NCBI GenBank assembly: GCA_902571005.1 | Contig: CACGAG010000001.1 | Coordinates: 1 to 40,448 of the forward strand | Source: an uncultured Pelagibacteraceae bacterium | GTDB taxonomy: Bacteria; Pseudomonadota; Alphaproteobacteria; Pelagibacterales; AG-422-B15 | DNA length: 40,448 nt | Direction of reading: 5' to 3' | Shown: piece after piece, positions 1 through 40,448 of the stretch | Layout of the letters: every line of letters starts with the position of its first letter | Numbering within the stretch: position 1 is the stretch's first letter | The notes under the pieces: generated by a model | What the model saw: the letters and a program-made list of their open reading frames with translations, nothing else | Told to the model about the DNA's origin: nothing | The model's database searches: none | Position numbers and translations under genes: made by a program

Positions 1-2123
1 TTGCGGCTCCTGTAAATGCTATAGCTGAAGATATAAGTACAGTTTACGACTATACAAGTAAGGGTAATATAGTTGCAGTTATATCAAATGGAACTGCAAT
101 ATTAGGCCTTGGAAATTTAGGAGCTCATGCATCAAAACCAGTTATGGAAGGAAAATCTGTTTTATTTAAAAGATTTTCAGATATCGACTCAATTGATTTA
201 GAAATTGATACCGAGGATGCTGAAAAATTTATTAACTCTGTAAAGTATTTAGGACCATCTTTTGGAGGAATAAATCTTGAAGACATTAAGGCTCCTGAGT
301 GTTTTATAATCGAAGATTCACTAAGAGAACAAATGGACATACCTATTTTTCATGATGATCAACATGGAACAGCAATTATATCTGCTGCAGCACTTATAAA
401 TGCAATGGACCTTACAGGAAAAAAAATTAATGAAGCCAAAATTGTTGTTAATGGAGCAGGTGCTGCAGGTATTGCATGTCTAGAGCTCTTAAAGGCAATG
501 GGTATGCCAAATGAAAATGCAATATTGTGTGACACCAAAGGAGTTATTCATACTGAAAGAAAAGAAAATATGAACCAATGGAAATCTGCACATGCAGTAA
601 AAACAAAGTGTAGAACTCTTGAAGATGCATTAAACGGAGCTGATATTTTTTTTGGTCTCTCAATTGGTAATATCATTAGTCAAAAAATGGTTTTATCTAT
701 GGCAGAAAAACCAATTATTTTTGCAATGGCTAATCCTGAACCTGAAATATTGCCTGAAAAGATTAAAGAATGTAGAAAGGATGCGATTATTGCTACTGGG
801 AGATCAGATTATCCTAATCAGGTTAATAATGTCTTGGGATTCCCCTATATATTTAGAGGTGCATTAGATGTAAGGGCAAAAACAATTAACCTTGAAATGA
901 AGATTGCTGCGGCTAAAGCAATAGCTGATCTAGCCAAGGAAGATGTACCAGATGAGGTAGCCAATGCTTATCCTGGGAAAAGACCTCAATACGGCCCAGA
1001 TTATATTATCCCTTCTCCCTTCGATCCAAGACTTATTAGTAAGGTTCCTCCAGCAGTTGCTAAAGCCGCTATGGATACTGGTGTTGCAAGGAAAGCAATT
1101 GTTGATATTGAAAATTACTCGAATGAGTTATCTGCGAGGCTCAATCCTTCTGCTGGTCTTCTACAAAAAGTTTTTCAAGAAGTAAAAGAAAATCCAAAAA
1201 GAGTAATTTTTACTGAAGGTGAAGAGGAAGATATGATCAGAGCTGCAGTAATTTTTCTAAACAATAGAATGGGTACTCCAATATTAATTGGAAGAGATGA
1301 CGTCATAAAAGATAAAATGCAGGAAATGGGATTAGATTTTTTTGACCAAATGGAAATTCACAGTACTAGGAATAAATCCGAACATGATAGGTATGCCGAA
1401 CATATCTATCATCGTTTACAAAGAAAAGGTTTTTTAAAAAAGGATTGTTTAGATCTTCTCAATCGGGAAAGAAATGTTTTTGCAGCATGTATGGTATCTT
1501 TAAAAGAAGCTGATGCAATGGTTTGCGGTTTAACAAGAAGCTATGCTGCTTCCTTGGAAAGTATCGAGTATGTGCTTGACCCAATACCTAATAAAACAAT
1601 TCTTGGCATGACAGTAATGTTATGTAATGGGAGAACTATTTTCGTTGCCGACTCAAATGTACATGATATGCCAAATGCTTCACAATTAGCAAACATCACA
1701 CAAGAAAGTGCTGAGGTAGTAAGAGAAATATTTGGAATTGAACCAAGAGCCGCTCTGGTTTCATACTCAAATTTTGGCAAGCCTTATACTGAGAGATCAG
1801 TATACATGAGAGATGCAAAAAAAATTCTTGATGAGAGAAATGTAAACTTCGAATATGACGGTGAAATGGGCGCTAATACTGCTTTAAATGAAAATTTAAT
1901 GAATCTTTATCCTTTTTGTAAATTAACTGGGCCTGCAAATTTGTTAATTATGCCAGCTATTCACAGTGCAAGCATATCAACTAAGATGCTTCAGGAATTA
2001 GGAGGAGGTACACTAGTTGGACCATACTTGGTTGGCTTTAAAGAAAGTATACAAATTGCACCTTTAGGAGCAAATGTTGCTGACATTGTTAACTTAGCTG
2101 CGTTATCAGCCTTTAAAAGTTAG
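1..2123 (+). CDS. maeB: NADP-dependent malic enzyme, MaeB type (5' truncated)
   Basis: Oxidatively decarboxylates malate to pyruvate in the cytoplasm, supplying NADPH and pyruvate. The reading frame is open from base 3, so the gene begins outside the window; 706 residues are visible against about 750-760 for the family, so roughly 50 N-terminal residues are missing. Visible parts, in order: the malic-enzyme core with metal-binding IFHDDQHGTA, the Rossmann motif VNGAGAAG, then a C-terminal phosphotransacetylase-like domain (from about NPKRVIFTEGEEED to the end, with GEMGANTALNE and MPAIHSASIS). This malic enzyme-PTA fusion is the usual MaeB architecture; in known members the PTA part is regulatory rather than catalytic. 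Its TAG stop interlocks by 4 bp with the stop of the convergent esterase gene. Identity is very secure. Confidence 0.96.
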   Translation, partial: AAPVNAIAEDISTVYDYTSKGNIVAVISNGTAILGLGNLGAHASKPVMEGKSVLFKRFSDIDSIDLEIDTEDAEKFINSVKYLGPSFGGINLEDIKAPECFIIEDSLREQMDIPIFHDDQHGTAIISAAALINAMDLTGKKINEAKIVVNGAGAAGIACLELLKAMGMPNENAILCDTKGVIHTERKENMNQWKSAHAVKTKCRTLEDALNGADIFFGLSIGNIISQKMVLSMAEKPIIFAMANPEPEILPEKIKECRKDAIIATGRSDYPNQVNNVLGFPYIFRGALDVRAKTINLEMKIAAAKAIADLAKEDVPDEVANAYPGKRPQYGPDYIIPSPFDPRLISKVPPAVAKAAMDTGVARKAIVDIENYSNELSARLNPSAGLLQKVFQEVKENPKRVIFTEGEEEDMIRAAVIFLNNRMGTPILIGRDDVIKDKMQEMGLDFFDQMEIHSTRNKSEHDRYAEHIYHRLQRKGFLKKDCLDLLNRERNVFAACMVSLKEADAMVCGLTRSYAASLESIEYVLDPIPNKTILGMTVMLCNGRTIFVADSNVHDMPNASQLANITQESAEVVREIFGIEPRAALVSYSNFGKPYTERSVYMRDAKKILDERNVNFEYDGEMGANTALNENLMNLYPFCKLTGPANLLIMPAIHSASISTKMLQELGGGTLVGPYLVGFKESIQIAPLGANVADIVNLAALSAFKS

Positions 2124-3082
2124 TTTTTCAAAAAATATGCGATCTCTTTGAGTGCTTGTTTTGCCTCAGGTAAAAAACCGAATATTTGCCAAACATGAGG
2201 TAGATTGTTGTATACGCTTAAAGTTACTTCATTGTTTCCGTCTTTTATTTTAGATTCAAGATCCAGGGAGTCGCTATACAATATTTCAATATCACTAACC
2301 TGTATCAAGGTTTTTGGATAGTTAGAGTATTTTGCAAATACAGGGGATATAAGAGGATTTTTATAATCTTGATTTGGGGCGTACCATTCTTTGACGGTTT
2401 TCTGCATAGAGAGCGATGTGTTTAGCCAATTATCGTAAGATAAATAAGGATCTGACTTTGAATTTTCCTCAATGCTTCTTCCCTCGCCAGTAAGGTCTGT
2501 CCATGGAGATAATAAAAAAAGTTTTGAAGGTAATTTTTGATTTAGCTCTTGTAATTTCAATGTGCTGACTAAAGTTAAATTACCTCCAGCTGAGTCCCCT
2601 CCAAAATAAATATTTTCATTTTTAAATCCTCTTTCTAATAAGGCATTATAACTGCTTATAGTTTCGTCGATTGCTTTGGGAAAATTACTTTCAGGTGATA
2701 ATGGGTAATCAATAGCAAATATTTGAATTGAGGATAACTTAGCTAATGTTATAAGCATATTTTGATGTGTCTCTGGTGATCCAGCTACATAACCCCCTCC
2801 ATGAAGATAAAGTATACATTTTTCTTTATCGAAGTTTTTATTTGTAAAATGTAAAGTTCTCGTTTCACTTAAATAAATTTCTTTAATGTCGATAGATGAT
2901 TTGCGTTTATTGAAAATTAATTTTTGCAAAAGTTTAGAGCCTAATGAGTTACCTTGATCAACGTAACCTTCCTGATTCATCATCTTTCTTGCTTCAATGT
3001 AGGATCTTTCTTCAACAGGAGGTTGAACATTTTTTATATATTTTTTAAGCATGAAGTTGAGTATTTTTGATTGTATGCTCAT
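2120..3082 (-). CDS. alpha/beta hydrolase, hormone-sensitive-lipase-like esterase
   Basis: A 320-residue cytoplasmic esterase/lipase of the HSL (family IV) type. Visible catalytic parts are the oxyanion-hole motif HGGG at residues 94-97, the nucleophile elbow GDSAGG with Ser164, a likely acid Asp264 (SDIEI) and the triad His296 (NLPHVW). The natural substrate cannot be told; members of this family hydrolyse short-chain acyl esters. It lies 6 bp downstream of gshB on the same strand and probably belongs to the rsmI-dolP-like-gshB run, but no functional link is evident. Its TAA stop shares 4 bp with the maeB TAG stop on the other strand. Family assignment is firm, function generic. Confidence 0.88.
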   Translation of the reverse strand: MSIQSKILNFMLKKYIKNVQPPVEERSYIEARKMMNQEGYVDQGNSLGSKLLQKLIFNKRKSSIDIKEIYLSETRTLHFTNKNFDKEKCILYLHGGGYVAGSPETHQNMLITLAKLSSIQIFAIDYPLSPESNFPKAIDETISSYNALLERGFKNENIYFGGDSAGGNLTLVSTLKLQELNQKLPSKLFLLSPWTDLTGEGRSIEENSKSDPYLSYDNWLNTSLSMQKTVKEWYAPNQDYKNPLISPVFAKYSNYPKTLIQVSDIEILYSDSLDLESKIKDGNNEVTLSVYNNLPHVWQIFGFLPEAKQALKEIAYFLKN

Positions 3083-3088
3083 ATCGAA

Positions 3089-4021
3089 TTAATTAGTTTT
3101 TAAAAGCTGATCCCAAATTATTTTTGAAATATCAATCTTATGAAGTTTTTTGATTTCTTGTATGCAGGTTGGTGACGTAACATTTATTTCTGTTAAATAT
3201 TTACCAATTACGTCAATGCCTACAAAAAAAAGTCCTTCATCTTTTAAAAATCCTCTGATTTCCTTACAAATATTTAAATCTTGTCTTGATATTTTGACTG
3301 CTTCGCAATTTCCTCCCACATGAATATTTGAGCGTATTTCGTTGTTCTTAGGTATCCTTCTCAAAGCTGCAATTGGTTCTCCATTAACAAGAATTATTCG
3401 TTTGTCTCCATGTTTGATTTCCGGAAGAAATTTTTGAATTATAAATGGCTCGGTATGCTGATCTATGAAACGTTCGATGATTTGATTATAGTTTTCATCT
3501 TGTTTATCAAGTAAAAATATACTTTCGCCTCCATTGCCGTAGAGAGGTTTAATTACGCACTTTCCATTTTGTTTTATAAAATCATTTATTTCCTTTTTTT
3601 CTCTAGTAATAACCGTTGGAGGTATTATTTCTTTATAAGATAGCATTGAAATTTTTTCTGGTGCGTTTCTTATCCCATTTGGACGATTTATAAATTTAGT
3701 AGGCCCTTTTACTTGTTCTAAGAGATGCATAGAAGAAATATATTCCATGTTATAAGGCGGATCCTGTCGAATGAAAACATAATTGAAATTATCAACACTT
3801 ACTTGTTTAGGATTACCAATTACATAATTTTTTAAATTATTATCTTTAAAAGAAATTTCTCTAGCCTGAGCATATACCAAATTATTTTTAAATGTCAGAC
3901 TACCTGGTAAAAAATAAAAATTCTTATTTTTTCTTTTTTGGGACTCTAGAATTAATGGTAAGGAACTATCAGTCTTAATATTGAGCTTATCAATTTCATC
4001 AATTTGAAAACCTACGTTCAT
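3089..4021 (-). CDS. gshB: glutathione synthetase
   Basis: ATP-dependent ligation of glycine to gamma-glutamylcysteine, the second step of glutathione synthesis. The 310-residue length matches the family (about 315). It carries the N-terminal prokaryotic GshB substrate-binding half (MNVGFQID), the ATP-grasp motifs CVIKPLYGNGGESIF and IIQKFLPEIKHGDKRIILV, and the C-terminal INVTSPTCIQEI signature, which matches the E. coli enzyme including the Cys. It sits 5 bp after the BON lipoprotein gene. gshA is not in the window. In many alphaproteobacteria gshB follows rsmI and yraN, so the neighbourhood is ancestral apart from the missing yraN. Confidence 0.96.
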   Translation of the reverse strand: MNVGFQIDEIDKLNIKTDSSLPLILESQKRKNKNFYFLPGSLTFKNNLVYAQAREISFKDNNLKNYVIGNPKQVSVDNFNYVFIRQDPPYNMEYISSMHLLEQVKGPTKFINRPNGIRNAPEKISMLSYKEIIPPTVITREKKEINDFIKQNGKCVIKPLYGNGGESIFLLDKQDENYNQIIERFIDQHTEPFIIQKFLPEIKHGDKRIILVNGEPIAALRRIPKNNEIRSNIHVGGNCEAVKISRQDLNICKEIRGFLKDEGLFFVGIDVIGKYLTEINVTSPTCIQEIKKLHKIDISKIIWDQLLKTN

Positions 4022-4026
4022 TTAAA

Positions 4027-4617
4027 TTAAAATTCATCAGTTTTGATTGAGATGTAATCTATTACTTCTTCAACACCATATATATCTCTAGCGATATTTA
4101 TTACTAAATCTCTTTCATCCTCGCTTCCAGCAATACCTATGATGTAGACTAGCTTATTGACTGTCTCAATACTATAATTTAATGAATTAACACTTTCATT
4201 CAATATAAGTTTTCCCTTTACCTTTGTGCTTATAACAAGATCATCAGCGAAGTTAATTATACTATCTGAGTTTGATATTTGGATTTCATTAATAACAGTT
4301 TGTACTCCTTTTACTCCCCAAGCAATCCGTGTTGCTTCAATTTTAAGATCTATATTCTCAACTGTCCCAGTCAATAACACTCTTCCTTGTGACACCTCAA
4401 CATCAATATTAAAAAATAATTTTTCGTTTTGATCAAAATATGTATTTTTTATTAAAGTTTTAATAATTGTATCATCAACAAACTCTCCAATTGATCTATC
4501 TTCTTGATTGACTGTAACTACCTTAACAGCTGTGCCGGTTGCTACTTGTGCACAGTGAGCTATCAGGATAGAGGGTAGTATTATATAAACTAAGGTATAA
4601 ACAAACTTAATGTGCAT
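4027..4617 (-). CDS. BON-domain lipoprotein, DolP (YraP)-like
   Basis: A 196-residue envelope protein. Residues 1-21 form a hydrophobic signal sequence ending at Cys22, followed by the DolP-like stretch CAQVATGTAVKVV and then DRSIGEFVDD. Two BON domains follow (about 45-115 and 120-190; typical motifs VLLTGTVEN, AWGVKGVQTVINEI and VYIIGIAGSEDERD). In E. coli DolP is an outer-membrane lipoprotein that binds phospholipid, supports envelope integrity, and is encoded near rsmI (yraL) and lpoA (yraM), as here. The lipobox is unusual: IAHC has His at -1 where Gly, Ala or Ser is normal, so lipidation is uncertain. The start follows a TATAAT by 11 bp. DolP orthology is inferred from motif order and neighbours; BON membership is secure. 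Confidence 0.85.
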   Translation of the reverse strand: MHIKFVYTLVYIILPSILIAHCAQVATGTAVKVVTVNQEDRSIGEFVDDTIIKTLIKNTYFDQNEKLFFNIDVEVSQGRVLLTGTVENIDLKIEATRIAWGVKGVQTVINEIQISNSDSIINFADDLVISTKVKGKLILNESVNSLNYSIETVNKLVYIIGIAGSEDERDLVINIARDIYGVEEVIDYISIKTDEF

Positions 4618-4634
4618 TATAAATTATTATTATA
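4618..4634 (-). promoter_or_regulatory. candidate -10 box of the BON lipoprotein gene
   Basis: Read on the minus strand, an exact TATAAT (4629-4634) lies 11 bases before the ATG at 4617. No Shine-Dalgarno sequence fits into the spacer, so a leader of about 5 nt is implied. No clear -35 box is visible; upstream sequence is the 3' end of rsmI. The spacing matches four other first genes in this window. Confidence 0.45.
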
Positions 4635-4648
4635 TATCAAAATTAATA

Positions 4649-5539
4649 TCATTGCTTATTTTTTATTAGTAACTGATATACCTCTCTTTTTGAAAGATTA
4701 AAGAATGTTGAAATAATTTTTGAAATTTTAGATGTATTAAGCCCTGCAGCTAAAAGTTGATCAGATAATATTGAAATTTCTTCATTTGAAATTTTATTTT
4801 CTTTACTGTGGCAAAGAGGCTTAACCACAAATGTTATTTCACCTAAAATTTTTTTTCTGTTTCTCAGTTTTTCAATTACTTCTGTAATATTCGAGTTAAT
4901 GACTTCTTCATTCTTTTTAGTTAATTCTCTTACAAATGTTACCTCACAACTACCATGATGATCATTGATAAAATTAAGTGTTTTTAGAATTCGCAGAGGT
5001 GATTCAAAATATATTACTGCGCATTCAAGTTTTTTTATCAAATCCAATTCTTTTAGAGCTTCATTTTTATTTCTTGGAAAAAAACTTCTAAACATAAAAG
5101 ATTTTTGAGCAAAACTAGACAAAACATAGCTTGATATGGTTGCTGATGGACCAGGTAACGAAAATACATTAATTTTTTTTTCGTCACAAATTTTTATAAG
5201 ATCTGAGCCAGGATCCGAAATTATTGGTGTGCCGGCATCAGATATTATTGCAATTGATAATCCCGCTTGTAATTTTTTTATTATTAATGGAATAGAGTTT
5301 TTTGAGTTGAATTTATGAAATGGTTTTAGTTGGGTTTTAATTCCATATTTATTTGTTAATTTTTTACTTATGCGAGTATCTTCACATAAGATTAAATCTA
5401 CACAAGACAGAATTTTAAGAGATCGTAGGGTAATATCACCTAAATTGCCAATTGGAGTTGCCACAATGTATAATCCATTTTGAACCTTTTCGTATTCTAA
5501 TAATTCATTAATATAACTATTGTTTAGTTTTATGTTCAT
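4649..5539 (-). CDS. rsmI: 16S rRNA (cytidine1402-2'-O)-methyltransferase
   Basis: Methylates the 2'-OH of C1402 in 16S rRNA using SAM. The 296-residue protein has the tetrapyrrole-methylase fold: GLYIVATPIGNLGDIT, CEDTR, SDAGTPIISDPG, LPGPSA and YFESPLRIL all match RsmI, and a small C-terminal helical domain closes it (SKREVYQLLIKN). The ATG at 5539 is the only possible start: no GTG or TTG lies between it and the conserved core. That makes the start codon directly abut the start codon of the divergent lppC-like gene, with no base between. Promoter elements must therefore lie inside that gene. The following minus-strand genes (BON, gshB, esterase) could be co-transcribed. Confidence 0.96.
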   Translation of the reverse strand: MNIKLNNSYINELLEYEKVQNGLYIVATPIGNLGDITLRSLKILSCVDLILCEDTRISKKLTNKYGIKTQLKPFHKFNSKNSIPLIIKKLQAGLSIAIISDAGTPIISDPGSDLIKICDEKKINVFSLPGPSATISSYVLSSFAQKSFMFRSFFPRNKNEALKELDLIKKLECAVIYFESPLRILKTLNFINDHHGSCEVTFVRELTKKNEEVINSNITEVIEKLRNRKKILGEITFVVKPLCHSKENKISNEEISILSDQLLAAGLNTSKISKIISTFFNLSKREVYQLLIKNKQ

Positions 5540-6832
5540 ATGTATCTAAAAAAAAAATTTATTCTACTAATAACTATCTTTACATTCATTGGCTTTCTAA
5601 GTTGTGAAACTCCAACTAATTACCAAACTGAAACTACCACATATAATAAATCTATAAAATTAGATAATAAGAATATAAATAATAATTCATTATCATCGCA
5701 GATTTTGAATGAAGAAAAAGATACTGCTCAAAGAGAATTTCTTAATATTGTTTTGATGCTCCCTTTAAGCGGTAAACATTATCAAATAGGTAAATCGTTA
5801 TTAAACTCTGCTCAATTGGCAGTTGAAAAAAAAAATAATAAGAAAATAATATTTACAATAATTGATACAGGTGATGAAGAGCAGTTATTATCTCGATTAT
5901 ATAGCGTACTTGAAGATGATATAGATATAATTATCGGGCCAGTTTTCTCCGATAAAGTAAATCAGGTCAGGGAAGTTACAAAAAATAAAGACATACCCAT
6001 TGTTGCATTTTCTAATAATTCTAAAATACAAGATAACAGGTTATATGTATTTGGGCTTAAATTAGAAGATGAATTAAATGAATTATTAACCTATTCCATT
6101 AAGCGTAATTTAAAAAAATATGCTGTATTAGTTCCAAGAAATGAATTTGGAAGTCGTGTTGAAAAAGAAATTAAACAATTTCAGTCTAAAAATAATTTAT
6201 CGACCTTTAACTTTACTTTCTATAATCCAAATTCTCCAGATTTTTATGATGTTTCAAAGAATGTTTCTAATTTTGAAGAAAGAAAAGCTAATTTAGAAAA
6301 GAAAATTAAACAATTGGAAAAAGAAAATTCTGAAAAAGCAAAAGAGGAATTGAAGAAGTTAAAAAAATTAGATACTTACGGTGAATTAAATTTTGAAGCC
6401 CTGATAATTTTCGCGCAAAATTTTCAAGAAGTGTCAAACTTCAGTTCTATACTTCCATATTACGACGTAGACCCTAAAAAAATACAATATATTGGAAGTT
6501 CATTGTGGGCTAAAAATTTATCACTAAAAGAACCAGGTTTAGATAATGGATACTTCGCTTCACTTGATATAGATAATCGGAGAAAATTTGAGGATATGTA
6601 TTTAGAAGTTTTCAATTCTAAGCCACACTCTTTAGCGGCATTAAGTTATGATATTGTTGGACTCATCAGTAATCTTCATCAAGACAAAAACAATTTCACA
6701 ATAGAAAAGCTGCATAACTCCAATGGCTTTATTGGTATAAATGGATGGTTTAAAATGACTTCAAATGGCAATGTCTCACGTCAACCAAAAATATATAAAA
6801 TAAAGAATCAAAAATTTAGTCTTTTAAATTAA
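5540..6832 (+). CDS. LppC/LpoA-like penicillin-binding-protein activator lipoprotein
   Basis: A 430-residue protein with an N-terminal signal (KKKFILLITIFTFIGF) and Cys22 as probable lipidated residue (FLSC; Phe at -3 is not the best lipobox). The rest is a periplasmic-binding-protein fold of the LppC family: NIVLMLPLSGKHYQIGKSL, IDIIIGPVFSDKV and PIVAFSNN. A Lys/Glu-rich helix at about residues 245-280 is a predicted coiled-coil insert. In E. coli LpoA activates the peptidoglycan synthase PBP1A from the outer membrane and its gene adjoins rsmI; the same divergent pairing is seen here. Exact function in this organism is inferred. An in-frame TAG at 5525 and the absence of other starts fix the ATG. 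A run of ten A residues in the first codons is a possible slippage site. Confidence 0.87.
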   Translation: MYLKKKFILLITIFTFIGFLSCETPTNYQTETTTYNKSIKLDNKNINNNSLSSQILNEEKDTAQREFLNIVLMLPLSGKHYQIGKSLLNSAQLAVEKKNNKKIIFTIIDTGDEEQLLSRLYSVLEDDIDIIIGPVFSDKVNQVREVTKNKDIPIVAFSNNSKIQDNRLYVFGLKLEDELNELLTYSIKRNLKKYAVLVPRNEFGSRVEKEIKQFQSKNNLSTFNFTFYNPNSPDFYDVSKNVSNFEERKANLEKKIKQLEKENSEKAKEELKKLKKLDTYGELNFEALIIFAQNFQEVSNFSSILPYYDVDPKKIQYIGSSLWAKNLSLKEPGLDNGYFASLDIDNRRKFEDMYLEVFNSKPHSLAALSYDIVGLISNLHQDKNNFTIEKLHNSNGFIGINGWFKMTSNGNVSRQPKIYKIKNQKFSLLN

Positions 6833-7443
6833 TCTATAAATCTTTCTAAATATGTTTTCATTTTTTTAAATGCTATTGATCGATGACTTATTCTTTCTTT
6901 ATAATCGAAATTCATTTCACCAAATGTTTTTTTATAACCAATTGGTACAAAAATAGGATCATATCCAAAACCATTTTTGCCTAGAGGGGGAAATTGAACA
7001 TGGCCATATTTTTTTCCTTCGAATACTCTGTAATTATTATCTGGAAAATAAATAGATAAAGCACAACAAAAAAAAGCTTTTCGAGAACTCTTGTTTACAT
7101 AATTATTTTTAAGAATTTTTTGGTGTATTTTTTTGATTGCAGTGTTGAAATTTTTATCCTTTCCTGCCCATCGGGCTGAATATATTCCAGGCTGATTACC
7201 AAGCGATAGAATACAAAGGCCACTATCGTCAGCTATGGCAGGAATGCCTGATTTTTTGGCAGCATTTTTCGATTTTATTAGAGAATTTTCTTTAAAAGTT
7301 TTTCCATTTTCGATTGGTTCATTGATACAAAATTTTTTTGCAGAGTAAATTTTGAGACCCATTGGCTTTAATAGAGATCTGATTTCTCTTACCTTTCCTT
7401 CGTTGTGACTGGCAATAACTATTTCTTTTATGTTTTTAATCAC
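6829..7443 (-). CDS. rdgB: XTP/dITP pyrophosphatase (Ham1/RdgB)
   Basis: House-cleaning enzyme that hydrolyses dITP, XTP and dXTP to monophosphates, preventing incorporation of deaminated purines. The 204-residue protein has ASHNEGKVREI at the N-terminus, the catalytic ADDSGLCI, GIYSARWAG, the GFGYDPIF loop and SHRSIAFKKM near the end, all family hallmarks. It overlaps the end of rph by 8 bp and is translated after it; the rph-rdgB pairing is classical in alphaproteobacteria. The stop interlocks on TTAA with the stop of the convergent lppC-like gene. Confidence 0.96.
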   Translation of the reverse strand: MIKNIKEIVIASHNEGKVREIRSLLKPMGLKIYSAKKFCINEPIENGKTFKENSLIKSKNAAKKSGIPAIADDSGLCILSLGNQPGIYSARWAGKDKNFNTAIKKIHQKILKNNYVNKSSRKAFFCCALSIYFPDNNYRVFEGKKYGHVQFPPLGKNGFGYDPIFVPIGYKKTFGEMNFDYKERISHRSIAFKKMKTYLERFID

Positions 7444-8149
7444 TTAAAATTTTTTTTTGTATTTGGATGATCTCAGAGATCCCTGATTTTGCAAGTTCCA
7501 ACATTGCATTAAATGACCTCTCCTCACAAAGCTTCTTTTCCGAAGTCATCTGTACTTCAACCAATTTACCGCTTTCTGTTATTACAAAATTTGCATCTAC
7601 TTCAGCATTTTGATCTTCCTCAAAATCTAAGTCTAAATAAGGTTCACCATTTATAATTCCACAGCTGATTGCGGCAACATATTCACTAATTGGATTTTTT
7701 TTTATAATTTTTTTATTAAGCATATGATTTATGCATAATTGAAGTGCAATAAATGATCCTGAAATTGAAGCGGTTCTTGTTCCACCATCTGCTTGAATAA
7801 CATCACAATCTATTATTATTTGTAATTCTCTTAAATCTTCTAAATTAACTATAGATCTTAATGATCTTCCAATTAGTCTTTGTATTTCCTGTGTTCTACC
7901 AGATTGTTTACCTTTGGCGGCCTCTCTAGACATTCTCTCATAAGTTGACCTTGGTAACATTCCATATTCTGCTGTTACCCACCCAGTCTCCGAATTTTTT
8001 AACCATCTTGGTAAATTTCTATCAAGCGATGCACTGCAGATCACATGCGTATCGCCACATTTAATTAAGCATGAGCCTTCCGGATTGCATGAAAAATTAG
8101 GAATTATTTCTATATCTCTTAATTGGTTAATATTTCTATTATTTCTCAT
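7436..8149 (-). CDS. rph: ribonuclease PH
   Basis: Phosphate-dependent 3'-5' exoribonuclease that trims the 3' ends of tRNA precursors. The 237 residues match the family length, with MLPRSTYERMSREAAKGKQSGRTQEIQRLIGRSL-type core elements visible from about residue 83, DCDVIQADGGTRTASI as the phosphate/active-site region, and VDANFVITESGKLVEVQ. The gene begins with ATG at 8149, 10 bp after an exact TATAAT on the same strand. In many alphaproteobacteria hrcA follows between rph and grpE; here only 59 bp separate the divergent rph and grpE starts. Confidence 0.97.
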   Translation of the reverse strand: MRNNRNINQLRDIEIIPNFSCNPEGSCLIKCGDTHVICSASLDRNLPRWLKNSETGWVTAEYGMLPRSTYERMSREAAKGKQSGRTQEIQRLIGRSLRSIVNLEDLRELQIIIDCDVIQADGGTRTASISGSFIALQLCINHMLNKKIIKKNPISEYVAAISCGIINGEPYLDLDFEEDQNAEVDANFVITESGKLVEVQMTSEKKLCEERSFNAMLELAKSGISEIIQIQKKILSD

Positions 8150-8165
8150 TGAGTGATAAATTATA
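8150..8165 (-). promoter_or_regulatory. candidate -10 box of rph-rdgB
   Basis: On the minus strand TATAAT (8160-8165) is followed by 10 bases and the rph ATG. No Shine-Dalgarno sequence is present in the gap, implying a leader of about 4 nt. No convincing -35 box is seen. Confidence 0.45.
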
Positions 8166-8172
8166 CTATGTA

Positions 8173-8203
8173 TTGACGAAAATAATATAGATCATTACAT
8201 AAT
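8173..8203 (+). promoter_or_regulatory. candidate sigma-70-type promoter of grpE
   Basis: TTGACG (8173-8178) and CATAAT (8198-8203) are separated by 19 bp, each one base from consensus, though the spacer is at the long end of the usable range. The -10 ends 5 bases before the ATG, so the transcript would start at or next to the start codon, i.e. be leaderless. No Shine-Dalgarno sequence is visible. I see no CIRCE element here. Confidence 0.33.
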
Positions 8204-8208
8204 TAAAT

Positions 8209-8763
8209 ATGGCCAAAAATAAAAATAAAAAGAATTTAGACCCCAAGCCAACTAAAGTAGATGAAAATTCTGAAGTAAAAACAGAAGATGTGGGTGCTGA
8301 TGATAATGATAAGCTTAAAGAACTTGAAAGTAGGCTTCTAACCAGCCTGGCTGAAAATGAAAATCTAAGAAAAAGATTTGATAGAGAAAAAGAGGACTTA
8401 AGCAATTATGTGATTTCAAATTTTGCAAAAGAGATATTGTTGGTTCTCGATAATCTCCAAAGAGCCATAGCTTCAGTTAAAGTTAAAGAAGTAAAAGAAA
8501 AATCAGACAGTCTTTCACAATTATTCGAGGGCATTGAGCTTACCGAAAAACAAATTATTTCTACTTTTGAAAAATTTAAGATTGAACAAATTAAATCATT
8601 AGGTGGGCAATTTGATCCGAATATTCACCAAGCGATGTTTGAAGTTGAAAAGGATGATCAAGAAGCAGGAACTGTTGCTGAGGTTGTTCAAGAGGGATAC
8701 AAAATTGGAGATAGACTTCTAAGACCAGCACTTGTAGGCGTAGTAAAGAAAAAAGTTAAATGA
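8209..8763 (+). CDS. grpE: nucleotide exchange factor GrpE
   Basis: Cytoplasmic co-chaperone that releases ADP from DnaK. The 184-residue protein has a charged, disordered N-terminus (about 1-35), a long helix/coiled coil (about 36-90, with LAENENLRKRFDREKED) and the beta-domain signature FDPNIHQAMFEVE... GTVAEVVQEGYKIGDRLLRPALVGV. It heads grpE-dnaK-dnaJ, the full DnaK machine in one block, with dnaK 119 bp downstream. The start lacks a Shine-Dalgarno sequence and may be leaderless. The repressor gene hrcA, commonly the upstream neighbour in this class, is absent. Confidence 0.97.
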   Translation: MAKNKNKKNLDPKPTKVDENSEVKTEDVGADDNDKLKELESRLLTSLAENENLRKRFDREKEDLSNYVISNFAKEILLVLDNLQRAIASVKVKEVKEKSDSLSQLFEGIELTEKQIISTFEKFKIEQIKSLGGQFDPNIHQAMFEVEKDDQEAGTVAEVVQEGYKIGDRLLRPALVGVVKKKVK

Positions 8764-8824
8764 TATCAATAGGATAGTATAATAATAATTAAAAATCTCA
8801 TTTTACTCTTTTTTTAAGCAAGGG

Positions 8825-8853
8825 GTTGTACTGCAAAATCAATTACCCATATA
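8825..8853 (+). promoter_or_regulatory. dnaK: candidate heat-shock (sigma-32-like) promoter of dnaK
   Basis: A -35-like GTTGTAC (8825-8831) and a -10-like CCCATATA (8846-8853) are 14 bp apart, close to the RpoH pattern CTTGAAA, 11-16 bp, CCCATnT. The -10 half is the better match. It lies 29 bp before the dnaK start, leaving room for a leader with a Shine-Dalgarno sequence. No CIRCE inverted repeat is visible in the 119-bp spacer. Inferred from pattern only. Confidence 0.42.
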
Positions 8854-8871
8854 TAAAACAAATATCAATTC

Positions 8872-8879
8872 AGGGTGAG
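8872..8879 (+). promoter_or_regulatory. dnaK: Shine-Dalgarno sequence that fixes the dnaK start
   Basis: AGGGTGAG directly precedes the ATG at 8883, whose product begins [13 protein letters not shown] as in other DnaKs. This excludes the longer in-frame extension from a TTG at 8826, which overlaps the candidate promoter. Confidence 0.7.
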
Positions 8880-8882
8880 AAT

Positions 8883-10808
8883 ATGGCAAAAGTAATAGGA
8901 ATAGATTTAGGGACTACAAATAGTTGTATCTCGATAATGGATGGGAAGGACCCTAAGGTTATTGAAAATGCTGAGGGATCTAGAACTACGCCTTCAATTA
9001 TAAGTTTTGGAAGTGATGAAGAAAAGTTAGTTGGACAACCTGCAAAAAGGCAAGGTGTAACAAACCCTGAAAATACATTTTTTGCGATCAAGAGACTTAT
9101 AGGTAGGTCTTTCGAAGACCCAATGGTCAAAAAAGATGCCGACATGGTGCCTTTTAAAATCATTAAATCTGAAAATGGTGATGCATGGGTAGAGTCAGGA
9201 TCTGAAAAATATTCACCATCTCAAATTTCTGCTTTTGTACTTCAAAAATTAAAAGAAGATGCAGAAAGGTATTTAGGGGAAAAAGTTGAAAAAGCAGTCA
9301 TCACTGTTCCTGCTTACTTTAATGATGCTCAGAGACAAGCTACTAAAGATGCTGGTAAAATAGCTGGACTTGAGGTTGAAAGAATAGTCAATGAGCCAAC
9401 TGCTGCTGCACTAGCATATGGTTTAGATAAGAAGGATGGCAAAACTATTGCTGTGTATGATTTAGGTGGTGGCACTTTTGATATTTCAATTTTAGAAATT
9501 GGTGATGGAGTTTTTGAAGTAAAGTCAACTAATGGTGATACATTTTTAGGTGGTGAGGACTTTGACACTCGTCTTTTAAATTATCTTGCTGAAGAATTTA
9601 AGAAAGAAAATAATATTGACCTTACTCAGGATAAATTAGCACTCCAAAGATTGAAAGAATCTGCTGAGAAGGCTAAGATCGAATTATCTTCAACATCTCA
9701 AACAGAAATTAATTTACCATTTATTACAGCTGATCAGTCAGGCCCTAAGCATTTAAATATCAAGGTGACAAGAGCAAAGCTTGAAACACTTGTTGATGAT
9801 TTAATTGAAAAAACAATTAAACCATGTGATGCCGCTCTCAAGGATGCCGGTTTGAGTGCCGGTGAAATTGACGAGGTAGTCTTGGTTGGTGGAATGACAA
9901 GAATGCCAAAAGTTATAGAAACTGTTAAAAACTTTTTTGGTAAAGAACCAAATAAAGGAGTGAACCCAGATGAAGTTGTTGCACAAGGTGCAGCTATTCA
10001 AGCTGGTATTCTTCAAGGGGATGTTAAGGATGTATTACTGCTTGATGTTACACCTCTATCCCTTGGTATTGAAACTCTTGGTGGCGTCTTTACAAAATTA
10101 ATTGATAAAAATACAACAATTCCAACAAAAAAAAGTCAGGTATTTTCAACTGCTGATGACAATCAAACTGCTGTAACAATACGAGTGTGTCAGGGTGAGA
10201 GAGAAATGGCTGCTGATAATAAATTACTTGGTAACTTTGACTTAGTAGGCATACCACCTGCGCCTAGGGGTGTTCCTCAAATTGAAGTAACATTTGATAT
10301 TGACGCTAATGGTATTGTAAATGTGTCTGCAAAAGACAAAGGTACAGGAAAAGAACAACAAATTAAAATACAAGCATCGGGTGGTTTGAGTGAAGAAGAG
10401 ATCGACAAAATGGTCAAGGAAGCTGAAGCTAACGCGGAAGCAGATAAGAAAAAGCGAGAAGGCGTTGATGTTAAAAACCAAGCAGACACAATGATACACT
10501 CTGCTGAGAAAAATCTAAAAGAGTTTGGTGATAAGGTTTCTGAGCAAGAAAAGAATACAATTGAAAATGATATTAAGGCTTTAAAAGAAGCTGTCGCTTC
10601 AGACGACACCGATAAGATTAAAAGTGGACTTGAAGCATTAACTCAATCGTCTATGAAATTAGGTGAAGCAATGTATAAGGCTCAACAACAAGATGCTCCT
10701 AATCCAAACGAGCCATCTGACAATACAGCTACTGGATCTGACCAGAATAATGAAAAGGTTGTTGATGCTGAATTCGAGGAAGTCAAAGAAGATAATAAGC
10801 AATCGTAA
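8883..10808 (+). CDS. dnaK: molecular chaperone DnaK (Hsp70)
   Basis: ATP-driven chaperone that binds exposed hydrophobic segments of unfolded proteins together with DnaJ and GrpE. From the ATG at 8883 the product is 641 residues, the normal length. Visible landmarks are the phosphate-1 motif [31 protein letters not shown], the phosphate-2 motif [24 protein letters not shown], the linker [16 protein letters not shown], the substrate-binding beta domain and a C-terminal lid ending in an acidic tail ([11 protein letters not shown]). dnaJ follows after 12 bp. A sigma-32-like promoter and a good Shine-Dalgarno sequence precede it, in contrast with the SD-less grpE. Confidence 0.98.
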
Positions 10809-10820
10809 GCAGGTAAGCTT

Positions 10821-11957
10821 ATGTCAAAAAGAGACTATTATGAAGTTCTTGGCGTTTCCAAGTCAGCTGATGACTCAGAAATAAAAAAAGCCTACAGAAA
10901 ACTAGCAATGAAATATCATCCTGATCGTAATCAGGGCGATGAAGAAGCGGAAGTTAAATTCAAAGAGGCGAGTGAGGCATACGCTGTACTTCATGATAAA
11001 GAAAAACGTTCAGCTTACGACCAGTTTGGTCATGCGGCAGTGGATGGTAATACAGGCCAGGGCGGTTTTGGTTTTGATTTTAATTCATCAGCTTTTCAAG
11101 ATATTTTTGAAGACTTTTTTGGAGACTCATCCTTTTTCGGTGGTGGAGGAAATCGTAGAAGAAAAACAAATAATCGTGGCTCAGACTTAAGATATGATAT
11201 TACTGTTAGTCTTGAAGAAGCGTTTAATGGTAAAAAATTTAAAGTAAAAATTCCAACTCAAGTTCAATGCGGTTCTTGTTCAGGTTCTGGCGCATCTCAA
11301 GGAAGTCAGCCAGTAACTTGTCAGTCATGCGGAGGAAGGGGACAGATTCGCTCGCAGCAGGGTTTTTTTTCAATTCAACAAACTTGTCCAACTTGTCAGG
11401 GAAGTGGTTCAACTATTTCAGATCCATGCAGACCATGCAGCGGAACTGGGAGAACGCAGAAAACAAAGAGTTTGATGGTGAAAATACCAAAAGGCGTTGA
11501 TGACGGTTCTAGAATAAGACTATCTGGAGAAGGTGAAGCGGGTCTGAACGGCGGACAGCAGGGGGACTTGTATATATTTGTAAATGTAAATGAGCACGAA
11601 ATATTTGCTCGTGAGAATGAAAATTTATTTGCTGAGGTCCCAATATCTATGGTTGACGCTGCTGTTGGCGGCGCTATTGACATACCGACAATAGATGGGG
11701 GTAAAGCAAGGCTAAAAATACCTCAAGGTACTCAATCTGGTGACCAATTCAGATTAAAATCAAAAGGCATGCCTAATGTTCGCAACGGTTATTTAGGTGA
11801 TTTGTATATTCAGGCAAAAGTTGAAACACCAGTAAATTTAAGTAAGAAGCAAATTGAAATATTGAAATCCTTTCAAGAAACCAGTGATCAAAATGAGAGT
11901 CCTTTAGCATCGGCATTTTTTAAAAAAGCTAAGGATTTTTGGAAAACAAAAGCTTAA
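10821..11957 (+). CDS. dnaJ: co-chaperone DnaJ (Hsp40)
   Basis: Delivers substrates to DnaK and stimulates its ATPase. The 378-residue type I protein has a J domain (about 1-70) with HPD at 33-35, a Gly/Phe-rich linker (GQGGFGFDF and [12 protein letters not shown]), and four CxxCxGxG zinc-binding repeats ([32 protein letters not shown]), then the C-terminal substrate-binding domains. It is 12 bp after dnaK with an AGG Shine-Dalgarno core and is surely co-transcribed. dapB follows after 39 bp. Confidence 0.98.
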
Positions 11958-11996
11958 AAAACTTACTTTTTCAATTATTTCGATTATCCTAAATTA

Positions 11997-12806
11997 ATGA
12001 AAAAAATAAAAATTGTCATAACTGGCGTAACCGGACGCATGGGAATGCAAATCGCTAAAAGAGTTTTGAAAGATAAATCGCTTGTTTTGTATGGTGTAAC
12101 CGAGAGAAGTGGGCATAAAGCTATTGGCAAGGATTTAGGGCAATTACTCAAAACAAAAAAATTAAAAATTAAAGTCACAGATAATATTATTCCATTATTT
12201 GCTAAAACTGACGCTGTTATTGACTTCACAACTCCTGAAGCAACTTTAATACATACAAAATATGCAGCCCAAGCAAGAATAGTACACATAATTGGAACTA
12301 CAGGTTTTAATAGCTCTCAATTAAAAAAAATTAAACTCGCTGCGCAGCATGCAACAATCATAAAATCAGGTAATATGAGTTTAGGTATAAACCTAATAAA
12401 TAAATTAATTAAAATAAGTTCCTCAAGTTTAAAAAATGATTTTGATACAATTATAAACGAAACGCATCATCGACATAAAATTGATGCACCTTCAGGCACT
12501 GCAATAATGATGGGGCAAGCTGCAGCAGAAGGTAAAAATAAAAAATTTGAAAATATAAAAAAAATCTCTCGCCTAAACATAAAGGCTAAAAATACTAAAG
12601 ATAAAATTGTAGTCTCATCCTTCCGCAAAGGTGAAGTAATTGGTGATCACGAAATTATTTTTTCAAGCAGGGATGAGGATATTACTATCAAGCATACAGC
12701 AAAAGATAGAGGTATTTTTGCTAACGGAGCAATACAAGCTGTGAAATGGGGCATGAACAAAAAACCTGGCCTATTTGACATGTCGGATGTGCTAAATATA
12801 AATTAG
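11997..12806 (+). CDS. dapB: 4-hydroxy-tetrahydrodipicolinate reductase
   Basis: NAD(P)H-dependent step of lysine and meso-diaminopimelate synthesis. The 269-residue protein has the Rossmann motif ITGVTGRMG at the N-terminus, IDFTTPEAT, GTTGF, and the DapB signature HHRHKIDAPSGTA, with a C-terminal SVxxx-type GIFANGAIQAVKW region. The dnaJ-dapB-nth order is a known alphaproteobacterial arrangement. The 39-bp gap from dnaJ has no clear terminator, so read-through from the chaperone operon is plausible. Confidence 0.96.
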   Translation: MKKIKIVITGVTGRMGMQIAKRVLKDKSLVLYGVTERSGHKAIGKDLGQLLKTKKLKIKVTDNIIPLFAKTDAVIDFTTPEATLIHTKYAAQARIVHIIGTTGFNSSQLKKIKLAAQHATIIKSGNMSLGINLINKLIKISSSSLKNDFDTIINETHHRHKIDAPSGTAIMMGQAAAEGKNKKFENIKKISRLNIKAKNTKDKIVVSSFRKGEVIGDHEIIFSSRDEDITIKHTAKDRGIFANGAIQAVKWGMNKKPGLFDMSDVLNIN

Positions 12807-12823
12807 GCTGAAAAAGAACCATA

Positions 12824-13477
12824 ATGTTAAGGGCTGATAAGGCAAAAAAAATTATTAGTATTTTAAATAAAATTTATCCCGAAACCCCAATTCCACTAAA
12901 TCATAAAAATAATTTTGAATTATTAATTTCTGTTCTTCTAAGTGCGCAGTGTACGGATAAAAGAGTCAATGAAGTAACTCCTTTGCTTTTTAAGAAAGCA
13001 AATAATCCTGCGAAAATGGAGAAGCTGCCGGTCAAAACCATTTATAATATTGTTAGACCCTGTGGTCTTGCTCCACAAAAATCAAAAGCTATCTCAAAGC
13101 TATCAAAAATATTAATGAAAAATTATAGTGGTGAGGTTCCAGAAACCTTTGAAGATCTAGAGGCGCTTCCTGGAGTAGGGCATAAAACAGCTAGTGTTGT
13201 AATGTCACAGGGTTTTGGTCACCCAGCATTTCCTGTTGATACTCATATTCATCGACTTGCCCAAAGATGGGGGTTAACAAATGGTAAGAGTGTAAAGCAA
13301 ACTGAACATGATTTAAAAAAAATATTTCCTGAAAAACTATGGAACAAGTTACATTTACAAATAATATTTTATGGAAGGGAATATTGTGAAGCTCGAAGTT
13401 GTTTTGGAATAGAGTGTAAAATATGTAAAACTTGTTATCCAACTAGAAAAAAGCCAATTAAAACAAAAAAAGCATAA
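12824..13477 (+). CDS. nth: endonuclease III, DNA glycosylase/AP lyase
   Basis: Base-excision repair enzyme removing oxidised pyrimidines. The 217-residue protein has LLSAQCTDKRVNEVTP, the helix-hairpin-helix LPGVGHKTASVV with the catalytic Lys, and the catalytic Asp in FPVDTHIHRL. The C-terminal iron-sulfur loop is non-standard: the family pattern is C-x6-C-x2-C-x5-C, but here cysteines fall at 188, 193, 198, 201 and 204 (C-x4-C-x4-C-x2-C-x2-C). A [4Fe-4S] cluster may still be held by four of the five. It follows dapB by 17 bp and is co-directional with the chaperone run. Confidence 0.95.
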   Translation: MLRADKAKKIISILNKIYPETPIPLNHKNNFELLISVLLSAQCTDKRVNEVTPLLFKKANNPAKMEKLPVKTIYNIVRPCGLAPQKSKAISKLSKILMKNYSGEVPETFEDLEALPGVGHKTASVVMSQGFGHPAFPVDTHIHRLAQRWGLTNGKSVKQTEHDLKKIFPEKLWNKLHLQIIFYGREYCEARSCFGIECKICKTCYPTRKKPIKTKKA

Positions 13478-13536
13478 ATAGTTATGAAAATAAAACACCT
13501 TTAACTGTCTATTGTTTGCTGATAACTTTATTCATT

Positions 13537-14268
13537 ATGATTAATAAAGAAGTAGCACTCATTATCGGCGCGGGTGATAGCCTTGGTTCTGCGGTAGCGA
13601 GAGTATTTGCAAAAAATAACTTCATTACTGTAGTTGCTAGAAGGAACGGGGATCAATTATCGCCACTTAAAGAAGAAATAGAAAAAAACGGCGGAAAGTG
13701 TTTTGCATATAGTTTAGACGCAAGAAAAGAAGAAGATGTAATTAACTTTATTAATAAGATTGAAGCAGAAATTGGTGAAATTAATGTGGCCGTTTACAAC
13801 ATTGGAGCCAACATTCGTTTCAACATTTTAGAAACAACCTCAAAAAAATATTATAAAGTATGGGAAATGGCGACTTTTGGAGCTTTTTTAATGGGAAGAG
13901 AAGTAACTAGAAAAATGATACCAAGGAAAAAAGGGACAATCATATTTACCGGCGCAACAGCCAGTATAAGAGGTAAAGAAGGATTTGCAGCATTCTCCGG
14001 TGCTAAACAAGCGAAAAGAGCTTTGGCGCAAAGTATGGCGAAAGAATTAGCGCCAAAAGGTATTCATGTCGCTCATGTTATTGTAGATGGAGCAATTGAT
14101 ACGCCGTGGGTGAATAAGCTTTTTCCTGAGTATGTCAAAGAAAAGAAAAAAATTGATGGTTTGATGAAGCCAGATGATATTGCGCAAAACTACTTGATGA
14201 TACATAATCAACCAAAAAATGCGTGGACGTTTGAGCTAGATTTACGTCCTTGGGTGGAGACATGGTAA
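13537..14268 (+). CDS. short-chain dehydrogenase-like protein with atypical active site
   Basis: A 243-residue Rossmann protein of the SDR superfamily. The nucleotide-binding turn is GAGDSLGS (residues 11-18) rather than TGxxxGIG, NIGA replaces NNAG, and the catalytic YxxxK is FSGAK: Phe153 stands where Tyr should be, with Lys157 kept. This fits the SDR subgroup (c10-like) that lacks the standard tetrad, so activity is unclear. I chose ATG 13537 over a TTG at 13516 because it precedes the first beta strand (MINKEVALIIGAG) and lies 10 bp after a -10-like GATAAC. It overlaps the kinase gene by 7 bp (ATGGTAA), suggesting translational coupling. Confidence 0.86.
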   Translation: MINKEVALIIGAGDSLGSAVARVFAKNNFITVVARRNGDQLSPLKEEIEKNGGKCFAYSLDARKEEDVINFINKIEAEIGEINVAVYNIGANIRFNILETTSKKYYKVWEMATFGAFLMGREVTRKMIPRKKGTIIFTGATASIRGKEGFAAFSGAKQAKRALAQSMAKELAPKGIHVAHVIVDGAIDTPWVNKLFPEYVKEKKKIDGLMKPDDIAQNYLMIHNQPKNAWTFELDLRPWVETW

Positions 14269-15215
14269 GTCAAGAATTTGACATTGTTGGTATAGGAAAT
14301 GCAATCGTAGATGTAATCACCGATGTCAATGATGAATTTATAAATCAACAAGAGCTAAGAAAAGGGCTTATGTCACTTGTAGATTTAGATACTATCAAAT
14401 CCCTATCAAACAAAATTGAGATAAAAGCTAATGTCTCTGGAGGATCAGTCGCAAACTCTATCGTTGCATTAGCTCAAAATAATATCAAATCTGCTTTCAT
14501 CGGCAAAGTAGGTAAAGACGAAGTTGGAAATTCGTTCATTCGAGGTCTTGAAAAAGAAAAAGTTATTTTTGCAAATCAGGCCCAATCAGATGAAAGTGAA
14601 ACCGGAAGATGTCTAGTAATGGTAACGCCAGATGCACAACGAACAATGAGTACATATTTAGGAATTTCTCAAAAACTAAAATCAAATGATATCAATGAGG
14701 ATGTTATAGCACAGTCAAAAATTACTTATCTTGAAGGATACCTTTGGGATCTTGATGATGCGCAAGAAGCAATTAAAAAAGCAATAAAAATTTCTAAAGA
14801 GGCAAACAGGTTAGTTGCATTTAGTGTGTCTGATGTTTTTTGCATTGAACGATTTAGAGAAAGTTTTCTAAATCTAGTTAATAATGAAGCTGATATAATT
14901 TTTGCAAATGAAGAGGAAATTAAATCGCTTTATCAAAAGGATAGTCTTGATGATTGTCTCGAAATTATAAGTCAGCATGATAAAATATTTGCTGTCACAC
15001 TTGGTGAAAAAGGTGCAATGATTGTTCATAAAGATCAATGTGTTAATATAAAAGCTCAGCAAATTGAGAATTTAGTCGATACTACTGGAGCAGGTGATTT
15101 ATTTGCTGCAGGCTTCTTACTTGGATACATTAATGGTGAAAATTTAGAGCAATGTGGGAATGAGGGTGTAATATTCGCCTCGAAAATAATTCAAATTTAT
15201 GGAGCAAGACTATGA
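14262..15215 (+). CDS. PfkB-family kinase, probable adenosine kinase
   Basis: Phosphorylates a nucleoside or sugar with ATP; the alphaproteobacterial neighbours of this type are annotated as adenosine kinases, a salvage role. The 317-residue protein has the N-terminal substrate region IGNAIVDVI, the glycine pair VSGGSVANS, GKVGKDEVG and the catalytic DTTGAGDLFAAGF, in which the GAGD Asp is the base. Start ATG 14262 is preceded by GGTGGAG and lies within the stop region of the preceding SDR gene; an in-frame TTG at 14250 is rejected. It overlaps the next SDR gene by ATGA. Substrate is inferred, family is firm. Confidence 0.88.
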   Translation: MVSQEFDIVGIGNAIVDVITDVNDEFINQQELRKGLMSLVDLDTIKSLSNKIEIKANVSGGSVANSIVALAQNNIKSAFIGKVGKDEVGNSFIRGLEKEKVIFANQAQSDESETGRCLVMVTPDAQRTMSTYLGISQKLKSNDINEDVIAQSKITYLEGYLWDLDDAQEAIKKAIKISKEANRLVAFSVSDVFCIERFRESFLNLVNNEADIIFANEEEIKSLYQKDSLDDCLEIISQHDKIFAVTLGEKGAMIVHKDQCVNIKAQQIENLVDTTGAGDLFAAGFLLGYINGENLEQCGNEGVIFASKIIQIYGARL

Positions 15216-16057
15216 GTAAAAAATCTATTATGATCACAGGTGTTTCTACTGGTATTGGACTAGGAACACTCAGTTATTTTGTAAAGAAAGGTTTTCATGT
15301 TTATGGAAGCGTTCGTAATTCAAAAGATGCAAGCAGATTAAAAAAAATTTATAAGGATAATTTTACACCTTTAATCTTTGATGTAACAAAAGAAGCTCAG
15401 CTAAAAAAGGCAGTCGCATTTTTGAAAAAGGATCTTAAAAATTCGAACCTTCTTGCTTTGGTCAATAACGCAGGTGTAGCAATATCTGGCCCTCTATTGC
15501 ACCAAAAAGTGAAAGATTTTGAAAAACAAATTGATATTAATTTAAATGGCGCATTTAGAGTCATAAAATATTTTGCGCCATTATGTGGAGCAGAAAAAAA
15601 TAATAGTTTGAAGAAGGGTGTAATTTTCAATATAAGTTCGATTTCCGGAAAAATTGGTATGCCTGGTGTTGGAGCATATACTGCATCTAAATTTGGACTG
15701 GAAGGCTTAAGTCATAGTTTAAGAAGAGAGTTGATGAGGTACGGAGTGGATGTAGTGGTTATTGGACCAGGTCCAATAAAAACCGAAATTTTTGATAAAA
15801 TTGACAAAAAATTCATACAAAGTCTCAAAAAAACTGATTATGCAAACGATGCGAAAGGAATACCGAAAAGAATGAAAAACGCTAAGAAGATTGCCTTTCC
15901 GGCTGAAGAAGTGGGAAAATTAGTTTTTAATGCGCTACATAATCCAAACAGAAAAACAAGGTATGCCATTACACCTAGTAGAATGATGTACTGGACTCTT
16001 CCGATGTTATTGCCTGACAGAATTTTAGATCGGTTAATCAAAAGTCGATCAGGATGA
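15212..16057 (+). CDS. short-chain dehydrogenase/reductase (classical SDR)
   Basis: A 281-residue NAD(P)-dependent oxidoreductase with intact classical motifs: TGVSTGIG at 9-16, NNAG at 85-88, Ser143, and YxxxK at Tyr156/Lys160 followed by the FGLEGLSHSLRREL helix and GPGPIKTEI. Substrate is unknown; the extended C-terminus (TRYAITPSRMMYWTLPMLLPDRIL) resembles membrane-associated lipid or retinol-type SDRs. It is the third gene of a tightly overlapped SDR-kinase-SDR unit. Its end overlaps the convergent GT9 gene by 9 bp. Confidence 0.9.
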   Translation: MSKKSIMITGVSTGIGLGTLSYFVKKGFHVYGSVRNSKDASRLKKIYKDNFTPLIFDVTKEAQLKKAVAFLKKDLKNSNLLALVNNAGVAISGPLLHQKVKDFEKQIDINLNGAFRVIKYFAPLCGAEKNNSLKKGVIFNISSISGKIGMPGVGAYTASKFGLEGLSHSLRRELMRYGVDVVVIGPGPIKTEIFDKIDKKFIQSLKKTDYANDAKGIPKRMKNAKKIAFPAEEVGKLVFNALHNPNRKTRYAITPSRMMYWTLPMLLPDRILDRLIKSRSG

Positions 16058-17032
16058 TTGTAAAATTTTATTTACTTTATTAATAACATCGTTCGGCGAT
16101 ATCAAATTAACATTGCTGCCTCCAAAATCTACTGATGATATAAAATGAATATTTTCAAATTGATCGTTTAAAAACTTAACAGCACTTGTCGGACCACAAA
16201 TTTTTAACAGTGGACATAAATTTGTTGATAGCATTTGACCTGTTCCACTATCATTAGCAATTGCTATATCAAGAAATTTTGTAGTGCCCATAACTACTTC
16301 TAATCCAAGATAATTTTTCAAAGTTTCTTCTGGAAATATTGGGTTTTTTATTTGTTTAATTATTTCCTTTTTCATATGCGTTTCCTGTGGGCCTAAAAAA
16401 TAAACAATATTAAACCCTTTATCTTCAAAATATTTTGCTACATTCATATAGTTTTCAAATGACCAAATTCTTTTTGGGGTATTAGAACCGGGTGATATTC
16501 CTAAATATTTTTTGTTTGCAGAAAATATTTTTTTTAATTCATTAACAATTTCTTTTGGGATTGTGATGTGGCTTTTTTTACTGTCTTTAAACGTAGAAAC
16601 TAAATCAAGCATTTCAATTATGCTTTGAATATAAAATTTTCTTTTTTTAGAAATATTATTGGGTCTGATATCAGAAAAAAACCAGTTAGCTGAGGATGAT
16701 ATAAATTTTTTATTTTTAATTCTACGAAGTGCTATTGTTCTAATCACGGTCTTCTGAGTATCAATAATTATATCAAAATGCTCAGACTCTAAGTCATACA
16801 TTGGCGAAATTTTTTTCCAGAAGAAAGGGTTAAGATTTGCTTTTTCCCAAACTTTATCAATATAATCAGACGTATATTTTTTTAACCTTACATTGTATTC
16901 AGTATATATCTTATCTGTCATCCAATGTATTTCAAAATCAGGAAATCTGTTTTTTAATTGATTTACAATTTGAAGCTTTAATATTCCATCACCTATTTGC
17001 TCTCCATTACTAAAGATCAATACTTTTTTCAT
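16049..17032 (-). CDS. glycosyltransferase family 9-like protein
   Basis: A 327-residue GT-B glycosyltransferase of the heptosyltransferase family, which transfers ADP-heptose-like sugars to lipopolysaccharide core. Visible are the N-terminal GDGILKLQIVNQLKNRFP (residues 14-31), the linker and the C-terminal SPGSNTPKRIWS (from 180) and IANDSGTGQM (258-267). The last motif departs from the usual NDSGPMH: the Pro and His are missing, so donor or acceptor may differ. It is the last gene of the long hisB-led run, 10 bp after the oxidoreductase gene. No other cell-surface sugar gene is nearby. Confidence 0.82.
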   Translation of the reverse strand: MKKVLIFSNGEQIGDGILKLQIVNQLKNRFPDFEIHWMTDKIYTEYNVRLKKYTSDYIDKVWEKANLNPFFWKKISPMYDLESEHFDIIIDTQKTVIRTIALRRIKNKKFISSSANWFFSDIRPNNISKKRKFYIQSIIEMLDLVSTFKDSKKSHITIPKEIVNELKKIFSANKKYLGISPGSNTPKRIWSFENYMNVAKYFEDKGFNIVYFLGPQETHMKKEIIKQIKNPIFPEETLKNYLGLEVVMGTTKFLDIAIANDSGTGQMLSTNLCPLLKICGPTSAVKFLNDQFENIHFISSVDFGGSNVNLISPNDVINKVNKILQSS

Positions 17033-17042
17033 GATGAAATTA

Positions 17043-18050
17043 TTAATTTGGTTCAGATATTTTAATTATTAATTTGCCCTCATTTTCACCAGAAAATAAT
17101 TTTTTTATTGCACTACCTGCATTTTCGATACCTGGAATGACATGATTTTTGTATTTGATTTTATCGTCTTTAAGCCATTGAGTTATATCTTGATATGCCT
17201 CCACATATCTTTTGAAATAGTCAAAAACAATAAAGCCTTTTAGTTTTATTCTTTTTATAAGCAAATTTCCCCATGCTGGACCTGGTACAACTGATTCGGC
17301 ATTGTATCCTGAAATCAGACCACAAAGGCTTATGCGACCGTTAATATTCATACGAGTTAAGACTGCCTCAGTAATACTACCACCTACATTTTCAAAATAT
17401 ATGTCAATACCATCAGGACAAGTTTCTTTTAATTTTTGTCTAAGATTTTCAGACTTATAATTAATAGCAGAATCAATCCCCAATTCATCTACAAGCCATT
17501 TACATTTTGTATCTGAGCCTGCAATCCCAATTACTCTACAGCCTTTAATTTTTCCTATTTGACATACAATTGATCCAACGGCGCCAGCTGCTGCAGAAAC
17601 AACTAAGGTTTCGCCAGGTTGTGGATCAGTAATATCAAGCAAACCAAAGTAAGCTGTAAGGCCAGTCATTCCTAAAATACTCATGTAACAATCAAGAGGA
17701 AAACCAGTTCCTTGAGGAATTTGCCTTACTCCTTTCCCATCACTTACACAGTATTGCTGCCATCCACCCATACAGTTCACAATTTCACCTTTTTTAAATT
17801 TTTCATTTTTACTCTCTTCAATTATGCCTATTGTACCACCTCTCATGGTGTCTCCAGTTTGCATCGCATCAACATAAGATTTTTGTCCACTCATCCATCC
17901 GCGGTTTGCAGGATCTAAAGAGAGATATATGTTTCTTATTAAAATTTGACTATCTAAAAGACTGGGAACTTCATTTTCCTCCAAAACTAAGTCCCCTTCA
18001 CTAATTTCACCAACTGGAAATTTTTTTAAAATCCATTGTTTATTTTTCAT
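17043..18050 (-). CDS. NADP-dependent medium-chain oxidoreductase (CurA/PTGR-like)
   Basis: Zinc-free medium-chain dehydrogenase/reductase of the 2-alkenal or prostaglandin reductase group, reducing activated double bonds with NADPH. The 335-residue protein starts with the N-terminal domain characteristic of the group (LSLDPANRGWMS) and has the dinucleotide-binding AAAGAVGSIVCQIGKIKG followed by IDIYFENVGG and NGRISLCGLISGYN. No zinc ligands are evident. It overlaps the thioesterase gene by 11 bp. Physiological substrate is unknown; detoxification of reactive aldehydes is a reasonable guess. Confidence 0.91.
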   Translation of the reverse strand: MKNKQWILKKFPVGEISEGDLVLEENEVPSLLDSQILIRNIYLSLDPANRGWMSGQKSYVDAMQTGDTMRGGTIGIIEESKNEKFKKGEIVNCMGGWQQYCVSDGKGVRQIPQGTGFPLDCYMSILGMTGLTAYFGLLDITDPQPGETLVVSAAAGAVGSIVCQIGKIKGCRVIGIAGSDTKCKWLVDELGIDSAINYKSENLRQKLKETCPDGIDIYFENVGGSITEAVLTRMNINGRISLCGLISGYNAESVVPGPAWGNLLIKRIKLKGFIVFDYFKRYVEAYQDITQWLKDDKIKYKNHVIPGIENAGSAIKKLFSGENEGKLIIKISEPN

Positions 18051-18501
18051 TATTATCTCCGATCATTTTTTTAAAATTTACCTGAGGCATATCAACACTT
18101 ACACAAGTTGATGTTGAGGTAACAACAGTCCTATTGTTTTGCTCCAATCTACCCTCCAAGAATACAATATTTTTTCCTGATTTCACCACTCGCCCATATC
18201 CAATAACTTTCCCTGGTTTAGTTGGATACAGAAAATTTGTTTTCAATTCTATTGTTGGTGGTCTTTTTTTGAAATGATTTTGAAATATAAAAGCTAATGC
18301 AGTTGCATCATCTACCATTCCACTAACAATACCTCCTTGGACATCACCTGCAGGATTGCAATATTTTTTATCAATATCAAACTCAACTTTGATATTGCCA
18401 GCTGTGGTATCAACTTCAAGAACAGTCATATTAAAAAGATCGAATAATTTATTCTTATTAAACAGCTTGATGAGTTCAGCATCTGAGATTTTTTTAGTCA
18501 T
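18040..18501 (-). CDS. PaaI-family hotdog thioesterase
   Basis: A 153-residue hotdog-fold protein that probably hydrolyses acyl- or aryl-CoA. The central helix carries CNPAGDVQGGIVSGMVDDATALAF, the family's catalytic region with the Gly-Gly turn and acidic residues, and the beta sheet has ELKTNFLYPTKPGKVIGYGRVVKSG and FLEGRLEQNNRTVVTSTSTCVSV. It is 5 bp after the HIT gene and overlaps the oxidoreductase gene. Substrate cannot be predicted. Confidence 0.88.
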   Translation of the reverse strand: MTKKISDAELIKLFNKNKLFDLFNMTVLEVDTTAGNIKVEFDIDKKYCNPAGDVQGGIVSGMVDDATALAFIFQNHFKKRPPTIELKTNFLYPTKPGKVIGYGRVVKSGKNIVFLEGRLEQNNRTVVTSTSTCVSVDMPQVNFKKMIGDNNEK

Positions 18502-18506
18502 ATTGA

Positions 18507-18896
18507 TTATTCGTATTCAGGTTTTTCAGGAAATACCATTGGTCCCAATGGTCTTCCCGCGAGTAAATGAAAGTGTAAGTGAGGTACTTCTTGATGCGCA
18601 TCCTTACCGGCATTTGCGATGAGCCTGTATCCTCCTCCTCCAGCTTTTTCACTTATACCCAACATATCTGCTACGTTTGAAATAGCACGGTTGAAACCAA
18701 TTATTTCTTCGTCCGAAGCATTTGCACTAAAATCATTTATGTCTATGTATTCCCCTTTTGGAATTACTAAGGCATGTGAAGGTGCTTGCGGACGAATATC
18801 TTTGAATGACAGGACATATTCATCCTCATAAATTTTATCACAAGGGATTTCACCTCTTAAAATCTTAGCAAAAATATTTTCCTTATCATATGACAT
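18507..18896 (-). CDS. histidine triad (HIT) nucleotide-binding protein
   Basis: A 129-residue HinT-like purine phosphoramidase. It has the HIT motif HLHFHLLAG near the C-terminus, the N-terminal NIFAKILRGEIPCDKIYEDE and SHALVIPKGEY. Its ATG shares one base with the hisE stop (TAATG). HIT genes beside hisE occur in other alphaproteobacteria, and a role in hydrolysing aminoacyl- or other nucleotide phosphoramidates is known for the family. Confidence 0.94.
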   Translation of the reverse strand: MSYDKENIFAKILRGEIPCDKIYEDEYVLSFKDIRPQAPSHALVIPKGEYIDINDFSANASDEEIIGFNRAISNVADMLGISEKAGGGGYRLIANAGKDAHQEVPHLHFHLLAGRPLGPMVFPEKPEYE

Positions 18897-19207
18897 TAAT
18901 CTCTAAGTCCTGTTTTACCCTCTCTTTTTTCTAACTCTTCATAGACTTGATCAGGAGTAATATCAAATTTTTTCAACATGACTAACAAATGATAAATAAG
19001 ATCTGCCGATTCATAAATTATTTGCTCTACATTATCTTCTTCAGCGGCCTCCACAGTTTCAAGTGACTCCTCTTTTAACTTTTCTATACATTTACTTTTA
19101 CCTTCTGATATAAGTTTTGCCGTATAAGATTTTGAAGGGTCTTCATTAGCGTGTGAAATAATTGTATCAAAGAGCCGAGCTAATACATCAACTTTTTTAC
19201 TGCTCAT
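18896..19207 (-). CDS. hisE: phosphoribosyl-ATP pyrophosphatase
   Basis: Second step of histidine synthesis: PR-ATP to PR-AMP and pyrophosphate. The 103-residue MazG-like protein has KLISEGKSKCIEKLKEESLETVEA, then EQIIYESADLIYHLLVML with the acidic metal ligands. It is a stand-alone HisE rather than a HisIE fusion; hisI is not in the window. The start overlaps the end of the DUF1330 gene by ATGA. Confidence 0.95.
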   Translation of the reverse strand: MSSKKVDVLARLFDTIISHANEDPSKSYTAKLISEGKSKCIEKLKEESLETVEAAEEDNVEQIIYESADLIYHLLVMLKKFDITPDQVYEELEKREGKTGLRD

Positions 19208-19491
19208 TCCACTCCCTCAACAATTGCAAAAATTCTATCCTTTTCATCTCCCAAGATTTTTTTTGCATTTAGATATTCTTCTGAGTTATAAGCCTGTTTA
19301 GCTATTTCAATTGTCTCATACTCAACTATGACGTTTCTTTTAAACTCTTTGCCTTCCATAGTTGTTTGTTCACCACCCCGTACTAAAAATTTACCATTGT
19401 ATTTTTTGACCGCCTCAGTTGCATACTCTGCATATAATTTTTGCTTGTCCGGATGTAATACATTGACTTTTACTACCCAATAACCTTTCAT
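19204..19491 (-). CDS. DUF1330 protein inserted in the his operon
   Basis: A 95-residue ferredoxin-like dimeric alpha/beta barrel protein of DUF1330. Signature elements are GYWVVKVNVLHPDKQKLYAEYATEAV, the FLVRGGEQTTMEG loop, RNVIVEYETIEIAKQAYNSEEY. Function is unknown for the family. It is wedged between hisF (2 bp gap) and hisE (4 bp ATGA overlap), so it must be translated with the histidine genes. Whether it helps histidine synthesis or is a passenger is unknown. Confidence 0.9.
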   Translation of the reverse strand: MKGYWVVKVNVLHPDKQKLYAEYATEAVKKYNGKFLVRGGEQTTMEGKEFKRNVIVEYETIEIAKQAYNSEEYLNAKKILGDEKDRIFAIVEGVE

Positions 19492-19493
19492 AA

Positions 19494-20252
19494 TTAAATC
19501 CTAACTGCTATATTTTGTTCAGCAAGATATGTTTTTACATCTTTAATACTATATTCTCCGAAATGAAAAATAGAGGCAGCTAATAGAGCGCTAGCTCCCC
19601 CCTTTAATACCCCTTCAACAAAGTGCTCAAGGTTTCCAACGCCACCTGAAGCAATAACAGGAATATCAATAGAGGATGAGACAGTACTCAATAATTCATT
19701 GTCAAATCCTATTTTTGTTCCATCTCTATCCATTGAAGTTAATAATATCTCACCAGCTCCTAAATTAGCTACTTCAATGCAATATTCTAATGCATCAATA
19801 TCTGTGGGCTTTCTTCCACCATGGGTAAATATATTCCAACTTTTATCTCCATTTTTTTTTGCATCTACTGCTATAACTATTGTTGAGGAACCATATTTCT
19901 TTGCCGCTTTTGCAACCAGGTCAATGTTTTCAACAGCTGCTGTATTTATAGACACTTTATCTGCTCCATGGTGAAGCAAACGAGATATATCATCAATGGT
20001 CCTGACACCTCCACCTACAGTGAGTGGTATGAAACAATTTTCAGCAGTTTTTTTTACAACTTCAAAGAGGGTTTCTCTATCGTCACTTGATGCAGTTATA
20101 TCTAGAAAGCATAGTTCATCAGCTCCCTCAGAATTATAGATTTTTGCTTGTTCAACAGGATCGCCAGCATCAATTAAGTCAACAAAATTGACACCTTTGA
20201 CAACTCTCCCTCGATCAACATCTAAACAGGGTATGATTCTTTTTTTTAGCAT
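19494..20252 (-). CDS. hisF: imidazole glycerol phosphate synthase, cyclase subunit
   Basis: With HisH converts PRFAR and ammonia to imidazole glycerol phosphate and AICAR. The 252-residue (beta/alpha)8 barrel begins [20 protein letters not shown], with the catalytic Asp in CLDVD and the second in [19 protein letters not shown] and IASGGVG phosphate-binding loops are present. It starts one base after the hisA stop, in the standard hisH-hisA-hisF order. Confidence 0.98.
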
Positions 20253-20253
20253 T

Positions 20254-20976
20254 CTATCTAACTATCTTTAATGCCTCAGCAATATCAATATTTTTGTCAT
20301 AAATTGCTTTACCTACAATTACACCTTTTATTTGTGAGTAATTTTTTTTCTTTAGGATAATAAGGTCCGAGATATTTGATACCCCGCCTGATGCAACACA
20401 GTCAATTTTTGTTTGAACCATTACATTTTCTAGCATTTCAAAGTTAATTCCTTGCTTCATACCATCCCTCATAACGTCAGTAATTATTATTGAGTTGATT
20501 TTAAGATCTTCTATGCTTTTCAAGAAATCAAAAATTTGTAAATCTTTTACCTCTTTCCAACCTTTTGTAGCAATTTGGTTTTGCTTAATGTCGAGAGCAA
20601 TTGAAATTCTATTAGGATAATTGCAAACTGATTTCTCAAAAAAAGTTTTATTTTCGAAAGCTGATGTTCCAATAATAACATTATTAACACCAATATTAAT
20701 GAGTCTTTCAACTCTTTCTATATTCCTTACTCCGCCACCGAACTGAATCTTAAGATTTGTATTTTTTTTTATTTGCTCAATAGATTTAATATTTTCAAAA
20801 TTGCCCTTGAGCGCACCATCTAGGTCGACGCAATGCAAATATTCCACTCCAGAATCTTCAAAAATTTTAGCCTGTTCTAACGGTGACTCATTGTATGTTG
20901 TAGATTGTTTAAAATCACCTTGTATTAATCTTACACATTTACCGTCTTTTAAATCAATTGCTGGAAATAAAATCAT
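20254..20976 (-). CDS. hisA: ProFAR isomerase (HisA)
   Basis: Amadori isomerisation in histidine synthesis. From the ATG at 20976 the product has 240 residues beginning [17 protein letters not shown] with catalytic Asp8; the second acidic residue lies in [12 protein letters not shown], and FGGGVR and ASGGVS bind phosphate. A start 12 bases upstream is possible by frame but is rejected because ATG 20976 overlaps the hisH stop as ATGA, the pattern used throughout this operon, and is preceded by a purine-rich GTGGGAA. Confidence 0.96.
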
Positions 20977-21611
20977 GAAGGTTCCCACTCAAGAAAGTTT
21001 GTAATTATTTGTTTTCCGTTATTATGACTTTTTTCTGGATGAAATTGTGTACCAAAAATATTTTCCTTGAGTACTGCTGCAGTAATTGGATTTGGATATT
21101 TTGTAGTTGCAATACAATTTTCATTTTTTTGAGTTCTAAAGTAGTAACTGTGCACAAAATAAAAATCAGTATTTTGTGAAATATTATTCAATAATTCATG
21201 ATTGCGAAAAGTGACTTCATTCCATCCCATGTGTGGAATTTTATAATCAGCTGGAGCCTCGATCTTGATTACTTCTCCGGGTATCCATCCAAAGCCCTCA
21301 CATTCACCAAATTCTAAAGATTTTTCTGCTAGTAATTGCATTCCAACACAAATGCCCATAAAAGTCTTTTTTTCGCCAATTACCACTTGTTCAAGACTTT
21401 CAAATAGACCGTCTATTTTGTGAATTGCGTTCTTACAGTCTTGAAAAGCTCCAACTCCAGGAAGAACTATTTTATCGGCTTTTAATATTTCAGATGGTGT
21501 GTTTGTAACAATAATTTCATATGGATTTTCTAAGTTATTGTTTACGGCTTCAAATGCCTTGTGTACTGAATGTAAATTTCCTGAGCCGTAGTTGATAATT
21601 ACTAACTTCAT
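20973..21611 (-). CDS. hisH: imidazole glycerol phosphate synthase, glutaminase subunit
   Basis: Class I glutamine amidotransferase that passes ammonia to HisF. In the 212-residue protein the nucleophile is Cys88 (GICVGMQLL), and the His/Glu pair is in GTQFHPEKSHNNG; NYGSGNLHSV opens the protein. It overlaps bcp at its start and hisA at its end, each by ATGA, so expression is translationally coupled to both. Confidence 0.97.
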   Translation of the reverse strand: MKLVIINYGSGNLHSVHKAFEAVNNNLENPYEIIVTNTPSEILKADKIVLPGVGAFQDCKNAIHKIDGLFESLEQVVIGEKKTFMGICVGMQLLAEKSLEFGECEGFGWIPGEVIKIEAPADYKIPHMGWNEVTFRNHELLNNISQNTDFYFVHSYYFRTQKNENCIATTKYPNPITAAVLKENIFGTQFHPEKSHNNGKQIITNFLEWEPS

Positions 21612-22066
21612 TTATTCATTTGTTTAATAGTATCAACAACTTCCTCTACATGATTATTTACTTTCACTTTTCTCCAAACCTTTACGACCTTGCCTTTCAT
21701 AATGAGAAATGTAGATCTATCTATGCCCTTGTACGTTCTGCCATACATACTTTTTTTAATCCATACACCAAATTTTTCACAGATTTTATCACTCTCATCA
21801 GAAAGAAGATCAAATTTTAATTTATATTTTTCAGCAAATTTATTTTGTTTTTGAATGGTATCTTTGGATATACCATAAACTCTTACCTTTAGATTATTTA
21901 ACTTCCGAAGGTTGCTTTGGAAATCACAAGACTCTTTTGTACAACCTGGAGTATCCGCTTTAGGATAAAAATAAATTACCGTGTCCTCTTTTGTAGGAAA
22001 TTTAACTTCTTCATCTTTCTGATTTTTAAGTTTAAATGAAGGTAACTTTTGGCCTTCTTTAATCAT
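21608..22066 (-). CDS. bcp: thioredoxin-dependent peroxiredoxin, BCP/PrxQ type
   Basis: Reduces hydrogen peroxide and organic hydroperoxides with thioredoxin. The 152-residue protein has DTPGCTKESC, giving peroxidatic Cys42 and resolving Cys47 five residues later, as in atypical two-Cys PrxQ. YFYPKADTPG, SDESDKICEKFGV and RSTFLIMKGKVVKVWRKVKV are typical. It sits between hisB (2 bp gap) and hisH (4 bp overlap), where alphaproteobacteria usually have no peroxidase gene. Its presence ties a peroxide-defence enzyme to histidine-operon transcription. Confidence 0.95.
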   Translation of the reverse strand: MIKEGQKLPSFKLKNQKDEEVKFPTKEDTVIYFYPKADTPGCTKESCDFQSNLRKLNNLKVRVYGISKDTIQKQNKFAEKYKLKFDLLSDESDKICEKFGVWIKKSMYGRTYKGIDRSTFLIMKGKVVKVWRKVKVNNHVEEVVDTIKQMNK

Positions 22067-22068
22067 TA

Positions 22069-22668
22069 TTAAAGTTGTCCTTTGGTAGAAGGAATGTTCA
22101 TTCCCTCTCGCTCGTTAATCGCAACAGCATTTCTTAAACTTCTTGCCAAAGCCTTAAAGCAAGATTCAATTATATGATGGTTATTTTCTCCATAAATATT
22201 TTCCACATGTAATGTTGTTCCACTTGCTTGTGCAAAAGCTTGGAACCATTCTTTAAATAATTCAGTATCAAAGTCACCTTGAGAAGATGTTATCTTTGGA
22301 GCACTAAATTTTACTTTCCAAATTAAATAAGGTCTATTTGATAGATCAAGCGTAACTCTTGATAATGTTTCATCCATAGGAATATATGAGTGCGCATAAC
22401 GTGTAATACCTTGTCGATTACCTAATGCTTTTGATAAACATTCGCCAATTGCAATGCCTGTATCCTCGGTTGTATGGTGATAATCAATGTGAGTATCTCC
22501 TGTTGCTTTTATCGTCATATCTATAAGTGAGTGCTTTGACAGTTGTTCAAGCATGTGGTCAAGAAATCCTATGCCAGTCTTGATATCGTACTTACCTGTT
22601 CCGTCGATATTAATATCGACAGAGATAGAGGTTTCTTTAGTGTCTCTTTTATACTCTGCTGTTCTCAT
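22069..22668 (-). CDS. hisB: imidazoleglycerol-phosphate dehydratase
   Basis: Dehydrates IGP to imidazole acetol phosphate. At 199 residues it is the monofunctional form, without the HisN phosphatase. Metal-binding motifs are plain: [28 protein letters not shown] and [18 protein letters not shown], ending STKGQL. It is the first gene of an eleven-gene minus-strand run. The 115-bp spacer to divergent hslV holds an 8-bp-arm inverted repeat starting 5 bp upstream of the ATG. Confidence 0.97.
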
Positions 22669-22673
22669 AACAA

Positions 22674-22708
22674 AATCCAGTCGGTTTCTATCAATAAATC
22701 ACTGGATT
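22674..22708. repeat. inverted repeat between hisB and hslV
   Basis: AATCCAGT (22674-22681) and ACTGGATT (22701-22708) are perfect inverse copies separated by 19 bp. The left arm is 5 bp from the hisB start codon, so in the hisB transcript it could form a hairpin next to the ribosome site, or it could be an operator. No protein is known to bind it. Confidence 0.5.
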
Positions 22709-22745
22709 ATCTATAAAAAATGTAATTTTTAATGAAAAGTCAGGG

Positions 22746-22775
22746 CTTGAAGTTAATAAATAAATAGCCACATAA
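22746..22775 (+). promoter_or_regulatory. candidate heat-shock (sigma-32-like) promoter of hslVU
   Basis: CTTGAAG (22746-22752), an almost perfect RpoH -35, is followed after 15 bp by CCACATAA (22768-22775), a fair -10. It ends 8 bases before the hslV ATG, so the leader would be only about 2-3 nt. hslVU is a classical heat-shock operon, which supports the call. Confidence 0.45.
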
Positions 22776-22783
22776 CACTCAGT

Positions 22784-23335
22784 ATGGAAAATCAACAAAG
22801 TCAATCATGGCACGGCACAACTATTATTAGTATAAGAAAAGGCAATCAGGTTGTTGTCGCGGGAGACGGACAGGTTAGTCTTGGAAATACAGTTATAAAA
22901 GGCACTGCCCAAAAGGTTAGAAAAATAGGTGATGGTAGTGTTATCGCTGGTTTTGCCGGAGCAACTGCAGATGCATTTACTTTATTTGAAAGACTGGAAG
23001 CGAAACTAGAAAAGCATCCTAAACAGCTTACCAGAGCATGTGTTGAACTGGCGAAAGATTGGCGCACCGACAAATATTTAAGGCGTCTAGAAGCACTTCT
23101 GACAGTTGCAGACTCTTCTACATCACTTCTAATTACTGGAATGGGTGATGTGTTAGACCCTGAAGGGTCAATTATTGGAATTGGTAGCGGTGGTAATTAT
23201 GCACTATCCGCTGCTAAAGCACTGATTGATACTGATCTTACCGCTGAAGAAATTGCTTTAAAATCACTAAAAATTGCTGGCGACATTTGTGTTTTCACAA
23301 ACAGCAATGTTACACTTGAAAAAATTGAGTATTAG
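22784..23335 (+). CDS. hslV: ATP-dependent protease subunit HslV
   Basis: Peptidase subunit of the HslUV (ClpQY) protease. The 183-residue precursor has an N-terminal extension of 11 residues before the mature nucleophile Thr12 in [12 protein letters not shown], as in other alphaproteobacteria; removal must expose the Thr. [22 protein letters not shown] and [18 protein letters not shown] follow. hslU begins 3 bp after its stop. Confidence 0.97.
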
Positions 23336-23338
23336 ATA

Positions 23339-24643
23339 ATGCAAGCATTTTCACCAAGGGAAATTGTTTCCGAACTTGATAGATATATTATTGGCCAAGA
23401 TGATGCAAAAAAATCTGTAGCCATAGCATTAAGGAATCGTTGGCGACGCCAACAATTACCAGAGGATATGAGAGAAGAGGTTCTTCCAAAAAATATTTTA
23501 ATGATTGGTCCTACTGGGATTGGTAAAACTGAAATTTCTAGAAGGCTCTCAAAATTAGCACAAGCGCCGTTTATAAAAGTTGAAGCAACAAAATTTACAG
23601 AAGTTGGGTATGTAGGTAGAGATGTGGAATCCATTGTTCGTGATTTGATTGAAATAGCAATTACAATGGTTCGTGAGATAAAGAGAAAAGAAGTAAAGGC
23701 AAAAGCACAATTAGCTGCTGAAGAACGTGTGTTAGACGCTTTAGTTGGACCAGGTTCTGGGCCTGCTACAAGAGAAAGTTTCAGAAAAAAACTTAGAAAT
23801 AACGAACTCAATGAAAAAGAAATTGAAATAGCTGTTCAAGACACAGGATCATTTCCAACAATCGACCTTCAAGGTGGACAAGGTGCTGGTATAGGAATGA
23901 TAAATCTAAACGACATGCTTGGTAAAGCTATGGGACCAAAAACTAAAAAGAAGAAAACAACAGTTGCCGACTCTTATGAGATTTTGGTTAATGAGGAGTC
24001 AGATAAATTAATTGATACTGATCACATTGTGAATGAGGCAAAAAAAGCAGTCGAAGACAATGGCATTGTATTTATTGATGAAATAGACAAAGTTTGCGCA
24101 AGAAGTGAAAGGGTTGGTGGTGATGTTTCAAGGGAAGGTGTTCAAAGAGATTTATTACCTTTAATTGAGGGAACAACAGTTAACACTAAACACGGAACAA
24201 TCAAAACTGATCACATACTTTTTATAGCTTCTGGAGCCTTTCAACTGTCAAAACCATCTGATCTATTGCCAGAATTACAGGGCAGATTGCCAATAAGGGT
24301 CAATCTAAAAGCACTTTCACAAGAGGACTTTAAACGTATCCTAACAGAACCCAAATATAGCTTGATAAAACAGTATGAGGCACTGATGGGTACTGAAGAT
24401 GTAAAAATCAGTTTCAGCGAGGACGGAATAGATGCCATAGCAACCTTAGCTGTGGATATAAACTCAACCATTGAAAATATTGGTGCTCGCCGTTTGCATA
24501 CCATTCTTGAGAGGGTATTAGAAGATATTAGTTTCTCAGCGGCAGATAAAGGTGGAGAAAAAATTACAATTGATGCAAACTACGTTAAAGATAATGTGAA
24601 TGAGTTATCTAAAGATACTGATCTTTCTAAATTCATTCTCTAA
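23339..24643 (+). CDS. hslU: ATP-dependent protease ATPase subunit HslU
   Basis: AAA+ unfoldase partner of HslV. The 434-residue protein has the Walker A GPTGIGKT (57-64), the family-specific [16 protein letters not shown], an I-domain at about 105-235, Walker B IVFIDEID (243-250) and the sensor-2 region [18 protein letters not shown], ending in SKFIL, the C-terminal tail that docks into HslV. It is immediately downstream of hslV and upstream of a thioesterase gene. Confidence 0.97.
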
Positions 24644-24648
24644 TTTTT

Positions 24649-25077
24649 ATGTCACTAAAAACAAAAAAGACTCATTTAAATAAGATAAAGGTTCGTTACT
24701 CAGAAGTTGACTGTCAGAGAATAGTTTATAATTCACATTATTTGACATATTTTGATATTTCTCTCAGTGAGATGCTCGAAGACTGTTTTGATCAGGACGA
24801 ATATGTAAAACAGACTAATAACGATTTTCACACAGTTGGTGTGCAAATGAATTTTAAAAGTCCTGCAAGATTAAATGATCAACTCGAAGTTTACACAGGG
24901 ATAAAAAAACTTGGAAACTCGAGTATGACTTTTACACAAGAAATTTATAGATCTGGATCCGATGAAATTATAAATGAAGCAGTTATTACTTGGGTTAATG
25001 CAGACCAAAAAAGTATGAAGTCTTCTATAATTCCAGATAATATAAAAGAAAAGTTAAATAAGTATTTGATAGATTAA
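24649..25077 (+). CDS. 4HBT-family acyl-CoA thioesterase (YbgC-like)
   Basis: A 142-residue hotdog thioesterase. RYSEVDCQRIVYNSHYLTYFDISLSEML corresponds to the YbgC/4HBT active-site helix, with the Asp of SEVD as probable nucleophile or base. It follows hslU by 5 bp, likely as the third gene of that unit, and its TAA stop interlocks on TTAA with the Tim44-like gene. Substrate chain length is unknown. Confidence 0.87.
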   Translation: MSLKTKKTHLNKIKVRYSEVDCQRIVYNSHYLTYFDISLSEMLEDCFDQDEYVKQTNNDFHTVGVQMNFKSPARLNDQLEVYTGIKKLGNSSMTFTQEIYRSGSDEIINEAVITWVNADQKSMKSSIIPDNIKEKLNKYLID

Positions 25078-25688
25078 TCAGAGGTCGCCGTTAATAACCA
25101 ATTAGAAGTTTTTTTATCTTTTATTTTTTCAAAAGTCCAAACATCTGTAATTTTTTGCACCTGATTAAGACTGCCTGAAATTACTTCATCTTTACTATTT
25201 TTAATACATGTAATCATTTCAGAAATAAATCTCACTGTTACTTCCATAGGATTTTTTTTCAGGTCTTTGTGAACAATTTCAGATTTTTCTATACCTATAA
25301 AATTAAATTCTACAGTTTCATTTTTACTATTTCGTTCATCTATTACTGACGTAAAGCTATTTAATACATCATTAGATAGCAAAGGCTTAAGGGCATCTTT
25401 ATTGCCATTTTCAAAATTTGTGACGATCGTTTCATACGCATTTGATGCACCGCGTAAAAAATCATCTTTATCAAACCAACCGTCTTCTCTTGAACCTGAA
25501 GAAACTTTTGGTTCGATAGTTACAATTTTTTCTTCTGAAGATTGTTGAGGAGTTTCATAGTTATATGAAGTTTTATCTGTTTTCTCATGGCCGGTTCGTC
25601 TTCCAAGCACACTTCTAAGTCGCAAAAGAACTATTCCTGCTATTATTGCTAGAATTAGAATGTCAATATATTGAAATGCTTCACTCAT
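25074..25688 (-). CDS. Tim44-like domain inner-membrane protein
   Basis: A 204-residue protein with one N-terminal membrane helix (YIDILILAIIAGIVLLRL), a short charged and Ser/Lys-rich linker, and a C-terminal Tim44-like alpha/beta domain (FLRGASNAYETIVTNFENGNKDALKPLLS ... WLLTAT). Bacterial homologues (TimA) sit at the inner membrane of alphaproteobacteria and are relatives of mitochondrial Tim44. The position next to fxsA and secB is conserved in the class. The ATG at 25688 is 10 bp after an exact TATAAT. Confidence 0.9.
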   Translation of the reverse strand: MSEAFQYIDILILAIIAGIVLLRLRSVLGRRTGHEKTDKTSYNYETPQQSSEEKIVTIEPKVSSGSREDGWFDKDDFLRGASNAYETIVTNFENGNKDALKPLLSNDVLNSFTSVIDERNSKNETVEFNFIGIEKSEIVHKDLKKNPMEVTVRFISEMITCIKNSKDEVISGSLNQVQKITDVWTFEKIKDKKTSNWLLTATSD

Positions 25689-25704
25689 ATAGTTAAATAT
25701 TATA
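25689..25704 (-). promoter_or_regulatory. candidate -10 box of the Tim44-like gene
   Basis: On the minus strand TATAAT (25699-25704) lies 10 bases before the ATG, with no Shine-Dalgarno sequence between. A TTTAAA sits about 17 bp further upstream as a poor -35. The expected leader is about 4 nt. Confidence 0.45.
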
Positions 25705-25755
25705 GAATCCTTATTTAGGTATTTAAACTAAACTTTCAACAATTACTTACATATT

Positions 25756-26184
25756 TTGTTTTTATTTATCGCACTTTTTATACTTATCCCAATCATTGAA
25801 ATTAGTTTATTTATTGAAATTGGGAGCATTATTGGATCGTTCTACACCATAATGCTTATATTCGTCACTGCAATTGTAGGTGTATATTTTGTCCGTCAAC
25901 AGGGAACAAGTACATTTCAAAAGTTAACATCTCAATTGCAAAATTTAGAAACGCCTGTTCAGACGATGTTTGAAGGGCTGGTCATTCTTATCTCTGGTAT
26001 TTTTTTAATTACTCCTGGATTTTTTACTGATGCTTTAGGTTTTCTAGGATTGATACCATTCTCTAGAATAATTTTCATAAAGTTAGTAGCAAGTTACATT
26101 CTTTCTAGATATGGTAAGCGAGGTAATCAAAATGAAAATACCATTGAAGGTGAATTCATTGATATAGATGAAGAGGAAAAATAA
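25756..26184 (+). CDS. fxsA: FxsA family membrane protein
   Basis: A 142-residue cytoplasmic-membrane protein with four hydrophobic segments, including LFIALFILIPIIEISLFIEIG at the start and the FxsA-type GLVILISGIFLITPGFFTDALGFL. E. coli FxsA modulates F-plasmid exclusion of phage T7; the general role is unknown. No ATG is available; the TTG at 25756 (or an ATT just before it) is the only start compatible with the N-terminal helix. The hydrophilic tail is acidic (EGEFIDIDEEEK). secB follows 2 bp later. Confidence 0.88.
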   Translation: MFLFIALFILIPIIEISLFIEIGSIIGSFYTIMLIFVTAIVGVYFVRQQGTSTFQKLTSQLQNLETPVQTMFEGLVILISGIFLITPGFFTDALGFLGLIPFSRIIFIKLVASYILSRYGKRGNQNENTIEGEFIDIDEEEK

Positions 26185-26186
26185 CA

Positions 26187-26609
26187 GTGGATGTAAAAAC
26201 GAAAATTATCACACAATTTGTTAGAGACTTATCATTTGAAAATCCTAATGGGCCAGGATCATTTCAAACAGGTAGCAATAGGCCCACTATTAATGCAAAT
26301 GTTGATGTCAAAGCACAAAATAGAAAAGATACCAATATTTATGAGGTTGAACTGAACGTAAGTGTAAATGCTTCACGCGCAGATCAGAGTTTGTATATCG
26401 TGGATCTAAAGTACGTTGGAATATTTGAAATTGAAAATCTCAATGACGATGTTAAAGAAGCTTACTTACTAGTAGAATGTCCAAGACAACTTTTTCCATT
26501 TGCAAGAAGAATTATTTACGACTTGCATGCTGACGGTGCATTGCCACCACTTATGTTAGACCCTGTGAACTTTGCTGAACTTTATAAAAAGAAAACAAGT
26601 AACAATTAA
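26187..26609 (+). CDS. secB: protein-export chaperone SecB
   Basis: Tetrameric chaperone keeping preproteins unfolded for SecA. The 140-residue protein has QFVRDLSFENPN, DLKYVGIFEIEN and the hallmark LVECPRQLFPFARRIIYDL, followed by PPLMLDPVNFAELY. The start is a GTG at 26187: the purine-rich AGAGGAAAA (26172-26180) ends 6 bp upstream, and the nearest ATG is out of frame. It is paired with fxsA, and its stop interlocks on TTAA with the Nudix gene. dnaQ, coaE and aroE are the standard alphaproteobacterial neighbours. Confidence 0.96.
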   Translation: MDVKTKIITQFVRDLSFENPNGPGSFQTGSNRPTINANVDVKAQNRKDTNIYEVELNVSVNASRADQSLYIVDLKYVGIFEIENLNDDVKEAYLLVECPRQLFPFARRIIYDLHADGALPPLMLDPVNFAELYKKKTSNN

Positions 26610-27418
26610 TAGCGAATCAATTTAGGTTCACCGTCTACAATTTCAAAAACTGGCTCTACATTAGGTATATCACTTTTATTTTTGTTGTTCATAGTAGACA
26701 GAAGCTCAGCAGTATCAGTGAAACCACAAATCATCTCAAGATTTTTTATTGTTGGCATAATCATAGGAAAATTTCCAGATTTGCTCTCTTGAAGGGCTTC
26801 TTCAGGATTAATCCATTTGCTTTCAACTCCCTCCACTCCATCGTGTACAGCTACCTGGTCGGTCGTACGGGCTATAAAAAATCTAGTGCTATATCTTCTT
26901 TTCTCTATTTTCGGAGTAACCCAGTGTGAAATATATGCAAGTTCATTTGTTGCTAATTCTAGATTTAAAGTATCTATCATTTGATAAAAAATATTTTCAC
27001 CTTGTAAAATTTTACTTTTGTATTGATCTATTATTGTAAGCTCATCCTTATTGAGAATGGTATTTTTTAAATTTACTCCCTTTTTATTCGCAAGAAGAAT
27101 TCCACTTTCCTCAAAGCACTCCCTGATACATGCAGCCCAATATGAAAGGCCATTTTTTTTTAATCCAAGCCTTTCGGATGCCAAGGCATCATCAAGATGA
27201 GGGCTGTATTTTAAATAATTATTTGAGATATCTTCATTATCAATTTTACCCCCTGGAAATACCCATACACCGCCAAAATTTGTTTTCATCGATCTTTTAA
27301 TCATAAACACTTCTATCCGCTGGCTGGTGTCTCGTATAAGCAATACTGATGCGGCTGGAGTAGGTACTTTTTGATAATCGCCGTTATCACTAGGAATATG
27401 ATTAATTTTGTTATTCAC
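26606..27418 (-). CDS. Nudix hydrolase with split Nudix box (NUDT19-like)
   Basis: A 270-residue Nudix protein. PGG (55-57) opens the Nudix box, but about 40 residues separate it from the second half RECFEESGI (99-107), which supplies the catalytic RE and EE. This long insertion is typical of the NUDT7/NUDT19-like group, some of which cleave CoA or acyl-CoA, but the substrate here is not known. It overlaps dnaQ by 8 bp and is the last gene of the maf-aroE-coaE-dnaQ run; coaE (CoA synthesis) in the same run is suggestive only. Confidence 0.87.
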   Translation of the reverse strand: MNNKINHIPSDNGDYQKVPTPAASVLLIRDTSQRIEVFMIKRSMKTNFGGVWVFPGGKIDNEDISNNYLKYSPHLDDALASERLGLKKNGLSYWAACIRECFEESGILLANKKGVNLKNTILNKDELTIIDQYKSKILQGENIFYQMIDTLNLELATNELAYISHWVTPKIEKRRYSTRFFIARTTDQVAVHDGVEGVESKWINPEEALQESKSGNFPMIMPTIKNLEMICGFTDTAELLSTMNNKNKSDIPNVEPVFEIVDGEPKLIRY

Positions 27419-28121
27419 TCGTTTGATTGTTTTTAGATTGATTAATTTTTTTCCAAATAGAGTGCTCGCCTAATGTTTGAATAAATTCTTCATGCAATTT
27501 TTTTTCTTGATCAGAAATCCGTGGTGCCAAATTTCTATTCTTGATCTTTTCAATATCAAAAGATGAGGTAGAATTCGCTTTTACCGACTTAGTGCTTAGA
27601 TCCAGGCTTAGTTCGCGAGCATCCATTAGTTCTATGTAAACACGGGCTAAGAGTTCGGTATCAATAGTAGCTGAATGTTTTTCTCTCTGCTTGTTATCAA
27701 TTGCAAATCTTTTACAGAGGGCATCAAGTGAAACACTCTGGCCAGGAAATTTTTCTCTAGCAATCGAGACAGTGTCAATTTTATCATTTTGAAGAGATTC
27801 TTTGCCACAAGTATTAAGCTCGTAATTTAAGAAACCAACATCAAAGTCCACATTGTGAGCAATGATTGGATCCGTACCTAAAAACTCTAAGAACTCTGAT
27901 ACAATATGCTCGAACAAAGGTTTGTCTTTTAAAAATTCGTAGCTCAATCCATGCACCTTAAATGATGAGTCAGGCACATCTCGCTGGGGGTTAATATATT
28001 GCTGGTATGTTTTACCAGTGGGAAGATAATCAATTATCTCTATTGCAGCAATTTCTATGACTCTGTGACCCTCTGAAGGCCTTAATCCGGTGGTTTCTGT
28101 ATCAAGTACGACTTGTCTCAT
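27411..28121 (-). CDS. dnaQ: DNA polymerase III epsilon subunit
   Basis: 3'-5' proofreading exonuclease of the replicative polymerase. The 236-residue DEDDh enzyme has Asp7 and Glu9 (LDTET), Asp94 (HNVDFD), His149 and Asp154 (HSATID), all ligands of the two-metal site. The C-terminal tail (about 165-236) would contact the alpha subunit. It overlaps the coaE stop by ATGA. The secB-dnaQ-coaE-aroE-maf order is conserved beside the origin in Caulobacter. Confidence 0.96.
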   Translation of the reverse strand: MRQVVLDTETTGLRPSEGHRVIEIAAIEIIDYLPTGKTYQQYINPQRDVPDSSFKVHGLSYEFLKDKPLFEHIVSEFLEFLGTDPIIAHNVDFDVGFLNYELNTCGKESLQNDKIDTVSIAREKFPGQSVSLDALCKRFAIDNKQREKHSATIDTELLARVYIELMDARELSLDLSTKSVKANSTSSFDIEKIKNRNLAPRISDQEKKLHEEFIQTLGEHSIWKKINQSKNNQTSE

Positions 28122-28741
28122 TGATTAAAGAAGGTATTCCACGCCTTTGGATTAATCAATTTAATTTTTGCAGCAACTTCTTTTACCTCTGCTTTGGTAT
28201 CTTCAATATTGTTATCGGTGGAAATGATGTAATCTGCTTTTTTTAATTTGTCCCTGTCTGGCATTTGCTGATCTTTAATAGCATTAAAAATCTCTAATGG
28301 TACTTTTCTCTCCAAAACCACTCTGGATTGTTGTGTTGCTTCAGAAGCTGTCACAACAACAGAAACGTCCACATATTTTTCTCCTCCAGTTTCAAAGAGT
28401 AGTGGGATGTCTAAAACACAACCCATCCTTCCTTCTTCAATTAATTTTTTTATATAAATTATTTGGTATTTCCTTGTAACGGGATGAACAATTTGTTCTA
28501 GATCTCTAAATTTATTAGGGTCCTTATTTAAAATATCTCTTAATGCTAATCGGTTGACTGCACCATTTTTCGTTGAGCCTGGAAATTGTCTCTCTACTTT
28601 TTCTATGACCTCTTCATCGTTTTCGTAGATATAATGAACTGTATCGTCAGCATTATATACGCCGTAACCGTGCTCTTTAAACATTTGAGCAACTGTGGAT
28701 TTTCCCATCCCAATAGATCCCGTTACACCAACCAACAACAC
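28118..28741 (-). CDS. coaE: dephospho-CoA kinase
   Basis: Last step of coenzyme A synthesis, phosphorylating the ribose 3'-OH. The 207-residue protein has the P-loop GVTGSIGMGKST (residues 5-16), YNADDTVHYIY with the catalytic Asp, HPVTRK, and DIPLLFETGGEKYVD. Its ATG shares one base with the aroE stop and its stop overlaps the dnaQ start by 4 bp. Confidence 0.96.
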   Translation of the reverse strand: MLLVGVTGSIGMGKSTVAQMFKEHGYGVYNADDTVHYIYENDEEVIEKVERQFPGSTKNGAVNRLALRDILNKDPNKFRDLEQIVHPVTRKYQIIYIKKLIEEGRMGCVLDIPLLFETGGEKYVDVSVVVTASEATQQSRVVLERKVPLEIFNAIKDQQMPDRDKLKKADYIISTDNNIEDTKAEVKEVAAKIKLINPKAWNTFFNQ

Positions 28742-29556
28742 TAGTTAACCCCCAATACACTCATTAAATCTTCATCGATATCAGGCATTGTGTCGTGCCA
28801 CAATTTGAAAGACTGTGCAGCTTGATGGATTAACATCTCCAGTCCATTTTGAACTGTGCAGCCATTTTTCTCAGCGTGTCTAAGAAAAGTTGTCTTGCTT
28901 GGATTGTATATCAGATCATAAACATGTGCAGATGAATTGAGGCTTTCAAAGTCTATTAAGTTGTTTTCTTCACCTTCTTGTTGTCCTAAGCTCGTGGTGT
29001 TGACAACTAATTGTGAGGATCCGACAAACTCTCTGAGTGTTGTTTCTGTTAAGATTTTTGCTTCTACTCCAAGGTCACTGCAAAGTGACTCTGCGTTTTC
29101 TCTTGTTCTATTATAAATACCAATCTCACACTGCATGTGTGTTAGCGCATATACAACCGCCCTTGCTGATCCGCCAGCTCCAAGCACTAAACATAAATTG
29201 TTATTTAGGCCTCTGTTTGCAATCGATTTTTCAAAACCAATCGGGTCGGTGTTATCCCCATAAACACCATCTTTATTTACTATAAGCGTATTGACTGCTT
29301 TGAGAGCTCTTGCAACATCGGATGTGTTGTCGCAATATTTGTACGCGTCCTCTTTAAGGGGGACCGTAACGTTTAAACCGTAGTAGCCCTCTTCTATTAA
29401 ACGGTCAACATCCCTAATAAAGTTTTCTTTTTTTACATTTATTTTTTGGTAGGTGCCCACATCAATTTTCTCACTTTCAATCCAGTGATTATGAATTTTA
29501 GGTGAAAGACTGTGATCTATTGGATCTCCAATAACTGCTGTTTTTTTATTTACCAT
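28741..29556 (-). CDS. aroE: shikimate dehydrogenase
   Basis: NADPH-dependent reduction of 3-dehydroshikimate. From ATG 29556 the protein has 271 residues: VIGDPIDHSLSPKIHN, NVTVPLKEDAYKYCD with the catalytic Lys, the NTD of GDNTDPIGFEKS, the dinucleotide motif GAGGSARAVVYAL, and the C-terminal NGLEMLIHQAAQSFKLW. An in-frame TTG at 29565 is a possible alternative start but has no better ribosome site. It overlaps the end of maf by 11 bp. Confidence 0.95.
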   Translation of the reverse strand: MVNKKTAVIGDPIDHSLSPKIHNHWIESEKIDVGTYQKINVKKENFIRDVDRLIEEGYYGLNVTVPLKEDAYKYCDNTSDVARALKAVNTLIVNKDGVYGDNTDPIGFEKSIANRGLNNNLCLVLGAGGSARAVVYALTHMQCEIGIYNRTRENAESLCSDLGVEAKILTETTLREFVGSSQLVVNTTSLGQQEGEENNLIDFESLNSSAHVYDLIYNPSKTTFLRHAEKNGCTVQNGLEMLIHQAAQSFKLWHDTMPDIDEDLMSVLGVN

Positions 29557-30151
29557 TGTTTTCAAATAGAAGATTGTTGTCCCAAAGGAACTGGGTTAAT
29601 TGAATTAATGATATGCCTTGTATTGAAAAAAGATCACTCCCAATATTTTCAAAAAGCTTAATTCCTTCTTCCTCAATTGCATAGACGCCTACAAGACCAA
29701 GAATATTATCATCGACTTTATTTAAATACTCTTTTATCAGGTCCTCACTTAGCTTTCGCATATGCATTTTAGATCTGTCTACATACTTCCAAATAATGTT
29801 ATTGTCTTGAGCGACTGTTGTCGCGGTTATGAGTGTGTGGGTAGATCCGCTCATTTTCATCAACTGTTCTTTTGCTTCACTTCTATCCCGAGCCTTGTTA
29901 ATCAATGCGCCTTCCAGATCCAAACCTTGGTCTGATCCAATAACAAATGCACTTTTATTAGACATGGAGGGCTTCAAGGCCTTCATCTCAGCAAGTTTAA
30001 CCACGATCTCTTCAGGTGTATTTTTACTCATCGACATCTTGACTTCTTCCTCATCCACGCCGTGAGCAACGGCTTCAAAGCTTATGCCGGCGTTGCGTAA
30101 CAATTTAACCCTTGTTTCGCTTTTAGATGCCAAAATTATATCCCTGTTCAT
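29546..30151 (-). CDS. maf: Maf family nucleotide pyrophosphatase
   Basis: Hydrolyses non-canonical or modified nucleoside triphosphates; some Maf proteins affect septation. The 201-residue protein starts IILASKSETRVKLLRNAGISFE and keeps DEEEVK, IGSDQGLDLEG, and the GVYAIEEEGIKLFENIGSD region. It is the first gene on the left side of the hemE-proximal spacer; in Caulobacter and Rickettsia a DUF299-type gene usually lies between this block and the origin, and is missing here. Confidence 0.94.
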   Translation of the reverse strand: MNRDIILASKSETRVKLLRNAGISFEAVAHGVDEEEVKMSMSKNTPEEIVVKLAEMKALKPSMSNKSAFVIGSDQGLDLEGALINKARDRSEAKEQLMKMSGSTHTLITATTVAQDNNIIWKYVDRSKMHMRKLSEDLIKEYLNKVDDNILGLVGVYAIEEEGIKLFENIGSDLFSIQGISLIQLTQFLWDNNLLFENNGK

Positions 30152-30424
30152 AAACCTGTATAAACCCCTTATGACCTGTGAGTGCTTTTAGTATCTTTGC
30201 CCATCTGTAATTTTTAACTTATTTTTCTATCTTTATTGAGAATTTTTGCAAACTTTGTTCACTTGTTAGAGATATTACTGTTTTCTTCCACGTCGGTGTA
30301 TAAGGTTAAAAAGCATATAATTCAAAGCGATTGTTCTGTGTATCGAATTGTGGGCAAAAAGCGACTTTTTATATATACACAATTCCACAGGAACATAAAC
30401 AACTACAATTATATATATAATATA
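30152..30424. other. candidate chromosomal replication origin (oriC)
   Basis: This 273-bp spacer, the longest of the window, separates divergent maf and hemE. In Caulobacter and Rickettsia the origin lies beside hemE, and the genes on both sides here match that region. Sequence support: DnaA-box-like 9-mers against TTATNCACA at 30295-30303 (minus, 8/9), 30337-30345 (minus, 7/9), 30349-30357 (minus, 7/9), 30373-30381 (plus, 8/9) and 30255-30264 (plus, weak); a CtrA-like TTAA-N7-ATAA at 30306-30320 (7/8); and an AT-only tract at 30398-30426. No perfect DnaA box is present, so the call rests mainly on position. The hemE promoter must also lie here. Confidence 0.6.
30345..30385. repeat. nested inverted repeat in the hemE-upstream spacer
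   Basis: GAATTGTG (30345-30352) pairs with CACAATTC (30378-30385), and inside it AAAAAG (30356-30361) pairs with CTTTTT (30365-30370) around a CGA loop. The 8-bp and 6-bp stems could form one long hairpin in DNA or RNA. Two of the DnaA-like 9-mers overlap its outer arms. Confidence 0.6.
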
Positions 30425-31411
30425 ATGAGTATATTTATAGACACACTTAAGGGTCAAAAAACAAGCCCAACACCAGTTTGGTTAATGAGACAGGCGGGAA
30501 GGCATTTACCTGAATATTTAAATATCAGAAAACAATTTGCAAACCTTATGGATATGTTTCTAGATCCTATGACGATACTTGAAGTTTCCCTGCAGCCTGT
30601 AAATAGATACGGTATGGATGCCTGTATTGTGTTTTCAGATATTTTAATACCGCCTTTTGCTGCGGGCTCAAGCGTCAGTTTTGTTGATGGGCAGGGTCCC
30701 GTAATAAAATTCAATGAGAACATGAGTTATAATCTTGAAAAAACCTTACCCCTTGCAACAGGAATAAAAAAGATTAAAGAAAATACAGATGTCCCATTAA
30801 TAGGATTTGCTGGCGGAGCATGGACGACGCTGTTTTATTGTTTATATGAAAAGAATGAACGTCAAAATCTAAAATTCGAAGATGTTGTAAAAAAGACTTC
30901 ACAAATAGACAATTTAATTGAGCAAATGACATGTGTGATTATTCAGCACGCAGAAATGCAAATTGATTGCGGGATAGATGCTTTTCAAATATTTGAATCA
31001 GCAGCAGAACACTTGAATGACAAACAGTTCAACAAATGGTGTGTTCAACCTACAAAAAAAATTATTGAGAGTATAAAAAAAATAAAAGACATTCCTATTA
31101 TTGGCTTTCCTAGAAACACTAATCTTGCATGTTATCAAAAATATTCAAATATAGATAAGCTTGACTGTATTACCCTAGACTATAATTTTCCTTTAGATAA
31201 AATTAATGAGCTAAACGATAAAATTGTTTTTCAAGGAAATCTGGACCCTAAACACCTATTAAAAGATTCCCAAAATCTTAGTCAGAAGATTGAAGAAATA
31301 TTGTTTGCTTTTAGAGAAAGACCACATATTTTCAATTTAGGACACGGGGTTTTACCCGAGACATCAATTGAGAAAGTTGAGAAAATGCTCTTACAGATAA
31401 GGTCAACATGA
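30425..31411 (+). CDS. hemE: uroporphyrinogen decarboxylase
   Basis: Decarboxylates uroporphyrinogen III to coproporphyrinogen III in haem synthesis. The 328-residue protein has LMRQAGRHLPEYL near the N-terminus, ACIVFSDILIPPFAAG, GFAGGAWTTLFYCL, FESAAEHL in place of the more usual FDSWAG, and VFQGNLDP. The frame stays open 63 codons upstream, but the conserved sequence begins at MSIFIDTLKG, so ATG 30425 is chosen. hemH and hemJ follow with 4-bp overlaps, making a hem operon beside the presumed origin. Confidence 0.96.
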   Translation: MSIFIDTLKGQKTSPTPVWLMRQAGRHLPEYLNIRKQFANLMDMFLDPMTILEVSLQPVNRYGMDACIVFSDILIPPFAAGSSVSFVDGQGPVIKFNENMSYNLEKTLPLATGIKKIKENTDVPLIGFAGGAWTTLFYCLYEKNERQNLKFEDVVKKTSQIDNLIEQMTCVIIQHAEMQIDCGIDAFQIFESAAEHLNDKQFNKWCVQPTKKIIESIKKIKDIPIIGFPRNTNLACYQKYSNIDKLDCITLDYNFPLDKINELNDKIVFQGNLDPKHLLKDSQNLSQKIEEILFAFRERPHIFNLGHGVLPETSIEKVEKMLLQIRST

Positions 31412-32427
31412 AAACAGCTGTCGTTTTATTTAACTTGGGCGGACCAGACAAACAAGAAAGCGTAAAACCTTTTTTATTTAATCTATTTAATGATCCCAAC
31501 ATATTTAGACTTCCAAACCCCTTCAGGTATTTATTGGCAAGACTTATATCTTATCGTCGCACCAAAGAGGCTACTGAAATTTATGCCGAAATAGGCGGTA
31601 AATCCCCTATTCTTGAAATTACCAACTCCCAAGCAGAGGCCCTTCAGAAAGATTTACAAAACAAAGGCATCGAGAACAAGGTATTTGTTTGTATGAGATA
31701 TTGGCATCCAATGACAGCCGAGGTCGTTTCAAAAGTCAAAGACTATAACCCAGACAAAATATTTTTACTGCCCCTGTATCCACAGTACTCCACAACAACA
31801 ACAAAATCTTCTCTGGACGCATGGTTCAAAGAAGCCCAACACCAGAAATTAAATGCAAGAACAAAATACACTTGTTGTTATCCTTATGACGCGAAATTAA
31901 TAAAAGCCCATCAAAAACTAATCCAAGACAAAATAAACCACGTCAAAGATAAGAAGGTAAGAGTTCTGTTTTCCGCTCACAGTTTACCCGTATCAATCAT
32001 TAAAAAAGGTGATCCATATCAGTGGCAAGTGGAGCAAACAGTTAAGGCAGTCATGCAGGGCATCCATGGTTATGAAGACCATGTTTTGGCTTACCAAAGT
32101 AAAGTTACCCCAGTTAAATGGCTTGAACCAACAACACCAAGTGAAATTGAAAATGCAATTAGCGAAGATAGGGCGCTGGTTATTGTTCCAATTGCGTTTG
32201 TCTCGGATCACTCTGAAACACTCGTTGAATTAGATATCGAGTACCAAGAACTTGCAAGCGAACTAGGCTGTAAGCATTATTATAGGTCCGAGTCTTTAAA
32301 TATTGATCAAACATTTATAGAAAGCTTATCTGAAATAGTTGGTGAGTCAGAGAAAATTGAGAGCGGCAATATAAGGGAAAAAATATGTCCAGCAACGTTT
32401 AAACAATGTGATCAAGAATTAAGATGA
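31408..32427 (+). CDS. hemH: ferrochelatase
   Basis: Inserts ferrous iron into protoporphyrin IX, the last haem step, at the cytoplasmic membrane surface. The 339-residue protein starts TAVVLFNLGGPDKQESVKPFL, has the LPLYPQYSTTTTKSS motif, the catalytic His in LFSAHSLPVSIIKKGDPY, and the Glu-containing VPIAFVSDHSETLVELDIEY. It is coupled by ATGA overlaps to hemE and hemJ. Confidence 0.97.
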   Translation: MKTAVVLFNLGGPDKQESVKPFLFNLFNDPNIFRLPNPFRYLLARLISYRRTKEATEIYAEIGGKSPILEITNSQAEALQKDLQNKGIENKVFVCMRYWHPMTAEVVSKVKDYNPDKIFLLPLYPQYSTTTTKSSLDAWFKEAQHQKLNARTKYTCCYPYDAKLIKAHQKLIQDKINHVKDKKVRVLFSAHSLPVSIIKKGDPYQWQVEQTVKAVMQGIHGYEDHVLAYQSKVTPVKWLEPTTPSEIENAISEDRALVIVPIAFVSDHSETLVELDIEYQELASELGCKHYYRSESLNIDQTFIESLSEIVGESEKIESGNIREKICPATFKQCDQELR

Positions 32428-32867
32428 ATTCAATTTTCTTATATAATTTATTTCTTAGTTTGCATATCATCAGCGTTATAGCTTGGATGGCGGGCTTATT
32501 ATATTTGCCAAGATTATTTGTCTATCATCGGAGTAAAGAGGTGGGGTCTGACTCGTCAGAGACTTTTAAATTAATGGAATTACGTTTACTTAAAATTATT
32601 ATGAATCCAGCAATGATATTTTCATGGTTGTTTGGTTTAGCGTTGATATCAAATTTGGGTATTGATGCGCTGTTTCAATTATGGCTTCAATTAAAAATCA
32701 TATTTGTGATTTTCATGTCCGGAGTTCATGGGTATTTCTCAAAATTAACAAGAGAGTTTCAAGAGGATAAAAGGCCAAAATCAGAGCGTTTTTTTAGAAT
32801 AATCAATGAATTTCCAACGGTTTTGATGATAATTGTAGTATTTCTTGTTATTTTTAAACCAATATAA
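32424..32867 (+). CDS. hemJ: protoporphyrinogen IX oxidase HemJ
   Basis: Membrane enzyme converting protoporphyrinogen IX to protoporphyrin IX, the substrate of HemH. The 147-residue protein has about four hydrophobic helices with the conserved His of LHIISVIAWMAGLLYLPRLFVYH, the LRLLKIIMNPAMIFSW region and the Lys of LKIIFVIFMSGVHGYFSK. It replaces the oxygen-dependent HemY or HemG enzymes, as usual in alphaproteobacteria. rho follows after 77 bp. Confidence 0.94.
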   Translation: MNSIFLYNLFLSLHIISVIAWMAGLLYLPRLFVYHRSKEVGSDSSETFKLMELRLLKIIMNPAMIFSWLFGLALISNLGIDALFQLWLQLKIIFVIFMSGVHGYFSKLTREFQEDKRPKSERFFRIINEFPTVLMIIVVFLVIFKPI

Positions 32868-32944
32868 AACTTGCTATATTTAACGATTACGGTTAGAAAG
32901 CAGCTTCCAAACTATTTTCCACATTATCATCATCATTAAAACGA

Positions 32945-34210
32945 ATGGCTAAAAACTTAAAACTAAGAGACCTTAAGAAGAAAACTCCACAAGAACTTCT
33001 TGTTTATGCAGAGGAACTTGGCGTTGAAAATGCCAGTTCAATGCGTACACAAGATATGCTGTTTGAAATATTGAAAACTCTTGCAAGTGACAACAAAGAT
33101 ATTGACGGGGAAGGAGTTTTAGAAGTTTTACAGGATGGGTTTGGTTTTTTAAGATCAATGGAGGCCAATTACCTTCCGGGTCCTGATGATATTTATGTAA
33201 GCCCAAGTCAAATTAAAAGATTTGGACTAAGATCAGGAGACACAGTTGAAGGGCCAATTAGAGCACCAAAAGACGGTGAACGTTATTTTGCATTATTAAA
33301 AATTGATACAATCAACTACGAAGCAACTGAAAAAAGTAGAAACAAAATCAATTTTGATAACTTGACACCTCTTTATCCTGATGAGCAAATCAGATTAGAA
33401 ACCGAAAAACCAGCAAGCGATCAAAGCTCAAGAGTAATTGATTTGGTTGCACCAATTGGTAAAGGTCAGAGAGCACTTATCGTTTCACCACCAAGAACAG
33501 GTAAAACAGTCTTGCTACAAAATATTGCACATTCAATTACTGATAATCATCCAGAATGTTATTTGATGGTTCTACTAATTGATGAGAGACCAGAAGAAGT
33601 TACCGATATGCAACGCTCTGTAAAAGGTGAGGTTGTAAGCTCAACATTTGATGAGCCCGCATCGCGTCACGTACAGGTTGCCGAGATGGTTATTAACAAA
33701 GCAAAAAGATTAGTAGAGCATAAAAAAGATGTTGTTATTCTTCTGGACTCTATTACTCGATTGGGCCGTGCTTACAATACGGTTGTTCCAAGTTCAGGAA
33801 AAGTCTTAACGGGTGGTGTTGATGCAAACGCTCTACAAAGACCAAAGAGATTTTTTGGTGCAGCAAGAAACATTGAAGATGGCGGATCACTGACCATTAT
33901 TTCAACTGCTCTGATTGATACAGGTAGTAGAATGGATGAAGTAATTTTTGAGGAATTTAAAGGTACTGGTAACTCAGAAATTATATTGGATAGAAAAGTT
34001 GCTGATAAAAGAATATATCCTGCAATTGACATTACTAAGTCCGGTACTCGAAAAGAAGAGATACTGCTTGACAAAGACGAGCTTCAAAAAATGTATGTTC
34101 TCAGACGTATTTTGAATCCAATGGGAACAATGGACTCAATCGAGTTCTTACTAGGTAAACTAAAAGAAACTAAGGATAATGCAGATTTCTTTCAGTCTAT
34201 GAATAAGTAA
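32945..34210 (+). CDS. rho: transcription termination factor Rho
   Basis: Hexameric RNA helicase ending transcripts. The 421-residue protein has the N-terminal helical domain (1-50), the RNA-binding cold-shock fold with [29 protein letters not shown]-type primary site (about 58-125), Walker A SPPRTGKT (181-188), Walker [11 protein letters not shown], the Q-loop [22 protein letters not shown] and the R-loop [25 protein letters not shown]. The 77-bp leader includes an ATC repeat, but no clear hairpin. Since intrinsic terminators are almost absent from the window, Rho is likely to carry much of the termination load here. Confidence 0.98.
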
Positions 34211-34211
34211 A

Positions 34212-34751
34212 CTACCCTTCCGCCTCCATCAACGACCTTATCTGATAACTTTTGGAAATCTTTTTTGAGCCTTTAAGGTTCCATAAATCAATTATCATAA
34301 AAAATTCAATTTTCTTAACTCCAAGTTTTGAAATTAGCTTTGCGGCCGCGTTAGCTGTTCCGCCGGTTGCAATTAAGTCATCGACGATCAAAACCTTATC
34401 TCTGGAAGTCATAGAGTGTTTGTGTACCTGGATTTCATCCATTCCATACTCTAACTTGTATTTTTGTTTGACTATTTTTCCGGGAAGTTTCCCTTTTTTT
34501 CTTATTGGAATAAAAGGTAAGCCAAGCTTGTAGGCAACAGCTGATCCAAAGATGAAGCCTCTTGCTTCTATACCAGCTACTTTAGTAAATTTATTTTTTT
34601 TACAATATTTAGAAATTTCATTAACAACTTCGGTAAAAAGCTGCTTACTGTCTGTGATTGAAGTTATATCTTGAAACTGAATACCTTTTTTTGGAAAATT
34701 AGGAATTACCCTAATTTTCTTTTCAAGATTATTTTTTAGTTTTTTGTTCAA
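34212..34751 (-). CDS. apt: adenine phosphoribosyltransferase
   Basis: Salvages adenine with PRPP to AMP. The 179-residue protein has GIEARGFIFGSAVAYKLG, FIPIRKKGKLPG, the flexible loop region KYKLEYGMDEIQVH and the PRPP-binding VLIVDDLIATGGTA. It overlaps the end of ogt by 23 bp, being the second gene of that pair, and ends one base from the convergent rho stop. Possible link to the adenosine kinase gene earlier in the window (purine salvage) is functional only. Confidence 0.96.
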   Translation of the reverse strand: MNKKLKNNLEKKIRVIPNFPKKGIQFQDITSITDSKQLFTEVVNEISKYCKKNKFTKVAGIEARGFIFGSAVAYKLGLPFIPIRKKGKLPGKIVKQKYKLEYGMDEIQVHKHSMTSRDKVLIVDDLIATGGTANAAAKLISKLGVKKIEFFMIIDLWNLKGSKKISKSYQIRSLMEAEG

Positions 34752-35184
34752 TGTTCAGTAAATTTCTTTTGGTACTTAATCCACCCACTGATGTAAATCC
34801 TGTGAGTTTGCCGTCAGTTCCAACTACTCTGTGACACGGAACTGTCATCATAAGATTATTTTTTCCTAAGGCGCCCCCGACAGCTCGGGGCGAAGTTCTT
34901 AACTTCCTTGCAATGTCTCCATAAGTAGTTGTTCTACCATAAGGTATCCTTCGTAAATAATTCCAAACACGGTTTTGAAATTTTGTGCCCATTTGCCTTG
35001 TTGGAAAATTAAGTGATCGTCTTTTGCGTGCAAGATACATTTTAATTTGAAGCGCAGATCTTTTCAGAAGCTTATCCTCTGTTTTGTTAGGCTTTTTCCT
35101 TGTTCTATGAACTGCAATTATTCTATTTTTACTTGAGACAAGCTCAATATTGCCAATGATTGATTTGAAAACGTAGCTGCTCAT
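34729..35184 (-). CDS. ogt: methylated-DNA-protein-cysteine methyltransferase
   Basis: Suicidal repair of O6-methylguanine. The 151-residue protein has the helix-turn-helix with RTTTYGDIARKL, an Arg finger region SPRAVGGALGKN and the acceptor Cys117 in VPCHRVVG, closing LTGFTSVGGLSTKRNLLNIE. It shares a 30-bp divergent spacer with the ferredoxin gene that is symmetric around one -10 sequence. Confidence 0.95.
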   Translation of the reverse strand: MSSYVFKSIIGNIELVSSKNRIIAVHRTRKKPNKTEDKLLKRSALQIKMYLARKRRSLNFPTRQMGTKFQNRVWNYLRRIPYGRTTTYGDIARKLRTSPRAVGGALGKNNLMMTVPCHRVVGTDGKLTGFTSVGGLSTKRNLLNIEQKTKK

Positions 35185-35214
35185 ATATATAAGATATTAT
35201 AATTTTTTGACCTT
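35185..35214. promoter_or_regulatory. symmetric bidirectional promoter, ogt and ferredoxin genes
   Basis: The palindrome ATTATAAT (35196-35203) gives TATAAT on the plus strand (35198-35203) and on the minus strand (35196-35201). Exactly 11 bases separate each -10 from its own start codon (35215 plus, 35184 minus). No Shine-Dalgarno sequence is present on either side; leaders of about 5 nt are implied. Confidence 0.55.
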
Positions 35215-35535
35215 ATGACTAACAAATTTTTTGAAAGACACGTATTTTTTTGCACAAACCAAAGACCTGAAGGTCACCCAAAAGGTTGTTGTGCTTCTAA
35301 AAATTCAACAGTGCTACGAGCCTATATGAAGAAAAAAACAAAAGAATTAGTATCCGATAAGAAAATAAGAATAAACGCATCAGGTTGTTTAGATCATTGT
35401 GAATTTGGTCCTACACTTGTTGTTTATCCAGATAATGTTTGGTACTCGTGTAAAACAGAAGAAGAGGTGGACCAAGTAATTAATGAACATCTGATCAACG
35501 ACCGTATTGCCGAAAATCTCCAAATAAAAAAATGA
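35215..35535 (+). CDS. thioredoxin-like [2Fe-2S] ferredoxin
   Basis: A 106-residue small iron-sulfur protein. Cys13, Cys25/Cys26, Cys58 and Cys62 give the C-x11-C ... C-x3-C pattern of thioredoxin-like [2Fe-2S] ferredoxins, with HVFFCTNQRPEGHPKGCC and INASGCLDHCEFGPTLVVYPDNVWY. It probably carries electrons; partner unknown. The stop overlaps the mnmE ATG by 4 bp, so the two are coupled. Confidence 0.9.
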   Translation: MTNKFFERHVFFCTNQRPEGHPKGCCASKNSTVLRAYMKKKTKELVSDKKIRINASGCLDHCEFGPTLVVYPDNVWYSCKTEEEVDQVINEHLINDRIAENLQIKK

Positions 35536-36827
35536 CAATTTTTGCACTATCAACTGCCAGCGGTGTTGCGGGGTTAGCGGTTGTAAGAGTCTCAGGACAT
35601 CTAGCGCTCACCGCTCTTAAAACAATTTCTAGAAAGAGTCACTTCGATCCAAACGTCTTAACAAAATCAGAATTTTATGATCCAGAAAGTGGAAACTTAA
35701 TTGACAAAGGTCTCGCTGTATTTTTCTCAAAACCAAAAAGTTTCACAGGTGAAGATGTTGTTGAGTTTCATGTTCATGGCGGTCATACAACTGTTCAGCT
35801 TTTACTCAAATCACTTTCTAACATTGACCAGTTAAGACTTGCTCAACCTGGTGAATTTTCAAAAAGAGCGTTTGTGAATAACAAAATGGATCTTACAGCA
35901 ATTGAAGCCATGGGTGATCTAATTAATGCGCAAACTGAAATTCAACATAATCAAGCATTGTCCCAAATGAATGGCTCACTGAATAAATTATATTTATCAT
36001 GGAGAAAGTCTCTAATAGAGTTAGTTGCTTACCTCGAAGCAGATATAGATTTCGCGGAAGAAGATATTCCTGAAAATGTTCTTAACAATATCAATTCAAA
36101 AATTGAAAAACTTTTAGGTGAAATGAATGAGCATTTAAAACAACGTAATCAAGGGGAGATATTAAGAGACGGTTATAAAGTTGCTATCATTGGATCTCCA
36201 AATGTTGGTAAATCAAGTTTGATAAATTCACTTGCAAATCGTGATGTTGCAATTGTATCTGATAGGGAGGGCACGACCAGAGATGCGATTGAAGTAAGGC
36301 TAAATATTGCTGGATTTCCAGTCATTTTAACAGACACTGCGGGCCTAAGAGATACTGAAGACGAGATTGAAAAAAAAGGAATTGAGATAACTCAAAGTAA
36401 AATTAAAGAAGCAAATTTAGTTTTGGAATTATTTGATGATCCAAACAATGTCGAGTTACATGAGGATCGTCTTATTGTTTTAAATAAATGTGACTTACAC
36501 AATCATTACAAACAAGAAGGCTGTATCAATATTTCAGTTTCAAATGGAAGTGGTATTGATAATTTAATCAATAAAATTGCTGAGCACGTATCAAGCAAAT
36601 TCATAAGTTACACCGATACAATACCAACAAAGACTCGATACATTCTAGGTGTTCAAAATTCAATACAAAGTTTACTCAGTGCAAAAAGTATAGATTTAAA
36701 AGTTAATTCTGAACTTATGGTTGAAGAGTTAAGATTAGCCATTCAAGAAATCGGAAAAATAACTGGTCATGTTGATGTTGAAGAATATTTAGAAGTTATT
36801 TTTAAAGATTTTTGCATCGGTAAATAA
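35532..36827 (+). CDS. mnmE: tRNA modification GTPase MnmE
   Basis: With MnmG introduces carboxymethylaminomethyl (or aminomethyl) at U34 of certain tRNAs. The 431-residue protein has the formyl-THF-binding N-domain (FALSTASGVAGLAVVRVSG, GEDVVEFHVHGG), a helical domain, an inserted G domain with GSPNVGKSS (221-229), GTTRD, DTAGLRDTEDEIEKKGI, NKCD, and the invariant C-terminal CIGK (428-431). mnmG follows 48 bp later. Confidence 0.97.
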   Translation: MTIFALSTASGVAGLAVVRVSGHLALTALKTISRKSHFDPNVLTKSEFYDPESGNLIDKGLAVFFSKPKSFTGEDVVEFHVHGGHTTVQLLLKSLSNIDQLRLAQPGEFSKRAFVNNKMDLTAIEAMGDLINAQTEIQHNQALSQMNGSLNKLYLSWRKSLIELVAYLEADIDFAEEDIPENVLNNINSKIEKLLGEMNEHLKQRNQGEILRDGYKVAIIGSPNVGKSSLINSLANRDVAIVSDREGTTRDAIEVRLNIAGFPVILTDTAGLRDTEDEIEKKGIEITQSKIKEANLVLELFDDPNNVELHEDRLIVLNKCDLHNHYKQEGCINISVSNGSGIDNLINKIAEHVSSKFISYTDTIPTKTRYILGVQNSIQSLLSAKSIDLKVNSELMVEELRLAIQEIGKITGHVDVEEYLEVIFKDFCIGK

Positions 36828-36851
36828 AAAAATAATTGATTGCAATTAGTC

Positions 36852-36872
36852 TAAGTTAATTTAATTAACTTA
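36852..36872. repeat. 21-bp palindrome immediately upstream of mnmG
   Basis: TAAGTTAATT (36852-36861) and its exact inverse complement AATTAACTTA (36863-36872) flank a single T. It ends 3 bp before the mnmG ATG and contains TTTAAT (36860-36865), a -10-like hexamer 10 bp from the ATG. It could be an operator over the promoter; in RNA only the arms with a small loop could pair. Confidence 0.55.
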
Positions 36873-36875
36873 ATC

Positions 36876-38744
36876 ATGACTAGTTATGATGTTGTTGTAG
36901 TTGGAGGAGGGCATGCTGGCTGCGAAGCCGTAACTACTTCTGCGCGCATTGGTGCAAAAACCCTCTTAATCAGCCATAAATTCGATACCATTGGTGAGAT
37001 GTCCTGTAACCCAGCAATCGGTGGTCTTGGTAAGGGTCATTTAGTAAGGGAAATCGATGCTCTGGATGGAATAATGGGGCGTATCGCCGATTTATCAAGC
37101 ATTCAATATAGATTACTCAATAGAACAAAAGGCCCTGCAGTAAGAGGACCAAGAGCTCAATCGGATAGAAAGCTCTATAAAAAACATATGCAGGAGGAGA
37201 TTGAAAATACACAAAATTTAGAACTTTTGTTTGACCCTGTAGAAGATTTAATTTTTGATAATAATAAACAAATTGCTGGTGTGATCTGCGCAAGTGGTAA
37301 AAAAATATCTACCAAAAAAGTTATCATCACAACTGGTACATTTTTGAATGGCCTTATCCACTTAGGTGACAAAACTATTCCAGCTGGAAGACACGGCGAT
37401 TCTCCCTCAATAGGACTTGCAGATTCACTCTATAAAACTGGCTTTAATATTGGACGTTTAAAAACTGGGACACCTGCGAGACTGGATAAAAATACAATAG
37501 ACTTTTCTAAACTTGAAAGACAGGAAGCTGACGATGAGCACTCGTACTTTTCATTTTTAACCACAAAAACTCACAATGAACAATTACCGTGCCACATGAC
37601 TTATACAAATGAGGCCGTTCACAACATAATTCAAAAAAATATAACAAAATCAGCTATTTACTCAGGTCAAATCAGTGGTACAGGTCCTAGATATTGCCCC
37701 TCTGTAGAAGATAAAGTTGTTAAATTTGCAGATAAATTGAGGCATCAAATTTTTTTAGAACCAGAAGGACTTGATAGTAATTTAATCTATCCAAACGGCA
37801 TCTCAACTTCACTCCCTCCGGTTGTTCAGGATGAATTCATAAGTAAAATCAATGGTTTAGAGAAAGCTAAAATAGTAAGGCATGGCTACGCTATTGAATA
37901 TGATTTTATTGATCCACAAGAACTATACCAAACATTGGAAACTAAAAAAATAAAAGGACTTTACCTTGCTGGACAAATAAACGGCACAACAGGTTACGAG
38001 GAAGCTGCTGCACAAGGGCTTGTAGCGGGTTTGAATGCTGCAATCTCTCTAGGTAGTAAAGAACATGTTTTTTCAAGAAACGATTCATACATTGGAGTAA
38101 TGATAGACGATTTAACCCTAAAAGGGGTTACGGAGCCATATAGAATGTTCACTTCTAGGGCAGAATACAGACTGTTATTAAGAGCAGATAATGCAGACCT
38201 AAGATTAACTGAGATTGGCCACAATTTAGGGCTAGTTGACTCTGATAGATATCAAAAATATTCAGCTAAAAAAATTGAACTAGAAAAAGTTAATAAAATT
38301 GTTAAAAATCAATATGTTACGCCAAATGCGCTTTCAAAAATTGGAGTTCAAATTAACCAAGATGGCAAAAAAAGATCAGCTTTTGACTTGTTAGCTTACC
38401 CTAACATCGATATTGATAATATTGATGAAATTTTTAATTTAAATCTTAAGCAATATAGTAGCGAAATTCTTGACCAAATAACAACAGAGGCTCATTACAA
38501 GGGCTATCTTAAGAAACAAGAAAGTGAGATCATTTCACTTACAAAAGAAGAAAAAGTTGAAATTCCAACTAATCTTAAATACGAATTAATTCCTAGTTTA
38601 TCAACAGAAATCATTGAAAAGCTTACAAAAATTAAGCCTAAAAACTTATCTCAAGCATCAAGAATTGATGGTGTTACACCCGCAGCCCTTAGTGTCATTT
38701 TATCATATATAAAAACCAAAGCTAAATCGCAAAAATTAGCTTAA
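36876..38744 (+). CDS. mnmG: tRNA uridine-5-carboxymethylaminomethyl(34) synthesis enzyme MnmG
   Basis: FAD-dependent partner of MnmE. The 622-residue protein starts DVVVVGGGHAGCEAV with the dinucleotide motif, then EMSCNPAIGGLGKGHLVREIDALDG, the catalytic-cysteine stretch SGTGPRYCPSVEDKVVKF, LAGQINGTTGYEEAAAQGLVAGLNAA, and a C-terminal helical domain ending in IDGVTPAALSVILSYIK, the MnmE/tRNA-binding part. It is 48 bp after mnmE and 10 bp before rsmG. Confidence 0.98.
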   Translation: MTSYDVVVVGGGHAGCEAVTTSARIGAKTLLISHKFDTIGEMSCNPAIGGLGKGHLVREIDALDGIMGRIADLSSIQYRLLNRTKGPAVRGPRAQSDRKLYKKHMQEEIENTQNLELLFDPVEDLIFDNNKQIAGVICASGKKISTKKVIITTGTFLNGLIHLGDKTIPAGRHGDSPSIGLADSLYKTGFNIGRLKTGTPARLDKNTIDFSKLERQEADDEHSYFSFLTTKTHNEQLPCHMTYTNEAVHNIIQKNITKSAIYSGQISGTGPRYCPSVEDKVVKFADKLRHQIFLEPEGLDSNLIYPNGISTSLPPVVQDEFISKINGLEKAKIVRHGYAIEYDFIDPQELYQTLETKKIKGLYLAGQINGTTGYEEAAAQGLVAGLNAAISLGSKEHVFSRNDSYIGVMIDDLTLKGVTEPYRMFTSRAEYRLLLRADNADLRLTEIGHNLGLVDSDRYQKYSAKKIELEKVNKIVKNQYVTPNALSKIGVQINQDGKKRSAFDLLAYPNIDIDNIDEIFNLNLKQYSSEILDQITTEAHYKGYLKKQESEIISLTKEEKVEIPTNLKYELIPSLSTEIIEKLTKIKPKNLSQASRIDGVTPAALSVILSYIKTKAKSQKLA

Positions 38745-38754
38745 TATCAATATA

Positions 38755-39378
38755 ATGACTGATTCCCCTGACGCTCTAAAAGAGCTCTTGCCAAATGTTT
38801 CACGTGAAACAATTGAAAAATTGGCTGAATTTAGAGAAATAATCTTGGCAGAAGACCAAAATTTAATATCAAAAAATGATAAAAACTTTATCTGGACAAG
38901 ACATTTCTATGATTCTCTCAGATTAGCTCAGTTCATAACAAGCAATGGTAACGATATCATTGATATTGGAAGCGGCGCTGGCCTTCCAGGTATACCAGTT
39001 TCATTATTATTTGGCTCAAAAAACAAGGTTTTTTTATGTGAGAATAGATCCAAAAGAGTATCATTTCTTAATAAATGCATTGATAAATTAGATCTCAAAA
39101 ACACTGAAGTGATTCCCATTAAAGCAGAAAAAATTAAAAATAAAAAATTCGATATCGTTTTAGCAAGAGCAGTCAGCCAATTAAAACATTTATTATCAAT
39201 TAGTTATAATATATGTAAAAAAAACACTACATTGCTTCTACATAAAGGTGTACATATAGATGAGGAGATCGTGCAAGCTACTAAATATTGGGATTTTACT
39301 CATGTATTGCATGAAAATGAAAGAGAAAAAGGTTCTTTTATTTTGGAATTAAAAAATATAATAAAATCAACAACTTAA
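38755..39378 (+). CDS. rsmG: 16S rRNA (guanine527-N7)-methyltransferase
   Basis: Methylates N7 of G527 in 16S rRNA. The 207-residue protein has the Rossmann SAM motif DIGSGAGLPGIPVSLLFG, CENRSKRVSFLNKCIDKL, EVIPIKAEKI and DIVLARAVSQLKHLL. The N-terminal codons for NVSRET (residues 14-19) contain the parS site at 38796-38811, so this coding sequence doubles as the centromere. Its stop shares one base with the parA ATG. Confidence 0.97.
   Translation: MTDSPDALKELLPNVSRETIEKLAEFREIILAEDQNLISKNDKNFIWTRHFYDSLRLAQFITSNGNDIIDIGSGAGLPGIPVSLLFGSKNKVFLCENRSKRVSFLNKCIDKLDLKNTEVIPIKAEKIKNKKFDIVLARAVSQLKHLLSISYNICKKNTTLLLHKGVHIDEEIVQATKYWDFTHVLHENEREKGSFILELKNIIKSTT
38796..38811. other. parS: parS centromere site
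   Basis: TGTTTCACGTGAAACA is a perfect 16-bp palindrome, identical to the widely conserved parS consensus. It lies in codons 14-19 of rsmG (N-V-S-R-E-T), about 8.4 kb from the hemE spacer and 570 bp before parA. I saw no second copy in the window; CACGTG does not recur elsewhere by eye. ParB would load here and spread. Confidence 0.93.
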
Positions 39379-40166
39379 TGAAAAACAAAATAATAGCTAT
39401 CTCAAATCAGAAAGGTGGAGTGGGAAAAACTACAACAGCAATAAACTTATCCACAGCCTTAGCAGCTATTGGGGAAAAAGTTTTAATTATTGATCTCGAC
39501 CCTCAAGGAAACGCTAGTACGGGTTTAGGTATAGATTATCAAAACAGAAATAATTCAATTTATGAAGTTCTTGCATCTCAATGTAATTTATTTGATGCAA
39601 TCCAAAATACTGAAATTGAAAATTTAAAAATCATTCCATCTACTGTGGATCTATCAGGCATTGAACCTGAACTTGCTGAAGTAAACGATAGAGCTTTTAC
39701 TCTTAAAAAAATTTTAACGGATCAAAATTCTTTAAATGATTTTAGTTTTGTTTTTATTGATTGCCCACCAGCTTTAAGTCTTCTTACTGTCATGGCAATG
39801 ACCGCAGCAGATTCAATAATCGTTCCACTTCAATGTGAATTTTTTGCATTAGAAGGTCTTAGTCAGTTAATTAAAACAATTGATAGGGTTAAGCAAAATC
39901 TAAATCAAAATCTAACAATCGATGGAATAGTACTAACAATGTTTGATGGAAGAAATAAACTTTCTTCACAAGTTGCTGACGATGTTAAAAAACACTTAAG
40001 TCAACAAGTATACGAAACTATCATACCACGTAACGTAAGAGTTTCAGAAGCTCCTTCATTTGGTATGCCTGCTTTAATTTATGACCAAAAAGCTGCAGGC
40101 AGTCAGGCATACTTAAGATTAGCGGATGAGATCATAAGACAAAACAAAGAACAGGAGGCAGCTTAA
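39378..40166 (+). CDS. parA: chromosome-partitioning ATPase ParA (Soj)
   Basis: DNA-bound ATPase whose gradient, released by ParB, moves the origin region. The 262-residue protein has the deviant Walker A KGGVGKTT (12-19), LIIDLDPQGNASTGLG, the A' region FVFIDCPPALSLLTVMAM, and the C-terminal IPRNVRVSEAPSFGMPALIYD. It is joined to rsmG and parB by one-base stop/start overlaps. Confidence 0.97.
   Translation: MKNKIIAISNQKGGVGKTTTAINLSTALAAIGEKVLIIDLDPQGNASTGLGIDYQNRNNSIYEVLASQCNLFDAIQNTEIENLKIIPSTVDLSGIEPELAEVNDRAFTLKKILTDQNSLNDFSFVFIDCPPALSLLTVMAMTAADSIIVPLQCEFFALEGLSQLIKTIDRVKQNLNQNLTIDGIVLTMFDGRNKLSSQVADDVKKHLSQQVYETIIPRNVRVSEAPSFGMPALIYDQKAAGSQAYLRLADEIIRQNKEQEAA
40153..40158 (+). promoter_or_regulatory. 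parB: perfect Shine-Dalgarno sequence of parB
   Basis: AGGAGG lies 7 bp before the parB ATG (40166), inside the last codons of parA. It is the strongest ribosome site I noticed in the window and fixes the parB start. Confidence 0.8.
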
Positions 40167-40448
40167 TGAGTTCATCAATTTCAAAAAAAGGTTTAGGTCG
40201 CGGACTTTCATCACTTATGGGTGATACTAAAAATATCTCAATTCAAAATGAAACTTTAAATCAAGAAACGAAAATTTCAATTTCAAATTTAAAACCAAGC
40301 CCGTCACAGCCTCGAAGATTATTTGATAAAAATAGTATTAATGAATTAGCTGAGTCCATAAAATCTAAAGGGCTTGTTCAACCAATATTAGTTAGACCCT
40401 CACCAACAGAGTCTGGAACATATGAAATTATTGCAGGTGAGAGAAGAT
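40166..40448 (+). CDS. parB: chromosome-partitioning protein ParB (3' truncated)
   Basis: Sequence-specific CTPase/DNA-binding protein that recognises parS. Only the first 94 residues are inside the window. They start MSSSISKKGLGRGLSSLMGD, the Arg/Lys-Gly-Leu-Gly-Arg-Gly-Leu motif that contacts ParA, then LKPSPSQPRRLFD, LAESIKSKGLVQPILVR, and IIAGERR, the beginning of the CTP-binding box 2. The helix-turn-helix and dimer domain are beyond the edge. No in-frame stop occurs before the end. Confidence 0.96.
   Translation, partial: MSSSISKKGLGRGLSSLMGDTKNISIQNETLNQETKISISNLKPSPSQPRRLFDKNSINELAESIKSKGLVQPILVRPSPTESGTYEIIAGERR

Follow-up and report, generated by a model that had tools for sequence, protein, structure and literature searches.

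A spacer beside hemE as the predicted chromosomal origin of a SAR11-type bacterium

The closest described systems are the Caulobacter origin (Cori) and the origins predicted beside hemE in other Alphaproteobacteria. In Caulobacter, parS sites cluster approximately 8 kb from the origin, and most bacteria with a ParABS system are reported to have more than one parS site (PMC5815017). The DUF299 partner gene of hemE-linked predicted origins is not universal: Wolbachia has a CBS-domain gene instead (PMC1914354). Some of the hemE origins predicted there are listed without a CtrA site (PMC1914354). We found no published description of a Pelagibacter or SAR11 origin; predicted-origin databases were outside the search and may hold one. 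SAR11 bacteria rank among the most numerous cells of the ocean. With a located origin, the slopes of metagenome coverage could be converted into in-place growth estimates, and the cell cycle, which seemingly runs without CtrA, would gain an anchor for study.

The window, meaning the whole stretch of DNA analysed here, is 40,448 bases long and sits at the start of a 171,580-bp contig. The source genome assembly has a size of 1.26 Mb in 23 contigs and is 91% complete. It was compared with genomes of its own genus (g1, family f1) and of a sister family (f2) in the same order. From kinship, our own reading is that the host group is SAR11 and that f2 represents Pelagibacteraceae proper. The same-genus spacers were divided into a near group (19 spacers, that of the window included; HemE 84-100% identical), a far group (11 spacers; HemE 56-58% identical) and a divergent single, G019. 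In an orientation-matched alignment, the near and the far spacers each formed a tight block. G044, G049 and G017 (partial HemE match) were left out of the spacer comparison, G059-G065 entered the core search only, and the loci L183, L184, L185, L186, L187, L188, L194, L195 and L196 were outside the analysis.

The original prediction regarded the spacer in front of hemE as the probable origin. Judged from sequence comparison, the spacer at 30152-30424 is in all likelihood the chromosomal oriC of this SAR11-type host, of the hemE-linked alphaproteobacterial kind. The following features were assigned:

29546-30151, minus strand: maf, left flank of the spacer (TIGR00172 above cut-off)
30152-30424, no strand: proposed oriC, the entire divergent maf-hemE spacer (273 bp, GC 0.30)
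30295-30303, minus strand: DnaA-box-like TTATACACC, at −130 here; TTACCCACA at −131 in the far relative L021
30337-30345, minus strand: reverse DnaA-box position 1, CGATACACA; TTATTAACA-type in several f2 spacers (alignment by eye)
30349-30357, minus strand: reverse DnaA-box position 2, TTGCCCACA, 12 bp from position 1
30373-30381, plus strand: forward DnaA-box position, ATATACACA; TTATTCACA-type in several f2 spacers
30381-30389, plus strand: AATTCCACA, a possible second forward half-box (6/9) with a 1-base overlap with the first
30393-30408, plus strand: period-3 tract ACATAAACAACTACAA, candidate for an altered DnaA-trio; CTAATACTA-like in the far and most f2 spacers
30407-30424, no strand: AT-only tract abutting the hemE start codon, putative unwinding element
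30425-31411, plus strand: hemE (uroporphyrinogen decarboxylase), right flank, followed by hemH (TIGR01464 296.6 bits, slightly below the cut-off of 302.95)
38796-38811, no strand: parS TGTTTCACGTGAAACA inside rsmG, the sole match to TGTTNCACGTGNAACA in the genome (pattern search)
39378-40166, plus strand: parA (PF13614)

Most of the predicted layout was found in place. Taking 30425 as the start of hemE, the spacer is the longest of the window between two listed ORFs, and its flanking genes diverge, with maf on the minus and hemE on the plus strand. The remaining gaps of at least 15 bp from 20.4 to 40.2 kb are 30-115 bp long. The predicted AT-only tract next to hemE was present, and the Caulobacter-like synteny was confirmed on both sides, dnaQ and secB being separated by a nudix gene. 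A mechanical ORF list places the hemE start at 30236, which would give HemE an N-terminal extension. This start was rejected because single-base indels occurred among the relatives and the open frame differed in length between them.

The four predicted DnaA-box-like 9-mers were located at their coordinates, and their rating as 7 or 8 of 9 matches was correct only with position 5 left free. Against TTATNCACA (position 5 free), the sites at 30295, 30337, 30349 and 30373 scored 8, 7, 7 and 8, respectively; against TTATCCACA, they scored 7, 6, 7 and 7. Chance levels were derived from 1000 dinucleotide shuffles. The spacer contained three sites with at least 7/9 matches to TTATCCACA (1.3 in shuffles, p 0.14), no site with at least 8/9 matches to it, and two sites with at least 8/9 matches to TTATNCACA (0.6 in shuffles, p 0.12). 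Fourteen sites matched TTATNCACA in at least 7/9 positions, compared with 5.4 in shuffles, and 0 of 1000 shuffles reached as many. The stretch 30285-30400 alone held three sites (0.5 in shuffles) with a p-value of 0.011, which flatters because the stretch was picked after the boxes had been seen. Taken alone, the DnaA boxes of the window's own spacer were marginal, barely above chance; the case for an origin comes from comparison.

No tight cluster of exact TTATNCACA was found elsewhere in the window's own genome, where the closest pair was 333 bp apart; genome-wide, 55 exact sites were counted, compared with 67 for the control. Exact TTATCCACA was rarer than its reversed control (9 vs 23 sites), and this rarity could reflect avoidance of strong DnaA boxes. 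The DnaA encoded by the genome contains the stretch GRDHTTV, which we take to be responsible for box recognition. Nine sites of at least 7/9 within 273 bp of hisB (from 22341) were taken as chance, because no site exceeded 7 and the mismatches were scattered. As a separate observation, the region 20973-22668 (hisH, a bcp-like gene and hisB) had a third-codon mismatch between close relatives of 0.045-0.064, compared with 0.10-0.30 in the genes rightwards of 22.8 kb. This may be due to a recent sweep, a recombination tract or unusual constraint.

Box enrichment was observed in the relatives. The far group had on average 2.82 sites with at least 8/9 matches to TTATCCACA (11 spacers; 0.15 in shuffles), and f2 had 2.95 exact TTATNNACA sites (19 spacers; 0.34 in shuffles). 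The near group had 6.95 sites with at least 8/9 matches to TTATNNACA (19 spacers; 2.67 in shuffles), no excess of sites with at least 8/9 matches to TTATCCACA (0.05 vs 0.11) and no exact TTATNNACA (0 vs 0.16). The loose pattern, TTATNNACA at 8/9 or better, exceeded shuffles in every group; the strict patterns (TTATCCACA at 8/9 or better, exact TTATNNACA) did so in no group other than the far group and f2, apart from exact TTATNNACA, which was also in excess in g2, a genus of f2. Several DnaA boxes above chance were thus found over the relatives, in the near group for the loose pattern only. In a close relative, 0.8% of the same-size windows along a 376-kb contig held as many loose sites, and no gap held more among the 25 listed of the 29 gaps of at least 150 bp. 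The contig of the same-genus genome G014 has denser stretches, with 10 loose sites at approximately 224 kb.

An order-wide layout was recognized in an alignment by eye: two reverse boxes 11-12 bp apart are followed after approximately 13-15 bp by a forward box and, to its right, by the period-3 tract, an AT-rich tract and the ATG of hemE. The 9-mers had been expected to be kept in relatives, and those at 30337, 30349 and 30373 recurred across the order, while that at 30295 corresponds to TTACCCACA in L021. No change in TTGCCCACA at 30349-30357 was seen in the same-genus spacers listed, 19 near ones (that of the window among them) and 11 far ones. The forward box at 30373-30381 is located within a 27-bp run (30363-30389) that was invariant in 19 named relatives. 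The original proposal that DnaA binding would be of the weak-site kind is supported for the window's close relatives, whose spacers contain weak boxes only.

Mismatch rates were calculated over 20 kb aligned with the 19 named relatives, all of which are near-type. The left half of the spacer was more variable, with a mismatch of 0.120 at 30152-30200 vs 0.012 at 30346-30399; a 60-bp window in the latter region was among the lowest 1.8%. Over the whole spacer, the mismatch was 0.055, no more conserved than nearby spacers (0.011-0.076), so that conservation in close relatives alone does not separate an origin from a promoter. The longest invariant run of the 20 kb (57 bp) was at 35140-35196, where a DNA-alkyltransferase-like gene (PF01035) and another gene, with a weak [2Fe-2S] match, start divergently; it is probably a constrained two-way promoter. 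Between the near and far groups, the core at 30346-30408, a stretch picked from the alignment, was 75-76% identical in four pairs, and the last 95 bp of the spacer were 68-70% identical. In the same pairs, identity was 63-66% for hemE, 65% for maf and 45-47% for the left of the spacer. Compared with G019, it was 67% for the core, 57% for maf and 28% for the left of the spacer. Of the 43 genus genomes, 39 contained the 95-bp core (E<1e-10); the remaining four (G006, G031, G032 and G034) are the same four that had no HemE match, probably due to assembly gaps.

Spacer length was 261-286 bp over the 49 spacers measured (own included), namely 271-275 bp in the 30 same-genus spacers (own included) and 261-286 bp in the 19 f2 spacers. 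For the L028 spacer no divergent start was found; it was taken as 275 bp and entered the box and trio counts but was excluded from the length measurements. The flanking genes had changed around the spacer. A Maf homologue faced it in 30/30 same-genus spacers measured and in 0/19 f2 spacers. The predicted absence of the DUF299 gene (PF03618) extended beyond the window: it was found neither beside hemE nor in any of the 36 same-genus genomes searched (own included), whereas all 23 f2 genomes had it. Since it was divergent beside hemE in 21 of these 23, its loss in the window's genus was probably secondary. In G036 (f2, genus g2), the gene order was maf, DUF299, a 353-bp spacer and rho; hemE was gone from the site, and the spacer contained three exact TTATNNACA vs 0.30 expected. 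In the complete genomes of G036 and G039 (both g2), the sole HemE match was 26% identical and far from the site. Loss of DUF299 would thus have put maf at the spacer and loss of hem genes would have put rho there, while the spacer stayed. Across the relatives, the core keeps its length while flanking genes, boxes and trio vary, which makes these predicted origins a natural series for study.

Third-codon GC skew was determined with crude ORF calls on sampled pieces. In three of the four complete f2 relatives sampled (G041, G038 and G040), it flipped in the region of hemE, with the opposite change approximately half a chromosome from hemE; only G040 separates hemE from dnaA. In G041 (hemE at 336 kb), skew was negative in 5/5 samples at 10-290 kb, positive in 10/11 at 335-1005 kb and then negative in 3/4. 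Its cumulative minimum at 308 kb was a flat trough 28 kb left of hemE, and its 10-kb third-codon bins between 285 and 410 kb, an interval containing dnaA (400 kb), were of mixed sign. In G038 (hemE at 1155 kb), skew was negative in 5/5 samples at 570-1080 kb and positive in 6/6 at 1160-1280 and 50-460 kb; the first positive sample was only 0.005, and dnaA (1091 kb) is in the same unsampled gap as hemE. In G040 (hemE at 1090 kb, dnaA at 1.1 kb on the circular map), skew was positive in 9/9 samples at 10-494 kb and negative in 10/10 at 532-1074 kb. By 1112-1132 kb the third-codon sign was positive in one sample, in which total GC skew was −0.037. The fourth genome, G043, had mixed skew, and one of its samples held 5,000 N. 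In the window's own genus, G014 had a broad skew trough with its minimum at 247 kb (hemE at 209 kb), and the contigs of G014 and G019 showed a broad change in gene orientation and no clean third-codon change, neither contig giving a clear signal. Atypical skews have been noted in Pelagibacter and Rickettsiales (PMC2031905).

A distance of 8,371 bp separates the parS site from the start of hemE. Counted as exact matches to the pattern TGTTNCACGTGNAACA, one site each was present in 46 of 59 genomes, and the site was missing from 13. It shared the hemE contig in 41 genomes at a distance of 7.1-18.7 kb, within 12 kb in 39 of them.

The spacer could instead be merely a strong divergent promoter plus the 5' leaders of hemE and maf, conserved for the sake of transcription. 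This would agree with the AT-only tract before hemE and with nearby promoter-bearing spacers that are as or more conserved (mismatch of 0.011 at 36828-36875 and 0.019 at 35185-35214). However, the spacer outlasts either gene, with DUF299 lost in the genus and hemE off site in G036, and a plain promoter would not predict the fixed length, the box enrichment, the recurring box order and the skew change. We therefore consider a promoter without origin function very improbable; the spacer may be both promoter and origin.

The origin could also be located at dnaA-dnaN, 61-74 kb away, with the hemE spacer as a relic or a DnaA-binding regulatory site. The distance between dnaA and hemE was approximately constant where both were on one contig (61-74 kb, 25 genomes), dnaA falls within both the mixed skew stretch of G041 (285-410 kb) and the interval left unsampled in G038, and a gap by dnaA in G014 has five TTATNNACA-like sites. 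Against this, the third-codon sign of G040 had already changed at 1112-1132 kb, between hemE and dnaA (one sample), no site with at least 8/9 matches to TTATCCACA was found in the 407 bp at and upstream of the window's own dnaA start, and parS is near hemE. An origin at dnaA thus appears highly unlikely. An origin beside hemE is supported by the length-fixed persistence of the spacer across the order despite loss of DUF299 or hemE, by box enrichment in relatives together with one parS 7-19 kb away, and by a skew that changes around hemE in three of the four complete relatives sampled.

The period-3 tract was compared with the DnaA-trio. The rule applied was a DnaA box with at most two mismatches, followed after 0-16 bp by at least three adenine-centred triplets on the opposite strand (PMC8287927). 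With the box at −70 to −40, 12 of 19 f2 spacers passed (0.85 expected from shuffles), compared with 0/19 near, 0/11 far and 0/1 G019 spacers (0/31 same-genus). Anywhere in the spacer, the rule was passed by 1/19 near, 4/11 far, 1/1 G019 and 14/19 f2 spacers. Trio-like strings were found in the last 60 bp of 15/19 f2 spacers (1.7 expected), 11/11 far (1.4), 0/19 near (1.5) and 0/1 G019 (0.06). The far-group string is located 18 bp from the box by our own count on the alignment. On the box strand, two of three triplets in near genomes and three of three in G019 were CAA instead of CTA, so that T occupies the central position on the strand bound by DnaA. In B. subtilis, T at the trio middle lowers strand separation and C is tolerated (PMC10721633). 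When adenine was sought on the box strand instead, 19/19 near, 11/11 far, G019 and 15/19 f2 spacers passed by raw count.

By our own count on an ungapped alignment to 8btg, a Phe of the window's DnaA aligns with the adenine-contacting Asn187 of B. subtilis. This position was Phe in 26/26 genus sequences and Tyr in 4/4 f2 sequences; the DnaA stretch pattern was unmatched in the f2 pieces L142, L244 and L245, and in L104-L106 it missed the stretch, which was read from the alignment (Tyr). In other alphaproteobacterial DnaA loci, Tyr was found in 21/25, Phe in 2/25 and His in 2/25; the 25 are those with the stretch found of 30 loci, the best-scoring of 115 genomes. Co-variation of Phe with the loss of the trio is weak, a lead rather than a finding, because the far group has Phe yet keeps CTAATACTA and because Phe also occurs in two of the 25 other loci. 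Rather unlikely, and put forward tentatively, is the idea that in the near group and G019 the origin opens without strong boxes or an adenine-centred trio run, keeping period 3. If true, the altered trio would mean that a bacterial origin uses a modified code for single-strand recognition.

We hypothesize the following course of initiation at the origin beside hemE. DnaA-ATP would assemble on the weak boxes, chiefly the reverse pair (30337-30345 and 30349-30357) and the forward box (30373-30381), and the DnaA filament would extend rightwards across the period-3 tract (30393-30408). The AT-only tract (30407-30424) would then open by melting at the hemE start codon, helicase would be loaded and two forks would depart. 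ParB on the single parS at 38796 would segregate the copies.

The original prediction also named a CtrA-like TTAA-N7-ATAA at 30306-30320. The sequence is present, but its reading as a CtrA site was not supported: the CtrA model NF045991, named for Rhodobacter-type CtrA, gave no match above cut-off in 59 genomes. Among 14 control genomes one was above cut-off, presumably Caulobacter. The pattern is loose, occurring in either direction 14 times in the window, and it was kept in 16/19 near spacers because the whole block is conserved. The window's genome encodes four PF00486 proteins, of which one passes the PhoB model, two give sub-threshold matches to other response regulators and the fourth is degenerate. 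The CtrA model is passed by none of them, and CtrA control of the origin is not supported; since the model is Rhodobacter-type, a very divergent CtrA may still be conceivable. In the degenerate response regulator (G000:C1:49777-50436; L051:9378-10037), only the PF00486 DNA-binding domain was recognised. Many relatives have PF00486 matches 11-12 kb beyond parS, and this protein is a possible regulator of the ori region. Perfect TTAA-N7-TTAA was absent from the 31 same-genus spacers and occurred 10 times in the 19 f2 spacers, where it was not read as CtrA sites because these spacers are at 17% GC. GANTC was absent from the 31 same-genus spacers. A SAR11 CcrM homologue has been reported (PMC3973325).

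Of the features of a Cori-type origin, the intergenic region beside hemE was found, and DUF299 on the other side and CtrA sites or a protein above the CtrA cut-off were not. The locus shares with Caulobacter Cori the position next to hemE, DUF299 as the opposite flank in the sister family f2, the mnmE-mnmG-rsmG-parA block with parS approximately 8 kb away (PMC5815017), and DnaA boxes with an AT-rich tract. It differs in that maf takes the place of DUF299, one parS match is present instead of a cluster, no protein above the CtrA cut-off was found in 59 genomes and the 31 same-genus spacers have no GANTC. With the hemE-linked predicted origins of Rickettsiales (Wolbachia, Rickettsia, Ehrlichia), it has in common the hemE boundary, low GC and a partner gene that is swapped in some lineages (PMC1914354). 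Most of those origins are listed with CtrA and IHF sites, and the spacer here is length-fixed and shorter, 273 bp compared with 383-620 bp for predicted hemE-type origins (PMC1914354). The order of box, short spacer, period-3 tract and AT-rich DNA is that of the basal unwinding system of B. subtilis and others (PMC6669920, PMC8287927), whereas the window and its genus fail the box/trio rule at the expected place (0/31). The spacer is very probably a reduced version of a known origin type, whose start signals are weak and in part altered.
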